In this document: positions 1 to 64,000 of the stretch, piece after piece
Layout of the letters: every line of letters starts with the position of its first letter
Numbering within the stretch: position 1 is the first letter of the stretch
NCBI RefSeq assembly: GCF_029964055.1
Contig: NZ_CP124836.1
Coordinates: 2,294,001-2,358,000 of the forward strand
DNA: 64,000 nucleotides
Origin: Arthrobacter sp. EM1
GTDB lineage: Bacteria; Actinomycetota; Actinomycetes; Actinomycetales; Micrococcaceae
Direction: 5' to 3'
The notes under the pieces: generated by a model
Database searches by the model: none
What the model saw: only the letters and a program-made list of their open reading frames with translations
Told to the model about the DNA's origin: nothing
Program-made: the position numbers and the translations under genes

Positions 1-678
1 CGCGGCTTTGGCCATGGCGCCGCGGGGGCCCGTGCTGTCGCCGGCACCGTCGCTGCCGGTGCGCCCGCCGGTCCTGGGCCTGAGTGCCAGCAGCGCGGCG
101 CCGGCCAGAATAAGCAGTCCCCCGAGAACCATAAAGGGAACGGCCCAGGGGGTGGACGTGTCATTCGGGAAGGTGATGGTGATCGAACCGGGGGCCGGTT
201 TGGTGCCATCGGCCGCCAGCAGCAAGGACCAGTCACCGTCCGCCGGCGGGGTCCAGTTGTACTTCAGCTCGCCGCTGGCGTTTTCGGTGCTGGCCCACAG
301 GTCCGAGCCAGCCGGCGACGGCGCGGTGGATTCTCCGTCGGCATGCGTCAACTGCAGGTCCTTGCCGTCCTCCGAAACGCCGGAGACGGTGTTGTGGGCA
401 GTCTTGCCCACCCAGGCCGCGACATCGTCGGGCCGGCCGGCCGCGAGGATGAAGCTGCCTTCGCCCTTGACGTTAATAGTCACCGTGCCCGCGTGCAGGG
501 TGCGAAGCTTTTCGTCAAAGACCGTCAGCGGCGCGGCGGTGGCACCGGCGGGTGCTGTGGCGGTCACGGTCTCGGCCGGAGCCCAGAAGGTCTTCTGCCC
601 GATGCCGGCCAGTAGTGTCAGGAGGCCCAGCAGCACTAGTGCAACTGCAGTCTTGAAACGCAAAATATTACCCATCAT
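1..678 (-). CDS. Membrane-anchored protein of unknown function (3' end cut off by window edge)
   Basis: An open minus-strand frame begins at ATG 678 (a second in-frame ATG lies at 675) and runs off the window start, so the C-terminus is missing. The visible ~226 residues start with a hydrophobic segment (about residues 9-27). A Thr/Ala-rich extracytoplasmic region of ~140 residues follows, then a second membrane segment (about residues 178-200) and a Gly/Arg-rich tail. The layout is that of a protein with a beta-rich external domain held between two membrane helices. It is transcribed away from the AI-2E-type transporter. I do not recognise a catalytic motif and assign no function. Confidence 0.7.
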   Translation of the reverse strand, partial: MMGNILRFKTAVALVLLGLLTLLAGIGQKTFWAPAETVTATAPAGATAAPLTVFDEKLRTLHAGTVTINVKGEGSFILAAGRPDDVAAWVGKTAHNTVSGVSEDGKDLQLTHADGESTAPSPAGSDLWASTENASGELKYNWTPPADGDWSLLLAADGTKPAPGSITITFPNDTSTPWAVPFMVLGGLLILAGAALLALRPRTGGRTGSDGAGDSTGPRGAMAKAA

Positions 679-878
679 CAGCGGACGCTTTGCCTTAATA
701 GTAACCGTTTTGTTACCACGGAGTCAGATCGGACTTTTTGTCAACCCCCGGGGAGGCGCCGGCAGCGGCCGCCAGCGCACGCTTAACAAGCCTGCTGATA
801 GTGTTTGCGGTGATCATCACACGGGGCCGGCACCGCCTCTCCGCCGGGAAAATACAGACAATAAAGGGCTTCAACGCA

Positions 879-2171
879 GTGACTGGACACACGGACTCGT
901 CCCCCTCAGGACCGGAAGAAAAACAGGAATCCGGCAGCACGGCGGGGCCCGCGCACGAACTGGTTTCCCCCCGCCGCAGCGCCCTCGCTGGGGTGCTGAA
1001 TTCCTTGGCCCACCGCCTGCGCCAGCCCATTCCGGGAGCACAACCGCGGCTTCGTTTCGAGATGCCCCCGGAGCAGGACCAGATCCTGGCCGAGACAGAG
1101 GCGAGCACACGCTTCGGCGATCCCGGGCCGCGAATGTCCTCCCAGCACCCCCTGTACGTCGGCTTCCTGGGGACTGTCGGCGTCGGCATGGCACTGCTTG
1201 TGTACTGGATCGGTTCCAACACAACACAGCTGCTCCTGTGGATCGTGGCGGCGCTTTTTATCGCCTTGGGACTGGATCCGGTGGTGCGCTGGCTTGAGAC
1301 GAAAAGGGTCCCCCGCGCCGCCGGGATCGTGATCGCCGTGGCCAGCCTGGCCCTTGCCATTGCGGGTTTTTTTGCCACGCTCATCCCGACCATCGTCCAG
1401 CAGGTCACCCAAATCGTCGAGGAAGCACCGCGCTGGGTCACGGACTTCATTAACTCCGACTTCTTCCGCAGCATCGACAACCAGTACGGGGTGCGGGAAC
1501 GCATCACCCAGGAGCTGGAGAAGTTCGTCAACAACCCGGAGGCGATGGGTGGAATCTTTGGCGGCGTCGTCGGATTCGGCACCACTGTGGCAAACGGCCT
1601 CTTCGGGACGCTGATCGTCCTTGTACTCAGCCTCTACTTCCTCGCTGCCCTGCCGGCGATGAAAAAATGGGGCTATCGCCTGGCTCCACGGTCCCGCCGG
1701 GCCAGGGTGGAAGCCCTGTCTGAGGAAATCACCGGATCGGTGGGCAACTATGTGATCGGGCAGGCGGTCGTCGCCCTCCTGAACGCCGCCTACTCATTCA
1801 TCGTGATGTCCATCGTTGGCGTCCCTTTCGCCGTGCTGCTGGCCTTTGTGGTGGCGCTGCTGGCGTTCATTCCCCTGGTCGGAGGCTTGATTGCCGGGGT
1901 GATCGTCACGCTGATTGCGCTCACCGCGGGCTGGCAGACTGCAGTGGTCTACGCCATCTGCTACTTCGCCTACCTGCAGTTCGAGGCCTACTTTATCTCC
2001 CCGCGTATTATGCAAAAGGCCGTGGCAGTGCCCGGTGCCGTGGCAGTCATCTCGGTGATCGCCGGCGGCAGCCTCCTCGGTGTGCTCGGTGCACTGATAG
2101 CGATCCCCACCGCCGCGGCCATCATGCTCCTGGTCAAGGAAATTTTTATCGTCCGTCAGGACAAGCACTAA
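879..2171 (+). CDS. AI-2E family transporter (PerM/TqsA-like membrane protein)
   Basis: The product is a ~430-residue multi-pass protein of the AI-2E exporter/PerM family, whose members move small solutes or sodium across the membrane; the substrate here is unknown. After a polar ~85-residue N-terminus there are paired helices (GTVGVGMALLVYWI, LLLWIVAALFIALGLDPVVR), an amphipathic middle domain, and a C-terminal set of helices including FIPLVGGLIAGVIVTLIAL. The DPVVR and P-L-x-G-G motifs are family hallmarks. I chose GTG 879 because AAAGGG lies about ten bases upstream. An upstream TTG at 738 would add 47 residues with no good ribosome-binding site. Confidence 0.85.
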   Translation: MTGHTDSSPSGPEEKQESGSTAGPAHELVSPRRSALAGVLNSLAHRLRQPIPGAQPRLRFEMPPEQDQILAETEASTRFGDPGPRMSSQHPLYVGFLGTVGVGMALLVYWIGSNTTQLLLWIVAALFIALGLDPVVRWLETKRVPRAAGIVIAVASLALAIAGFFATLIPTIVQQVTQIVEEAPRWVTDFINSDFFRSIDNQYGVRERITQELEKFVNNPEAMGGIFGGVVGFGTTVANGLFGTLIVLVLSLYFLAALPAMKKWGYRLAPRSRRARVEALSEEITGSVGNYVIGQAVVALLNAAYSFIVMSIVGVPFAVLLAFVVALLAFIPLVGGLIAGVIVTLIALTAGWQTAVVYAICYFAYLQFEAYFISPRIMQKAVAVPGAVAVISVIAGGSLLGVLGALIAIPTAAAIMLLVKEIFIVRQDKH

Positions 2172-2219
2172 CCCAAGGGTGCGCGACCATCAACCTGCCC
2201 GGCGGGCTCCGGTGTGCAC

Positions 2220-3017
2220 TTAGGCGTGCGCCGTGGCCAACGGGCCGTCCCATTCCTCCGGCAGCCGGGTGGCAGTTGCCCCCGGCAACACCTCGTCGAC
2301 AATCTCGTTAAGCACCCGGCCGGCGTATTTTTCCCCCACCCACAGGTGCTTGGCACCGTCCACGCCGATAACGCGGGCCTGCGGCACCACTGCGAAACGC
2401 TCCGCGGCCTCGACCGGCTGGAGATAGTCGTCAAGTGCGGGGACCAGCACCTTAAGCGGTTTGCCGGCTGCCGCCCATTCCTTCAGGTGAACCTCCGTGG
2501 CCCGGTGCAGGGGCGGCGAGAGCAGGATGGCGCCGGCCACCCCGGAGGCCACCGGTTCGGATGCCCCGTACATCAGCGCGAGCTCCGTACCAAAGGACCA
2601 GCCCACGAGCCAGCGGTTCGGCAGGCCACGGTCCACGGCGAACTTCACGGCGGCTTCGACGTCCAGGCGTTCGCCGATGCCCTCCTCAAATTGGCCCTCG
2701 CTGGTTCCCCTCGGCGAGCCGGTGCCGCGGGTGTTGAACCGGAGCACTGCAATTCCGGCCAGGGCTGGAAGGCGGTAGGAGGCTTTCCGGTAGATGTGCG
2801 AGTCCATAAACCCGCCGTGCGTCGGCAACGGATGCAGGGTGATCAGGGTGGCCTTCACCGCACCGGACTCGGGGAGCGCGAGTTCGCCGACGAGCCGGTG
2901 TCCGTCGCCGGTGATGAGCTCCACGTTCTCCCGGTGGGCGGGAAGCACTGTGGAGGCACGGATCGCTGTCGGTTCGGAAGGCTGGCTGAAGACGTACGAC
3001 GCCGGGTCAAAACTCAT
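2220..3017 (-). CDS. Alpha/beta hydrolase
   Basis: A 265-residue alpha/beta-hydrolase fold protein. The nucleophile elbow is G-W-S-F-G with Ser141, the likely acid is Asp196 or Asp197 (PALDD), and the likely base is His224 (GAKHLW). An early HPLPTHGG loop can supply the oxyanion hole. It resembles the YfhR/CC_2922-like serine hydrolases without a signal peptide, so it should be cytoplasmic. It converges with the upstream AI-2E transporter gene (48-bp gap) and is co-directional with the zinc-ribbon gene that starts at 3420. The substrate cannot be told from sequence. Confidence 0.88.
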   Translation of the reverse strand: MSFDPASYVFSQPSEPTAIRASTVLPAHRENVELITGDGHRLVGELALPESGAVKATLITLHPLPTHGGFMDSHIYRKASYRLPALAGIAVLRFNTRGTGSPRGTSEGQFEEGIGERLDVEAAVKFAVDRGLPNRWLVGWSFGTELALMYGASEPVASGVAGAILLSPPLHRATEVHLKEWAAAGKPLKVLVPALDDYLQPVEAAERFAVVPQARVIGVDGAKHLWVGEKYAGRVLNEIVDEVLPGATATRLPEEWDGPLATAHA

Positions 3018-3051
3018 GCGTCCAGCTTAGCGACACCAACCGGGGGCCGCG

Positions 3052-3420
3052 TCAGCGGTAGCGGTAGCTGCGTGAGGTCCAGCAGTTGGTGTGCCAGTGC
3101 CGCCGCTCTGCGAGTCCCGCGGCCGCCCCGAAGAGGTGGTCCTCGGACCACACCACGAGGTGTGCCACACCGGGCAGCACCGCCGTGGAGCAGCCTGGAC
3201 AAATGTAGGTCTTCTCGGCGCGGCCGGCGGTGATGGACCGGACCGACCACTCTCCGTCGGGTGCACTCTCCCGGCGCGCGACGCCGGTGCGCGCACGCTC
3301 CAGGTCCAGTTCCGGCACGGGACCGCCCTTCACACCGGGCTTGGTTGCTTTGCCGGTCCCTGCCTTGCCTGATCCGGATCGCCCGGAGACGGGCCGGCGG
3401 GGACGGTTGGAACGGGGCAT
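3052..3420 (-). CDS. Conserved actinobacterial zinc-ribbon-like protein of unknown function
   Basis: A 122-residue basic protein. The first ~45 residues are Arg/Lys/Gly/Pro-rich and probably disordered. The C-terminal half carries a C-P-G-C pair (near residue 75) and later H and C residues (HWHTNCW), which together look like a degenerate zinc-binding ribbon. Databases often label such proteins 'ATP/GTP-binding', but I see no Walker motif. It starts 59 bp from nucS in the opposite direction, an arrangement I recall as common in Micrococcaceae, so a link to DNA repair is possible but unproven. Confidence 0.75.
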
Positions 3421-3479
3421 GGTTCCATTCTGCCCCAGTCCGGGTGCCCCCTGTCGCCGCAGGCGGTAGTGTTGACCGG

Positions 3480-4175
3480 GTGCGTTTAGTCATAGCCCGT
3501 TGCTCCGTAGATTATGTCGGCCGGCTCAAAGCCCATCTCCCGCTGGCGACCCGGCTCCTGCTGGTCAAGGCCGACGGTTCCGTCCTGGTCCATTCCGATG
3601 GCGGGTCCTACAAGCCTTTGAACTGGATGAGTCCGCCGGCGTCGCTGCGGGTCTCCACCCCGGACGAAGTCGACGTCGAAATTGGTGTGATCGAACAATG
3701 GACCGTCCAGTCAGCCAAAACGGATGACCGGCTGATCATCAACATCCATGAGCAGCTGCACAACACCTCCCACGAGCTCGGACAGGATCCCGGCTTGATC
3801 AAGGACGGTGTCGAGGCTGACCTGCAGCGGCTTCTGGCTGACCAGATTGAACTCCTGGGCACCGGATTTACCCTTATCCGCCGCGAGTACTATACGGCTA
3901 TCGGACCGGTGGACATCCTGGCCCGGGACGCCGGTGGCGCCACAGTGGCCATTGAGCTCAAGCGCCGCGGCGACATCGACGGCGTCGAGCAGCTGACCCG
4001 CTACCTCGAACTGCTCAACCGCGACCCGCTGCTGGCTCCGGTCCGCGGGATCTTTGCGGCCCAGCAGATCAAGCCGCAGGCCAAGGTGCTGGCGGCCGAC
4101 CGCGGCATCGACTGTGTCACCCTCGACTACGATGCCATGCGCGGCGTCGACGACGTCGAATCCCGGCTTTTCTAA
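3480..4175 (+). CDS. nucS: Endonuclease NucS (EndoMS), mismatch-specific endonuclease
   Basis: NucS is the actinobacterial and archaeal enzyme of non-canonical mismatch repair; it cuts both strands at G-T, G-G and T-T mismatches. The 231-residue product starts with the typical [16 protein letters not shown] block (N-terminal dimer/DNA-binding domain). It carries a RecB-like nuclease core with Asp145 (GPVDIL), Glu159 and Lys161 (AIELKRR), then QLTRYLELL. The C-terminus ends in ESRLF, like the short sliding-clamp-binding tails of NucS proteins (inference). GTG 3480 matches the family start; upstream in-frame codons read into low-quality Pro/Arg sequence. No mutS or mutL is in the window. Confidence 0.95.
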
Positions 4176-4307
4176 GCGGCCGGAATTCGGCGCTGGCTGC
4201 GTTCGTCGATTCTTTGTACAAAATTTATGCCAATTGTGGGCCTCGCCCGTTGACCTGACGCAGCTCACATGAAATTCTTATGGGAGTCTTTGTGTAGGTA
4301 TTTTTAT

Positions 4308-4329
4308 GCTCGCAAGACATGTTGCGAGC
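4308..4329 (+). promoter_or_regulatory. Hairpin 1 in the cold-shock gene leader
   Basis: Perfect 8-bp inverted repeat GCTCGCAA / TTGCGAGC with a 6-nt loop, lying 126-147 bases before the cold-shock gene start codon. It has no T-run after it, so it is unlikely to be a terminator. Long structured leaders that act as RNA thermosensors are established for enterobacterial cspA; a similar role here is inference. Confidence 0.5.
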
Positions 4330-4403
4330 GTGAAGCGCCTGCCGCCGAAGCCCGGGTATTCCGGTCCCACAGCCTCAAATGCTTCTCGCGGAGTGACCAA
4401 GCG

Positions 4404-4420
4404 CGGCACGAAGTGTGCCG
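4404..4420 (+). promoter_or_regulatory. Hairpin 2 in the cold-shock gene leader
   Basis: A 6-bp inverted repeat CGGCAC / GTGCCG with a 5-nt loop, about 35 bases before the start codon and just upstream of an A-rich stretch and the AGGAG ribosome-binding site at 4445-4449. Together with the first hairpin it makes the ~280-bp gap after nucS a plausible long 5' leader. Confidence 0.4.
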
Positions 4421-4454
4421 GGTTTAAAACAAGATTCAGAACGAGGAGATTTAC

Positions 4455-4658
4455 ATGGCACAGGGAACTGTCAAGTGGTTCAACGCTGAAAAGGGCTTCG
4501 GCTTTATCACCCCGGACGACGCCGACGGCGATGTTTTTGTTCACTACTCGGAGATCCAGACCGGCGGCTTCAAAACCCTCGACGAGAACGCCCGCGTTCA
4601 GTTCGAAATCGGCCAGGGCGCCAAGGGCCCGCAGGCAACCGGCGTGACGCTGGTCTAG
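4455..4658 (+). CDS. cspA: Cold shock protein (CspA family)
   Basis: A 67-residue single cold-shock domain that binds single-stranded RNA/DNA and melts RNA structure. It has the standard [18 protein letters not shown] opening, RNP1 (KGFGFI), RNP2 (VFVHY) and the usual C-terminal [11 protein letters not shown] strong AGGAG lies 6 bases before the ATG. The gene stands alone behind a ~280-base leader with two hairpins and ends in a strong intrinsic terminator. A typical high-expression cold-shock gene in this phylum. Confidence 0.97.
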
Positions 4659-4696
4659 TACCCACAGCGGGGACTGCCTCCGGCGGTTCCGCGCAG

Positions 4697-4733
4697 AATG
4701 ATCCCCGGCTTCCGAGCCGGGGATCATTTTTTT
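4697..4733 (+). terminator. Intrinsic terminator of the cold-shock gene
   Basis: A 14-bp stem (AATGATCCCCGGCT paired with its complement), a TCCG loop and a run of seven T starting at the base of the stem. The A bases on the left side make it partly bidirectional, which suits its place between the convergent csp and mprF-like genes. Confidence 0.92.
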
Positions 4734-4781
4734 GCCCCCACGGCCGGCAGGCAGCAAACCCCACTTGGACGGTCCGCGGAC

Positions 4782-7334
4782 TCAGCGCACCAGGCTCCGT
4801 AGAAGCCGCGCACTTTGCCGCATCGACAGGCCTGGCAGATACGCCCGGCTGAGCGCCCTGCCCATGGCTGGCAGTTGCAGGGGATCCTGGTAATACAGGT
4901 ACAGCGTCCGGTACTCCGGCTGAAAACGGGACTTAAAGGTTGCCAGCGACCTGAAGCCGTACACGGGTTCCAGCGCCTTCCCCACAACGTCCAGAATCCG
5001 TGCCAGCGACTCGGAGCCGGAATCATCTCCGGCAACGTCAGCCATGGCAGCCGTGTCCTTCGCCAACGGCGACCCGGACAGGGAAATCACCTCCACCGAG
5101 TCGCGGAATTCCCGGACCGCGGAGGCGATCAGAAACTCCATCACACCGGGGATGGAATCACGACGGCGGCGCATAAAGTCCAGGGTCCAGCTGACCAGGC
5201 GCCCGTCGCTGTGGACCGGAAGCCAGCTGGTGACGCCCTGCACCTGGCCCCCGGCGTCCATTGCCAGGCAGCACAGCACTTCCTCGTCTTCAAGCTCGTC
5301 GATGCCGCCGAGGGTAAATCCCATCTCGGGGATGAACTTCTGGGCGGCCCATTCCTCCGAGACTTCGCTGAGCTGGGCCCTTACTGCCGGCGCAAAGTCC
5401 GTGTAACGGCCCCATACCGCGTGCACCCCGGTCTTCGCGGCACGGTTTAGGGCAGTGCGGACGTTCTGCCAGTCCTTACCCTTAAACTCCAGCGAGCGGA
5501 CGGCCAGCCGGGTTTCCTGCGCCACCGCCACCCGCCGGAAGCCACGGCCCGCCAGCAGTGGCCAGATCTCGTCAGTGCACGAATAGAAGCAGGGAATGAG
5601 GGCGTGTTCGGCGCAGTAACGGATAAAACCCGCTGCCGTCTCCGCACGGAAAGCCGCGGGGCCGAAGGGACCTGCCAGTGTCAGTGCGACATTGCCGTGC
5701 TGCTGGTAGGCCACTCCCCCGCGGCGCTCCGGGGCGAACCAATACTTGTTGGGCTCCCACAACGCCATCCAAGACAAGGAGTCTCCGCCTTGGCGGATGA
5801 GGCTGCGGGCCACGCCGCGGTCATCTGCCCCGGCGTCGGTGCGGTGCTGCCGGCGTTGCAGGACCAGCCACACAGCGGTGAGCGCAACGGCCCAGAAGAT
5901 GATGCCGGACGTGGCGAAAAGGAAGGCCTCAACGGGATCACGGCCCTGGAAGAGGCGGCTGTATATTCCGGGGATGGGAATCGGCAGATACTGGCGGGAC
6001 AGCTCGGCGGCCAGGCCGAGGAGCCCGCCGTCACGGTCCATGCCGCCGTCGGACAGCCAGACTGCGGTGTAGCCGGAGGCCAGCACCAGCAGCGTTCCGC
6101 CCACCACGGTGGCGAGGGCCGTACGTGCCCGAGGACTGGTTTCGACCCGGAACTGGCGCCGGTTGGCCACGAGCAGGAGAACCAGCATCAGGGGAACCAC
6201 CACGAGGGGCAGCACGTGGACAATACTTGAGCCCATCACACCGGTTCGCGGCCGGCCGGCGTACGGCGGGATCCGGGCGAACAGCGAAAGGTAGACGGCC
6301 GCCAAGGCCGTCACCGCGAGCTGGACGGTGATCGCGATCCGGAGGGCCAGCCTTCGTCCGTGCCGCATGCCGTCAGCGCAGATCAGAAGCAGCACCACCG
6401 GGACCACCGCCAGCGCCAGGCCCAGCGGTCCGGCGAAACCGGCCCGCCCGGCCTCAAGGCAGCTCACGTCGATGGTGCCGCCGCAATACTGTTCCAGCTG
6501 GTTCAGGGTGGGCAACGGGTTCAGGACGACGTCCCGCAGCAGTGCCAGCGGCCCGGTGGGAGCCCTGACGGTGGCCGTGAGGATGGGCCCGACGGCGAAA
6601 ATCGCCACCGTCAGCGCGAGCAGGTTCCGGGTTTCACGTCCGGTGGAACGGTGGCGTTGCAGCGTGCCCTTGTCGCCCTGGATCCACCAGCCGGCGGCCA
6701 GCCCGGACAGGGCACCGGCCAACCCCACAACCGTCTCCGCATGCCCGACATACAGCACAAGCATCAGTGAAACACCGACCACCGCCGTGCGCAGCCGGCG
6801 TTGCCAGAGTGTGGGCAGCAAGCCGCTTGACGCCAGCGCGACGGCCAGCACGGCAGCATACGGGCCCATAAGACGCGCATCCACCATTCGCCCGAGCCAG
6901 CCGTCGTCGGCATACCGGGCGAGTTGAGTCAGCAGCAGAAACAGCGTCACCGAAGCGAACTGTGCGGCAAAATAGAACACTGCCGTGCGTCGACTGCCAA
7001 GCTGCCGCTCGGTGAGGCCCAGCAGGAGCAGGATCATTAGAGCGGCTGCGGCATATGCCAGCAGGTTCGTGGCGAAGAACATCGAGGTAAACATCGACCA
7101 CCAGGCCCCGGATTTCAGGCCCGGGGCGCTGACGGAAGCCAGATTCAGCAACGATTCCGGCGGCCCGGCGAGAAAGCTTCCGGTGGCCGCACCGACCAGG
7201 AGGAAAGCCGCGAGGACGGCGAGGGTGAAGGGTATGGCGCGCAGATGGCCGAGCGACTGCCGCAGGCCCGCCAGGACAAGACCAGCCAGGGAAGCGGCGT
7301 CGGACCCCCGCCGCGCCGGGTCTGCCGGGCTCAC
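4782..7334 (-). CDS. MprF-like aminoacyl-phosphatidylglycerol synthase with rhomboid-like membrane domain (DUF2156)
   Basis: An ~850-residue integral membrane enzyme. The first ~500 residues hold roughly ten to twelve hydrophobic helices. The C-terminal ~340 residues form a soluble DUF2156 domain, the GNAT-like module of MprF that transfers an amino acid from aminoacyl-tRNA to phosphatidylglycerol. Diagnostic C-terminal text includes WEPNKYWF, RTALNRAAKTGV, SLSGSPLA and TFKSRFQPEYR. The N-terminal helices look rhomboid-like but lack the Ser of the G-x-S-G site. The start is GTG 7334, whose GTGA overlaps the stop of the upstream esterase by 4 nt, with GGGGGAT upstream; a TTG at 7349 is an alternative. 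The amino acid used (Lys, Ala or other) cannot be read from sequence. Confidence 0.85.
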   Translation of the reverse strand: MSPADPARRGSDAASLAGLVLAGLRQSLGHLRAIPFTLAVLAAFLLVGAATGSFLAGPPESLLNLASVSAPGLKSGAWWSMFTSMFFATNLLAYAAAALMILLLLGLTERQLGSRRTAVFYFAAQFASVTLFLLLTQLARYADDGWLGRMVDARLMGPYAAVLAVALASSGLLPTLWQRRLRTAVVGVSLMLVLYVGHAETVVGLAGALSGLAAGWWIQGDKGTLQRHRSTGRETRNLLALTVAIFAVGPILTATVRAPTGPLALLRDVVLNPLPTLNQLEQYCGGTIDVSCLEAGRAGFAGPLGLALAVVPVVLLLICADGMRHGRRLALRIAITVQLAVTALAAVYLSLFARIPPYAGRPRTGVMGSSIVHVLPLVVVPLMLVLLLVANRRQFRVETSPRARTALATVVGGTLLVLASGYTAVWLSDGGMDRDGGLLGLAAELSRQYLPIPIPGIYSRLFQGRDPVEAFLFATSGIIFWAVALTAVWLVLQRRQHRTDAGADDRGVARSLIRQGGDSLSWMALWEPNKYWFAPERRGGVAYQQHGNVALTLAGPFGPAAFRAETAAGFIRYCAEHALIPCFYSCTDEIWPLLAGRGFRRVAVAQETRLAVRSLEFKGKDWQNVRTALNRAAKTGVHAVWGRYTDFAPAVRAQLSEVSEEWAAQKFIPEMGFTLGGIDELEDEEVLCCLAMDAGGQVQGVTSWLPVHSDGRLVSWTLDFMRRRRDSIPGVMEFLIASAVREFRDSVEVISLSGSPLAKDTAAMADVAGDDSGSESLARILDVVGKALEPVYGFRSLATFKSRFQPEYRTLYLYYQDPLQLPAMGRALSRAYLPGLSMRQSARLLRSLVR

Positions 7335-8713
7335 CGGGTGATCCCCCAACGGTCCCCCAGAAAGTCCAGCCCGGCGGGCAGGCCCCTGGACCCGGTCTCC
7401 CAGGAATGCCCGGCCTTGGGTATCCGGCGGGTCGCCACGGTAAAGCCGGCATCGCGTGCAGCCGTCGACAGGAGCTCCATGTAGCCGATGAACTCGGGAT
7501 CACGCTCGCCGGCGCCAAAATAGATGGCGTGCCCGTCAAAGCGGCGGTCCGTCATCAGCCGCAGCGGCGTCAAACGGTCGAAGGCTTCGGCGTCGCCGCC
7601 AAAGGAGGCCGCAATCGTCTTGTCCCGCTCCTTCGCAAGCGCGGGCTCCTTTTCGCTTGAGAACGCCAGTGCTGAGCCATAGATGTCCGGATGGCGCGTC
7701 ACCATCTGCATCGCGCAGGTCGCACCAAAGGAGAATCCGCCGGCGGCCCACTGTTTGTGGTCCGGATCCACATCCAGTGTCTGGTTGATCCAGTCCGGCA
7801 CGTCCTCGGCCAGATACGTGTCCGCCCGGGCGATCCGGCTGTCCATGCAGAGTGTATTCGCTGCGGCGGAACCGTTCGGATCCGCTACCACCACCACCGG
7901 AGCAACACCATGGTGCGCTGCCGCATACTGGTCCATGCGGCTGCGCAGCGCCCCGCCCGTGAGCCAGTCTGCCGGTCCTCCGGGCTGGCCGGAGAAAAGC
8001 ACCAGGACGGGAAGTGCCGGCCGGGGCGAGGTCCGGTACGCGGGCGGAAGATAGATGTACGCCTCGCGGCCTTGGAAGCCCGAACGGCTCCCGGGGATGG
8101 CGGCGCGCCGCATAACACCGGCGTCGGGCAGGTCCGCCGGCGGTTTCCACGCGGACAGGCTCACCCCGGGGGCAGCACCGGGAACGCGTTTCAGCCCGTC
8201 GTCCAGCGGTTGAATCCGTGCCACGGCTGTGCCGGCGAGGTCGCTCACCGTGTGGTTGAGTCCAAAATAGGCGTTGACCTGCACGGCCGAGAGCAGCACA
8301 ACACCGAGCAGGGCGCCCGTGGACGCAGCCGTCGCGCGGGCTGGACGCCGGGTGCCGCCCGGCGCGCGGCTCCGGCGGCCCGCGGCCCGCCAGGTGATCC
8401 ACAGGTGCATCATCCAGAGCAGCAGGGCCGTGACCGCAGGCAACGACCAGGCAAGGACCTCGGCGGGGAGTTCGTCAGGGAACACCGGAACGGCGTAAAT
8501 CATCAGCCAGTGCGCAGCGGCAAGCAATGCCGCCGCAACAAGCACAACGGCGGCCCGCGGAAGCAGGAAAGCCAGCCACGGACGGGCTGCGGTGCTCCGG
8601 GCGCGTTGGCTCCCGGGCTGCCAGAACAGGTAGGCCAGGCCCGCGGTGCCGGCAAGCCAGGCGAACCACAGCACCGGCCCGTCCACTAGCCGGAGTTCTT
8701 CCAGAAAAGACAT
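7331..8713 (-). CDS. Membrane-anchored esterase of the esterase D/antigen 85-like fold, probable partner of the MprF-like enzyme
   Basis: A 460-residue protein with about four N-terminal membrane helices (residues ~10-165, including LVAAALLAAAHWLMIYAV) and a C-terminal alpha/beta-hydrolase domain predicted outside the membrane. The domain has the nucleophile elbow G-G-F-S-F-G, a probable acid in GERDPEF and a probable base in KAGHSWE. Its stop overlaps the start of the mprF-like gene (GTGA), so the two are co-translated. In Pseudomonas aeruginosa an alanyl-PG synthase and an alanyl-PG hydrolase share an operon; by analogy this may remove amino acids from lipids. That role is inference; a lipid or cell-wall ester is also possible. 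Confidence 0.8.
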   Translation of the reverse strand: MSFLEELRLVDGPVLWFAWLAGTAGLAYLFWQPGSQRARSTAARPWLAFLLPRAAVVLVAAALLAAAHWLMIYAVPVFPDELPAEVLAWSLPAVTALLLWMMHLWITWRAAGRRSRAPGGTRRPARATAASTGALLGVVLLSAVQVNAYFGLNHTVSDLAGTAVARIQPLDDGLKRVPGAAPGVSLSAWKPPADLPDAGVMRRAAIPGSRSGFQGREAYIYLPPAYRTSPRPALPVLVLFSGQPGGPADWLTGGALRSRMDQYAAAHHGVAPVVVVADPNGSAAANTLCMDSRIARADTYLAEDVPDWINQTLDVDPDHKQWAAGGFSFGATCAMQMVTRHPDIYGSALAFSSEKEPALAKERDKTIAASFGGDAEAFDRLTPLRLMTDRRFDGHAIYFGAGERDPEFIGYMELLSTAARDAGFTVATRRIPKAGHSWETGSRGLPAGLDFLGDRWGITR

Positions 8714-8718
8714 CGGCG

Positions 8719-9150
8719 CTAGCGCCAGGTCCCGACGCCGATGACCGGCCCGGCCTCAAGCCAGGATGACAGCCCGGTGTAGGCGTCGAACCGCATCGCG
8801 AGCAGGACGTCCTGCCCCTCGTACCGGAGCTCTACAATCACGGCCCCGGGCTGGACTTCGACGAGCTCGGATTCGCTGGGCTGGCGCCTGGCGATCAGCT
8901 CGAGCGAACTCCGGCGGAAAGTGTACTTGGGCCGCGTGCTCAGCGAGGCAAGGCGGAACCACTCCAGGTCGTTGTCCTGATAACGACAAACCCCCATCTG
9001 CCAGCCGTTTCCGGCCGTGCAAATGGAGGCGTCCACTGTGCCCAGGGTGCGCCGCAGGGTGATGCGGCGCACCCCCGAAAGGCACAGTGCAAATACCAGC
9101 AACGCAAAGACCGTTGCCAGGACGATGAACGGAAAAACGGTATCGTTCAT
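8719..9150 (-). CDS. DUF2550 family membrane-anchored protein
   Basis: A 143-residue protein with one N-terminal membrane helix (residues ~5-26, FPFIVLATVFALLVFALCLSG without its flanks) and a cytoplasmic beta-rich domain containing WFRLASLS, RRSSLEL and VIVELRYEG. It is the DUF2550 protein that follows atpC in many Actinobacteria (Rv1312 position in M. tuberculosis). It starts 10 bp after the atpC stop, so it is probably the last gene of the atp transcript. I chose ATG 9150 because it begins right at the membrane helix; an upstream in-frame start would overlap atpC. Function unknown. Confidence 0.88.
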   Translation of the reverse strand: MNDTVFPFIVLATVFALLVFALCLSGVRRITLRRTLGTVDASICTAGNGWQMGVCRYQDNDLEWFRLASLSTRPKYTFRRSSLELIARRQPSESELVEVQPGAVIVELRYEGQDVLLAMRFDAYTGLSSWLEAGPVIGVGTWR

Positions 9151-9160
9151 CAAGGTCGTG

Positions 9161-9445
9161 CTAGCGGATCCCCGCAGTAACCGCGTCGCCCATTTGGGCG
9201 TTGTCAGCAACAATGACGACCCGGTTGTTGTCGACGGAGAAGAAGCCGCCGTCGACCACTACAGAAATGCGGTCACCGGAGACCGGCTGGATGGCCAGCT
9301 CACCTTCGGCCAGTATCGCCAGCAGGGGCGAGTGGCCGGGCAGGATTCCGATTTCACCATCGCTGGTGCGGGCCTTGACCATGGTGGCCGCTCCGGACCA
9401 CACGAAGTGGTCCGCTGCGACAATCTCAACCTCAAGCTCAGCCAT
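9161..9445 (-). CDS. atpC: F1Fo ATP synthase epsilon subunit
   Basis: A 94-residue epsilon subunit, the rotor-stalk protein that can inhibit ATP hydrolysis. The beta-sandwich domain is complete (MAELEVEIVAADHFVWSG, GEIGILPGHSPLLAIL, VDGGFFSVDNNRVVIVAD). The long C-terminal helical hairpin of E. coli epsilon is absent, as usual in Actinobacteria. It lies 1 bp after atpD. Confidence 0.97.
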   Translation of the reverse strand: MAELEVEIVAADHFVWSGAATMVKARTSDGEIGILPGHSPLLAILAEGELAIQPVSGDRISVVVDGGFFSVDNNRVVIVADNAQMGDAVTAGIR

Positions 9446-9446
9446 A

Positions 9447-10979
<1,533 letters not shown>

Positions 10980-11873
10980 CTAGGACGCGTTCAACGCGTC
11001 GGCACCGGCCACGATTTCGGAAAGCTCCTGCGTAATTTCAGCCTGGCGGGCGGTGTTGCGCAGACGCGTAAACTTCTTGATGAGATCCGTGGCATTGTCG
11101 CCGGCGGACTTCATTGCCCGCTGGCGGGCAGCAAGCTCTGAAGCTGCTGCCTGCAGCATCGCGGCGAAGATACGTGATTCGATGTAGCGCGGCAGCAGAG
11201 CGTCGAGAACCTGTTCCGTTTCCGGTTCGAATTCGTAGAGCGGCAGCAGATCCGATTCGGACGCCGCCTGCTCTTCGACAACCTCCAGCGGGAGAAGACG
11301 GACAACCGTCGGCTCCTGGGTCACCATGGACTTGAAGCGGGTGTAGACGACGTGGATTTCGTCGACGCCTCCCTCTGCGTAGTCCGTCGCAAAGTCGGCC
11401 AGCAATGCTTCGCCGATTTCCTGTGCCGTGGCAAACTCCGGTGCGTCCGTACCGCCGGTCCAGACACGCCCGTAAGGACGGTTCCGGAAGTCGAAGTACG
11501 CCTGCGCCTTGCGGCCGACCAGGTACATCTTGACTTCCTTGCCCTCCTCGACGAGCAGCTCGTGGAGGCCTTCCGCCTGCTTGAGCACACTCGCGGAGTA
11601 CGACCCTGCAAGGCCACGGTCCGAGGTGATTACCAGGACGGCGGCCCGGCGGATCTGCTCCGGCTCGGTGGTCAGCGGGTGGTCGATTTCGCTCTGGCTT
11701 GCGACAGCAGAAACGGCACGCGTGATGGCGTTTGCGTAAGGCAGTGAAGCTGCTACGCGTGCTCGGGCCTTGCCGATGCGCGAGGTAGCGATCAGTTCCA
11801 TCGCCTTGAAGATCTTGCGCATCGACGTCGTCGAGCTGATCTTCTGGCGGTAGACCCGAATCTGGGCTCCCAT
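10980..11873 (-). CDS. atpG: F1Fo ATP synthase gamma subunit
   Basis: A 297-residue gamma subunit, the central rotor shaft. It has the N-terminal helix start [21 protein letters not shown], the core helix with MELIATSRI, the [10 protein letters not shown] motif and the C-terminal helix with [29 protein letters not shown] before the ATG is the ribosome-binding site. A large hairpin sits in the gap to atpA. Confidence 0.97.
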
Positions 11874-11900
11874 ACTTATCCTTTCCTAAGATCCCGGTGG

Positions 11901-11940
11901 CCGGGACTGCCAGAACCCGGTGGGGTTCCGGCAGTCCCGG
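11901..11940 (-). repeat. Large intercistronic hairpin between atpA and atpG
   Basis: Outer arms CCGGGACTGCC and GGCAGTCCCGG are perfect over 11 bp. Inner arms GAACCC and GGGTTC add 6 bp, separated by one A-C mismatch, with a GGTG loop. There is no T-run after it on the transcribed strand and atpG's ribosome-binding site follows 12-20 bases on. It is better explained as an mRNA stability or processing element, or an extragenic palindrome, than as a terminator. Confidence 0.75.
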
Positions 11941-11949
11941 CCAGCGAAA

Positions 11950-13587
11950 CTAGCGCTTCTGCTTGACGATTTTTTCCTGGTCGACCTGTGCCTCGTCGAT
12001 GGCTGCATGCTCTTCGTGCCCTGCACCAACAAGGAGGCTGTCTCCCTCGCCGAAGAAGCCCTTTTTGAAGTCCACGATCGCGGTCTTCAGTGCTTCTGCG
12101 GTGTCATCGCTCATCACGTTGGTCTGGGCCAGCGTCGTCAGGATGGAGGACTTGTGCTTGAGGTGGTCCAGGAACTCGGTTTCGAAGCGGCTGATGTCCT
12201 CAACCGGAACGTCGTCGAGGTGCCCGTTGGTACCGGCCCAAATGGACACGACCTGGTTCTCGACCGGGAAGGGTGAGTACTGGCCCTGCTTGAGCAGTTC
12301 CATCAGGCGTGCACCGCGGGTCAGCTGCTGGCGCGATGCGGCGTCGAGGTCCGACGCGAACATTGCGAAAGCCTGCATATCGCGGTACTGGGCCAGTTCC
12401 AGCTTCAAGGTACCGGAGACCTTCTTCATGGACTTGACCTGGGCGGCGCCACCAACGCGGGAAACGGAGACACCCACGTCGACGGCCGGACGCTGGTTGG
12501 CGTTGAAGAGGTCCGACTGCAGGAAGATCTGGCCATCGGTAATGGAGATCACGTTGGTCGGGATGTAGGCGGAGACGTCGTTTGCCTTGGTTTCGATGAG
12601 CGGCAGGCCGGTCATCGACCCTGCACCGAGCTCGTCGGAGAGCTTGGCACAACGCTCCAGCAACCGGGAGTGCAAGTAGAAGACGTCGCCCGGGTAGGCT
12701 TCGCGTCCCGGCGGGCGGCGGAGCAGCAGGGATACAGCACGGTAAGCCTCGGCCTGCTTGGAGAGGTCATCAAACACGATAAGGACGTGCTTGCCGCCGT
12801 ACATCCAGTGCTGGCCGATGGCCGAACCGGCGTACGGAGCCAGGTACTTGAAGCCTGCGGGGTCGGATGCGGGGGAAGCCACGATCGTCGTGTACTCCAG
12901 CGCACCGTTGTCCTCGAGGGTCTGGCGGACGGCCGCGATCGTCGATGCCTTCTGGCCGATGGCTACATAGATGCAGCGCACCTGCTTGTTGACATCCCCG
13001 GAAGCCCAGTTAGCCTTCTGGTTGATGATCGTGTCGATGGCAATGGCGGACTTGCCGGTCTGGCGGTCACCGATGATCAGCTGACGCTGGCCGCGGCCGA
13101 TCGGGATCATGGCGTCGATCGCCTTGAGGCCGGTCTGCATCGGCTCGTGGACCGATTTGCGCTGGGTCACGCCAGGCGCCTGAAGTTCAAGCGCACGGGT
13201 GGTTTCGGCCTTGATCTCGCCAAGGTCATCGATGGGCTCGCCCAACGGGTCAACAACCCGGCCGAGGAAGGCGTCGCCCACCGGTACGGACAGAACCTGT
13301 CCGGTGCGGTGAACTTCCTGGCCTTCTTCGATTCCGGTGAAGTCGCCGAGGACGATAACGCCAATCTCGCGAACGTCGAGGTTCTGGGCCAGGCCCAGCG
13401 TGCCGTCTTCGAAGCGAAGCAGCTCATTCGCCATGACCGAGGGAAGGCCCTCAACACGGGCGATGCCGTCACCTGCGGTTGTTACACGGCCGACCTCTAC
13501 GCGCTCAGCGTTTCCGGGTTCGTAGGACGCCGCGAACTCGTTCAACGCATTACGGACGTCGTCGGCGTTGATGGTCAATTCGGCCAT
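11950..13587 (-). CDS. atpA: F1Fo ATP synthase alpha subunit
   Basis: A 545-residue alpha subunit with non-catalytic nucleotide sites. Walker A is GDRQTGKSA, and the family signature [13 protein letters not shown] is present. The N-terminal block is [15 protein letters not shown], as in other Micrococcaceae. The C-terminal extension rich in Glu, Asp and Ala ([17 protein letters not shown]) is normal for this group. ATG 13587 is preferred over an upstream in-frame start at 13620 because it matches the conserved N-terminus. Confidence 0.98.
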
Positions 13588-13669
13588 CTGCAGTCCCTGC
13601 TCTCCTGTTTTCGTGATCATCGTTGCTCACGATGACCGGGGTTTCGTTTAGTTGTGCTGGTCCGGCTGG

Positions 13670-14494
13670 CTAAGCAAGCTGGCGGTGGAGCTGGCCCAGG
13701 CGGGCGAGGACAGAAGCGTCTACCACTTCATCCCCTACCTGGATCCGGATGCCACCGATCAGTGCCGGGTCAACGTTCATGTTGATCTTGAGCTCGCGTC
13801 CGTACAGGGCGTTCAGGCCCTCCTGCAGACGGCTGGTCTGTGTCTCCGCCAGCGGACGGGTGACGCTGACTGTTGCAATCCAGCGCTGCTGGCGCTTTGC
13901 TGCAAGCTCCGCGAAACGACGAACAAGCTTGGTCGCCTTGAGGCCGCGGGGCTGCGAAACTGCTTGTCCAATCAGGACTTTCGCTTCCTCGCTTGCACTG
14001 GGTACAAGCTTTTCAGCTAGGGCCACCTTGGCAGCCGCGCTGGCCTGCGGTTCGGACACAGCACGCTGGACCTCGTGATTGGAATCGACGGCCTGGTTGA
14101 AAGAGAACAGGTCGTTCTCCAGCGCTTCCAGCCCGCTGATGCCTGAGGCAGCGGCAGCCGACTTGTTCTCAGCAACGGCAATGACCACCGAAGCGGCAAG
14201 AGTCTCGAGAGCATCGCCGATATCCCGGGCTGATGCCCAGCGTGAGCCGGCCAGTCCGCTCGCGATGTCCACAGCTTCCGCGGAGACGTTCCCGCCAAAG
14301 AGCTGCTTGACCAGCGCCGACTTGTCCGCGCCGCTGCGGGACGGGTCAGTCAGGGCGCGTCGCAAGCCAGCCGAGCTGTCTACCGTGCCCAGAATTCCGA
14401 AGAGTTCTTTAGCCAGCTGCAGCGAGGCGAAAGGAAGTTTGACTTCCAAATCCGCCAGGGCCGCGGTCAGCGATCCGCTCGATACACCTGCCAT
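13670..14494 (-). CDS. atpH: F1Fo ATP synthase delta subunit
   Basis: A 274-residue delta subunit linking F1 to the peripheral stalk. It is about 90 residues longer than the E. coli protein, as is normal in Actinobacteria where the delta protein carries an extra N-terminal region. The C-terminal signature is present (NVDPALIGGIRIQVGDEVVD). Its start overlaps the atpF stop by 1 nt (TAATG), so translation is coupled. Confidence 0.96.
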   Translation of the reverse strand: MAGVSSGSLTAALADLEVKLPFASLQLAKELFGILGTVDSSAGLRRALTDPSRSGADKSALVKQLFGGNVSAEAVDIASGLAGSRWASARDIGDALETLAASVVIAVAENKSAAAASGISGLEALENDLFSFNQAVDSNHEVQRAVSEPQASAAAKVALAEKLVPSASEEAKVLIGQAVSQPRGLKATKLVRRFAELAAKRQQRWIATVSVTRPLAETQTSRLQEGLNALYGRELKINMNVDPALIGGIRIQVGDEVVDASVLARLGQLHRQLA

Positions 14495-15042
14495 TACTTA
14501 GCTGCACCTGCGTTCTGGTTCTCCAGATCTGCCAGGAAACGGTCAACCACACGGGCCGAACGCGCGTCGTCCTCGAGGGACTCGCCGACGATGCGGCCAG
14601 CCAGCGTCGTGGCAAGCGTGCCGACCTCCGAGCGGAGCGACACAACGGCCGCCTGACGCTCGGACTGGATGGCTGCGTGTGCCTGCGCCGTGATACGAGC
14701 AGACTCGGCAGCCGCCTTCTCCTTCAGGTCCGCAAGAATCTGGGCGCCTTCGGCACGGGCTTCCTCGCGGATGCGGTTGGCCTCGGCACGGGCGTCCGTA
14801 AGCTGCTGCTTGTACTCTTCGAGCGCGGCAGAAGCCTCTGCCTGGGCCTTTTCAGCCTTGGCAATGCCACCTTCGATGGCCTCGGCACGCTCCGCGAAGG
14901 TCTTCTCGAACATCGGGACAACATACTTGACCACAATGAACATGAGGACAGCAAAGCCGGCCAAGACGACGCCCATTTCCCAAACATTGGGAAGCAAAGG
15001 CGACTGGCCTTCAACGGCGGCTGAGATGATCAGCTGATTCAT
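14494..15042 (-). CDS. atpF: F1Fo ATP synthase b subunit
   Basis: A 182-residue peripheral-stalk subunit: one membrane helix (about residues 22-44, with GVVLAGFAVLMFIVVKYVV) and then a long Ala/Glu-rich coiled coil (RAEAIEGGIAKAEKAQAEA onward). It is transcribed between atpE and atpH and overlaps atpH by 1 nt. Confidence 0.97.
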   Translation of the reverse strand: MNQLIISAAVEGQSPLLPNVWEMGVVLAGFAVLMFIVVKYVVPMFEKTFAERAEAIEGGIAKAEKAQAEASAALEEYKQQLTDARAEANRIREEARAEGAQILADLKEKAAAESARITAQAHAAIQSERQAAVVSLRSEVGTLATTLAGRIVGESLEDDARSARVVDRFLADLENQNAGAAK

Positions 15043-15099
15043 AATTCACCCGTCCTTATCTACTCGGTTCTGGATGTTCGCTTAGCTCTAAGGTTCAGA

Positions 15100-15303
15100 C
15101 TAGAGAACGAACGCGAAGACCAGGCCGAGGATGGCGAGGGCTTCGGTCAGCGCGAGGCCGAGGAAGGCGATCGGCTGGAGCACACGCTGTGCCTCCGGCT
15201 GGCGTGCAACACCGTTGATGTACGCGGCGAACACGAGACCAACACCGATACCACCGCCGATTGCGGACAGACCGTAACCTACGAGGTTGAGAGAGCCGTT
15301 CAT
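15100..15303 (-). CDS. atpE: F1Fo ATP synthase c subunit (proteolipid)
   Basis: A 67-residue two-helix hairpin that forms the rotor ring. Helix 1 is Gly/Ala rich ([14 protein letters not shown]), the loop carries the conserved ARQPE, and helix 2 has the ion-binding Glu in [12 protein letters not shown]. The absence of the extra Na+-ligand pattern suggests a proton-type ring. AAGGAAG precedes ATG 15303; a further upstream in-frame start is rejected because the family begins at this ATG. Confidence 0.97.
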
Positions 15304-15380
15304 TTTTCTTCCTTTCAAGATGCCGTCTGTGCGGCAGGTTGTTTGGGTTGCTTCATCCCGCAAGGGGAAGTTTGGGGTGC

Positions 15381-16181
15381 CTAGTGGCTGTCCGCGTGCA
15401 GCGCGCCTTCAATGTAGATGGCGGTCAGCAGCGTAAACACGTAAGCCTGCAGAACCATAATCAGCGCTTCGAGCATGTACATCGCAATGGCGCCGGCGAG
15501 AACGAGCACCGAGGTGCCCTTCAGCAGGAGGTTTTCATTCATCACGAGGTACTCGATGCCGGAACCGGCAATCATCACGATCAGGTGCCCCGCCAGCATC
15601 GTCGCAAACAAACGCAGGCTGTGCGTCACCGGGCGGACCAGGAAGTTGGAGATGATCTCGATCGGGATAACGATCGGAAGAATATAGCCCGGGACTCCGG
15701 AGGGAACGGTGGCCAGCTTGAAGTAGCGCAGTCCGTTTTTCCTGACGCCGATGACGATCCAGGTAATGTACACAATCGCGGCCATCACATATGCGCCGCC
15801 GACGTGCGAGAACGTCGGGAGCTGGATGACCGGAATGGCACCGTAGATGTTGTTCACCAGGATAAAGAAGAAGAGGCTGAACAACAGCGGGACGTACTTC
15901 ATAAAATCTTTGCCGCCGATGATGTCCTTGGCAATGCCATTGCGGACGAAGCCGTAAGCGGCTTCACCCGCAAACTGCAGTTTGCCGGGGACAAGCTGGC
16001 CCTTGCGGGCAGCTAGCAGAAAGAATGTGGCGATAATAACGACCGAAAGGATTACCAGCAGCATCTGCTTGGAGAATCCGTCGGCCGCCCCCCACGGCAG
16101 GATTGCCGGCAGGTGCATTTCTTCAATTCCAGGAGGCGAAAAAGGTCCTGAATCTTGGGCCGGGAGCGCAAGCGCGATCAA
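15381..16181 (-). CDS. atpB: F1Fo ATP synthase a subunit
   Basis: A 266-residue membrane subunit that forms the proton half-channels. The essential Arg lies in [15 protein letters not shown], and the C-terminal helices include [22 protein letters not shown]. The start is TTG 16181, supported by GAGAGG at 8-13 bases upstream and by the usual N-terminus [12 protein letters not shown]. It is followed by atpE after 77 bp. Confidence 0.96.
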
Positions 16182-16272
16182 CGCGTTTCCTCTCTGCAGT
16201 GTCCATCATTGGGCGTTGGTCGGGGAAAGTCGGCGTTGCTGCCGGCCTCTCCCCCTGTGAAATTATTTGGCA

Positions 16273-16602
16273 TTACTGATCCTCGTCCACGGACGGGCCA
16301 CGTGCGGCATTGTCCCCGCCGGCGGAATGCTCCGGGCTGGTGAGGCCGTGCATGTGAGAAAGATAGAAACCTCCGGCGGCTCCAAGCAGGGCGCCTGCGA
16401 GCACAATCCAGCGGGTTCCCCACAGATTATCCAGACCCCACCCTATCAAACTCCAGACGATGATTCCGCCAACAATGTAGCTGAAGACGGCGATTCCGGC
16501 GTTGTATCCGCCGTCCCTGCCGTTCCCGGATACACCGGGGGCTCCGCCAGTGGTTTTGTGGGTTTTGGGCTTGCTTGCGCGTCCGTCTTTGCGGCTAGAC
16601 AT
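16273..16602 (-). CDS. atpZ: AtpZ/AtpI-family small membrane protein of the ATP synthase operon
   Basis: A 109-residue protein with a charged N-terminus, two membrane helices (IAVFSYIVGGIIVWSLIGWG and IVLAGALLGAAGGFYL) and a polar tail. The F-x-x-I/V-G-x-x-x-G-x-x-x-D pattern around the first helix fits the AtpZ/AtpI family, linked to Fo assembly and Mg2+ supply. Its start overlaps the preceding gene by 8 nt. ATG 16602 is chosen because sequence further upstream lies inside that gene. Confidence 0.85.
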   Translation of the reverse strand: MSSRKDGRASKPKTHKTTGGAPGVSGNGRDGGYNAGIAVFSYIVGGIIVWSLIGWGLDNLWGTRWIVLAGALLGAAGGFYLSHMHGLTSPEHSAGGDNAARGPSVDEDQ

Positions 16603-17080
16603 CGGTGCCGCCCTCGGAGGTCTTGGGGTCGTTGTAGATCTGCAGCCGGGCCGTGCTGAAACCGTAGATCTCGGCGGCCTGCCACAACACAACTGTCACG
16701 ACGGCGCCGGCCAGGAACCAGCCCCGGGAAAGCCAGTCGGGGGTGCCGATGGCAAAAAGCACCACGGCAAAGCCAACGATCTTGATGAAGTATGTTGCGG
16801 CGAAAAGGCCAATCGCACCGGAGGGGTTGTTACGTCCGGCGAAGTGGCCGATCAGCAGGCTGATGGCGAAAAAGACGGCGACCAGGGCTCCGCCGAGAAG
16901 CCAGGAAAGGGCAGCTGCCGTCGAAGCCAGCAGCACTGCCGCCACAGCCACCAGCAGCAGGGCTCCGCCGCTGACTGCCGAACTTATTCCCAGCAAACGC
17001 AGCCACAGGGCTGGTGTGGGGCCGGAGGCACCAACAGATCCGTTGCCGGAGACGGGTCCGGGATCGGCGTTGGAGGTCAT
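16595..17080 (-). CDS. AtpI-like membrane protein, first gene of the atp operon
   Basis: A 161-residue protein with four predicted helices (GISSAVSGGALLLVAVAAVLL, ALSWLLGGALVAVFFAISLLIG without flanks, a FIKIVGFAVVLFAIG helix, and WFLAGAVVTVVLWQAAEIYGF). This is the AtpI/ATP-synthase-protein-I type gene that leads actinobacterial atp operons (Rv1303 position). It overlaps atpZ by 8 nt. A role in assembling the c-ring is inferred from the family. Confidence 0.82.
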   Translation of the reverse strand: MTSNADPGPVSGNGSVGASGPTPALWLRLLGISSAVSGGALLLVAVAAVLLASTAAALSWLLGGALVAVFFAISLLIGHFAGRNNPSGAIGLFAATYFIKIVGFAVVLFAIGTPDWLSRGWFLAGAVVTVVLWQAAEIYGFSTARLQIYNDPKTSEGGTDV

Positions 17081-17140
17081 GGGATCCCAATCGTCGCGGG
17101 GCGGGTGCTGGTAGAAGTCGCGGCGTCAACCCGCCCCTAA

Positions 17141-17146
17141 ATTCTA
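17141..17146 (-). promoter_or_regulatory. Possible -10 element of the atp operon promoter
   Basis: On the minus strand a TAGAAT hexamer (5 of 6 matches to TATAAT) lies ~60 bases before the first atp gene, in the only gap (118 bp) between the WecA-like gene and the atp genes. I see no good -35 hexamer, so the call is tentative. Confidence 0.3.
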
Positions 17147-17198
17147 CACGAGATAGAACATGGCGGCGTCCCGTGCCGCGCCGCGGGCGCCGGCCCGC

Positions 17199-18221
17199 TT
17201 AGGTTACCGGCGACCTGGTAACTTTCCGGCGCCTCCCGAAGTGTCGGATCAGGTCCGGTGACGCCAGGTAAAGCCCAAGGACGGCCAGGCTTCCGGCGAC
17301 GCAGAGCACCACCACAGGCAGGGTAGCCGTGGCGGCGATGAAGCTGAAAACGATCACTGCCGCCGTGCACGCCGCGACGGTGCCTGCCGACTGAAGGTGC
17401 GAAAATCCGACGTCGGTCAACCGCTGGTAGACGTGCTCCCGGTGGGACGCGTACCAGCGTTCACCGGCATTAATCCGGCGCAGCAGGGTGTAGCCGGTGT
17501 CGGCAACATAGACGAGGATCGGCGACAGGACATATTCCACGTAGACACCGCTGAAGAACCCCGCCACGGCCAAGGCAGCCACCGAGGCACCCAGCAGGTA
17601 GCTGCCGACGTCGCCCAGGAAAACGGAGCCCCTGGACAAGTTCCACGGCAGGAAGCCCAGGAAGGACATGGCCAGCACCGCCCCACCAGCGGTAAGCCAC
17701 GGCTGTTCCGCCAAGACCCCTGCCACCGCGTAGGCGCTGCCCGCCAGGACGCCGTGGAAACTCGAAATCCCGTTGACGCCGTCCATGAAGTTCGCGATGT
17801 TGATGTACGCAGCAATTGCCAGCGCCGCCAGCGGCAACCACCAGAAGGACTGGCCGGTGAGCAGGAGCAGAGCTGCGGAACCCGCGGCACCAATCCCCAG
17901 CTGGGCGGCCGCCCGGCCCCGAATGGAGAGACCACGGAGGTCTTCAATCCATCCCACCGCTGCGCTGGCAACGATGATGCACAGCACCACCAGGAAGACC
18001 GAACGGTCCACCGTCACCGCTCCCAGCAGGCCGGCGGCCCCGTAGCCGATGGCGGTGGCCACCGAAACGGCCACTCCCATGCCCCGGATGGTGGTTGCGC
18101 CGTGGGACGACCGGGCCGTGGGAACGTCAACGACGCCCATCTTCACCAGCCACGGCTTTACGGCAAACGGAAGCAGCACGCTCGCTAGCAGGGTGACGGC
18201 GGCAGTGAGGAAGATCAGCAT
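17199..18221 (-). CDS. WecA/MraY-family undecaprenyl-phosphate glycosyl-1-phosphate transferase
   Basis: A 340-residue membrane enzyme with about ten helices that loads a sugar-1-phosphate onto undecaprenyl phosphate to begin wall-glycan synthesis. Family motifs seen: VPTARSSHGATTIRGMG, NFMDGVNGI (catalytic Asp region), FLGDVGSYLLG and HREHVYQRL. It sits in the position of the mycobacterial rfe/wecA gene just before atp. Its start overlaps the stop of the CapD-like gene by 1 nt (TGATG), so both are translated together. Confidence 0.92.
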   Translation of the reverse strand: MLIFLTAAVTLLASVLLPFAVKPWLVKMGVVDVPTARSSHGATTIRGMGVAVSVATAIGYGAAGLLGAVTVDRSVFLVVLCIIVASAAVGWIEDLRGLSIRGRAAAQLGIGAAGSAALLLLTGQSFWWLPLAALAIAAYINIANFMDGVNGISSFHGVLAGSAYAVAGVLAEQPWLTAGGAVLAMSFLGFLPWNLSRGSVFLGDVGSYLLGASVAALAVAGFFSGVYVEYVLSPILVYVADTGYTLLRRINAGERWYASHREHVYQRLTDVGFSHLQSAGTVAACTAAVIVFSFIAATATLPVVVLCVAGSLAVLGLYLASPDLIRHFGRRRKVTRSPVT

Positions 18222-20146
18222 CAGGATGCAACCCTTGTGTGCTCGCCCGGTTCGTCCGCTTCATCGTCCGGGATGGAAGCGATGTCCAGACCCTGCTCCG
18301 CCTCGCAGCGGGCCAGCCAGTCGTCGAGGTCCAGCCCGGACGGGTCCTGCTGGTGGGCCTGCGTGTGGGAGATCTTCGGATGCAGCGGGCGTTCGTCGAG
18401 CTCGCCGATTCCAACGAGTTCCTCGTGGAGTTTCTCGCCGGGCCGGAGCCCGGTGTAGACGATCTCAACCTTCTTGCCGGACATCGCGATCATGCGTTGG
18501 GCAACGTCCAGGATTTTCACCGGTTCCCCCATGTCAAGGATCATCACCTCTCCGCCGCGTCCGATCGCGCCGGCCTGGATGACCAGCTGGCACGCTTCCG
18601 GAATCGTCATAAAAAAGCGGGTGACCTCGGGGTCGGTGACAGTCACGGGACCGCCCACCCGGATCTGCTCCGTAAAGAGCGGCAGCATCGAGCCGCGGCT
18701 GCCCATAACGTTCCCGAACCTGACGGAGACAAATTTGCGGCCGGTCTGGCCCGCCATCCACGCGGCCAGCTTTTCGGCGACGCGCTTCGAGTGGCCCAGC
18801 GCCGTCGTCGGGTTTGCCGCCTTGTCCGTGGAGATATTCACGAAGTGCGATACCCCGGCGTGCTTTGCGGCACGCAGGACGTTGAGGGTGCCCAGGACGT
18901 TCGTCTTCCAGGCCTCGATCGGATACTGCTGCAGCAACGGCGCGTGTTTGAGGGCGGCAGCGTGGAACACCACCTCCGGGCGGCGGTCCTGGAAGATCTC
19001 CTGAAGCGCGTCCGCGTCGCGGATGCTCGCCAGGACGGTGTCACGGCCAGCAAGCAGTCCCCGTCCGGTAATGGTGATCTGGGTCTGCTGCAGCCCGGTT
19101 TCGTCGTGGTCAAGCATGATCAGCTCGGCCGGCGAGAACTGGACGATCTGCCGGCACAGTTCGGACCCGATGGATCCGCCGGCCCCGGTGACAAGGACGC
19201 GTTTGCTCTTGATGTAGCCGGCAATCTCATCGACTTTGATATCGACCGGGCGCCGCCCGATCAGGTCCTCGACAGCCACTTCGCGGAAGTCGGAGAAGCC
19301 CTGGGGCGCCCCGCCGCCGAGCATGTCGCGCAAAGGCGGCAGGACCAGCACCCGAACATTCATTCCGGCTACTGCGTCGGAAATCCGCCGGACCACGGAA
19401 GCCTCCACATTGGCAAACGCCAGTACCAGCACTGTGGCGCGGGTGCGCCGGATGATGGCCGGCAGGTCGTCGCCGCGGCCCAGGACCTGCACGCCGGAGA
19501 GCCGCAGGTGCTTCTTCGTGGGATCGTCGTCAATCAGTCCAACAGGATAATACGGCGATTCGGCGTCCTGCAGCATCCGCGTCAGCAGCGAGTTGCCGAG
19601 GAAACCCGCGCCATAGATCAGGGTATTCTGGGCGCTGTCGCCGGGACGGTGTTTGCCCTCAACATAGAGCCTCTTGGCATAGCGGGCGGCCCCCATAAAG
19701 AGGCAGGCGAACGGGAAGGCGATGAGCCCCACGCTGCGGCCGATTCCGATGGCTTCATAGAGCACCAGCAGGCTCAGCGTGATGGAGGCCGCGACAATCA
19801 CTGTGACAAAGACCAGCGCCTTGGCTTCCTGGAAACTTCCGAACGGATACCTGCCGCGGTACAGCGCCAGCGCATAGCCGGCAAGTGCCTGCACCACTAT
19901 GGCGATGGCCATGATGATCAGGGCACTGACAAGCTGTTCTTCCCTGATGCCCATTTCATAGCGCAGCAGCAGGGCCAGGACGATCGCGACGACCCACGAC
20001 ATTGAGTCCAGGAAGAGCTGGATCCAGATCCAGAGCGGAGGCTTTGTCTCCTCCAGTGCTGCGGCGGGTTCGCGCGCTTCAGATTTCGTAGTCAACAGAG
20101 ATTGCAACCGACTTCCACTACCACGGCGGCCATCCGCCTGTTTCAA
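18221..20146 (-). CDS. Membrane-bound NDP-sugar 4,6-dehydratase/epimerase (CapD/WbpM/PglF family)
   Basis: A 641-residue protein: four membrane helices (residues ~40-160), a first nucleotide-binding CoA-like domain (~175-295), then an extended SDR domain with GAGGSIGSE (321-329) and STDK (439-442). At the usual catalytic Tyr position before Lys454 there is a Leu (LGHSK); Met is found there in WbpM and PglF, so loss of Tyr is normal for the family. The likely reaction is dehydration of UDP-GlcNAc to a 4-keto sugar. The start is uncertain (TTG 20146, GGCGG upstream). Coupled to the WecA-like gene. Confidence 0.88.
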   Translation of the reverse strand: MKQADGRRGSGSRLQSLLTTKSEAREPAAALEETKPPLWIWIQLFLDSMSWVVAIVLALLLRYEMGIREEQLVSALIIMAIAIVVQALAGYALALYRGRYPFGSFQEAKALVFVTVIVAASITLSLLVLYEAIGIGRSVGLIAFPFACLFMGAARYAKRLYVEGKHRPGDSAQNTLIYGAGFLGNSLLTRMLQDAESPYYPVGLIDDDPTKKHLRLSGVQVLGRGDDLPAIIRRTRATVLVLAFANVEASVVRRISDAVAGMNVRVLVLPPLRDMLGGGAPQGFSDFREVAVEDLIGRRPVDIKVDEIAGYIKSKRVLVTGAGGSIGSELCRQIVQFSPAELIMLDHDETGLQQTQITITGRGLLAGRDTVLASIRDADALQEIFQDRRPEVVFHAAALKHAPLLQQYPIEAWKTNVLGTLNVLRAAKHAGVSHFVNISTDKAANPTTALGHSKRVAEKLAAWMAGQTGRKFVSVRFGNVMGSRGSMLPLFTEQIRVGGPVTVTDPEVTRFFMTIPEACQLVIQAGAIGRGGEVMILDMGEPVKILDVAQRMIAMSGKKVEIVYTGLRPGEKLHEELVGIGELDERPLHPKISHTQAHQQDPSGLDLDDWLARCEAEQGLDIASIPDDEADEPGEHTRVAS

Positions 20147-20269
20147 TAATTACCCGCCCTGCAACTGCCGGACAGTACCCGGTTCTTCCACGATACTAAT
20201 CGCTCCCGGATGGGAACCCCGGGTCCTTAGGGGTCCGGCGGGACGGGTTCGTCCGGACCTGCACCTGCC

Positions 20270-21226
20270 TCAGCCCTCCTTACGGGGAGCTGGACCGGGC
20301 ACCGGCGGCATCGGCTGCCAGTTGCGGTCGGCCAGGATGGCCCGCGATTCGCGCCAGCCGTTCCACAGCGCCCCGGCTCCCCTGATGCTGCGCTCCACCA
20401 GCACCAGCCGAGCAACTTCCTTCAAATAAGTCAGTGCCGTTCCGGCACCAAAACCCAGCCTGTTGAACTTGCCGTAGGCACGAAGGTACTGCGCCACATG
20501 GCCCCGATTGCGCATCACGTAGCGGCGGCTCAGGTCACTCGAATCATTGAGGTGGCGGACGCCCAGATCCACTTGGCGCTGGGCCCGCACCTTTTTGATA
20601 ACAAAGGCGTTTACATAGACCACCGGGGTCTGCTGCGCCGCGAGCCAGCCGTAAATGAGGTCGTCCCAGGTGATAAAGAACCGCGGATCCGGCAGGCCGA
20701 TGGTGCGGGCCAGCGAGGCCTTGATCAGCATGCCCTCGAAATTTCCCACGTTGGTCCGAAAGACCTCCGAGGTACCGAAGACATCCCCGGAGACGGGCAG
20801 GAAAACGCCGAGTGATTCAACAAAATGGTGCTGCCAGAAGAACGGCTTGCCGGCGGCATCGTAGCGGCGTCCTATCATGCACGAGTAGTCCGGCGTGAAC
20901 TTGTCAAGCGCCTCGACCGCCCCGGGGAGTACCTCGACGTCGTCGTCCATCAGCCAAAGCCATTCGGCACCGGCGGCGAGGGCAAGCTCCACACCGCGGG
21001 AGAAGCCGCCGGAGCCGCCGGCGTTCGCGGAAAGCCGTTCGTACTGGATCGGCACTGCACCGGAGGCCATTGCTCGGGCGATAACGTCAGGGGTGTGATC
21101 GCTGCTGGCGTTGTCCACCACCACGATCCGGTCCGGCCGGGTGCCCAGTCGGCTAAAGGACTCGAGCAGATTCTGCAGTAAGTCGGCACGGTTGTAGGTG
21201 ACAACGACGGCGAACAGCTTCTCCAC
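20270..21226 (-). CDS. Glycosyltransferase family 2 protein
   Basis: A 318-residue GT-A glycosyltransferase. It opens with FAVVVTYNRADLL, has VVVDNASSD, the substrate loop LSANAGGSGGFSRG and the metal-binding MDDDVE. FFITWDDLIYGWLA is the likely acceptor/catalytic region. No membrane helix. It resembles the galactofuranosyl/rhamnosyl-transferase type GT2 proteins of Actinobacteria. GTG 21226 starts 6 bp after the stop of a second GT2 gene, so the pair is one operon. Confidence 0.9.
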   Translation of the reverse strand: MEKLFAVVVTYNRADLLQNLLESFSRLGTRPDRIVVVDNASSDHTPDVIARAMASGAVPIQYERLSANAGGSGGFSRGVELALAAGAEWLWLMDDDVEVLPGAVEALDKFTPDYSCMIGRRYDAAGKPFFWQHHFVESLGVFLPVSGDVFGTSEVFRTNVGNFEGMLIKASLARTIGLPDPRFFITWDDLIYGWLAAQQTPVVYVNAFVIKKVRAQRQVDLGVRHLNDSSDLSRRYVMRNRGHVAQYLRAYGKFNRLGFGAGTALTYLKEVARLVLVERSIRGAGALWNGWRESRAILADRNWQPMPPVPGPAPRKEG

Positions 21227-21232
21227 GCCGGC

Positions 21233-22141
21233 CTAGCTGTTGGTCGGCATAAGCTGTGCGGGCGAGCCGAAGCCCTGACCGCGGAAGCCGGTGGAGTAAG
21301 CCCGGAACCACCGCGCGAGGCCCTTGACGTCACCGGTTTTCAGGAAGAAGTAAGGGAACCCGACGATGTCGGCGCCGAACCAGCGCAGGTTCCGGTACTT
21401 CCGGGTGAGGTAGCCGCGGTTGCGGAAATAGCAGTACCGCTTGAACTCGCCCTCGGGAATAACGGGGGTAAGGAACCCGCCGAAGACGGGTTTCATCTCG
21501 GTCCAGGTAGCCGGGTGCTGGACGGCGACGGTGGCCAGGGTGCCGTATTTGAGGCCGGCTTTCTTGACCCGCGACAGGAAGTCGACCTCGTCGCCGCGGA
21601 TAAAGAACTTCACGTCAGGGATGCCGATCTTGTAGAACACCTCCGTGCGGATCAGTGCGCCGTTGAAAAAATGCACCATGTCCGGAAGGTAGCCCATCGA
21701 CGCGAGCCTGGAGCGGTCGTTGGTCAGGAACCCGTTGATCCGGAAATTGAATGAGAGCCGGTTGGGATCGGACGTTGCGGCGACGAGGGGGCTCACAATA
21801 TCGAGCTGGTGCTCGTCGGCGCACTTGAGCAGTTCGGCGAGGCAGCTCTTATCCTCGGGGTGCCCGTCATCATCCATCATCCAGATCCACTCCGCGCCGC
21901 TGGCCATCGCAGCCAGAATCGCATAAGCGAACCCTCCGGCACCGCCGAGGTTCGCCTCGGAGCGCAGGTAGTTAATGTTCTCCCCGCCCGCATTGACGAT
22001 CGCGGTCGCCGGGACGGTGCCGGAGTCCACGAGAGCGATCGAGTGGATGGGGGCCGTCTGTTCGGCCAGGCCCTTGAGCAGGAGGGTGAGTTCCTCGTGG
22101 CGGTCGAAAGTTACTGCCGCGACGGCGACTTTGGGTTGCAT
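21233..22141 (-). CDS. Glycosyltransferase family 2 protein
   Basis: A 302-residue GT2 enzyme with VAVAAVTFDRHEEL, the LGGAGGFAYA loop, metal-binding MMDDDGHPED and FFIRGDEVDFLSR. It is related to, but clearly different from, the neighbouring GT2 protein, and is also like GlfT-type transferases. ATG 22141 follows the sua5 stop by 1 nt (TGA C ATG) and begins exactly at the GT2 core; upstream in-frame codons lie in the sua5 tail and are rejected. Confidence 0.9.
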   Translation of the reverse strand: MQPKVAVAAVTFDRHEELTLLLKGLAEQTAPIHSIALVDSGTVPATAIVNAGGENINYLRSEANLGGAGGFAYAILAAMASGAEWIWMMDDDGHPEDKSCLAELLKCADEHQLDIVSPLVAATSDPNRLSFNFRINGFLTNDRSRLASMGYLPDMVHFFNGALIRTEVFYKIGIPDVKFFIRGDEVDFLSRVKKAGLKYGTLATVAVQHPATWTEMKPVFGGFLTPVIPEGEFKRYCYFRNRGYLTRKYRNLRWFGADIVGFPYFFLKTGDVKGLARWFRAYSTGFRGQGFGSPAQLMPTNS

Positions 22142-22142
22142 G

Positions 22143-22910
22143 TCAGTTCCTCGGAGAATCGTCGTCGGCGGCGGGCGTAGCGCTGTCCTCAGCGGTGCTG
22201 TGTGACGGGGTGGCAGTGGTGGTGTCCGGGGCATCAACGGCGGCGGGCTCCTCGCCGGCACCGAGCAATTCCGGCACAACCTCCCGGAGCCGCTCCAGGC
22301 TGATGGCACCCTGGCGTACCACCCGCAGCGGCACAGAGGTGGCATCAACAATGGTGGACGGCAGCGCATCAGTCCCCTCGACCGGCCGCGCGCCGCCCTC
22401 CAGGTAGACCTCCACGGATTCCGCCAGCTGGGCTTCGGCCTCCGCAGCGGTCTGGGCCGCCGGCTGTCCCGTGCGGTTCGCCGAGGACACTGCCAGCGGA
22501 CCGGTCAGCGTTAGGAGGTCCTGGGCGAGGTCATCGGCCGGGAGCCGGAGTGCGACGGTGCCTCTGGTGTCGCCGAGGTCCCAGTCAAGGGACGGCTGGG
22601 CATGCAGGATCAGGGTGAGAGCGCCGGGCCAGAATGCCTCTGCCAGGCGCCGGGCCTCGGCAGGAACGTCCGTTGCGAGGCCGTCGAGGGCATTGAGCCT
22701 GGGGATGAGCACGGGCGGCGGCATTTTGCGGCTGCGCCCTTTCGATGCCAGCAACAAGGTCACCGCGAGGGGTGAGAACGCGTCGGCGGCGATCCCGTAC
22801 ACGGTGTCCGTCGGGAAGACCACACACTTGTGCTCCCGGATGGCCCGCTGGGCGTGTTCAAGTCCTGCGGCGCGCTGCTCAGCCGCCGTGCAATCGTAGC
22901 TAGTCGTCAC
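22143..22910 (-). CDS. L-threonylcarbamoyladenylate synthase (Sua5/YrdC/YwlC)
   Basis: A 255-residue enzyme that makes threonylcarbamoyl-AMP for the t6A37 modification of ANN-decoding tRNAs. The YrdC core is intact: VFPTDTVYGIAADA, ASKGRSRKMPPPVL, WPGALTLIL, GTVALRLPADD and VSSANRTGQPA. A ~50-residue Asp/Thr/Ser-rich tail replaces the longer Sua5 domain. Its GTG start overlaps the prmC stop by 4 nt (GTGA), tying three translation-quality genes (prfA, prmC, sua5) together. Confidence 0.94.
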   Translation of the reverse strand: MTTSYDCTAAEQRAAGLEHAQRAIREHKCVVFPTDTVYGIAADAFSPLAVTLLLASKGRSRKMPPPVLIPRLNALDGLATDVPAEARRLAEAFWPGALTLILHAQPSLDWDLGDTRGTVALRLPADDLAQDLLTLTGPLAVSSANRTGQPAAQTAAEAEAQLAESVEVYLEGGARPVEGTDALPSTIVDATSVPLRVVRQGAISLERLREVVPELLGAGEEPAAVDAPDTTTATPSHSTAEDSATPAADDDSPRN

Positions 22911-23824
22911 TGGCCCATTCTTTCATCACTGGGTGAGTTGCCCCGGCCACCAGGCGGAAGCCGGTCGGCAAGAACGGCACTCGTGGCCCGGTCCCTGCCG
23001 TTGAGGTCACGATGTGTGGTAACGCGGGACCACCGTCCGGAGCGCTCCAGCATGGCGGCGATCCAGCCGGCCTGGACTTCGGCGTGCTCCATCACAAAAT
23101 ATCCCCCGGGGAGCAGGAGCCTGGCGGCGGAAGCCGCTGCCGCCGCCGGAAGCTCCATACCGTCCGCTCCCCCGCCGTAGAGTGCCTCGGGCGGGTCGTG
23201 CAGCGCTACTTCGGGTTCGTTGGGGATCGCGCCGGCAGGAATGTAGGGCGGGTTCGAGACCACAACGTCGAAGGTGCCGTTGTGCCCGGGCAGCGCATCA
23301 CGCAGATCACCGAGGGTCAAGTGAACGCCGAGCGGCAGCAGATTCCTCGCGGCCCACGCGTGCGCGAACTCGCTGAATTCGACGGCGTGGACCTCGGCGC
23401 CGGGAATCTCGTGCGCGATCGACCCGGCGATGGCTCCCGACCCGGTGCCCAGATCGACCACCTTAGGATGGGCCTGTCCCTGCAGCCTGTCGATGACAAG
23501 CTGCACCACGGTTTCAGTTTCCGGCCTGGGAATAAACACTCCCGGCCCGACTGCCAGCTCCAGGTACCGGAAATGCGCAACGCCCGTGATGTGCTGCAGC
23601 GGAACGCGCCGGGCCCGCTCGGCGATGAGCTCCTGATAGCCAACCGGTGCCGGGCTGTCACCGAGCATCAGCGCACGGAGCCGGCCGAGGCCAACGCCCA
23701 GCAGATGATCTGCGAGCAGTTCCGCGTCGGCTCGCGGACTCGGGACCCCCGCGGCGGCCAGCGCTGCGGTGGCCTCGCGGACGGCGTCCGCAAGGCTCAG
23801 GCCGGCTCCTTCTGGTATCACCAC
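22907..23824 (-). CDS. prmC: Peptide chain release factor N5-glutamine methyltransferase
   Basis: A 305-residue SAM-dependent enzyme that methylates the GGQ glutamine of release factors. N-terminal helical domain, then VVDLGTGSGAIA (SAM loop) and the substrate-Gln motif VVSNPPYIP. It lies 11 bp after prfA, whose product is its substrate, and overlaps sua5 by 4 nt. Confidence 0.96.
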   Translation of the reverse strand: MVIPEGAGLSLADAVREATAALAAAGVPSPRADAELLADHLLGVGLGRLRALMLGDSPAPVGYQELIAERARRVPLQHITGVAHFRYLELAVGPGVFIPRPETETVVQLVIDRLQGQAHPKVVDLGTGSGAIAGSIAHEIPGAEVHAVEFSEFAHAWAARNLLPLGVHLTLGDLRDALPGHNGTFDVVVSNPPYIPAGAIPNEPEVALHDPPEALYGGGADGMELPAAAAASAARLLLPGGYFVMEHAEVQAGWIAAMLERSGRWSRVTTHRDLNGRDRATSAVLADRLPPGGRGNSPSDERMGQ

Positions 23825-23835
23825 GCCGGGCCCGG

Positions 23836-24909
23836 CTAGTCGCCGATAGCGTCGAGGCGGGCCTGTTCGTCCATCTCGATGGCCGACTGGATGACCGGTT
23901 CCAGGTCGCCGTTCATAACCTGGTCCAGGTTGTACGCCTTGTATCCGGTGCGGTGGTCCGCTATCCGGTTTTCCGGGTAGTTGTACGTGCGGATTCGCTC
24001 CGAGCGGTCCATGGTGCGGATCTGGGATTTGCGCTGGGCAGAGTTTTCGGCATCAATCTGCTCCTGCTGGTGCGCCAGGATGCGGGCACGCAGGACACGC
24101 ATGCCGGCTTCACGGTTCTGCAGCTGCGACTTTTCGTTTTGCATGGCCACCACAATGCCGGTGGGAAGGTGGGTGATCCGGACAGCGGAGTCGGTGGTGT
24201 TCACGGACTGGCCGCCGGGGCCGGACGAACGGTAGACGTCGATCTTGAGGTCGTTCTGGTTGATCTCAAGTTCTTCGGGTTCGTCCACTTCGGGAAGTAC
24301 CAGCACACCGGCAGCGGAGGTGTGGATGCGCCCCTGGGATTCCGTCACGGGAACGCGCTGCACCCGGTGCACGCCGCCTTCGAACTTGAGCCGCGCATAG
24401 ACACCTTCTGCCGGGTCGCTCGAGTTGCCCTTGATCGCCACCTGGACGTCCTTGTAGCCGCCCAGGTCGGATTCGTTGGCAGAAATCATCTCGGTCTTCC
24501 AACCCCGGGTTTCCGCGTACCGGGTGTACATCCGCAGCAGGTCGGCGGCAAAAAGGGCAGCCTCGTCGCCGCCTTCACCACCCTTGACCTCAAGGATCAC
24601 ATTGCGGGAATCGTCGGGGTCCCGCGGAATCAGGAGCCGGCGAAGCTTGGCCGCCGCCGTCTCCAGCCCGGCCTCCAGGACCGGAACCTCGGCAGCAAAC
24701 TCCGGGTCTTCGTCCGCCATCTCTTTGGCAGCGGCAAGGTCATCCTCGATACCGTGCCAGGCGTGGTACGCCTCCACAATGCCGTTCAGCTGGGCCGAGC
24801 GCCGCCCCAGCTTTCGGGCAAGCTTCTGGTCAGCGTAGACAGCAGGATCCCCAAGCTGAGCCTGGATGGCATCATGCTCATCCAACAGGCCCTGTACGGA
24901 CTCAAACAT
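23836..24909 (-). CDS. prfA: Peptide chain release factor 1
   Basis: A 357-residue class I release factor for UAA and UAG. The stop-codon recognition tripeptide is P-V-T (187-189, followed by ESQGRIHTS) and the catalytic GGQ is at 232-234 ([10 protein letters not shown]). N-terminal coiled region and C-terminal [15 protein letters not shown] are typical. It is followed closely by prmC. The rpmE gene found between rho and prfA in mycobacteria is absent here. Confidence 0.97.
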
Positions 24910-24969
24910 TTAAAAACCTCTTTCGACTTCTACAAGTCTAGTAATGCCGTGCGTTGGGTGGAACGACAA

Positions 24970-25007
24970 AGGGGCGGGGCCCGCAAATATGCGACGGCCC
25001 CGCCCCT
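24970..25007 (-). terminator. GC-rich hairpin after rho
   Basis: Perfect 10-bp arms AGGGGCGGGG / CCCCGCCCCT with a loop that itself contains a CGC/GCG mini-stem. It begins 8 bases after the rho stop codon; on the transcribed strand a short, interrupted T-tract (TTTGTCGTT) follows. Likely an intrinsic terminator or a strong stabiliser between rho and prfA. Confidence 0.65.
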
Positions 25008-25014
25008 GACTCAG

Positions 25015-27210
<2,196 letters not shown>

Positions 27211-27535
27211 GAAGGATCCTTCCCCCTCGACGGCGGCCAGGCTAGGAGCTGGACGCGATGATTTGATCTGGGCTGCAGTTCAGATTTGCAGCCGGGATTT
27301 CGGCCTTGCCGGATGGAAATTGGCCAGCACGGCCAGATACTGCATCGCCTGGCGCGTTCCAAAGAAATGAGAAACGGCGGGCTGACTCTTCAGGGGTGCA
27401 GGGATATTTTCTGCGGATTCCTGCGTCAGACCAAAAGCAGGCGGCACCGGGCAATATTTCGCAGTGAAAGATGAGAGAGGCAACAAGGCCAACATCGCGG
27501 TCTTTTGAACAGTAACTGAATTACCGCCTGCGTGA
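27211..27535 (-). other. Leader region of rho (no gene seen)
   Basis: A 325-bp gap between thrB and rho on the same strand. No convincing gene: open frames are short and lack family resemblance. A perfect 12-bp palindrome GAAGGATCCTTC (27211-27222) touches the rho start codon and contains its ribosome-binding site. A-rich patches near 27361 and 27431 could hold a promoter, but I see no clear pair of hexamers. Long leaders of rho genes are known sites of autogenous termination in other bacteria. Confidence 0.5.
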
Positions 27536-28522
27536 TTACCGCCGGTGCACTTCCACTTTAGCACCTTCGACGTCCACAGCCAGCTTCATCACGCGCCAGC
27601 CGACGTCCGGCGTGTTGCCAGCCGTAAAAGCGTTGATGAACGCGACGGCAGCCTCTGCCTGCCGCACCCCATTGGCCAGGACCAGCACCGTGGGCCCGGC
27701 CCCGGACACGGCGGCCGCAAAGCCAGCCCGCCGCAAAGCCGCGATCAAGTCGGCGCTGGGCCGCATGGCCTCGGCACGATAGCTCTGGTGCAGGTAGTCC
27801 TCGGTGCCGGCAAGGAGAAACTCCGGTTTTTGCGTCAGCGCGTGGATCAGCAGGGCCGCACGTCCGGAATTCATCGCCGCGGCGTGGTGGCCCACCGAGG
27901 CCGGCAGCAGGGCACGCGCCGTCTCGGTGGATAGTTCAAAGTCCGGCACGGCGACCACCGGAACAACCGCCGCAGCGACGGCCGCGCACGTGCTGCTGTA
28001 CTGGTCACTGTCCTGCCATGAGAGCGCCAGTCCGCCGAAAATTGCGGGTGCGACGTTGTCCGGGTGGCCTTCCATCTCACTGGTGAGCTGCAGGACCCAG
28101 TCCTTGCCCCGGCGCGATGCTTCGGGAACCAGCGCATTGGCGGCGGTGACGGCGGCGACCACGGCTGACGCTGAGGAGCCCAAACCGCGGCCGTGCGGGT
28201 TGACATTGTCTGCCGTGATCCGAAGCCCGCCGTGCCGGAACCCCAGGCGGTGCAGGGCCTCCGTGATTGCCTTCACCACCAGATGGCTGGCATCACGGGG
28301 CAGGGATTCCGCCCCTTCTCCGCTGAGCTCAAATTCCAGCTCGCCGCTGTCCAGGGTTTCCACCGACAGGGTGTCGAACAGGGACAGCGCCAAACCCAGG
28401 CTGTCGAAGCCGGGGCCAAGGTTCGCACTGGTGGCCGGCACCCGGACCGTCACGAGCTGCCCGGCCGGTATCTCCGGGGCGTCGGCGGCGGACTCTGCCG
28501 GGACGGTGAGGGTGGTTTCCAC
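27536..28522 (-). CDS. thrB: Homoserine kinase
   Basis: A 328-residue GHMP kinase that phosphorylates homoserine in threonine synthesis. Motif 1 VRVPATSANLGPGFDSLGLAL, ATP loop PHGRGLGSSASAVVAA and motif 3 AAVSGAGPTVLVLA are complete. GTG 28522 is chosen: GGAAG lies ~10-15 bases upstream and the thrC stop is 2 bp away. Last gene of the argS-lysA-hom-thrC-thrB run. Confidence 0.96.
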   Translation of the reverse strand: METTLTVPAESAADAPEIPAGQLVTVRVPATSANLGPGFDSLGLALSLFDTLSVETLDSGELEFELSGEGAESLPRDASHLVVKAITEALHRLGFRHGGLRITADNVNPHGRGLGSSASAVVAAVTAANALVPEASRRGKDWVLQLTSEMEGHPDNVAPAIFGGLALSWQDSDQYSSTCAAVAAAVVPVVAVPDFELSTETARALLPASVGHHAAAMNSGRAALLIHALTQKPEFLLAGTEDYLHQSYRAEAMRPSADLIAALRRAGFAAAVSGAGPTVLVLANGVRQAEAAVAFINAFTAGNTPDVGWRVMKLAVDVEGAKVEVHRR

Positions 28523-28524
28523 GG

Positions 28525-29631
28525 CTATTTTTCTTCCAGTCCGAGGGCTGTGGCTACGGTGACGACGTCGTTGGCGACCTTGACGGGCTGCACTTCGCTG
28601 CCGTCCTCCGCGCGGAGCGCCCACTGCGGATCCTTGAGGCCGTGGCCGGTTACGGTGATGACAATTGTCTTGCCAACCGGCACCTCGCCGGCGGTGTGCT
28701 TTTTGATCAGCCCGGCGACGCCCGCAGCCGAGCCGGGTTCCACAAATACACCCTCACGGGCGGAGAGCCAGCGGTGGGCTGCCAGAATTTCCGCATCGGA
28801 CACGGCTTCGATCACGCCGCCGGACTCGTCGCGCGCCGCAATGGCACTGTCCCAGGAGGCGGGGTTGCCGATCCGGATGGCTGTCGCAATCGTGTCGGGC
28901 TCGGTGATCGGATGGCCCGCGACAAAGGGTGCCGCGCCGGCTGCCTGGAAGCCCCACATCACCGGGGTCCTGGTGGACACGGCGGCAAGTGTGCCGGCGG
29001 TGGTGGATTCAAACGGCGCGCAGTACTCTTTATAGCCCTTCCAATACGCGGTGATGTTGCCGGCGTTGCCCACCGGGAGCACATGGAAGTCGGGAGCGTC
29101 CCCGAGCCAGTCAACCACCTCGAACGCGCCGGTTTTCTGGCCCTCGATCCGGGCCGGGTTGACCGAATTGACCAGGAAAACCGGGTAGGACTCCCCCAGT
29201 TTGCGGGCGATGTCGAGGCAGTTGTCGAAGTTTCCGTCGACCTGCAACAGGGTTGCGCCGTGGGCGATCGCCTGGCTGAGCTTGCCCATGGAGATCTTGC
29301 CTTCCGGCACCAGCACAACGCATTTCAGCCCGGCCGCGGTCGCATAAGCGGCGGCGGACGCGGAGGTGTTGCCTGTGGAGGCACACACAACGGCCTTGGC
29401 GCCGGCGGCCACCGCGGCCGTTATGGCCATCGTCATGCCGCGGTCCTTAAACGAACCGGTTGGGTTCATGCCTTCGACCTTGAGGTAGACCTCGCAGCCT
29501 GTGAGCGCAGAAAGCTGCTGGGCGTAAACGAGCGGAGTGCCGCCCTCCCCCAGGGTAATCACCTCGGTTGCCTCGGTGACCGGAAGACGTTCAGCGTACT
29601 CGCGGATAACGCCGCGCCATTGGTGAGCCAC
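28525..29631 (-). CDS. thrC: Threonine synthase
   Basis: A 368-residue PLP enzyme converting O-phosphohomoserine to threonine. PLP lysine in [11 protein letters not shown], phosphate-binding [12 protein letters not shown] and the [14 protein letters not shown] loop are visible. GTG start directly abuts the hom stop (TAAGTG, no gap), so translation is coupled. Confidence 0.97.
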
Positions 29632-30978
29632 TTAGACTCCTTCTACCCGAAGGACGGATGTAACGGAATTGATAACGTCCAGGCCCTTGGCGGCCTCGAC
29701 GGTGGCCGCCAATGCGGCCTCGCTTGCGCGGTGGGTGACGATCCGGAGTTCCGCCGACTCGATGTTGGAATCAGCATCGCGATGGGTGGTCTGCCGCATG
29801 ATTTCAATGGAGACGCCGTGGTCGGCGAAAAGCCGGGCGATCTTGGCCAGCACACCGGGCTGGTCCGCGACGTCCAGGCCGATGTAGTAGCTGGTGGCAG
29901 CGGCAGTGATGGGAAGCGCCGATACCTTCCCCGTGGTGGTCTCGGCCCTGCCCGGGCCGCCCAGGACGATGCTGCGGGCTGCCGAGACAAGGTCCCCCAT
30001 AACTGCGGAGGCCGTGGGCTTGCCGCCGGCACCCTGCCCGTAGAACATCAGCTCGCCGGCGTTTTCGGCCTCGATAAAAACGGCGTTGAATGCACCGCGT
30101 ACTGCTGCCAGCGGGTGTTCGCGCGGCAGCAGCGTCGGGTGGACCCGGACCGAGACACCGGTGGTTCCTGCGGCGTCGGTTTCCGTGCCGGTTTCCCCAC
30201 CTGCGGCCGTCAACTTTTCGGCGATCGCGAGCAGCTTGATGACAAAACCGGCGTCCTTCGCCGCGGCGATGTCGGCGGCGGTGACGGAGCTGATGCCCTC
30301 GCAATACACATCATCGAGGGAAAACCGCGTGTGGAAGGACAGCGAGGCAAGGATCGCGGCCTTGGAGGCGGCGTCGTGGCCCTCAACGTCGGCGGTGGGG
30401 TCGGCCTCCGCATAGCCCAGGCGCTGGGCCTCGGCCAGGGCATCGGCGAATTGCGCCCCGGTCGAATCCATCTGGTCCAGGATGAAGTTGGTGGTGCCGT
30501 TAACGATGCCGAGCACGCGGGTGATCCGGTCGCCGGAAAGGCTGTCCCGGATCGGGCGCAGGATGGGAATGGCGCCGGCGACGGCGGCCTCATAGGACAG
30601 CTGGACGCCGGCCTTGTCCGCTTCCTCGTGAAGCGTCGGGCCGTCTTTGGCAACGAGTGCCTTGTTGCCGGTGACGACGCAAGCGCCGTTCCGCATGGCA
30701 GCCAGGATCAGGCTGCGCGCCGGCTCGATCCCACCCATGAGCTCGATCACGAGGTCGGCGTCCTTGACCAGAGCGCCGGCGTCGGTGGTAAAGAGTTCCC
30801 GGGGAAGTTCAACATCCCGAGGAGCGTCGGTGTTGCGCACGGCAATACCAACGAGTTCCAGGCGGGCACCGGAACGCGAGGCCAGCATGTCGGCGTCGTC
30901 AAGGAGAATCCGCGCAACCTGGGCCCCAACATTGCCACAGCCCAGGAGGGCTACTTTCAGGGTTCGCAATTCAGTCAT
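29632..30978 (-). CDS. hom: Homoserine dehydrogenase
   Basis: A 448-residue NAD(P)-dependent enzyme at the branch point to threonine and methionine. N-terminal Rossmann motif VALLGCGNVGAQVARIL, catalytic-domain signature (GYAEADPTADVEGHDAA), and a C-terminal ACT domain from about residue 355 (VADQPGVLAKIARLFADHGV) that usually gives feedback inhibition by threonine. Start codon ATG follows the lysA stop directly (TGAATG). Confidence 0.97.
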   Translation of the reverse strand: MTELRTLKVALLGCGNVGAQVARILLDDADMLASRSGARLELVGIAVRNTDAPRDVELPRELFTTDAGALVKDADLVIELMGGIEPARSLILAAMRNGACVVTGNKALVAKDGPTLHEEADKAGVQLSYEAAVAGAIPILRPIRDSLSGDRITRVLGIVNGTTNFILDQMDSTGAQFADALAEAQRLGYAEADPTADVEGHDAASKAAILASLSFHTRFSLDDVYCEGISSVTAADIAAAKDAGFVIKLLAIAEKLTAAGGETGTETDAAGTTGVSVRVHPTLLPREHPLAAVRGAFNAVFIEAENAGELMFYGQGAGGKPTASAVMGDLVSAARSIVLGGPGRAETTTGKVSALPITAAATSYYIGLDVADQPGVLAKIARLFADHGVSIEIMRQTTHRDADSNIESAELRIVTHRASEAALAATVEAAKGLDVINSVTSVLRVEGV

Positions 30979-32481
30979 TCAGGCTCCCATGTCGCGGTTA
31001 AGCAGATCTTCTTCGGTTTCCCCGCGGACAATGAGCCGGGCAGATCCGTCGCGCACAGCGACAACGCCCGGCCGGGCCAGATAGTTGTAGTTGCTGGACA
31101 GGGCCCAGCAGTAGGCGCCGGTCCCCGGTACAGCGAGCAGATCACCGGCTGCCACGTCCTCGGGCAGGTATACATCTCTAACAACTATGTCGCCACTCTC
31201 GCAATGTTTGCCCACCACGCGGGACAGTTGCGGAGCCGCGGCGGTGGCGCGCGAGGCCAGGATTGCCGAGTAATCCGCGTCGTAAAGCACCGGGCGGGGG
31301 TTGTCGCTCATCCCGCCGTCCACCGACACATACCGTCGCGGGTACGTAACGTTTTTCCCTGAGTGTTCGCCCGGTGCACCGGAAACGTCGGTGCCGGCGG
31401 CCGGCGCATCCACCCGGACCGTCTTCAGGGTGCCTACTTCATACAAGGTGAAGGTGGTGCTGCCAACGATCGCACGGCCCGGTTCGATCGAAATCCTCGG
31501 GGCCGTAATGCCCAGCTGCTCGCATTTGGAACGGACGACGGCGGCCATCGCCTGCGCGATCTCGGCGGCCGGCCGCGGCGTATCCACAGGCGTGTACGCG
31601 ATGCCGTAGCCGCCGCCAAGGTCGAGCTCGGGCAGCACTATCGAGTACTTGGCCTGCATCGCGGCAAGGAAGTCGAGCAGCTTCTCCGCCGCAAGGGCAA
31701 ATCCGTCCGGCTCGAAGATCTGCGAACCAATGTGGCAGTGCAGGCCCAGAAGTTCAATGCCCGGGTAGCCCGAAGCCGCAGCCACGGCTTCCTCGGCCGC
31801 GGACAGCCCGGCCTGTTCGGTGGAATCCCCGGCCATGGAAAGCCCGAACTTCTGGTCCTCGTGGGCGGTGGCGATGAATTCGTGGGTGTGGGCGTGCACG
31901 CCCGGGGTCAGCCGCAGCATCACCTTCGCCGTTTCGCCGCGGGCGTCTGCGATCTTCGCTACGCGGTCCAGCTCGGCCAGGCTGTCGATGACGATCCGGC
32001 CCAGTTTCATGTCCAGGGCACGGTGGATCTCGGCGTCGGACTTATTGTTGCCGTGCAGCGCGACGTCCGCGCCGGGGATCCCGGCGCGGGCCGCGACGGC
32101 GAGTTCGCCGCCGGAGGCCGTGTCCAAGCGCAGCCCCTCCTCCTCCACCCAGCGGACCACCGCGGTGCACAGGAAGGACTTGCCCGCGTAGTAGACGTCC
32201 ACTCCCCCGCAGATGTCGGCGAAAGCGTTATTAAAAGCATCGGAAAAAGCCCTGGCCCGGGCCCGGAAGTCGCTCTCGCTCAACACAAACAGCGGAGTAC
32301 CGAACTCGCGCTGCAGTTCGCTGACGGCCAGCCCGTCTATGGTCAGCTCCCCGCTGTTATTGCGGGCCACCCCGCCGGCCCACAACGGCTTGTGCAGGGC
32401 GTTGAGGTCCGCGGGGACGGCCAGCCAGTCCGGCGCGAGCGGGGAGGCCGCACCGGAGGTGATGGAAGGGTTGGTGGTCAT
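30979..32481 (-). CDS. lysA: Diaminopimelate decarboxylase
   Basis: A 500-residue PLP enzyme for the last step of lysine synthesis. PLP lysine at Lys101 (VYYAGKSFL), the phosphate-binding DLGGGYGIAY, the H-x-H-I-G motif in GLHCHIGSQ, and the C-terminal CESGDIV motif. ATG 32481 begins 5 bp after argS; an in-frame TTG or other codon further upstream would lie within argS and is rejected. Confidence 0.96.
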   Translation of the reverse strand: MTTNPSITSGAASPLAPDWLAVPADLNALHKPLWAGGVARNNSGELTIDGLAVSELQREFGTPLFVLSESDFRARARAFSDAFNNAFADICGGVDVYYAGKSFLCTAVVRWVEEEGLRLDTASGGELAVAARAGIPGADVALHGNNKSDAEIHRALDMKLGRIVIDSLAELDRVAKIADARGETAKVMLRLTPGVHAHTHEFIATAHEDQKFGLSMAGDSTEQAGLSAAEEAVAAASGYPGIELLGLHCHIGSQIFEPDGFALAAEKLLDFLAAMQAKYSIVLPELDLGGGYGIAYTPVDTPRPAAEIAQAMAAVVRSKCEQLGITAPRISIEPGRAIVGSTTFTLYEVGTLKTVRVDAPAAGTDVSGAPGEHSGKNVTYPRRYVSVDGGMSDNPRPVLYDADYSAILASRATAAAPQLSRVVGKHCESGDIVVRDVYLPEDVAAGDLLAVPGTGAYCWALSSNYNYLARPGVVAVRDGSARLIVRGETEEDLLNRDMGA

Positions 32482-32486
32482 AACGG

Positions 32487-34136
32487 TTACATCCGTTCCG
32501 GCGCCGAGACGCCCAGCAGTTCCAGTCCGTTGGCCAGCACCTGGCTGGTGGCGTCGTTGAGCCACAGCCGGGTGCGGTTAAGGTCGGTGATCGGTTCGTC
32601 GCCCTGGGGCGCCACACGGCAGGCGTCATACCACCGGTGGTAGGCGCCGGCGATGACTTCCAGGTGGCGCGCCACGCGGTGCGGCTCGCGCAGTTCAGCG
32701 GCCCTGGCCACAATCGAAGGGTAACTGCCGAGGTAGGAGAGCAGCTCATTTTCGGTGGCGTGTTCCAGCAGGGACGCCTCGAAAGCGCTGCGGTCCACTC
32801 CGGCGGCGACGGCATTGCGGGCCGTACCGCAGGACCGGGCGTGCGCGTACTGGACATAGAACACCGGGTTCTCGTTGCTGTGTTTCTTCAGCAGTTCCGG
32901 GTCCAGGGTCAGTGGTGAGTCAGCAGGGAAGCGCGCCAGCGAGTAACGGACCGCGTCCTTGCCCAGCCAGGAGATGAGGTCCTTGAGCTCGATGATGTTC
33001 CCGGCGCGTTTGGAGAGCTTGGCGCCGTTGACCGAGACCAGCTGGCCGATCAGGACCTCGATGTTGACCTCCGGATCGTCCCCGGCAGCGGCAGCAATGG
33101 CCTTGAGCCGGTTGATGTAGCCGTGGTGGTCGGCACCGAGCAGGTAGATCTTCTCGGTGTAGCCGCGGTCCTTTTTGGACAGGTAGTAAGCGGCGTCGGC
33201 GGCGAAGTAGGTGGGTTCGCCGTTCGCGCGGATCATCACGCGGTCCTTGTCATCACCGAAGTCGGTGGTGCGCAGCCAGACCGCGCCGCCGTCGTCGTAG
33301 ACGTGTCCTTGTTCCCGGAGCCGCGCTACGGCGTCCCCAATGGCGCCGGCGTCGTGGAGTTCCTGTTCGGAAAAGTAGACATCGAAGTCGACCCCAAAAT
33401 CGGCCAGGGTCCGCTGAATGTCCTGCAGCTGGGCCTTGTACGCCGCGCCCCGGATCACCGGCAGGGCGGCGACGTCGGTCAGCTCGCGGATGTCCGGATG
33501 GCGGGTCAGTACCTCATGGCCCAGATCCGCGATGTACTCGCCCGGGTAGCCGCCTTCGGGCACTCCGCGGCCGCGAAGCCGGGAAAGCACTGAATCGGCA
33601 AAGACGTTCATCTGCGAGCCGGCATCGTTGACGTAGTACTCGGCCGTGACATCGGCGCCGGAGGCCCGGAGGACGCGGGCGATTGCATCGCCCAGCGCGG
33701 CCCACCGGGTATGGCCGATATGAAGCGGGCCGGTGGGGTTCGCGGAAACGAATTCCATGTTGATCGTGTGGCCGGCGAGCGCGGTATTGGTGCCGTAACC
33801 GGCTCCAGCTTCGACGATGGCCTTGGCCAGGGCGCCGGCAGCGCCGGCATCCACGGTGATGTTCAGGAACCCCGGCCCGGCGATCTCGACGGCGGACACC
33901 CCGGCAATGGACGTCAGCCGGGCACTGAGCAGGGAAGCAAACTCCCTCGGGTTGGTGCCCGCGGCCTTGGCCAGCTGTAGGGCAATGTTGGTGGCCCAGT
34001 CGCCGTGGTCCCGGTTCTTCGGACGCTCAACGCGCACCTCATCCGGGACGTCGGATGCGGAAAGTCCGATTTCACCGGCGGCGACGGCGTCTTTCAGGCA
34101 GGCGGATATGGCGAGGGAGAGTTCTTCAGGGGTCAC
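32487..34136 (-). CDS. argS: Arginyl-tRNA synthetase
   Basis: A 549-residue class I synthetase. The N-terminal Add1 domain is followed by HIGH (139-142, PTGPLHIGHTRW) and a KMSKS-like GAKLSKRAGN. The C-terminal DALR anticodon-binding domain ends in ASQVLANGLELLGVSAPERM. First gene of the amino-acid operon; GTG 34136 with GGGGT upstream. The divergent neighbour is the flavin operon, 173 bp away. Confidence 0.97.
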   Translation of the reverse strand: MTPEELSLAISACLKDAVAAGEIGLSASDVPDEVRVERPKNRDHGDWATNIALQLAKAAGTNPREFASLLSARLTSIAGVSAVEIAGPGFLNITVDAGAAGALAKAIVEAGAGYGTNTALAGHTINMEFVSANPTGPLHIGHTRWAALGDAIARVLRASGADVTAEYYVNDAGSQMNVFADSVLSRLRGRGVPEGGYPGEYIADLGHEVLTRHPDIRELTDVAALPVIRGAAYKAQLQDIQRTLADFGVDFDVYFSEQELHDAGAIGDAVARLREQGHVYDDGGAVWLRTTDFGDDKDRVMIRANGEPTYFAADAAYYLSKKDRGYTEKIYLLGADHHGYINRLKAIAAAAGDDPEVNIEVLIGQLVSVNGAKLSKRAGNIIELKDLISWLGKDAVRYSLARFPADSPLTLDPELLKKHSNENPVFYVQYAHARSCGTARNAVAAGVDRSAFEASLLEHATENELLSYLGSYPSIVARAAELREPHRVARHLEVIAGAYHRWYDACRVAPQGDEPITDLNRTRLWLNDATSQVLANGLELLGVSAPERM

Positions 34137-34309
34137 GGTTCCAGCCTACCGGGGCGGTGGTGTGACGGGAATTTGGCGACTGTAGGACCGGCCCGGATCG
34201 CGGGATGAACCACTACGCTGAAATATACGTTGTCATGGGGTAACGGCGGCGGGCGCCGATCAATGCACGCAGCCGTCCGTCACCACCGCCTCCAATCGTC
34301 GCTACAGAA

Positions 34310-34759
34310 ATGAGCCGCCGTATGACCACCTCGTTCCGGAAAAGCGTCTTCGTTGGCATCGCCGGACTCTCCCTGGTGGGCTCCGCGGCGGGCTGCGCAC
34401 CCGGACAGGCCGCCGGAACCGCCGCGACCGGGACCGCACCGTCCGCCGCGGCAGGCACCGCCGCCTACAGGGACGGCACGTACAGCGCCGACGGCAGCTA
34501 TGTCTCGCCCAACGGCACCGAGACCGTCGGCGTGACACTGACACTGGCCGCCGGTGCAGTATCCGATGTCCAGATCACCCCCCACCCATCCAACCCCAAC
34601 ACCAAGAAGTTCCAGGGCGAATTCGCCAGTGGCATCAAGGCCCAGATTTCCGGCAAAAGGCTCGACGAGATCAAGGTCAGCAAAGTGGCGGGCTCCTCGC
34701 TGACCAGCGGCGGCTTCAACCAGGCTGTCGAGAAGATCAAGGCCGAGGCCGCGTCATGA
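34310..34759 (+). CDS. Small FMN-binding-domain lipoprotein (RnfG/NqrC-like)
   Basis: A 149-residue exported protein: signal peptide (residues ~10-28), a weak lipobox ending at Cys29, an Ala/Thr-rich linker, and an FMN_bind domain from ~50. The end of the domain reads V-A-G-S-S-L-T-S-G-G-F, which aligns with the S/T-G-A-T/S flavinylation motif of RnfG and NqrC, with Ser130 in the acceptor place. The next gene encodes an ApbE flavin transferase, so covalent FMN attachment is likely. ATG 34310 is used; ATG 34322 is equally possible. No strong ribosome-binding site is seen. Confidence 0.9.
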   Translation: MSRRMTTSFRKSVFVGIAGLSLVGSAAGCAPGQAAGTAATGTAPSAAAGTAAYRDGTYSADGSYVSPNGTETVGVTLTLAAGAVSDVQITPHPSNPNTKKFQGEFASGIKAQISGKRLDEIKVSKVAGSSLTSGGFNQAVEKIKAEAAS

Positions 34760-34795
34760 CCAGCAAGTCATAGCCAGCAGCCGGCAGGAGGAAAC

Positions 34796-35668
34796 GTGGC
34801 GCATCCGGGCTGGACCGGTTTCCGTTTCGAAGGAATCGGTACCCGTTGGGAGATCTCAACACCCGCACCGCTTCCGGACGCGCTCCGCCGCCGGCTGCTC
34901 GCCACCCTCTCGGACTACGACAGCGCCTGGTCCCGGTTCCGGCCGGACTCCCTGATCTCTGCCGCGGCGAGGCGGCCGGGCCGCTACGTCCTGCCGGCCG
35001 AGGCAGCCACCCTGGGGCCGCTCTATCAGACGCTGTATACGCTCACCGGCGGTGCCATGACACCGCTCATCGGCGCCAGCCTCGAACAGCTCGGCTATAA
35101 CGCCGGGTACTCCCTGCGCCCGGTCGGGGTGCCCTTGCCTGCCCCGGTTTGGGACGAGGTGCTGAACTGGCAGGGAAGGGTGTTGACCATCAGCGCCCCG
35201 GTGGTGATCGACGTCGGGGCCGCCGGCAAAGGCCAGCTGGCGGACCTGATGTCCGCAGTACTTCGCGACGCCGGGATCGAGGAACATTTCATCGATGCCG
35301 GCGGTGATTTGCTCAATGCCGGCGCCCTGGGTGTGGATGTGGGCCTTGAGCATCCTTATGATCCTGACCGGGCCATCGGCATCGTGCGTCTGGGATCCGG
35401 CGCACTTTGCGGGTCCGCTGCAAACCGGCGGGCCTGGGGCGACGGACTGCACCACGTGCTGGACGGAACCACCGGGGTGCCGGTGCGCACCGTCGTTGCC
35501 AGCTGGGCCATGGCTGCGACGGCCATGGTCGCCGATGCACTGGCAACTGCGCTGTTTTTCGTCGAGGGATCCCGTTTGCAGGAGACATTCGACGTCGCCT
35601 GGCTGACGGTCCACTCGGACGGCCACGCCGAGTACTCAGCCGATTTTGAAGGGGTGCTGTTCCCATGA
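34796..35668 (+). CDS. apbE: FAD:protein FMN transferase (ApbE family)
   Basis: A 290-residue enzyme that moves FMN from FAD onto Ser/Thr of extracytoplasmic redox proteins. The FAD/Mg motifs are DVGAAGKGQLAD (139-150), AGGDLL (168-173), HHVLDGTTG (219-227) and the C-terminal ADALATALF (246-254). No signal peptide or lipobox is visible, which is unusual for an enzyme acting outside the cell, though some ApbE proteins are cytoplasmic. AGGAGG lies 5 bases before GTG 34796. Its stop overlaps the start of the membrane reductase gene (ATGA). Confidence 0.93.
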   Translation: MAHPGWTGFRFEGIGTRWEISTPAPLPDALRRRLLATLSDYDSAWSRFRPDSLISAAARRPGRYVLPAEAATLGPLYQTLYTLTGGAMTPLIGASLEQLGYNAGYSLRPVGVPLPAPVWDEVLNWQGRVLTISAPVVIDVGAAGKGQLADLMSAVLRDAGIEEHFIDAGGDLLNAGALGVDVGLEHPYDPDRAIGIVRLGSGALCGSAANRRAWGDGLHHVLDGTTGVPVRTVVASWAMAATAMVADALATALFFVEGSRLQETFDVAWLTVHSDGHAEYSADFEGVLFP

Positions 35669-37200
35669 CCACCACAATCCCGACACCTCTCAGCTCACGG
35701 CTGGACGCAGCCCTGGGCCGGTTTACGATGTACCGGCTGGTCCTGTGGGTCCTGGCCGTGCTGGCCGGCTACAGCCTGTTGCTCGATGTGCTCGGCTGGC
35801 TGACGTTCGGGCTCCCGGAGATGACCGCCCACCTGGTCCTCTGCCTGGGCTTGAGCTATGCCTCCAACCGGGGCCTCGCAGCAGTGTTCCATGTGCGGCC
35901 GCACTCCGAGTCGGCGCTGATTACCGGGCTGCTGCTGTACTTCCTGTTCTGGCCGACGCAGTTCTCGGCCGGGCTGCAGTACCTGGATCTGGCCGGTGTC
36001 GCCCTCGCCTGCGTGCTGGCCTCGGTATCTAAATACGCGCTGGCCTGGCGCGGCCGCCACCTTTTCAACCCGGCGGCGGCGGGGGCGTTCCTCACCGGGC
36101 TGACCGGACTCAACATCGCCACCTGGTGGGCCGCCACCCCGGCAATGCTCTGGCTGGTGCTGCCCGGGGTCCTGCTGGTGCTCTACCGGGTCCGGAAGCT
36201 GCTGATGGCGTCCGTGTTCACGCTGGTTGCAGTGTCAGTTGTAGCCGTGGAACTGCTGCGCACCGGGATGCTGCCGGGCGAGGCGCTGTGGCAGACCCTG
36301 GCACAGCGCCCGGTGCTGTTCTTCGTCGGTTTTATGCTCACCGAGCCGCTCACCCTGCCGCCGCGGCGGTGGCAGCAGCTGGCGCTGGCCGCCGTCGTCG
36401 GGCTGCTGTTCGCCGTCCCGTACAACCTGGGCTTCGTGGCCAATTCCCCCGAACTGGCGCTGCTGGCAGGGAACGCCCTCGCTTTTGCCGCCGGCCAGCG
36501 CGGCCGTGTGCTGCTCCGCTTCCGGGGCTCGCGTCCGTTGACCCCGACGACGACGGAATTCAGCTTCCAGCCGGAGCGCCCGCTCCGCTTCACCCCGGGA
36601 CAGTACATCGAACTGAACCTGCCGCATTCGAAGGCCGACCACAAAGGCCGGCGGCGGGTCTTCAGCCTGACCAATCCGCCGGACTCGACCTCGCTGACGA
36701 TCGGGGTCGGGACGGGCGGTCAGCTCTCCACGGCAAAACAGTCGCTCCTGGCCCTGGAACCCGGCCAAGAACTGACGGCCACCAGCATCGGCGGCGACTT
36801 TGTGCTGCCGCGGGCGGCCGGAGCGCCGGTGCTGCTGATCGCGGCCGGTATCGGCATCACCCCGTATCTGGCCCAGCTGACCGGGGCTTCCGCCGGTGCG
36901 CGGGACGTGGTCCTGCTGTACCTCGCCGTGAGTGCCGCCGAACTCGCCTACGCCGATGAGCTCGAACGCACCGGCGTCCGGGTTATCGCCCGCCTGGCCG
37001 ACGGGTCCGCCCCGCCGGCGTTTATGCAGGACGCGGGCGCCGTCCGGATCGATGGTGCCTCGCTGAAAGATCTTGTTCCCGACGTCGCGGACCGGGATGT
37101 CTACGTGTCGGGCTCGCCGGCGAGTGTCCGCTCACTCAGCGCCGCTGCCCGCCGGTCCGGGGCTCGGAGGATCCACGTGGACTCCTTCTCCGGCTACTGA
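35665..37200 (+). CDS. RnfD/NqrB-like membrane protein fused to a ferredoxin-NAD(P)+ reductase domain
   Basis: A 511-residue fusion. Residues ~20-275 hold about eight to ten membrane helices with RnfD/NqrB traits: RHLFNPAAAGAF and A-A-T-P (156-159), where Thr158 is in the place of the Thr that carries FMN in RnfD. Residues ~285-500 are a ferredoxin-reductase module with FAD motif RRVFSLTN (330-337), a Gly-rich loop GVGTGGQLS, the NAD(P) motif AAGIGITPYL (393-402) and VSGSP near the end. It should pass electrons from NAD(P)H in the cytosol across the membrane to flavins outside. Overlaps apbE by 4 nt. Confidence 0.88.
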   Translation: MTTTIPTPLSSRLDAALGRFTMYRLVLWVLAVLAGYSLLLDVLGWLTFGLPEMTAHLVLCLGLSYASNRGLAAVFHVRPHSESALITGLLLYFLFWPTQFSAGLQYLDLAGVALACVLASVSKYALAWRGRHLFNPAAAGAFLTGLTGLNIATWWAATPAMLWLVLPGVLLVLYRVRKLLMASVFTLVAVSVVAVELLRTGMLPGEALWQTLAQRPVLFFVGFMLTEPLTLPPRRWQQLALAAVVGLLFAVPYNLGFVANSPELALLAGNALAFAAGQRGRVLLRFRGSRPLTPTTTEFSFQPERPLRFTPGQYIELNLPHSKADHKGRRRVFSLTNPPDSTSLTIGVGTGGQLSTAKQSLLALEPGQELTATSIGGDFVLPRAAGAPVLLIAAGIGITPYLAQLTGASAGARDVVLLYLAVSAAELAYADELERTGVRVIARLADGSAPPAFMQDAGAVRIDGASLKDLVPDVADRDVYVSGSPASVRSLSAAARRSGARRIHVDSFSGY

Positions 37201-37278
37201 GCGCGTCGATTTTCCCTTGGAGGCCCCCTTCCTGCTAAGCTCTAGGACGTCCCGCCGGTAACGGCAGGAACCCTGACT

Positions 37279-37351
37279 GCCCTCGTAGCTCAGGGGATAG
37301 AGCGTCTGCCTCCGGAGCAGAAGGTCGTTGGTTCGATTCCAATCGAGGGCA
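37279..37351 (+). tRNA. tRNA-Arg (anticodon CCG)
   Basis: A full 73-nt cloverleaf can be drawn. The acceptor stem is GCCCTCG / CGAGGGC with discriminator A, the D-arm GCTC...GAGC, the anticodon arm TCTGC-CTCCGGA-GCAGA (anticodon CCG, reading CGG), and the T-arm GTTGG-TTCGATT-CCAAT with the TTCGA core. CCA is not encoded. A strong terminator follows six bases on. Confidence 0.97.
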
Positions 37352-37356
37352 CAAAC

Positions 37357-37393
37357 AAGAACCCCGCCGTTTCATTGAAACGGCGGGGTTCTT
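37357..37393 (+). terminator. Intrinsic terminator of tRNA-Arg
   Basis: A perfect 17-bp stem beginning AAGAACCCCGCCGTTTC with a 3-nt ATT loop. The run of T after it is short (TTT then GCAT), but the stem is very stable and is placed right behind the tRNA. Confidence 0.88.
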
Positions 37394-37580
37394 TGCATCT
37401 CGACGCAACGGGCAGGCGGACGGGGCATTCAAGGCGCGCCACCCTGCCATTTGTCGGTGCCCGCTCGTAGGCTGGGTGCATCGGCAGCGGGGTCTCGGCC
37501 TGGTGGCTGGAGGCGGTGGCCTGCCCGGGTGCGGCCACCGCACCACTACCGGATCCCGCCGAAGCGCAAAGGGGTCTCAC

Positions 37581-38639
37581 ATGTACTGCACCATCATTCC
37601 TCCGTATTTGCTCCGCCGCCTGGCAGCCCAGCACGGACCCGAACACTCCGCGGTAGCGCGTGCAGCCAAGGAAGCCCTGCTGCACGTCCCGGGGTTTCAG
37701 GCTTCCCGTGCCACACCCGGGCCAGGCAGCCATCCCGCCCTGCGCGAACTTAGGCCGTCCCCACCGGAACGGACAGTCTATGACGCCAAATCAGCCGAGC
37801 AACTCCCCGGCAGCATGGTCCGCAAGGAGGGTGAGCCACCCGTCAACGACCCCGCAGCCAACGAGGCCTACGACGGTCTGGGCCACACCCACCGGCTCTA
37901 CGCCGAGGCCTTCGGCCGGAACTCCATCGACGGCAATGGACTTCACCTTGATGCCACGGTTCACTATGGCCGCCTGTACGACAACGCCTTCTGGGACGGC
38001 CGGCAGATGGTCTTCGGCGACGGCGACGGCGAGGTTTTCGAGCGGTTCACAAAGTCCCTGAGTGTGATCGGCCACGAACTCGCCCATGGCGTCACGCAGT
38101 ACTCGGCCGGCTTGGTTTACCGCAACCAGGCAGGCGCACTGAACGAATCAATGTCAGATGTCTTCGGCGCCCTGGTTGAGCAGTTTCTCGGGAAGCAGAC
38201 GACGGCGGAGGCCAGCTGGCTGATCGGCGAGGGCCTCTTTACGGACAAGGTCCAGGGGGCCGCCCTGCGTTCCCTCAAAGACCCCGGCACTGCGTATGAC
38301 GACGACGTTCTCGGCAAGGACCCGCAGCCGGGCTCGATGGAAGGCTATGTGCGCACCAGTGCCGACAACGGCGGCGTGCACATCAACTCCGGCATCCCCA
38401 ACCGGGCGTTCTACCTCGTGGCGGCGGCGCTGGGCGGCAACGCCTGGGAGGCGCCGGGACGGATCTGGTACGAAACGCTGACGGGCGGCACCCTGGCTCC
38501 GGATGCCACCTTCGGCGCATTCGCCAAGGCCACTGCGGCCTCGGCCGGGGAGCTTTTCGGAGCCGAATCCAAAGAGCATGACGCCGTGCTCTCCGCGTGG
38601 GAAACTGTGAAGGTAAAGTTCACTGGCGTCCGGCGGTAG
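37581..38639 (+). CDS. Protealysin-like M4 family metalloprotease (intracellular thermolysin relative)
   Basis: A 352-residue thermolysin-family zinc protease. The zinc site is H165-E-L-A-H169 with Glu189 (ALNESMSDVFG) as third ligand, and the catalytic His is in GGVHINSGIPNRAFY. There is no signal peptide or long propeptide. Instead a short N-terminus carries I-P-P-Y-L-L (residues 6-11), the PPYxL-type motif of protealysin-like precursors, which cut off their short propeptide themselves. ATG 37581 has AAGGGG upstream and opens at this motif. The next gene is an emfourin-like inhibitor, the usual partner of this protease type. Confidence 0.93.
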   Translation: MYCTIIPPYLLRRLAAQHGPEHSAVARAAKEALLHVPGFQASRATPGPGSHPALRELRPSPPERTVYDAKSAEQLPGSMVRKEGEPPVNDPAANEAYDGLGHTHRLYAEAFGRNSIDGNGLHLDATVHYGRLYDNAFWDGRQMVFGDGDGEVFERFTKSLSVIGHELAHGVTQYSAGLVYRNQAGALNESMSDVFGALVEQFLGKQTTAEASWLIGEGLFTDKVQGAALRSLKDPGTAYDDDVLGKDPQPGSMEGYVRTSADNGGVHINSGIPNRAFYLVAAALGGNAWEAPGRIWYETLTGGTLAPDATFGAFAKATAASAGELFGAESKEHDAVLSAWETVKVKFTGVRR

Positions 38640-38696
38640 ACTTCCCGGTCCCGCTCCGGATCCCGTGAACGTCACCGCCCTAAAAATTCGAGGTCC

Positions 38697-38747
38697 ATGC
38701 AAATGGCCGTCCTACCAAACCCGTTTTCGATTCAAGCCGGTGCCTAG
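38697..38747 (+). CDS. Possible 16-codon leader peptide before the emfourin gene
   Basis: A short frame ATG...TAG encodes 16 residues (M-Q-M-A-V-L-P-N-P-F-S-I-Q-A-G-A). GAGG lies just upstream of its ATG, and its TAG stop overlaps the GTG start of the emfourin gene by one base (TAGTG). The emfourin gene has no ribosome-binding site of its own, so the frame may serve translational coupling. It could also be chance. Confidence 0.35.
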   Translation: MQMAVLPNPFSIQAGA

Positions 38748-39058
38748 TGAAGATTACTGTCCAGCGCAGCGGTGGCATTGCCGGCATAAAGCGGACGTGG
38801 ACCGTGCAACCCGCGCCGCCGGAGGATACGGATCTCTGGCAACCGCTGATCGAGGCCTGCCCCTGGGACACGGTCCCGGCTGCGGCCCGGGGAGCCGACG
38901 GGGGGCAGCCCGACCGGTTCCTGTACAACATCCGGGCCGGACAGCGGCGCGCCACCCTGCCGGAGAACGCCGTCACCGGACCGTGGCGGGACCTCGTGGA
39001 AACGGCCAAAGCTGCGGCGGAGCCAACGTCGGGCGGGGTGACCGCGCCGCTTCGATGA
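38747..39058 (+). CDS. Emfourin-like inhibitor of M4 proteases
   Basis: A 103-residue cytoplasmic protein with the emfourin-type opening MKITVQRSGGIAGIKRTW, a central acidic stretch, and DRFLYNIRAG followed by LPENAVTGPWRDLV. Emfourin is the slow tight-binding inhibitor encoded next to protealysin in Serratia, and homologues accompany M4 proteases across bacteria. It begins 108 bp after the protease gene. Its likely job is to keep the protease silent in the cytosol. Recognition is from memory of the family pattern. Confidence 0.8.
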   Translation: MKITVQRSGGIAGIKRTWTVQPAPPEDTDLWQPLIEACPWDTVPAAARGADGGQPDRFLYNIRAGQRRATLPENAVTGPWRDLVETAKAAAEPTSGGVTAPLR

Positions 39059-39071
39059 CTCAGCGGGTCCG

Positions 39072-40040
39072 TTAGACAGCAGTCGACAGGTGTCCGCGGA
39101 AAGTACGGCGGTAGGACTGCGGGCTGGTGTCAAGCACCTTGGCGAAGTGGTGCCGCAACAGCACCGAATGGCCGAAACCTGAGGCGCGGGCGATCTCGTC
39201 AATAGTGAGGTCAGTGGTCTCCAACAGCTCCTGGGCGCGGAGTACACGCTGGGAATTGAGCCAGGCAGCAGGGGTGGCGCCCGTTTCGGAACGAAACCGA
39301 CGGGCGAACGTCCGGGGTGACATATGGACGCGGGCGGCAAGTTCATTGACCGGATGCTCCTCCCCCAGATGGCGGAGCATCCATTGCAGCAATTCCTCCA
39401 TGGGCGCGGAGCCGCAGGCCGGTATTGGCCGGTCGATGAATTGGACCTGGCCCCCGTCCCGGTGCGGCGGCACCACCATGTCCCGGGCGATGGCCGCTGC
39501 GACGGCGGCCCCAAATTCCACCCGGACCAAATGCAGGCAGGCGTCGATACCTGCGGCCGTGCCGGCACTCGTGATGATTCGGCCGTCTTCGACGTAAAGG
39601 ACGTCCTCGTCGACCAAAACTGCAGGGTACTGTCCGGCGAGCTCCCGGGAAAAGTGCCAGTGGGTGGTGCAGCGGCGGCCGTCCAGCAGTCCAGCCCGGG
39701 CCAGCGCAAAAGCCCCGGAACAGATGGACATCACCCAGGCACCGCGGGCGTGCGCGGCACGGAGCGCCTCAAGGACGGGTTCGGGAAGGTCCCCGTCCCG
39801 GTCGTAGGGGGTCATGATCACGAGGTCCGCGTCCGCCGCGGCGTCGAGCCCGAAATCTATCCGCATGGACAGTCCTGACTTCATCGGGACATCGCCGGGT
39901 ACCGGAGTGCAGACCCGAAAATCAAAAACCGGCACGCCGGTTCCGCGCTCCGAGCGATCGACGCCAAACACTTCGAAGGCCGTCGCGAATTCGAAGATTG
40001 AAAAGCGCGGCACCACGATCATCGCCACTGAGTTGATCAT
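39072..40040 (-). CDS. GlxA-family transcriptional regulator (DJ-1/PfpI-AraC fusion)
   Basis: A 322-residue regulator. The N-terminal DJ-1/PfpI-like ligand domain (~1-190) carries the elbow ICSGAFALARAGLL with Cys at the nucleophile place. The C-terminal AraC domain (~215-320) has two helix-turn-helix motifs, ELAARVHMSPRTFARRF and TIDEIARASGFGHSVLLRHHF. The target genes are unknown. It is divergent from the small membrane-protein gene (82 bp between starts), which it may control. ATG 40040 is preferred over the adjacent TTG at 40043. Confidence 0.92.
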   Translation of the reverse strand: MINSVAMIVVPRFSIFEFATAFEVFGVDRSERGTGVPVFDFRVCTPVPGDVPMKSGLSMRIDFGLDAAADADLVIMTPYDRDGDLPEPVLEALRAAHARGAWVMSICSGAFALARAGLLDGRRCTTHWHFSRELAGQYPAVLVDEDVLYVEDGRIITSAGTAAGIDACLHLVRVEFGAAVAAAIARDMVVPPHRDGGQVQFIDRPIPACGSAPMEELLQWMLRHLGEEHPVNELAARVHMSPRTFARRFRSETGATPAAWLNSQRVLRAQELLETTDLTIDEIARASGFGHSVLLRHHFAKVLDTSPQSYRRTFRGHLSTAV

Positions 40041-40121
40041 CAAGCAAGCTTGGCAGAAATTATGTCTTTATGGGCATTTCTGCCACTTTGTTTGACCCCC
40101 GGACCGGCGAACCATGGAGCT

Positions 40122-40289
40122 ATGGAACTCGTCGGAATCACCGTCGTTATCCTAACCGTCGTTGGCATCGGCGCCACGGTCTCCGCACTGCGCAGGGACG
40201 GGCCGGGCCACAACCCGCCGGTCCGTTCGGACGACTACCGGTCCGCACGGGACCTGCCCAGCGTCAGCCATACCCTCCGGATCTTCTGA
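40122..40289 (+). CDS. Small single-pass membrane protein
   Basis: A 55-residue protein: an N-terminal membrane helix (residues 1-22, MELVGITVVILTVVGIGATV) followed by a polar tail ending LPSVSHTLRIF. GGAG lies 5 bases before ATG 40122, and a bidirectional terminator follows at once, so it has the marks of a real gene. No known function; it is divergent from the GlxA-like regulator. Confidence 0.65.
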   Translation: MELVGITVVILTVVGIGATVSALRRDGPGHNPPVRSDDYRSARDLPSVSHTLRIF

Positions 40290-40297
40290 GCCGGGCG

Positions 40298-40346
40298 AAA
40301 GGAGGCACCGCGGCCGGTCCACGGACCGGCAATGGGGCCTCCTTTT
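40298..40346. terminator. Bidirectional terminator between convergent genes
   Basis: A compound hairpin: outer arms AAAGGAGGC / GCCTCCTTT and inner arms GCCGGTCC / GGACCGGC with a 2-nt loop. T-run (TTTT) on the plus strand and, because of the A-run at 40298-40300, a T-run on the minus strand too. It separates the small membrane-protein gene from the broken SDR gene. Confidence 0.85.
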
Positions 40347-40347
40347 A

Positions 40348-41338
40348 TTAGCTCCGGCCGCCGTGGGCGGCTACGGAGAGTGGTTGCCATTCGTTCCAGG
40401 CAGCCAGCCGCGCTTCATAATCGGCCGTCACGATCCCCAGCGGCGCCTCGCCGAAGAAGATGCGCAACGGGGGCGCCTCAGAGTCGACCAGCGTCAGGAT
40501 GGCATCCCTCGTAGCCACGGGATCTCCCGGCGTTCCGCGGCGGCTGGGCCGATTGGCGGCCTGCTCCCGCACCGCGTCGTAGGCCGGCAGGGCGTTGGAG
40601 TGGCGCGCCGAGCTGCCGCCCCAATCCGTGGCGAAGCCGCCTGGCTCGATCAATGTCACTTTGATGCCGAAGCCTTCCACTTCCTGCGCGAGCGACTGGC
40701 TCAGACCCTCCAGCGCCCACTTGGAGGCGTGGTAGATGCCCACAGTGGGGAATGCCGAGACGCCGCCTACGGAGGACACCTGCAGGATGTGGCCGCTGCC
40801 CTGGCTCCGCAGGAACGGCAACGCAGCCTGGGTTACCCACAGCGCACCAAAAAGATTCGTCTCGATCTGGTCCCGGGCCTCTGACTCGCTTAGTTCCTCA
40901 ACCGTCCCGAACTGGCCGTAGCCGGCGTTATTGACCACAACGTCGAGCCGGCCGAAGTGCTGCTGTGCCTTGGACCTGGTGCACTGCTGCGACCGGACCG
41001 TAGATGGAGAATTCCACCGGGCCCACAAGGTCCGCCGGGGTCGTCTCAAGCACCGGTCGCATAAAGTCTTTTTGCGGCAGCGGACTGTACTGCAGGACCT
41101 CAATCGGGCCGAGTGCCTCGGTGGCGCGTTCCAGTGCCGTGGTGATCGATTCGGGATTACGGACATCTGCTGCGAAGCCCCGGGCTTCGATGCCGTCGCC
41201 GGCCAGCTCCGCGGCCAGGGCATCAACGTTTCCCTGGTGACGGGAAATCAGCGCGACAGCGAAGCCTTCCGCGCCAAAACGCCGCGCGACCGCCTTGCCG
41301 AGTCCGGAACCCGCTCCAATGATTGCGATAGTAGTCAT
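40348..41338 (-). pseudogene. Chimeric, frameshifted remnant of two short-chain dehydrogenase genes
   Basis: From ATG 41338 the frame encodes the first ~120 residues of one SDR subfamily (Rossmann GAGSGLGKAVARRF, then VLQYSPLPQKDFMRPVLETT), then becomes nonsense and stops at 40928. From about 40975 a different frame encodes the C-terminal two thirds of another SDR subfamily (FGRLDVVVNNAGYGQFG, catalytic Ser, YHASK, then VTLIEPGGFATDWGGSS) and runs to 40348. The two halves meet near 40965-40990 out of frame. The simplest reading is a deletion between two neighbouring SDR genes. Unless ribosomes shift frame, no full enzyme is made. Confidence 0.85.
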
Positions 41339-41449
41339 AGTGAGGCCAAGACCATCAGGTACCGACATATTCTTCAGTATGCTTAGTTTCTTCGTGCGGA
41401 CGGCACTGGCGGCGCTGGCCCGAGAGTTCCCAGTAGACTGTCTGAAGCC

Positions 41450-44400
41450 ATGACTTTTCATATTTCCTACCCCGCCGAGCTGCCCGTTTCCGAGCGCCGC
41501 GAGGACCTGATGGCGGCCATTGCGGCCAACCAGGTGACCATCATTGCCGGCGAGACCGGCTCAGGTAAGACGACCCAGATTCCCAAGATGTGCCTGGAGC
41601 TGGGCCTGGGCGAGAACGGCCTGATCGGTCACACCCAGCCGCGGCGGCTCGCGGCCCGCACCGTGGCCGAACGCATCGCAGAGGAACTCGGCGTGGAGAT
41701 CGGCCAGGAGGTCGGCTTCCAGGTCCGGTTCACGGGCGAGGTTGGCCGCAACACCAAGGTCAAGCTTATGACCGACGGCATTCTGCTGGCGGAGATCCGG
41801 CGCGACAAGCTGCTGCGGAAATACAACGCCATCATTATCGATGAAGCCCACGAGCGCAGCCTGAACATCGACTTCATCCTCGGCTACCTCAAGCGGATCC
41901 TGCCGCAGCGGCCGGATCTGAAGATCATCATCACCTCGGCCACCATCGACCCGCAGCGCTTCGCAAAGCACTTCGGCAGCGAGGACGTACCGGCGCCGAT
42001 CATCGAGGTCTCCGGTCGGACGTTCCCGGTCGAAATCCGCTACCGGCCGCTCTCCCAGCCGGCCGGCGGAGCCACCGGCGATGACGCGGACACGGCCTCC
42101 GACGATGAACTGGAGGAGGACCGTGACCCGTTGGACGCCGTCTGCGACGCCGTCGACGAACTCGCGCAGGAAGCCCCCGGCGACATCCTCATCTTTTTCT
42201 CCGGCGAGCGTGAAATCCGCGACGCCGCCGAGGCCCTCAACGGCAGGATCCAGTCCAACCGGAAGCTCGCCGGAACCGAGGTGCTCCCGCTCTTCGCCCG
42301 GCTGAGCCTGCAGGAACAGCACAAGGTCTTCCACCCCGGGGCCAAGCGCCGGATTGTGCTGGCCACCAACGTCGCTGAGACCTCCCTGACCGTCCCCGGC
42401 ATCAAATACGTCATCGACACCGGCACCGCCCGCATCTCCCGCTATTCGCACCGCACCAAGGTCCAGCGCCTGCCGATCGAGCGGGTATCCCAAGCCTCGG
42501 CAAACCAGCGTTCGGGGCGCTGCGGCCGTGTCTCGGACGGCATTGCCATCCGGCTGTACTCGGCGGAGGACTTTCAGTCCCGCCCGCCGTTCACCGATCC
42601 GGAAATCCTGCGCACCAACCTCGCCGCAGTCATCCTGCAGATGACCGCTATGGGAGTCGCCCGCGGGCCGAAGGATGTCGAAAACTTCCCGTTTGTGGAG
42701 CCGCCGGACTCCCGCGCCATCAACGACGGCGTCGCCCTCCTGCGCGAGCTCGGTGCCCTGAGCACAGCACGTGCGCCGGAGGAGACGGGTGAGCGCGCGG
42801 GCCGCCGGCTGCCGGCCGGTGCCGACGGGAGGAGCGGCGGGGCCCTGACCGCCGTCGGGCAGCAGCTTGCCCAGCTGCCGGTGGACCCGAGGCTCGGCCG
42901 GATGATCGTCGAGTCCGGCAAGCGCGGCTGCGTCCGCGAGGTCATGATCCTTGCCGCGGCCCTCACCATCCAGGATCCGCGCGAGCGCCCGACCGACAAG
43001 CAGCAGCTCGCTGCGGAGAAACACGCGCGGTTCCGGGATGAGAACTCGGACTTCACCGGGTTCCTGAATCTCTGGAACTATCTCCAGGAAAAGCAGCAGG
43101 AGCTCTCCTCCACCGCGTTCCGCCGGCTCTGCCGTGCCGAGTTCATCAACTACCTGCGTGTCCGCGAGTGGCAGGACCTCTTCGCCCAGCTGCGCCAGCT
43201 GGCCCGGCCGCTCGGCATCAGCCTGGACAACAAGCGCCTCGCCGATCCGGTGGGCAACCATGAGGGCATCCACATCAGCCTGCTCTCGGGCCTGCTGAGC
43301 CATGTTGGCATCCTTGACGAGCGCAAGCGCGAATACGCAGGCGCCCGCGGCAGCCGCTTCGCGATTTTCCCGGGATCGGCCTTGTTCAAGAAGTCCCCCA
43401 CCTTCGTGATGGCCGCTGAGCTGGTGGAGACGAGCAGGCTGTGGGCGCGGGTGGCCGCGAAGTTCGATCCCCTCTGGGTGGAGCAGGTAGCGCCGGACTT
43501 GGTCAAGCGCAGCTACAGCGAGCCGCATTGGTCCAAAAAGATGGGTTCGGTGATGGCCCATGAAAAGGTCACGCTGTACGGCGTGCCCATCATCCCGAGC
43601 CGCCGGATCAACTACGGCAAGGTGGACCCCGAGCTCTGCCGGGGGCTGTTCATCCGCCATGCCCTCGTCGAGGGTGACTGGCAGACCCACCACAAGTTCT
43701 TCCACCGCAACCGGGCCCTGCTGCACGAGGTCGAGGAGCTGGAGGCACGGATGCGGCGCCGGGACATCCTGGTGGACGACGAGACGCTCTTCGAGTTCTA
43801 CGACGCCCGGATCGGCAAGGACGTTGTCTCCGAGCGGCACTTCGACAAGTGGTGGAAGGACGCGCGGCAGCAGGACCCGGCGCTGCTCGATTTCGACCAG
43901 GCGTTGCTGATCAGTGAGGACGCAGATGCCCTGGATGACTCGGCCTACCCGAAGACCCTGCTGCACAAGGGCTTTGAGCTGCCGCTGAGCTATGAGTTCC
44001 ATCCCGTCGCCCCCGGGTCGCCGCCCAACCCGTCCGACGGCGTCACCGCCGAGGTGCCCGTGCTGTTCCTGAACCAGCTGGACGACGCGGCGTTCCGCTG
44101 GCTCATTCCGGGCCAGCGCGTGGAGCTGGTCACCGCCCTGATCAAGTCGCTGCCCAAGCAGGTGCGTAAGAACTTCGTGCCGGCACCGGACGTCGCCCGG
44201 CAGGCCGTCGCAGCCCTCGAGGCGGACTTCGATCCGGCCGCCGACGAGCTGGAGGCCTCCCTCGAGCTGGTCCTGCGCCGGATCCGCGGCCAGGTCATCC
44301 CGCCGCATTCCTGGAGCTGGGACGCTGTTCCCCCGCACCTGCGGGTCAGCTTCCGAGTGGTGGATTCCGGCGGAAAGATACTTGAGGAAGGCAAGGACCT

Positions 44401-45478
44401 TTCAGTGCTGCAGGATCGGCTGGCACCGGCTACCCGCCGCGCCATCGCGGAGTCGCTGGGCGCCACGCCCGCAACAACGGCGCCGCGGTCCGGCATTATG
44501 GGCCACGGCACGTCCAAGAACTCGGTGGCCCGCACCGGGACAGCGCAGGCTGCCGGCACGGCGTCTACAACTGCGGCCTCCGGGGAGGCCGCAGCCTCGA
44601 CCGGTTTCGCCGAGAAGGCGGCACTGACCTCCTGGTCCTTCGGAACAGTGCAGCGCGAGGTCCGGGGCACCGTGAAGGGCCACACCGTCACCGGCTACCC
44701 TGCGCTCGTGGATGAGGGAGCGTCGGTGGCGCTCCGGCTTTTCCAGACCAGCTCCGAACAAGAGCAGGCCATGCGCGGCGGCGTCATCCGCCTGCTCGCA
44801 CTGAGGGTGCCGCCGCCGGACCGCTACGTCCTGGAACACCTGAACAACGCGGAAAAGCTGACGTTCAGCCAAAACCCGCACGGCTCCGTGACGGCATTGA
44901 TTGCCGACTGCGCCCTCGCCGCCATCGACAAGCTCACCCCTGCCGCTCTGCCGTGGGACGAAGGATCGTTCAACGCCCTGTACGAGAAAGTCCGGGCGGA
45001 CCTCATCGATACGGTCTTTACGGTTACCGCCGTCGTGGAGCGGATTCTCGCCAGCACCCGGCGGATCGAGCGGGCGCTCAAAGGCACAACGAGCCTGGCC
45101 CTGATCAGCGCACTCAACGACATCAAGAGCCAGCTGGAGCAGCTTGTGTTTCCCGGTTTTGTGGCACGCACCGGCTACAGCCAGCTCAGCCAGCTGCCGC
45201 GCTACCTCGCGGCGATCGAGAAGCGCCTCGAGAAACTCCCAACGAACGTCGCGCGGGACGCCCAGCACATGGCCGCCGTCCAGGCACTGGAGGACGACTA
45301 CGACGACGCCGCGTCGGCACTGCTGCCGGGCAGGCGGGCCGGGACCGAGTTAACCCAGGTCCGCTGGATGATCGAGGAGCTCCGGGTGAGCCTCTTCGCC
45401 GTCGAGCTGGGGACAGCCTATTCCGTCTCGGAAAAGCGGATCCGCGCTGTGCTCAACAAGGCGCTGGCACCTGCCTGA
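41450..45478 (+). CDS. hrpA: ATP-dependent RNA helicase HrpA (DEAH box)
   Basis: A 1342-residue DEAH-box helicase. Walker A is GETGSGKTT, motif II is DEAH (IIIDEAHERSLN), motif III is SAT, and motif VI is QRSGRCGR. Helicase-associated and OB-fold domains follow, with the long C-terminal HrpA-specific DUF3418 region (~750-1340). An Ala/Thr-rich low-complexity stretch lies at ~1005-1050. Full length for the family; in E. coli HrpA resolves stalled ribosomes. Convergent with the HIT gene. Confidence 0.96.
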   Translation: MTFHISYPAELPVSERREDLMAAIAANQVTIIAGETGSGKTTQIPKMCLELGLGENGLIGHTQPRRLAARTVAERIAEELGVEIGQEVGFQVRFTGEVGRNTKVKLMTDGILLAEIRRDKLLRKYNAIIIDEAHERSLNIDFILGYLKRILPQRPDLKIIITSATIDPQRFAKHFGSEDVPAPIIEVSGRTFPVEIRYRPLSQPAGGATGDDADTASDDELEEDRDPLDAVCDAVDELAQEAPGDILIFFSGEREIRDAAEALNGRIQSNRKLAGTEVLPLFARLSLQEQHKVFHPGAKRRIVLATNVAETSLTVPGIKYVIDTGTARISRYSHRTKVQRLPIERVSQASANQRSGRCGRVSDGIAIRLYSAEDFQSRPPFTDPEILRTNLAAVILQMTAMGVARGPKDVENFPFVEPPDSRAINDGVALLRELGALSTARAPEETGERAGRRLPAGADGRSGGALTAVGQQLAQLPVDPRLGRMIVESGKRGCVREVMILAAALTIQDPRERPTDKQQLAAEKHARFRDENSDFTGFLNLWNYLQEKQQELSSTAFRRLCRAEFINYLRVREWQDLFAQLRQLARPLGISLDNKRLADPVGNHEGIHISLLSGLLSHVGILDERKREYAGARGSRFAIFPGSALFKKSPTFVMAAELVETSRLWARVAAKFDPLWVEQVAPDLVKRSYSEPHWSKKMGSVMAHEKVTLYGVPIIPSRRINYGKVDPELCRGLFIRHALVEGDWQTHHKFFHRNRALLHEVEELEARMRRRDILVDDETLFEFYDARIGKDVVSERHFDKWWKDARQQDPALLDFDQALLISEDADALDDSAYPKTLLHKGFELPLSYEFHPVAPGSPPNPSDGVTAEVPVLFLNQLDDAAFRWLIPGQRVELVTALIKSLPKQVRKNFVPAPDVARQAVAALEADFDPAADELEASLELVLRRIRGQVIPPHSWSWDAVPPHLRVSFRVVDSGGKILEEGKDLSVLQDRLAPATRRAIAESLGATPATTAPRSGIMGHGTSKNSVARTGTAQAAGTASTTAASGEAAASTGFAEKAALTSWSFGTVQREVRGTVKGHTVTGYPALVDEGASVALRLFQTSSEQEQAMRGGVIRLLALRVPPPDRYVLEHLNNAEKLTFSQNPHGSVTALIADCALAAIDKLTPAALPWDEGSFNALYEKVRADLIDTVFTVTAVVERILASTRRIERALKGTTSLALISALNDIKSQLEQLVFPGFVARTGYSQLSQLPRYLAAIEKRLEKLPTNVARDAQHMAAVQALEDDYDDAASALLPGRRAGTELTQVRWMIEELRVSLFAVELGTAYSVSEKRIRAVLNKALAPA

Positions 45479-45511
45479 CGCCCCGTTAGGGCCGTCAGGC
45501 CGGTGCCAGCG
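45462..45511. terminator. Long hairpin overlapping the hrpA stop codon
   Basis: Two 19-nt arms (45462-45480 and 45493-45511) pair with a single mismatch around a 12-nt loop. The left arm includes the last hrpA codons and the TGA stop. No T-run follows. It sits between convergent genes and may stop transcription from both sides or protect mRNA ends. Confidence 0.55.
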
Positions 45512-45529
45512 GCTCCGAGCGGCGACGCC

Positions 45530-45958
45530 TCAGGCGTCCGGAACGTGCGCCGAGTGTCCGGCTTTCCGGAGCCCTTCGCGGAGCTTTTCGGCGTTGGCGT
45601 CCAGCCGGGTCGGATCGGGATTCTGGTCCACCGAGCCAAAGTCGAAGTCCGCCATGGTGCGGGACGGCCACACATGGACATGGAGGTGGTTGACCTCGTA
45701 GCCGGCCACAATCAGGCCGGCGCGTGCCGCGTCGAACACCCCGACCTGGACTGCCCCGATCGTCTGGGCCACCTGCATCACGCGGGCCAGCATTTCAGCG
45801 GGCGCATCGGTCCAGCGGTCCACCTCCGCGGTTGGCACCACAAGGGTGTGTCCGTCGGCGAGCGGGCCTACCGTAAGGAAGGCCACAACGTCGTCCTCGC
45901 GCCAGACGAAGCGGCCGGGGATCTCGCCGTTGATGATCCTGGTGAAGAGAGTGCTCAT
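45530..45958 (-). CDS. HIT family nucleotide hydrolase
   Basis: A 142-residue histidine-triad protein. Active site is H-L-H-V-H-V-W-P (near residue 95), with the N-terminal block LFTRIINGEIPGRFVW and DGHTLVVPTAEV typical of the Hint/HINT branch that cleaves nucleoside phosphoramidates or dinucleotides. Its ATG overlaps the stop of the alcohol dehydrogenase gene by 4 nt, so the two are one transcript. Confidence 0.93.
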   Translation of the reverse strand: MSTLFTRIINGEIPGRFVWREDDVVAFLTVGPLADGHTLVVPTAEVDRWTDAPAEMLARVMQVAQTIGAVQVGVFDAARAGLIVAGYEVNHLHVHVWPSRTMADFDFGSVDQNPDPTRLDANAEKLREGLRKAGHSAHVPDA

Positions 45959-47127
45959 GCGTCTGCCCTTTCCGAGGGTGTTCCGAGGGTACTGGTGTCC
46001 AGGACAAAACGGTACTTCACGTCTCCGGCCACCATGCGGTCGTAGGCCGCATTGAGCTGGTCGGCGCGGACCACCTCAATGTCGGAGGTGACACCGTGCT
46101 CGGCGCAGAAGTCCAGCATTTCCTGGGTCTCGGCGATGCCGCCGATCAGTGAGCCTGCGTACGCGATCCGACGGCGGATCAATGCGCCCGGGTTCACCGG
46201 TGGCATCTCCTCGGAGGGCAGCCCCAGCTGGAAGAGCGCCCCGTTCACGCGCAGGGTCCGGAAGTACGGGTTGAGGTCATGCGGCGCGGCGACGGTGTCG
46301 ATGATGACGTCGATGCTGCGGTTCGCGGCGTCCATCGCGGCCTCGTCGCGGGACAGGATGACGTCATCGGCGCCGAGTTCGCGGGCGGCGGCGACCTTGG
46401 ACTCCGAGGTGGTGAAGACCTTCACTTCGGCGCCCATGGCCTTGGCGAGCTTCACAGCCATGTGACCCAGTCCGCCGAGGCCAACGACGCCGACAACGTC
46501 CCCCGCCTCGAGGCCGAAGTGGCGCAGCGGGGAATAGGTGGTGATGCCTGCACACAGCAGCGGGGCCGCGGCAGCCGGATCAAGGCCGTCCGGGATATGC
46601 AGGACGTAGCGGCGGTCCACAACCACAGAGGTGGCGTAGCCGCCCTGGGTGATGGCGTCCCCGTTGCGGCGGTCCTGCGCGCCGTAGGTCCCGGTCATGC
46701 CGTCTTCGCAGTACTGCTCCAGGCCGTCACGGCAGCTCTCGCATTCACGGCAGGAATCAACCAGGCACCCGACGCCCACCCGCTCGCCGAGGCTGAACTC
46801 GTCGACTGCGGAGCCGACACGGCTGACCCGGCCCACGATTTCGTGGCCGGGAACCAGCGGATAGTTCTGGGTTCCCCATTCGCCCCGTGTGGCATGGACG
46901 TCCGAATGGCAGAGTCCGCAGAACTCGATGGCGATTTCGACGTCGTCGTCCTTCGGCGCGCGGCGCGCAACCGTCAAGGGAACCAACCCGCTGTCGCTGG
47001 CGGTAGCGCCGTAAGCGGCGGCGAGGCTCGGGCCCGGGGTGAGGGTGTCCGTGCTGTCGGTAGTGCCCGCGGTCAGATCGGGAAGCGGCTTGGCAAGGGG
47101 CGGCGGTACGGGGCGTCCAGGTGTCAT
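45955..47127 (-). CDS. Zinc-dependent NAD(P) alcohol dehydrogenase (YahK/CAD-like)
   Basis: A 390-residue medium-chain dehydrogenase. Catalytic zinc ligands lie in FCGLCHSDVH and GHEIVG; structural zinc ligands in CRECESCRDGLEQYC; the Rossmann loop is GLGGLGHMAVKLAKAMGA. This pattern fits broad-range aldehyde reductases such as YahK and cinnamyl-alcohol dehydrogenases. A ~45-residue Pro/Thr-rich N-terminal extension precedes the catalytic domain; no better internal start is visible. Overlaps the HIT gene by 4 nt. Confidence 0.93.
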   Translation of the reverse strand: MTPGRPVPPPLAKPLPDLTAGTTDSTDTLTPGPSLAAAYGATASDSGLVPLTVARRAPKDDDVEIAIEFCGLCHSDVHATRGEWGTQNYPLVPGHEIVGRVSRVGSAVDEFSLGERVGVGCLVDSCRECESCRDGLEQYCEDGMTGTYGAQDRRNGDAITQGGYATSVVVDRRYVLHIPDGLDPAAAAPLLCAGITTYSPLRHFGLEAGDVVGVVGLGGLGHMAVKLAKAMGAEVKVFTTSESKVAAARELGADDVILSRDEAAMDAANRSIDVIIDTVAAPHDLNPYFRTLRVNGALFQLGLPSEEMPPVNPGALIRRRIAYAGSLIGGIAETQEMLDFCAEHGVTSDIEVVRADQLNAAYDRMVAGDVKYRFVLDTSTLGTPSERADA

Positions 47128-47226
47128 AGTTTGACGCTACCCGCGGGAGCGGCCGCTATGCCACTCGCCGCGGGAAGTCGGCGGTACCGCCCGCCGCCGC
47201 CCGGACGTCTGTTCAGCAAGGAAATG

Positions 47227-47613
47227 CTAGTTCAGCGACAGGACAAGGTAGAGGAGTGCGAGGACCAGTACTGTCGGGGTCATAGTGAGTCGTTCGGGTT
47301 TACTGCGCGAGATCCCATTCATCACAACGCCCAGGGCGAAGTATGCCGTCAGCGCCCAGGCGGCGGCCGCGGTCACGTCGTCGTTGATCACCGGCGGGGC
47401 GAGCCCGGCCTTTGCCAACGCCGTATAGGCAAACAGGCCATAGAGGACAACGGACACGGCGCTCCCTATCCTGAGTTTGGCCGGGAGGACGGTGTGGTAT
47501 CCGCCCCACGCCATCCTGCCGAGCGGAGCTCCGCAGATGAGTGCAAGCTGAAAAATCCCGAGGCCGGCCAGGATTACGCACGCGGCTAACGCGGCGAGCT
47601 GATCTACCGTCAC
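47227..47613 (-). CDS. Four-helix membrane protein of unknown function
   Basis: A 128-residue protein with four hydrophobic helices (ALAACVILAGLGIFQLALICG, VSVVLYGLFAYTALA, WALTAYFALGVVMNGI, PTVLVLALLYLVLSL). Its GTG start overlaps the MarR stop by 4 nt (GTGA), so it is co-expressed with, and probably controlled by, that regulator. No enzyme motif; transport or stress sensing are guesses I do not make. Confidence 0.8.
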   Translation of the reverse strand: MTVDQLAALAACVILAGLGIFQLALICGAPLGRMAWGGYHTVLPAKLRIGSAVSVVLYGLFAYTALAKAGLAPPVINDDVTAAAAWALTAYFALGVVMNGISRSKPERLTMTPTVLVLALLYLVLSLN

Positions 47614-48116
47614 AACGAACCCCCGCTCGGGTCCGGTGCCGGGACCTCCCGGCCCGGCCGCCGGGCTTCTTCGGGCCGGAGGACGCGCAGGGCATTTTCG
47701 ATAATCCGGTCGAGCTGTTGAACCAATGCTTCTTCATCCACGCCCGCATCGACTCCGTCCTGATGGGTTTCGAGACCCTGCCACGCGCTCGCCAGCAGCG
47801 CGGTTCCCTTGGGCGACAACGAGATCGTGTTTGCCCGGGCGTCCCGTGGGTCCGGTCGCACGATGACCAGATCGTCGCCGATCAGCCGTCCCAGCCGCTG
47901 CGTGATGGAAGCCCGGGAGACGTCGAGGGCGTCCGCGATCTGCCGTTGAGCCTGGGGCCCGGAGGTGCCGAGGGTGAGGAGGACCAGGAAACCCGAGTAG
48001 CCGATTCCGTGATGTTCCAGAAGGTAGCGGTCTGCTATCCGGTCCACCAGGGCCGTAGCACGGTGGAGCTTGAAGACTGCACTGCCGACGATGTCCTGAT
48101 GTTCGCTGTTAGTCAT
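47610..48116 (-). CDS. MarR-family transcriptional regulator
   Basis: A 168-residue winged-helix repressor type protein: helix-turn-helix in QRQIADALDVSRASITQRLGRLIGDDLV, wing in VIVRPDPRDARANTISLSPKG, and a Pro/Arg-rich C-terminal tail. A perfect 10-bp palindrome lies 9 bp before its ATG, so self-regulation is likely. Co-translated with the downstream four-helix membrane protein. Confidence 0.93.
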   Translation of the reverse strand: MTNSEHQDIVGSAVFKLHRATALVDRIADRYLLEHHGIGYSGFLVLLTLGTSGPQAQRQIADALDVSRASITQRLGRLIGDDLVIVRPDPRDARANTISLSPKGTALLASAWQGLETHQDGVDAGVDEEALVQQLDRIIENALRVLRPEEARRPGREVPAPDPSGGSL

Positions 48117-48125
48117 TTCGTTAAG

Positions 48126-48135
48126 TAGTTAACTA
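48126..48135. promoter_or_regulatory. Probable operator of the MarR regulator
   Basis: Perfect palindrome TAGTTAACTA 9-19 bp upstream of the marR-type start codon, in an AT-rich island within otherwise GC-rich DNA. MarR proteins often bind TTAGTTAACTA-like palindromes. No clear ribosome-binding site lies between it and the ATG, so the mRNA may be nearly leaderless. Confidence 0.6.
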
Positions 48136-48214
48136 AATGACCCAGGGATTGTCAAGGGGTGGGCACCACGGCAAGAGCCACAGCCCGGGCCGGGGCGGGA
48201 ATACGAACGAATGG

Positions 48215-49093
48215 CTAGCGCGGTGAGTCCCCGGAACTGTTCCCGCCGTACGGCTCGTCCCCGGTCACCACAGGGTGGGAAACACTGTTGCACCACTCGG
48301 AGAACGAGCCCGGATACAACGCAGCAGGAAATCCGGCGATCTCAAGGGCTGCAATTTCGTGGGCCGCCGTGACGCCGGATCCGCAGTAGACCGCGATGGG
48401 CACGTCGGCGCGCGCCCCGAGACCGGCGAAGCGTTCCCGCAACACGTCCGCGGGCAGGAACTTACCATCCGCTCCAAGGTTGGCCGTGGTGGGTGCGCTC
48501 ACGGCGCCCGGAATATGGCCGGCTCGCGGATCCACCGGCTCGAATTCGCCGCGGTATCTCTCCCCCGCCCGGGCATCGAGCAGCAGTCCGTGCTGCCCCC
48601 ACGTTGCCGCCTGGCCCTCGTCAACCACCTCCATGGCAGGCCCCGTCAGCACCACGTCGCCTTGCCCCGTTGCAGGTTCTCCGCTTTCGACGTCGAAGCC
48701 CGCGTCGAGCCAGGCGGCCAGGCCGCCGTCGAGCAGGCAGACATCGCGGACCCCGGCCTGGCGGAGCATCCACCAGAGCCGGGCGGCGGCGAGGTTGCCG
48801 CTGTTGTCATAAGCAACCACAACGTCGCCGGTGCGGATGCCCCAGGAGCGGGCTGATCGTTGGAAGTGGTCCCGGCTCGGAAGCGGGTGGCGGCCGCGGC
48901 GCGGGTCCGCGGGCCCGGCCAGTTCATTGGCGAGGTCCACAAAGACCGCCCCGGGCAGGTGTTCGGCGAGGTAGTGCTCCCGGCCGTTCGGGTCGCCGAG
49001 CGCCCAGCGCACATCAAGCAACACGGTCCGCCGTTCCATGCTGTCTGCGCCGAGGCGGTTATGTAGGGCCGCGACGTCCATAAGGGTCTGCAT
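48215..49093 (-). CDS. Two-domain sulfurtransferase (thiosulfate/3-mercaptopyruvate type)
   Basis: A 292-residue tandem rhodanese. The first domain (~1-140) is non-catalytic; the second has the active Cys237 in YCGSGVTAAHEIAAL. The loop C-G-S-G-V-T-A is the form usual in 3-mercaptopyruvate sulfurtransferases; thiosulfate use is also possible. It is divergent from a cysteine desulfhydrase gene with only 48 bp between starts, so both probably act in cysteine/sulfide metabolism. Confidence 0.92.
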   Translation of the reverse strand: MQTLMDVAALHNRLGADSMERRTVLLDVRWALGDPNGREHYLAEHLPGAVFVDLANELAGPADPRRGRHPLPSRDHFQRSARSWGIRTGDVVVAYDNSGNLAAARLWWMLRQAGVRDVCLLDGGLAAWLDAGFDVESGEPATGQGDVVLTGPAMEVVDEGQAATWGQHGLLLDARAGERYRGEFEPVDPRAGHIPGAVSAPTTANLGADGKFLPADVLRERFAGLGARADVPIAVYCGSGVTAAHEIAALEIAGFPAALYPGSFSEWCNSVSHPVVTGDEPYGGNSSGDSPR

Positions 49094-49141
49094 GCCCCAA
49101 CTCTAACCAGGGGAATCTGGCGCCGCAGGTAGGCTTGTGCG

Positions 49142-50269
49142 GTGATCACAGCGCGAGAGCAGGACAGGGCCTGGGCCGATGAGGCCATTCGCAGAGTCAA
49201 CGCAGAGAACAACCGCTCCGCCGACACACACTTGTACTCGGTGCCGCTGCCCGAACAGTGGGGCGTCCGGCTCTACCTCAAGGACGAGTCGACCCACCGG
49301 ACCGGAAGCCTTAAGCATCGGCTGGCCCGCTCGCTGTTCCTGTTCGGGCTGGTGAACGGCTGGATCTGCGAAGGCACCACGATTGTTGAAGCCTCCAGCG
49401 GCAGCACGGCAGTCTCCGAAGCCTACTTCGCCCGGCTGCTCGGGCTGCCGTTCATTGCGGTGATGGCCCGGACCACGAGCCGCGAGAAAATCGCACTGAT
49501 CGAACAGTTCGGCGGTTCCTGCCTGCTGGTGGACCACGCCTCGGAGGTTTATGAGGCGGCCGCGGAACTCGCACGGCGGACCAACGGCCACTACATGGAC
49601 CAGTTCACCTATGCCGAGCGTGCCACGGATTGGCGGGGCAACAACAACATTGCCGAGTCAATCTTCGACCAGCTCGCCTTGGAAGAGCACCCGGTCCCCC
49701 GCTGGATCGTGGTTGGCGCCGGCACCGGCGGCACCAGCGCAACCATCGGCCGCTATCTCCGGTATCACCGCCACAACACCGAACTGGCCGTAGTGGATCC
49801 GGAGAATTCAGCGTTTTACCCCGGCTGGCTGGAAAGCCGGGGCACGCCCGCCAGCACGCCGGTGCCCGGCAGGGCCGCGCTCGCCGCGCCGGCCGGCGAA
49901 TGCCAGCCGTCACGGATCGAAGGCATCGGCCGGGCGCGGCTGGAACCCAGCTTCGTCCCGGCCGTCATTGACCACATGATCCCGGTTCCGGACGCGGCGT
50001 CGGTGGCCGCGATGCGGCACCTGCTTGTCCATGCCGGCCTGCACGCCGGCCCTTCCACTGGAACCAACCTGTGGGGTGTGTGGCAACTCATCGCAGAGAT
50101 GATCGCCCAGGGACACCGGGGCAGCGTGGTGTCCCTGATGTGCGACGGCGGAGACCGCTACGCCGGAAACTACTACAGCCCGGAGTGGCTGCGGTCCCAG
50201 GGCCTCGACCCCGAACCGCATGAAGCGACCATCCGGGAATTCTTCGCCAGCGGAGCCTGGCCGTCCTAG
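49142..50269 (+). CDS. cds1: PLP-dependent L-cysteine desulfhydrase (Cds1-like)
   Basis: A 375-residue cysteine-synthase-family protein. PLP lysine is Lys58 ([11 protein letters not shown]), the substrate loop is [15 protein letters not shown], the PLP-phosphate loop is [10 protein letters not shown] and the C-terminus has [10 protein letters not shown] and MCDGGDRY. This pattern matches mycobacterial Cds1, which breaks cysteine into sulfide, pyruvate and ammonia. Start GTG 49142. Ends 13 bp from the convergent MBL gene. Confidence 0.88.
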
Positions 50270-50282
50270 GCTGAACGCCTTC

Positions 50283-50939
50283 CTAAACCTCCACTGCGTC
50301 ACCGGTCGAGAGGTGCAGGTATTCGGTGCCGTACTTGGCTCCGAAGCGGGACACATGCCCTTCCACCAGTCCGCGCCCGCTCTCATTGAGCAGGGCATCG
50401 TGGATCGGGTAGGCCTTCCGGGCCCGGACGCCGATCACGAAATCAATAACCTCCCCCACCTTGCTCCAGGGCCCGTGGATCGGTACCAGCAGGGTCCGGA
50501 CGTCCACACCATCGGGCACAATGAAGGAATCGCCCGGGTGGTAGACGTTCCCGTCCACGAGGTAGCCGATATTGGCCACCACCGGAATCTGCGGATGGAT
50601 CAGTGCGTGCTGCCCGCCGAAACTCCGGACGGCGAACCCGGCCGTTCCAAACTCGTCGCCGGGTTCCACCGGGTGGACCCTTGACGCCGCCTCGGGCGCC
50701 TTTTCCCGCAGTTTCGCCGCGACCCCGGCCGGCGCGAAAAGCTGCAGGGTGGCGCCGGCAAGAAGTGCGGCAGTAACGGCCTCGACATCGATGTGGTCGG
50801 CGTGTTCGTGGGTGATCAGCACCGCATCCGCGCCGGCGAGGGCCCGGTCTGTTTCCGAGAAGGTCCCGGGGTCGAACACCAGCACCTTGCCGTCCTTCTC
50901 GAGCCGGACACAGGCATGGGTGAACTTCGTGAGCAACAT
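50283..50939 (-). CDS. MBL-fold metal-dependent hydrolase (UlaG-like)
   Basis: A 218-residue metallo-beta-lactamase fold protein. Metal ligands: THEHADHID near residue 43, HPGDSF near 135 and PIHDALL near 188. It opens with LTKFTHACVRLEKDGKVLVFDPG, as in small UlaG-like hydrolases with unknown substrates. It lies between cds1 and zur and points away from zur (105 bp). Confidence 0.9.
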   Translation of the reverse strand: MLLTKFTHACVRLEKDGKVLVFDPGTFSETDRALAGADAVLITHEHADHIDVEAVTAALLAGATLQLFAPAGVAAKLREKAPEAASRVHPVEPGDEFGTAGFAVRSFGGQHALIHPQIPVVANIGYLVDGNVYHPGDSFIVPDGVDVRTLLVPIHGPWSKVGEVIDFVIGVRARKAYPIHDALLNESGRGLVEGHVSRFGAKYGTEYLHLSTGDAVEV

Positions 50940-51044
50940 CAGGCCAGCCTAAGGTCCTGGCCCGGCGGTGTCCATGTGCCCGGCTGGTAATCTGGGACCT
51001 TGCCATCACACCGTATCCAGACCTCCAGCGAAGCGAGTTCCACC

Positions 51045-51518
51045 ATGTCCCAAGGCGCCTCCGCCGACGGCGCCCGGGCTACGGTGCCTGCCCCCGCCCC
51101 AGCCCCTGGCCCGGCCAAGGAGCAGCGTGTCACCAGGCAGCGCCTCGCGGTCAGCGCCGTCCTGGACGAACTGACCGACTTCGTCAGCACCCAGGAGCTG
51201 CACAGGATTTTGCAGGACCGCGGCACCTCGGTGTCCCTAGCCACCTCATACCGGATCCTGCAGTCCCTCTCGGACGAGGGCCTGGTGGATGTCCTCCGGA
51301 ACGCCGACGGCGAAGCCGTGTACCGCCGCTGTGCCGTCACCGGGCACCACCACCATCTGCTGTGCCGCAACTGCGGCAAGGCCGTCGAAGTAGAGGCCCC
51401 CGCCGTCGAGGCCTGGGCCGCGCGGACGGCAACCGAACACGGCTTCACAGTGGTGGAACACACCGTCGAGATTTTCGGGCTTTGCCCGGATTGCACTGCC
51501 CGCCAGGCTGGGAAGTAG
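51045..51518 (+). CDS. zur: Zinc uptake regulator Zur (Fur family)
   Basis: A 157-residue Fur-family repressor. Winged helix with VSLATSYRILQSLSDEGLVDVL, regulatory-site ligands in AVTGHHHHLLCRNCGK, and a second C-x2-C (CPDC) making the structural zinc site. The ~35-residue Ala/Pro-rich N-terminus is longer than usual. ATG 51045 is used; a TTG at 51000 would add 15 residues. It converges with znuACB (13 bp from the znuB stop), which identifies it as Zur and not Fur. Confidence 0.92.
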   Translation: MSQGASADGARATVPAPAPAPGPAKEQRVTRQRLAVSAVLDELTDFVSTQELHRILQDRGTSVSLATSYRILQSLSDEGLVDVLRNADGEAVYRRCAVTGHHHHLLCRNCGKAVEVEAPAVEAWAARTATEHGFTVVEHTVEIFGLCPDCTARQAGK

Positions 51519-51531
51519 CGCCGGCGGCAGC

Positions 51532-52422
51532 TCAGGCCGCCGGAACGGCGGCATCCCGCAGTACGCGTCCATTCAGTCCGCGTTTGGCCCGGACCCCGCC
51601 AACTACCCGGCAGATGACGTAGATCAGGAACGACAGCGTCGTCACATACGGACTAATGGGGATCCGCCCGCCGAGGGCCAGCATAATGCCCCCGACCGTG
51701 GCCGTCATGGCGAACGCCACGCTGAGGATTACCACCAGCCCGGGTGAAGACGTCACCCGCATGGCCGCAGCAGCGGGTGTGATCAGCAGTGCCAGCACCA
51801 GCAGGGCGCCAACAATCTGGATGGAAAGCGCAACGCTGACACCGAGCAGCAGCATAAACCCGAGGGCAAGCGCCCGCACGGGCACGCCGCGCGCGGACGC
51901 AACGTCGGGGTCCACACTGGCGAAGGTCAGCGGCCGCCAGATGCCCACCAGGGCAAGCATAACGACGACGGCAACCACAGCCAGCACCTGGAGCTGGACG
52001 GTTCCGACGGAGACGATCTGTCCGGTCAGCAGCCCGAACTTATTGGCGGCCCGGCCCTCGTACAGGGAGAGGAAAAGGATGCCCAGGCCCAGGCCGAACG
52101 GCATAATAACGCCGATGATCGAGTTTTTGTCCCGGGCCCGGACTCCCAGCAGGCCCAGCAGCAGCGCCGCCACAACGGATCCCACCAGGGAGCCCAGGAT
52201 GATGTCAGCCCCGATCAGCAAGGCAAAGGCGGCACCGGCAAAGGAGAGTTCTGAGATTCCGTGGACGGCGAAGGCCAGATCCCGCTTCATTACGAAGGTT
52301 CCCATTAGTCCGCCGAGCAGGCCCAGGACCGCCCCGGCCCAGAGGGAATTCTGGACCAGCGCGAGCAATTCGCCGTAGTTCTCGAAGTTGAAGATTGATG
52401 CCAGCAGGCTTTCCAGGTCCAT
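51532..52422 (-). CDS. znuB: Zinc ABC transporter permease
   Basis: A 296-residue ABC-3 family permease with about eight membrane helices. Typical text includes GLMGTFVMKRDLAFAVHGISELSFAG (family motif around the first helices) and GVSVALSIQIVGALLVLALLITPAA. It starts right after the znuC stop with no gap. Imports Zn2+ together with ZnuC and ZnuA. Confidence 0.94.
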   Translation of the reverse strand: MDLESLLASIFNFENYGELLALVQNSLWAGAVLGLLGGLMGTFVMKRDLAFAVHGISELSFAGAAFALLIGADIILGSLVGSVVAALLLGLLGVRARDKNSIIGVIMPFGLGLGILFLSLYEGRAANKFGLLTGQIVSVGTVQLQVLAVVAVVVMLALVGIWRPLTFASVDPDVASARGVPVRALALGFMLLLGVSVALSIQIVGALLVLALLITPAAAAMRVTSSPGLVVILSVAFAMTATVGGIMLALGGRIPISPYVTTLSFLIYVICRVVGGVRAKRGLNGRVLRDAAVPAA

Positions 52423-53238
52423 CTAGCCCACCTCCCCCGCCACCACATGGGTGTCCTCGTGGTGATGCGTGGCGCCGTCCGGCAGCCCGACCACAATCAG
52501 CCGTCCGTTGGCGTGGATCACTTCGACGTGGCTGTCGTAGAGATCTGAGAGGACCTCGGTGGTCATAACTTCCGCTGGCGGGCCCACCCGGAACCGTCCG
52601 CCGGCCAGGTAGAGGACCCGGTCAACATAGTCCATGATCGGGTTGATCTCGTGCGTGACAAAAACCACAGCACTGTCCCGGTCATGGCACTGCCGGTTGA
52701 TGAGCGCACTCACGGCCTGCTGGTGCTGGAGGTCCAGGGACAGCAGTGGCTCGTCGCACAGCAGCACCTGCGGGTCGGTCGCCAGTGCCTGCGCCACCCT
52801 CAGCCGCTGCTGCTCGCCGCCGGACAGCTGGCCCACCGGGACCATCGCGTAGTCGGATGCCCCCACCAGCTCGAGGAGCTCATCGATCCGGCGGTTCACC
52901 TTTGCCGCGCCCAGCCGCAGTCCCCACCGGTGGCCGTCAACGCCCAGCCCAACGAGGTCGCGGGCGCGCAGGGGTGTGTCGGGATCAAAGGATTTCTGCT
53001 GCGGAACGTAGCCGATCCCCCGGCTGCCCCGCTCTACAGGCCGGCCGGCGAGCACGGCCGAGCCGGAGCTCAGCTCCTGCAGTCCCAGCAGGACCTTGAG
53101 GAAGGTCGTTTTTCCACTGCCGTTAGGTCCGAGCACAGCGAAGAATTCGCCCGGATTAATGTCCAGGTCCAGGCCCTCCCACAACGTCCGCTTGCCGAAC
53201 GTCAGGGAGGCCCCACGGAGGCTCACTACGGGTGTCAA
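52423..53238 (-). CDS. znuC: Zinc ABC transporter ATP-binding protein
   Basis: A 271-residue ATPase: Walker A GPNGSGKTT, signature LSGGEQQRLRVAQAL, Walker B QVLLCDEPL, switch His in VFVTHEI. The C-terminal ~50 residues are rich in His (ATHHHEDTHVV), which fits zinc handling. Start TTG 53238 has AGGAAA ~8 bases upstream; a GTG four codons in is possible. Separated from znuA by 163 bp with two hairpins. Confidence 0.93.
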   Translation of the reverse strand: MTPVVSLRGASLTFGKRTLWEGLDLDINPGEFFAVLGPNGSGKTTFLKVLLGLQELSSGSAVLAGRPVERGSRGIGYVPQQKSFDPDTPLRARDLVGLGVDGHRWGLRLGAAKVNRRIDELLELVGASDYAMVPVGQLSGGEQQRLRVAQALATDPQVLLCDEPLLSLDLQHQQAVSALINRQCHDRDSAVVFVTHEINPIMDYVDRVLYLAGGRFRVGPPAEVMTTEVLSDLYDSHVEVIHANGRLIVVGLPDGATHHHEDTHVVAGEVG

Positions 53239-53345
53239 CTTGGGTTTCCTCGAATTCTTCGCAAGCCCGGGACTCGCGTTCTCTGGGTGGACTGTCGGAT
53301 CGGCGGGTCCGGCCAGGGGCCTGTTAGCACTGTCCCGCCCATCTT

Positions 53346-53391
53346 AGGCCCGCGGCTACCCGCGGGCCTGCGCCGGTGGTCCTGCCACCGG
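53346..53391 (-). repeat. Double hairpin between znuA and znuC
   Basis: Two adjacent stems: 53346-53369 (10-bp arms AGGCCCGCGG / CCGCGGGCCT, 4-nt loop) and 53373-53391 (7-bp arms CCGGTGG / CCACCGG, 5-nt loop). They lie 10-56 bp after the znuA stop with no T-run. They may cut back read-through or protect znuA mRNA, giving more binding protein than transporter. Confidence 0.6.
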
Positions 53392-53401
53392 GGGCGGCGT
53401 T

Positions 53402-54367
53402 TTAGGCCAGGGCCTTGGCGATGTTGTCGACGTTGTCCGTCATCCACTGCAGATAGCTGTTGCCCTCCGTCAGCGTCTCACTGAAGTTCACGACCGGGAC
53501 CCCAGCGGCCGCTGCCGCGTCTTTGACGGCGGCCGTTTGCGGACCTTCGGTCTGCTGGTTATAGGCAAGCAGCCTGATGTTGCCCGAGCCCATGAGGTCG
53601 GTCGTGGCTTTGAGCACCGCCGGCGGGACATCCGTGTCTTCTTCGATTGCGGTGGTGTAGTCGGCCGGGGTCTGGTTTTCCAAGCCGGCAGCCTCCAACA
53701 GGTAGAGCGGCACGGGTTCCGTCACGGCAACGGGCGCCACGCCGGTGCTGGCCTTGATTTCCGCCAGCCTGGTTTCGAGCCCGCCGAGTGAATTCTTGAA
53801 CGCCGCAGCATTGCTGCGGAAAGTTCCGGCCCCGGACGGTTCAAGCTCGCCCAGCTTCGCCGCGACGGCATCAGCCAGCCTGGCCATGGCAGGCAGGCTG
53901 TACCAGACATGCTCGTTGAAGCCGCTGCCGCCATGCCTGTGTGTCTGGTCATCGGCACCTGCCGACGCGCCTGCCGGCTCCTCCGGGGCCAGCCCGGAGA
54001 GCTCCACGGCATTGAGGATGTTGTTGTGGTCCAGTCCTGTGTCCTCGGCCAGCTTCTGCAGGAAGTCGTCGTAGCCCCCGCCGTTCTCCACCACCAGCTC
54101 GGCCTTGGACACAGCCAGCTTGTCCTGCGTAGTGGCTTCATAAGAGTGCGGGTCCTGGCTGGTGCGCGAAATGATGGAAGTCACCCGCACCTTGTCCCCT
54201 CCGATGGTGCCCACGATGTTGCCGAACACACTTGTGGAGGCGACGACGTCGACGATTCCGTCGCCCGCACCCGCGGCGGAGTTCCGCGGTGTTGGGGTGC
54301 AGGCGGTCAGCATCAAGGTGATGCCGGCGACGGCGGCAACGACGGCACGGGCGGCAGGACGACGCAC
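53402..54367 (-). CDS. znuA: Zinc ABC transporter substrate-binding lipoprotein
   Basis: A 321-residue cluster A-I binding protein. Signal peptide with lipobox L-T-A-C (Cys23), metal ligands in DPHSYE, FNEHVWYS and the C-terminal half, and an acidic His-containing loop (DDQTHRHGG) typical of zinc-binding members. GTG 54367 follows GAGG by 7 bases. The 37-bp palindrome 54 bp upstream is the likely Zur site. Confidence 0.94.
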   Translation of the reverse strand: MRRPAARAVVAAVAGITLMLTACTPTPRNSAAGAGDGIVDVVASTSVFGNIVGTIGGDKVRVTSIISRTSQDPHSYEATTQDKLAVSKAELVVENGGGYDDFLQKLAEDTGLDHNNILNAVELSGLAPEEPAGASAGADDQTHRHGGSGFNEHVWYSLPAMARLADAVAAKLGELEPSGAGTFRSNAAAFKNSLGGLETRLAEIKASTGVAPVAVTEPVPLYLLEAAGLENQTPADYTTAIEEDTDVPPAVLKATTDLMGSGNIRLLAYNQQTEGPQTAAVKDAAAAAGVPVVNFSETLTEGNSYLQWMTDNVDNIAKALA

Positions 54368-54420
54368 GGGTAACCTCGGATCAGTTATTGAGAATCAGGA
54401 GCAATAGCAACAAGTCGAGT

Positions 54421-54457
54421 GTATCCCTAAATAGGAATGATTCCTATTTAGGGATAC
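54421..54457. promoter_or_regulatory. Perfect 37-bp palindrome, candidate Zur operator of znuACB
   Basis: Two perfect 18-bp arms around a single central G; the core reads GGAATGATTCC. Zur boxes of Actinobacteria share a central AATGATT (for example TGAAAATGATTTTCA types). It lies 54 bp before znuA and also 7 bp after the stop of the co-directional CNNM gene, so part of it may also act as that gene's terminator, though no T-run follows. Confidence 0.7.
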
Positions 54458-54464
54458 CCGAAGC

Positions 54465-55532
54465 CTACTGCTGGTCCTGGCCCAGCCGTCGGTAGCCGGT
54501 CGCCTGGGTGGCGTCTCGGATCTCCCCGACCAACTGCTCAATAACGTCCTCGAGGAACAGCACACCCTGGGTCAGGCCATCCGGTCCGATCACGCGCGCC
54601 AGATGCGACCCGGTGCGCTGCATCACGGACATGGCCTTCTCGATTTCGTCGCTCATCGCCAGGTTAGCCAGGGACCGGATATGGCTCTCAGCGATGGGCA
54701 GGTGGTACGCGGCGTCCGGGATGGACAGCACGTCCTTGATGTGCAAATAGCCGGAGAGCATACCGTCGTCGTCGAGCATCGGAAAGCGGGAAAAACCGGT
54801 GCGGCTGACTGACTTCTCAAACTCCGCCGGCGTGGTGTTCGCCTTCAGCATCACCAGCTTGTCGAGCGGGACCATCACATCCGAGGCCGTGTGTTCAGAG
54901 AACTCCAACGCCCCGGTGATCAGCCCGGCGTCATCGTCCACCAGCCCATGGCGGGTGGATTCCTGCACGATCGACTGGACCTCCTCGAGTGTAAAGGACG
55001 ACGTGATCTCATCCTTCGGCTCGATCCGCATAAGTTTCAGGATGTGGTTGGCCGCCCAGTTGAGCGCCACGATCACCGGTTTCACGAGTCGCGCGATGAA
55101 AATCAGCGGCGGGGCCAGCAACAAGGCTGCACGGTCCGCCACCGAGACCGAAATGTTCTTCGGGACCATCTCACCGATGGTGACATGCAGGAAAGTAACC
55201 AACAACAGCGCGACGGCGAACGCGACGATGTCGGCGATCTCCACCGGAATGCCCACGGCCTCCAGCGGCACTGCCATCAGGTGGTGGATGGCCGGCTCGG
55301 CCACCTGCAGGATCAGCAGCGAACACACCGTGATCCCGAGTTGCGCGCAGGCAAGCATCAACGAGACGTTTTCCATCGCCAGCAGGGTGGTCTGCGCCCG
55401 TTTGGATCCTGCCTCGGCGAGCGGCTCAATCTGGCTTCGGCGCGCGGACATAACTGCAAACTCCGCGCCCACGAAAAAAGCGTTGCCCAGCAGCAGGACA
55501 ATGAGCCAGAGGATTCCTGCCCAGTCGCTCAT
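54465..55532 (-). CDS. CNNM/CorC-type transporter (hemolysin-C-like, DUF21 + CBS)
   Basis: A 355-residue protein: N-terminal DUF21/CNNM membrane domain with four helices (residues ~1-150, including VGAEFAVMSARRSQIEPLAE and GEMVPKNISVS), then a CBS pair (~200-320, with FSEHTASDVMVPLDKLVML and GTGFSRFPMLD-like text). It lacks the C-terminal CorC/HlyC domain. CNNM proteins export Mg2+ or other divalent ions. Its start overlaps the stop of the longer paralogue by 4 nt, so the two probably form a heteromer. Confidence 0.92.
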   Translation of the reverse strand: MSDWAGILWLIVLLLGNAFFVGAEFAVMSARRSQIEPLAEAGSKRAQTTLLAMENVSLMLACAQLGITVCSLLILQVAEPAIHHLMAVPLEAVGIPVEIADIVAFAVALLLVTFLHVTIGEMVPKNISVSVADRAALLLAPPLIFIARLVKPVIVALNWAANHILKLMRIEPKDEITSSFTLEEVQSIVQESTRHGLVDDDAGLITGALEFSEHTASDVMVPLDKLVMLKANTTPAEFEKSVSRTGFSRFPMLDDDGMLSGYLHIKDVLSIPDAAYHLPIAESHIRSLANLAMSDEIEKAMSVMQRTGSHLARVIGPDGLTQGVLFLEDVIEQLVGEIRDATQATGYRRLGQDQQ

Positions 55533-56866
55533 GCGGCACCTACCTGGCCGCGGGAGTGCTCCTCGCGGTGCACCGGGACGGGCTTGAAGCAGATCCGATC
55601 AATCCTGCGCCCGTCCATGCGGGTCACAGCCAAGGTGCCCCCCACGACGTCGACGGTGTCCCCCACAGCGGCAATCCTGCCCAGCTGGCTCATAACGTAG
55701 CCTCCCACCGTTTCGTAGGCAGACTCATCGGGCACGGTCAGGCCCGGGATCTGTTCGGAGAGTTCATCGGGACGAAGCAGGCCAGGGAAGTACCAGTCGC
55801 CCGAGGCGCTCTGCAACAGGCCGGGACGGACCTTGTCGTGTTCATCGGCCACTTCCCCGACGATTTCCTCGACAAGGTCCTCCAGCGTGGCGATACCGGC
55901 GGTCCCGCCGTACTCATCCAGGACAACGGCCAGCTGCAGGTTGCCTTCGCGGAGTTCCGCCAACAGGGCATCAAGGTGGATGGTTTCCGGAACCCGGAGC
56001 ACATCAGTCATGATGGCGCCCGCCTCCAGCTTGGCGCGCCGGTCCGCGGGAACGGCAATGGCTTTTTTGATGTGCACCACGCCGCGGATGTCATCCGATG
56101 ACTCGCCGATAATCGGGAACCGGGAGTATCCGGTGCGGCGTGCGGCTTCCACGATGTCCGAGACCGGCTGGTGGCCGTCGATTGTCTCGATCCTGATGCG
56201 CGGGGTCATTACGTCCGCCGCAGTCCGGCCCGAGAACTTGAGCGTCCGGTCGATGAAGTTGGCGGTGCCGGCGTCGAGGGTGCCCATCGCCGCCGAGCGG
56301 CGCACGAGGGAGGCCAGCTCGGCCGGAGTCCGCGCACCCGAAATCTCTTCCTTGGCTTCCAGGCCGAAAATATTCAGGACCTTGTTGGAGAAGCCGTTGA
56401 GCACCACGATGGCGGGCCTGAAGATCGCCGTGAAAATCAGCTGCGGACGGGCCAGTGCCTTGCCGACCTGGAAGGACAGCGCAATTGCCATATTCTTCGG
56501 GACCAGCTCGCCGATCAGCATGGACAGCAGGGTCGCGAAGGCCATCGCCAGGACCAGGGACACCGAGGACGCTGCCGCCGCCGGCAATCCCAGGGCAGCC
56601 AGCGGAGCTTCGAGCAGCTTGCCCACCGATGGCTCCATCACGTAGCCGGTGAGCAGGGTGGTGATGGTAATGCCCAGCTGGCAGCTGGAGAGCTGGGTGG
56701 ACAGGGACTTGAGGCATCGGAGCAGTGGCGCCGCGGCGGTATCGCCGTTGTCCACGGCCCGCTGGACCGAGGCCTGGTCCAAGGCAACAAGGGAGAATTC
56801 AACGGCTACAAAAAAGCCGGTACCGAGGATGAGCAGCAAGCCTGCTGCGAGAAGTAGCCACTCCAT
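55529..56866 (-). CDS. CNNM/CorC-type transporter with C-terminal CorC_HlyC domain
   Basis: A 445-residue paralogue of the downstream protein. DUF21 membrane domain (FFVAVEFSLVALDQASVQRAV; GELVPKNMAIALSF), CBS pair (~210-330) with RTGYSRFPIIGES and VLDEYGGTAGIATLEDLVEEIVGEV, and a CorC_HlyC domain (~345-430, VGGYVMSQLGRI). Likely part of a divalent-cation exporter. It has a 324-bp upstream region after guaB1. Confidence 0.93.
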   Translation of the reverse strand: MEWLLLAAGLLLILGTGFFVAVEFSLVALDQASVQRAVDNGDTAAAPLLRCLKSLSTQLSSCQLGITITTLLTGYVMEPSVGKLLEAPLAALGLPAAAASSVSLVLAMAFATLLSMLIGELVPKNMAIALSFQVGKALARPQLIFTAIFRPAIVVLNGFSNKVLNIFGLEAKEEISGARTPAELASLVRRSAAMGTLDAGTANFIDRTLKFSGRTAADVMTPRIRIETIDGHQPVSDIVEAARRTGYSRFPIIGESSDDIRGVVHIKKAIAVPADRRAKLEAGAIMTDVLRVPETIHLDALLAELREGNLQLAVVLDEYGGTAGIATLEDLVEEIVGEVADEHDKVRPGLLQSASGDWYFPGLLRPDELSEQIPGLTVPDESAYETVGGYVMSQLGRIAAVGDTVDVVGGTLAVTRMDGRRIDRICFKPVPVHREEHSRGQVGAA

Positions 56867-57190
56867 TTAGCGGCCTGCTTCCGGGGCTGCACCGCGGGAG
56901 GGTCCCGGCGGAGGATGGTCGGCCGGGACCGACCCTGTTTCCTGGAACGACCGGGTGCCCCTGAAGGCCTGTGGCTGGCGTGCCGCCGGAGAATGGTGGG
57001 AGCGTGAACGGGGTTTGCCGGCTCTTCGGGTCAACTGCGCGGGAAGGGTTTCCGTTCCCCGCTGACAGCCCCCAGGCCGGCACCTAGATTTACTGTCCAT
57101 AAGGATTTCAGTCTACAGGAACGCCTGCGTCCGCCGCCGACGCGGCGACCCCGGATGGGGCACCGGCCGTTGCCCGCGCCGTCGGCACGG
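56867..57190 (-). other. Leader region of the CNNM pair
   Basis: A 324-bp gap on the minus strand between guaB1 and the first CNNM gene. It contains a -10-like TAGACT near 57108-57113 and a 9-bp inverted repeat GGTCCCGGC / GCCGGGACC (56901-56930) 35 bp before the start codon. A 77-codon, Pro- and Arg-rich open frame (57100 down to 56867) ends TAA immediately before the CNNM ATG. I cannot show that it is translated: it has no good ribosome-binding site. Confidence 0.4.
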
Positions 57191-62835
<5,645 letters not shown>

Positions 62836-62845
62836 GGTCATCGCT

Positions 62846-62883
62846 GCCCGGCCGGAGGTGCACCTACACAACTCCGGCCGGGC
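62846..62883 (+). terminator. Hairpin after kgd
   Basis: Perfect 12-bp arms GCCCGGCCGGAG / CTCCGGCCGGGC with a 14-nt loop, starting 10 bp after the kgd stop. No T-run follows directly (ACCGGTGTTTAACC comes next, itself a small inverted repeat), so it may be a weak terminator or an RNA-stabilising stem. Confidence 0.6.
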
Positions 62884-62969
62884 ACCGGTGTTTAACCGGC
62901 GGTGTCCCCCGCCATCACGGATGGTCCCGGGGAACGGTTTATTGGACGCTCTGGAGTGAAGAGGTAGTC

Positions 62970-63569
62970 GTGGAAGATCGAAAGCTGCGGATCGCAGCCG
63001 TTGGCGATGAAATGCTGGCCGGGCTGGGTGATCCCCGCGCACTGGGCTGGCTGGGCCGGGTGCTGGCGCGCACGCCGCAGGACGGGTTGTCCCTGGAATG
63101 CTATTCCCTCCCCTGCCCGCAGGAAGGCACCGAAGGGCTGGCAGCCCGTTGGCTCGCGGAAGCCGGCCGGCGCTTCAACGACCACTGCGAAAACCGCCTC
63201 GTAATTGGACTCTCCGGCCGGGATGTCGAATTTGGGCTCTCGACTGCCCGGAGCCGGCTCAACCTCGCCAACATCCTGGACGCGGCCTCGCAGAACAAGA
63301 TCGAGGTCTTTATCGTGGGCCCGCCGCCAACATTGGATCCCGCGCAGAACCGCCGGCTCGGCGAACTGAACACCGCATTTGCGGACGTCACCACCCGGCG
63401 CAAGCACCTCTACGTCGACACCTTTTCGCCGCTGCTCAATCACGAGCAGTGGCGCCAGGACCTGGCCGCGAACGGCGGCACCCCCGGCCAGGCCGGCTAC
63501 GGCCTGATGGCGTGGCTCGTGCTGCACCGCGGCTGGTTCCAGTGGCTGGGGATTGACGCGCCGGCGTAG
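62970..63569 (+). CDS. SGNH/GDSL-hydrolase-fold protein with altered catalytic residues
   Basis: A 199-residue protein with the SGNH layout: block I V-G-D-E-M (11-15) where the Ser nucleophile of GDS is Glu14; a middle GLSGRDVEFG in the place of the G-x-N-D block; and block V N-G-G-T-P-G-Q-A-G-Y (168-177) where the usual His before Pro is Thr171. Many actinobacterial relatives share the GDE form. It is probably not a standard esterase. No signal peptide. GTG 62970 has GAAGAGG upstream. Confidence 0.8.
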   Translation: MEDRKLRIAAVGDEMLAGLGDPRALGWLGRVLARTPQDGLSLECYSLPCPQEGTEGLAARWLAEAGRRFNDHCENRLVIGLSGRDVEFGLSTARSRLNLANILDAASQNKIEVFIVGPPPTLDPAQNRRLGELNTAFADVTTRRKHLYVDTFSPLLNHEQWRQDLAANGGTPGQAGYGLMAWLVLHRGWFQWLGIDAPA

Positions 63570-63598
63570 CCGCCGGTATCCGTCCCCGGGAAAACTCC

Positions 63599-63661
63599 GC
63601 GATATATCTTGACCGTGCCAGGACGGCGATATATCGTGACTTATGAGTCACGATATATCGC
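63599..63661. promoter_or_regulatory. Operator-promoter of the DUF4097 gene
   Basis: A perfect 16-bp inverted repeat (left arm 63626-63641 gcgatatatcgtgact, right arm 63646-63661) with a 4-nt spacer, plus a third near-identical half-site at 63599-63613 (one mismatch). A -35-like TTGACC (63609-63614) and -10-like TATCGT (63632-63637) with 17-bp spacing lie inside it, so a bound regulator would block RNA polymerase. The regulator is not in the window; PadR-type proteins often accompany DUF4097 genes. Confidence 0.75.
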
Positions 63662-63698
63662 AACTATCCGCACGAAGTATCGCCCTCCTGGAGGAGCC

Positions 63699-64000
63699 AT
63701 GACAGAGAACAACTGGACCGTCACCGGTCCGCAGACCATCGACGTCGACGGCGTCAGCTCGCTTAAGCTCGGCATCGTCCGGGGACGCTTCGACATCGTC
63801 ACCCATGATGAGCCCGTCACCCGAATCGAAGTATCCGAGGTCCATGGCGACCCGCTGGCGATCAGCCTCGTGAACGGCCGCCTCGAGGTCCGCCACCAGC
63901 TGCACGGGCCGCAGGGGTGGTTCAAGAACCTTATGGGGACCGTCAACAACAGCAGCAGCAACTCGCTGGTCATCAGCATCGCCGCGCCGGCCGGGATCGA
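63699..64000 (+). CDS. DUF4097 family beta-strand-repeat protein (3' end cut off)
   Basis: The first 100 residues are visible. They show alternating short strands typical of DUF4097 beta-helix proteins: VDGVSSLKLGIVRGRFDIVTHDE, then IEVSEVHGDPLAISLVNGRLEVRHQ without gaps, and SNSLVISIAAPAGI near the edge. GGAGGAG lies 5 bases before the ATG. The function of DUF4097 proteins is unclear; many sit with PadR regulators and are linked to envelope stress. The strong operator before it suggests tight control. Confidence 0.85.
   Translation, partial: MTENNWTVTGPQTIDVDGVSSLKLGIVRGRFDIVTHDEPVTRIEVSEVHGDPLAISLVNGRLEVRHQLHGPQGWFKNLMGTVNNSSSNSLVISIAAPAGI

Follow-up and report, generated by a model that had tools for sequence, protein, structure and literature searches.

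The window, a stretch of 64 000 nucleotides from Arthrobacter sp. EM1, contains three head-to-tail open reading frames on the forward strand, at the positions originally predicted. These encode an FMN-binding lipoprotein (34322–34759, with the stop codon at 34757–34759), the FAD:protein FMN transferase ApbE (34796–35668, starting with GTG and showing no sign of a signal peptide) and, as judged from fold matches, an RnfD/NqrB-like membrane domain fused to an FNR-type reductase (35665–37200). The predicted overlap of the last two genes was also observed, as a shared ATGA. For the lipoprotein gene, the original prediction was right as to its presence but not as to its start at 34310. We preferred the ATG at 34322, because in one orthologue (L008) a stop codon lies between both candidate ATGs and because conservation begins there. 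Ser130 (in A-G-S-S of the lipoprotein) and Thr158 (in A-A-T-P of the fusion protein) are correctly numbered from the starts used in the original prediction, and Ser130 becomes residue 126 when counted from 34322; we retain the original numbers below.

The upstream intergenic region between argS and the lipoprotein gene contains a block, TGAACC(A/G)(C/T)TAC(G/C)CTGA (34206–34222, no strand assigned), that was kept in the 14 close loci aligned. It is possible that this block is a promoter or an operator of either gene. An Rfam scan gave no match besides the downstream tRNA. Beyond the operon and its tRNA gene lies a gene for a thermolysin-type M4 metallopeptidase (37476–38639), which is probably unrelated to the operon.

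A search for relatives gave 80 loci, nearly all labelled Arthrobacter, Pseudarthrobacter or Paenarthrobacter. All three genes were present in 79 of them, the other (L040) being a cut contig, and the same order was found in all 79 complete loci, which argues against a chance arrangement. Among the genomes searched, the membrane domain was present in 88 of 101 from the genus, in 36 of 149 from the family (spread over 8 of 32 genera) and in 11 of 296 from a phylum sample, in which several weak matches were other RnfD relatives. At the family level, the three genes stayed together in 19 of the 20 loci fetched. Locus L109 is the exception: next to its fusion gene we detected no lipoprotein gene and no ApbE gene, and the upstream space reads as something else. 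Because argS is a neighbor common to many family loci, the distribution suggests that the cassette is old and has been inherited vertically, with losses. One further locus (L099, G093:C59), from a genome placed by the search in the same phylum, carries a divergent fusion gene and an adjoining ApbE gene, and no FMN lipoprotein was detected beside the fusion; the contig may be a contaminant that stems from a different phylum.

Fold of the fusion protein and residue 158

A PDB sequence search with the membrane-domain profile found no chain and one with the lipoprotein profile found no credible chain, so that a comparison of folds was needed. The AF2 model of the fusion protein (mean pLDDT 80.8) separated into an RnfD/NqrB-like domain at residues ~1–280 and an FNR-type FAD/NAD(P)-binding domain at ~280–511. 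Residues 11–279 matched RnfD of Azotobacter (8ahx_D) with Z 22.0 and rmsd 3.6 over 242 aligned residues, and residues 280–511 matched the reductase domain of a flavohaemoglobin (4eh1_B) with Z 25.0; the FAD domains of NqrF aligned with the C-terminal domain at Z of about 22.8. The predicted fusion of the two domains in one polypeptide is thus borne out by the two Z values. Profile comparison agreed for the membrane domain (hhalign against RnfD, E 1.8e-09). Pfam PF03116 was matched by 6 of 19 fusion orthologues (best 3e-07) and not by the fusion protein of the window, whose PF00175 score was 18.6 bits against a cut-off of 22. The FNR-type residues R331, S334, G397 and P400 and the C-terminal Tyr were invariant or nearly so, and Pfam reported no haem or Fe-S domain.

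The original prediction also held that Thr158 of the membrane domain binds a second FMN covalently, which would give a relay of two covalent flavins as in Nqr and Rnf. In the Arthrobacter group this residue is indeed invariant (81 of 81 fusion proteins), and its context A-A-T-P-A resembles A-T-P-L of RnfD. When we aligned the domain with 31 RnfD sequences using hhalign, Thr158 could be set opposite Thr187 of RnfD; however, this alignment needed a split gap to bring A-T-P opposite A-T-P-L, and the placement is ambiguous. An alignment with E. coli RsxD alone needed one gap and put this stretch at the start of the next helix, which lies well downstream of Thr187, and by our reading an ungapped count back from G168 and R175 would pair residue 158 with the Glu of the RnfD motif G-E-T/V-S. 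Among 24 diverse members, including that of the window, residue 158 was Thr in 11, Asn in 6, Ala in 4 and Ser in 3. Moreover, the ApbE consensus is absent, since in W-W-A-A-T-P the position –3 is occupied by Trp rather than by Ser or Thr. The NQR/RNF-like family is reported to have lost the flavin threonine of NqrB/RnfD, and it was proposed that the membrane subunit has a non-covalent flavin site, which the covalently bound flavin of the extracytosolic subunit visits (Huang 2024, PMC11334425). Given the variability within the family, the missing Ser/Thr at –3, the placement in the RsxD alignment and this published loss, we reject, with high confidence, an obligate flavin site at Thr158, and regard a second covalent FMN at this residue as very unlikely.

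The lipoprotein, ApbE and the place of flavinylation

The lipoprotein of the window has the lipobox G-S-A-A-G-C, and a lipobox was found in 95 of 99 lipoproteins of these clusters. A twin-arginine (Tat) route was considered and is not general, as RR occurred near the start in only 9 of 95 signal regions. The window's own protein scored 19.1 bits against Pfam FMN_bind, below the cut-off of 22, and all 25 of the orthologues scanned matched this family when E values up to 1 were accepted (best E 2.2e-05). The AF2 model was of moderate confidence (mean pLDDT 60.4). Its top structural match was an FMN-binding domain (8p2a, Z 8.6); because IscU-like and other unrelated folds scored barely lower, the fold by itself gives weak support, and a comparison of the lipoprotein profile with E. 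coli RsxG using hhalign gave nothing useful. The assignment as a putative FMN-binding protein is carried by the Pfam matches of the 25 orthologues.

Ser130 lies in the motif V-A-G-S-S-L-T-S, of which G-S-S-L-T-S was invariant in 80 of 80 lipoproteins of the Arthrobacter group. The motif was also nearly invariant in the diverse lipoproteins, with a few variants (A-S-S-S-L-T-S, G-S-S-L-S-S and G-S-S-L-T-A). The tetrapeptide A-G-S-S is close to the [S/T]GA[S/T]-like motif of ApbE targets, although it is not canonical. In agreement with the original prediction, the near universality of this motif points to Ser130 (Ser126 in the revised numbering) as the likely site at which FMN would be covalently bound.

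As to the transferase that would attach this FMN, ApbE of the window matched its Pfam family with 111.7 bits (E 6e-32), and its PDB matches were FAD:protein FMN transferases (E 8e-11). We then scanned the ApbE homologues of the clusters for signal peptides by simple hydropathy rather than with a trained predictor, and found none in 102 sequences; the highest N-terminal segment reached 1.66, compared with a cut-off of >1.8 for the mean of 14 residues. For 47 of the 102 homologues, the open frame extends for 12 residues or fewer ahead of the ApbE domain, too short a stretch to hold a signal peptide. By eye, the two further ApbE genes that the genome carries showed no signal sequence either. From sequence, ApbE therefore seems to be cytosolic while its lipoprotein substrate is exported, a mismatch that counts against the module as we read it below.

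Cytosolic ApbE enzymes are known, and in the bacterial example that we found the target is soluble and cytosolic. We tentatively suggest, at rather less than an even chance, that the actinobacterial ApbE flavinylates the lipoprotein precursor in the cytosol and that the FMN-bearing precursor is then exported, mostly without a twin-arginine signal. Such flavinylation before export would differ from the characterized extracytosolic systems, whose ApbE is itself a secreted protein. The signal-less ApbE of these clusters is a point beyond the published accounts (Meheust 2021; Huang 2024), and the cassette raises a question that can be checked, namely where flavinylation happens.

Class of the system and the proposed route of electrons

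The conserved gene order, the domain folds and the adjoining apbE support the original reading of the locus as a flavinylation-dependent transmembrane electron-transfer operon. A system of this kind is already known: the cassette is an instance of the published 'NQR/RNF-like' systems, for which this architecture and this electron flow have already been proposed (Meheust 2021, PMC8238504; Huang 2024, PMC11334425). It shares with them an N-terminal NqrB/RnfD-like membrane domain joined to a C-terminal NAD-binding domain, an extracytosolic FMN-binding subunit, apbE, the lack of further Nqr/Rnf subunits and, probably, the lack of a conserved flavin threonine in the membrane. The cassette of the Arthrobacter group is a well-conserved addition to this class, and a literature search for such a system in Arthrobacter returned only a general review of ApbE. 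In contrast to the published systems, the Arthrobacter sp. EM1 proteins fall below the cut-offs for FMN_bind and PF00175 and do not match PF03116.

This difference bears on the published census. NQR/RNF-like systems were defined as flavinylation clusters that include a protein with PF03116 and PF00175, and 127 clusters were reported, mostly from Actinobacteria and the candidate phyla radiation (Meheust 2021, PMC8238504). At E 1e-5, PF00175 was matched by none of 45 fusion orthologues and PF03116 by 3 of 45; this threshold differs from the gathering cut-off, and the fusion protein of the window fails both Pfam cut-offs. Judged from the criteria stated in the survey, the count of 127 probably misses the Arthrobacter lineage. 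Because 88 of the 101 genomes sampled from a single genus carry the membrane domain and the Pfam scores lie below the cut-offs, 127 is probably a large undercount. Profile cut-offs seem to hide many such systems in this soil lineage, which is easily grown and offers a near-universal, tractable copy of a predicted electron-export module.

Compared with Na+-NQR and RNF, the cassette shares the RnfD/NqrB membrane fold, an extracytosolic protein of the FMN_bind type and an NqrF-like reductase domain. However, those complexes have six subunits, whereas here there is one fused polypeptide with a lipoprotein; moreover, the cassette has no return path and no PF02508 subunits, and the candidate covalent flavin site in the membrane is not conserved. 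Nqr/Rnf subunits with PF03116 or with PF02508 (the latter NqrD/E and RnfA/E) were not detected elsewhere in the genome, and we took this absence as evidence against a full Nqr or Rnf pump.

Beyond the observed gene order, domain folds, conservation and variability of residue 158 in the family, we infer the direction of flow, the cofactors, flavinylation and the transmembrane carrier. We consider it quite probable that this module moves electrons from NAD(P)H through FAD, a membrane flavin and the FMN of the lipoprotein to an extracellular acceptor. Electrons of NAD(P)H would enter at the FAD of the cytosolic FNR-type domain and pass to the RnfD-like membrane domain, probably with a non-covalent flavin. 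From there they would reach the FMN that ApbE is predicted to set on Ser130 of the lipoprotein, at the external side of the membrane, before leaving for the acceptor.

As to the acceptor, our guess is a small diffusible oxidant such as Fe(III), because a dedicated reductase gene is not linked to the cassette. If the acceptor were Fe(III) reduced outside the cell for uptake, the module would serve ferric-iron assimilation. A VIT1 iron transporter occurs in 6 of the 127 published NQR/RNF-like clusters (PMC8238504), and in one diverse locus (L117) an upstream open reading frame resembles, by eye, a DtxR/MntR-type regulator; however, the recognizable neighbors, both in the window and across most of the family loci, are housekeeping genes (argS, a helicase-like gene and a tRNA gene), among which no iron gene was recognized, and we hold this role to be possible but on balance doubtful. 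We give a similar, minority weight to the alternative that the lipoprotein passes electrons not to iron but to a quinone, to a redox enzyme of the cell wall or to thiol/methionine-sulfoxide repair. A stand-alone cassette without a terminal reductase gene would fit such a diffusible or shared acceptor, but the linked genes favor none of the three.

The genome contains a second flavinylation cluster, of the MsrQ-like type (L158, 2226–5144; G000:C1, near 3333700–3336650), which encodes a ferric-reductase-like membrane protein with an NAD-binding domain, an FMN_bind protein with the canonical S-G-A-T and ApbE. In both clusters, the membrane component and an NAD-binding reductase are fused, and an FMN_bind protein and ApbE accompany them; the MsrQ-like cluster differs in its ferric-reductase-type membrane domain (PF01794), in place of the RnfD-like domain found here, and in its S-G-A-T motif. 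The third ApbE gene (L159, 1860–4613; G000:C1, near 3184850–3187620) shares its strand with a NuoF-like gene (Complex1_51K, NADH_4Fe-4S) and lies near a histidine kinase-like open reading frame.
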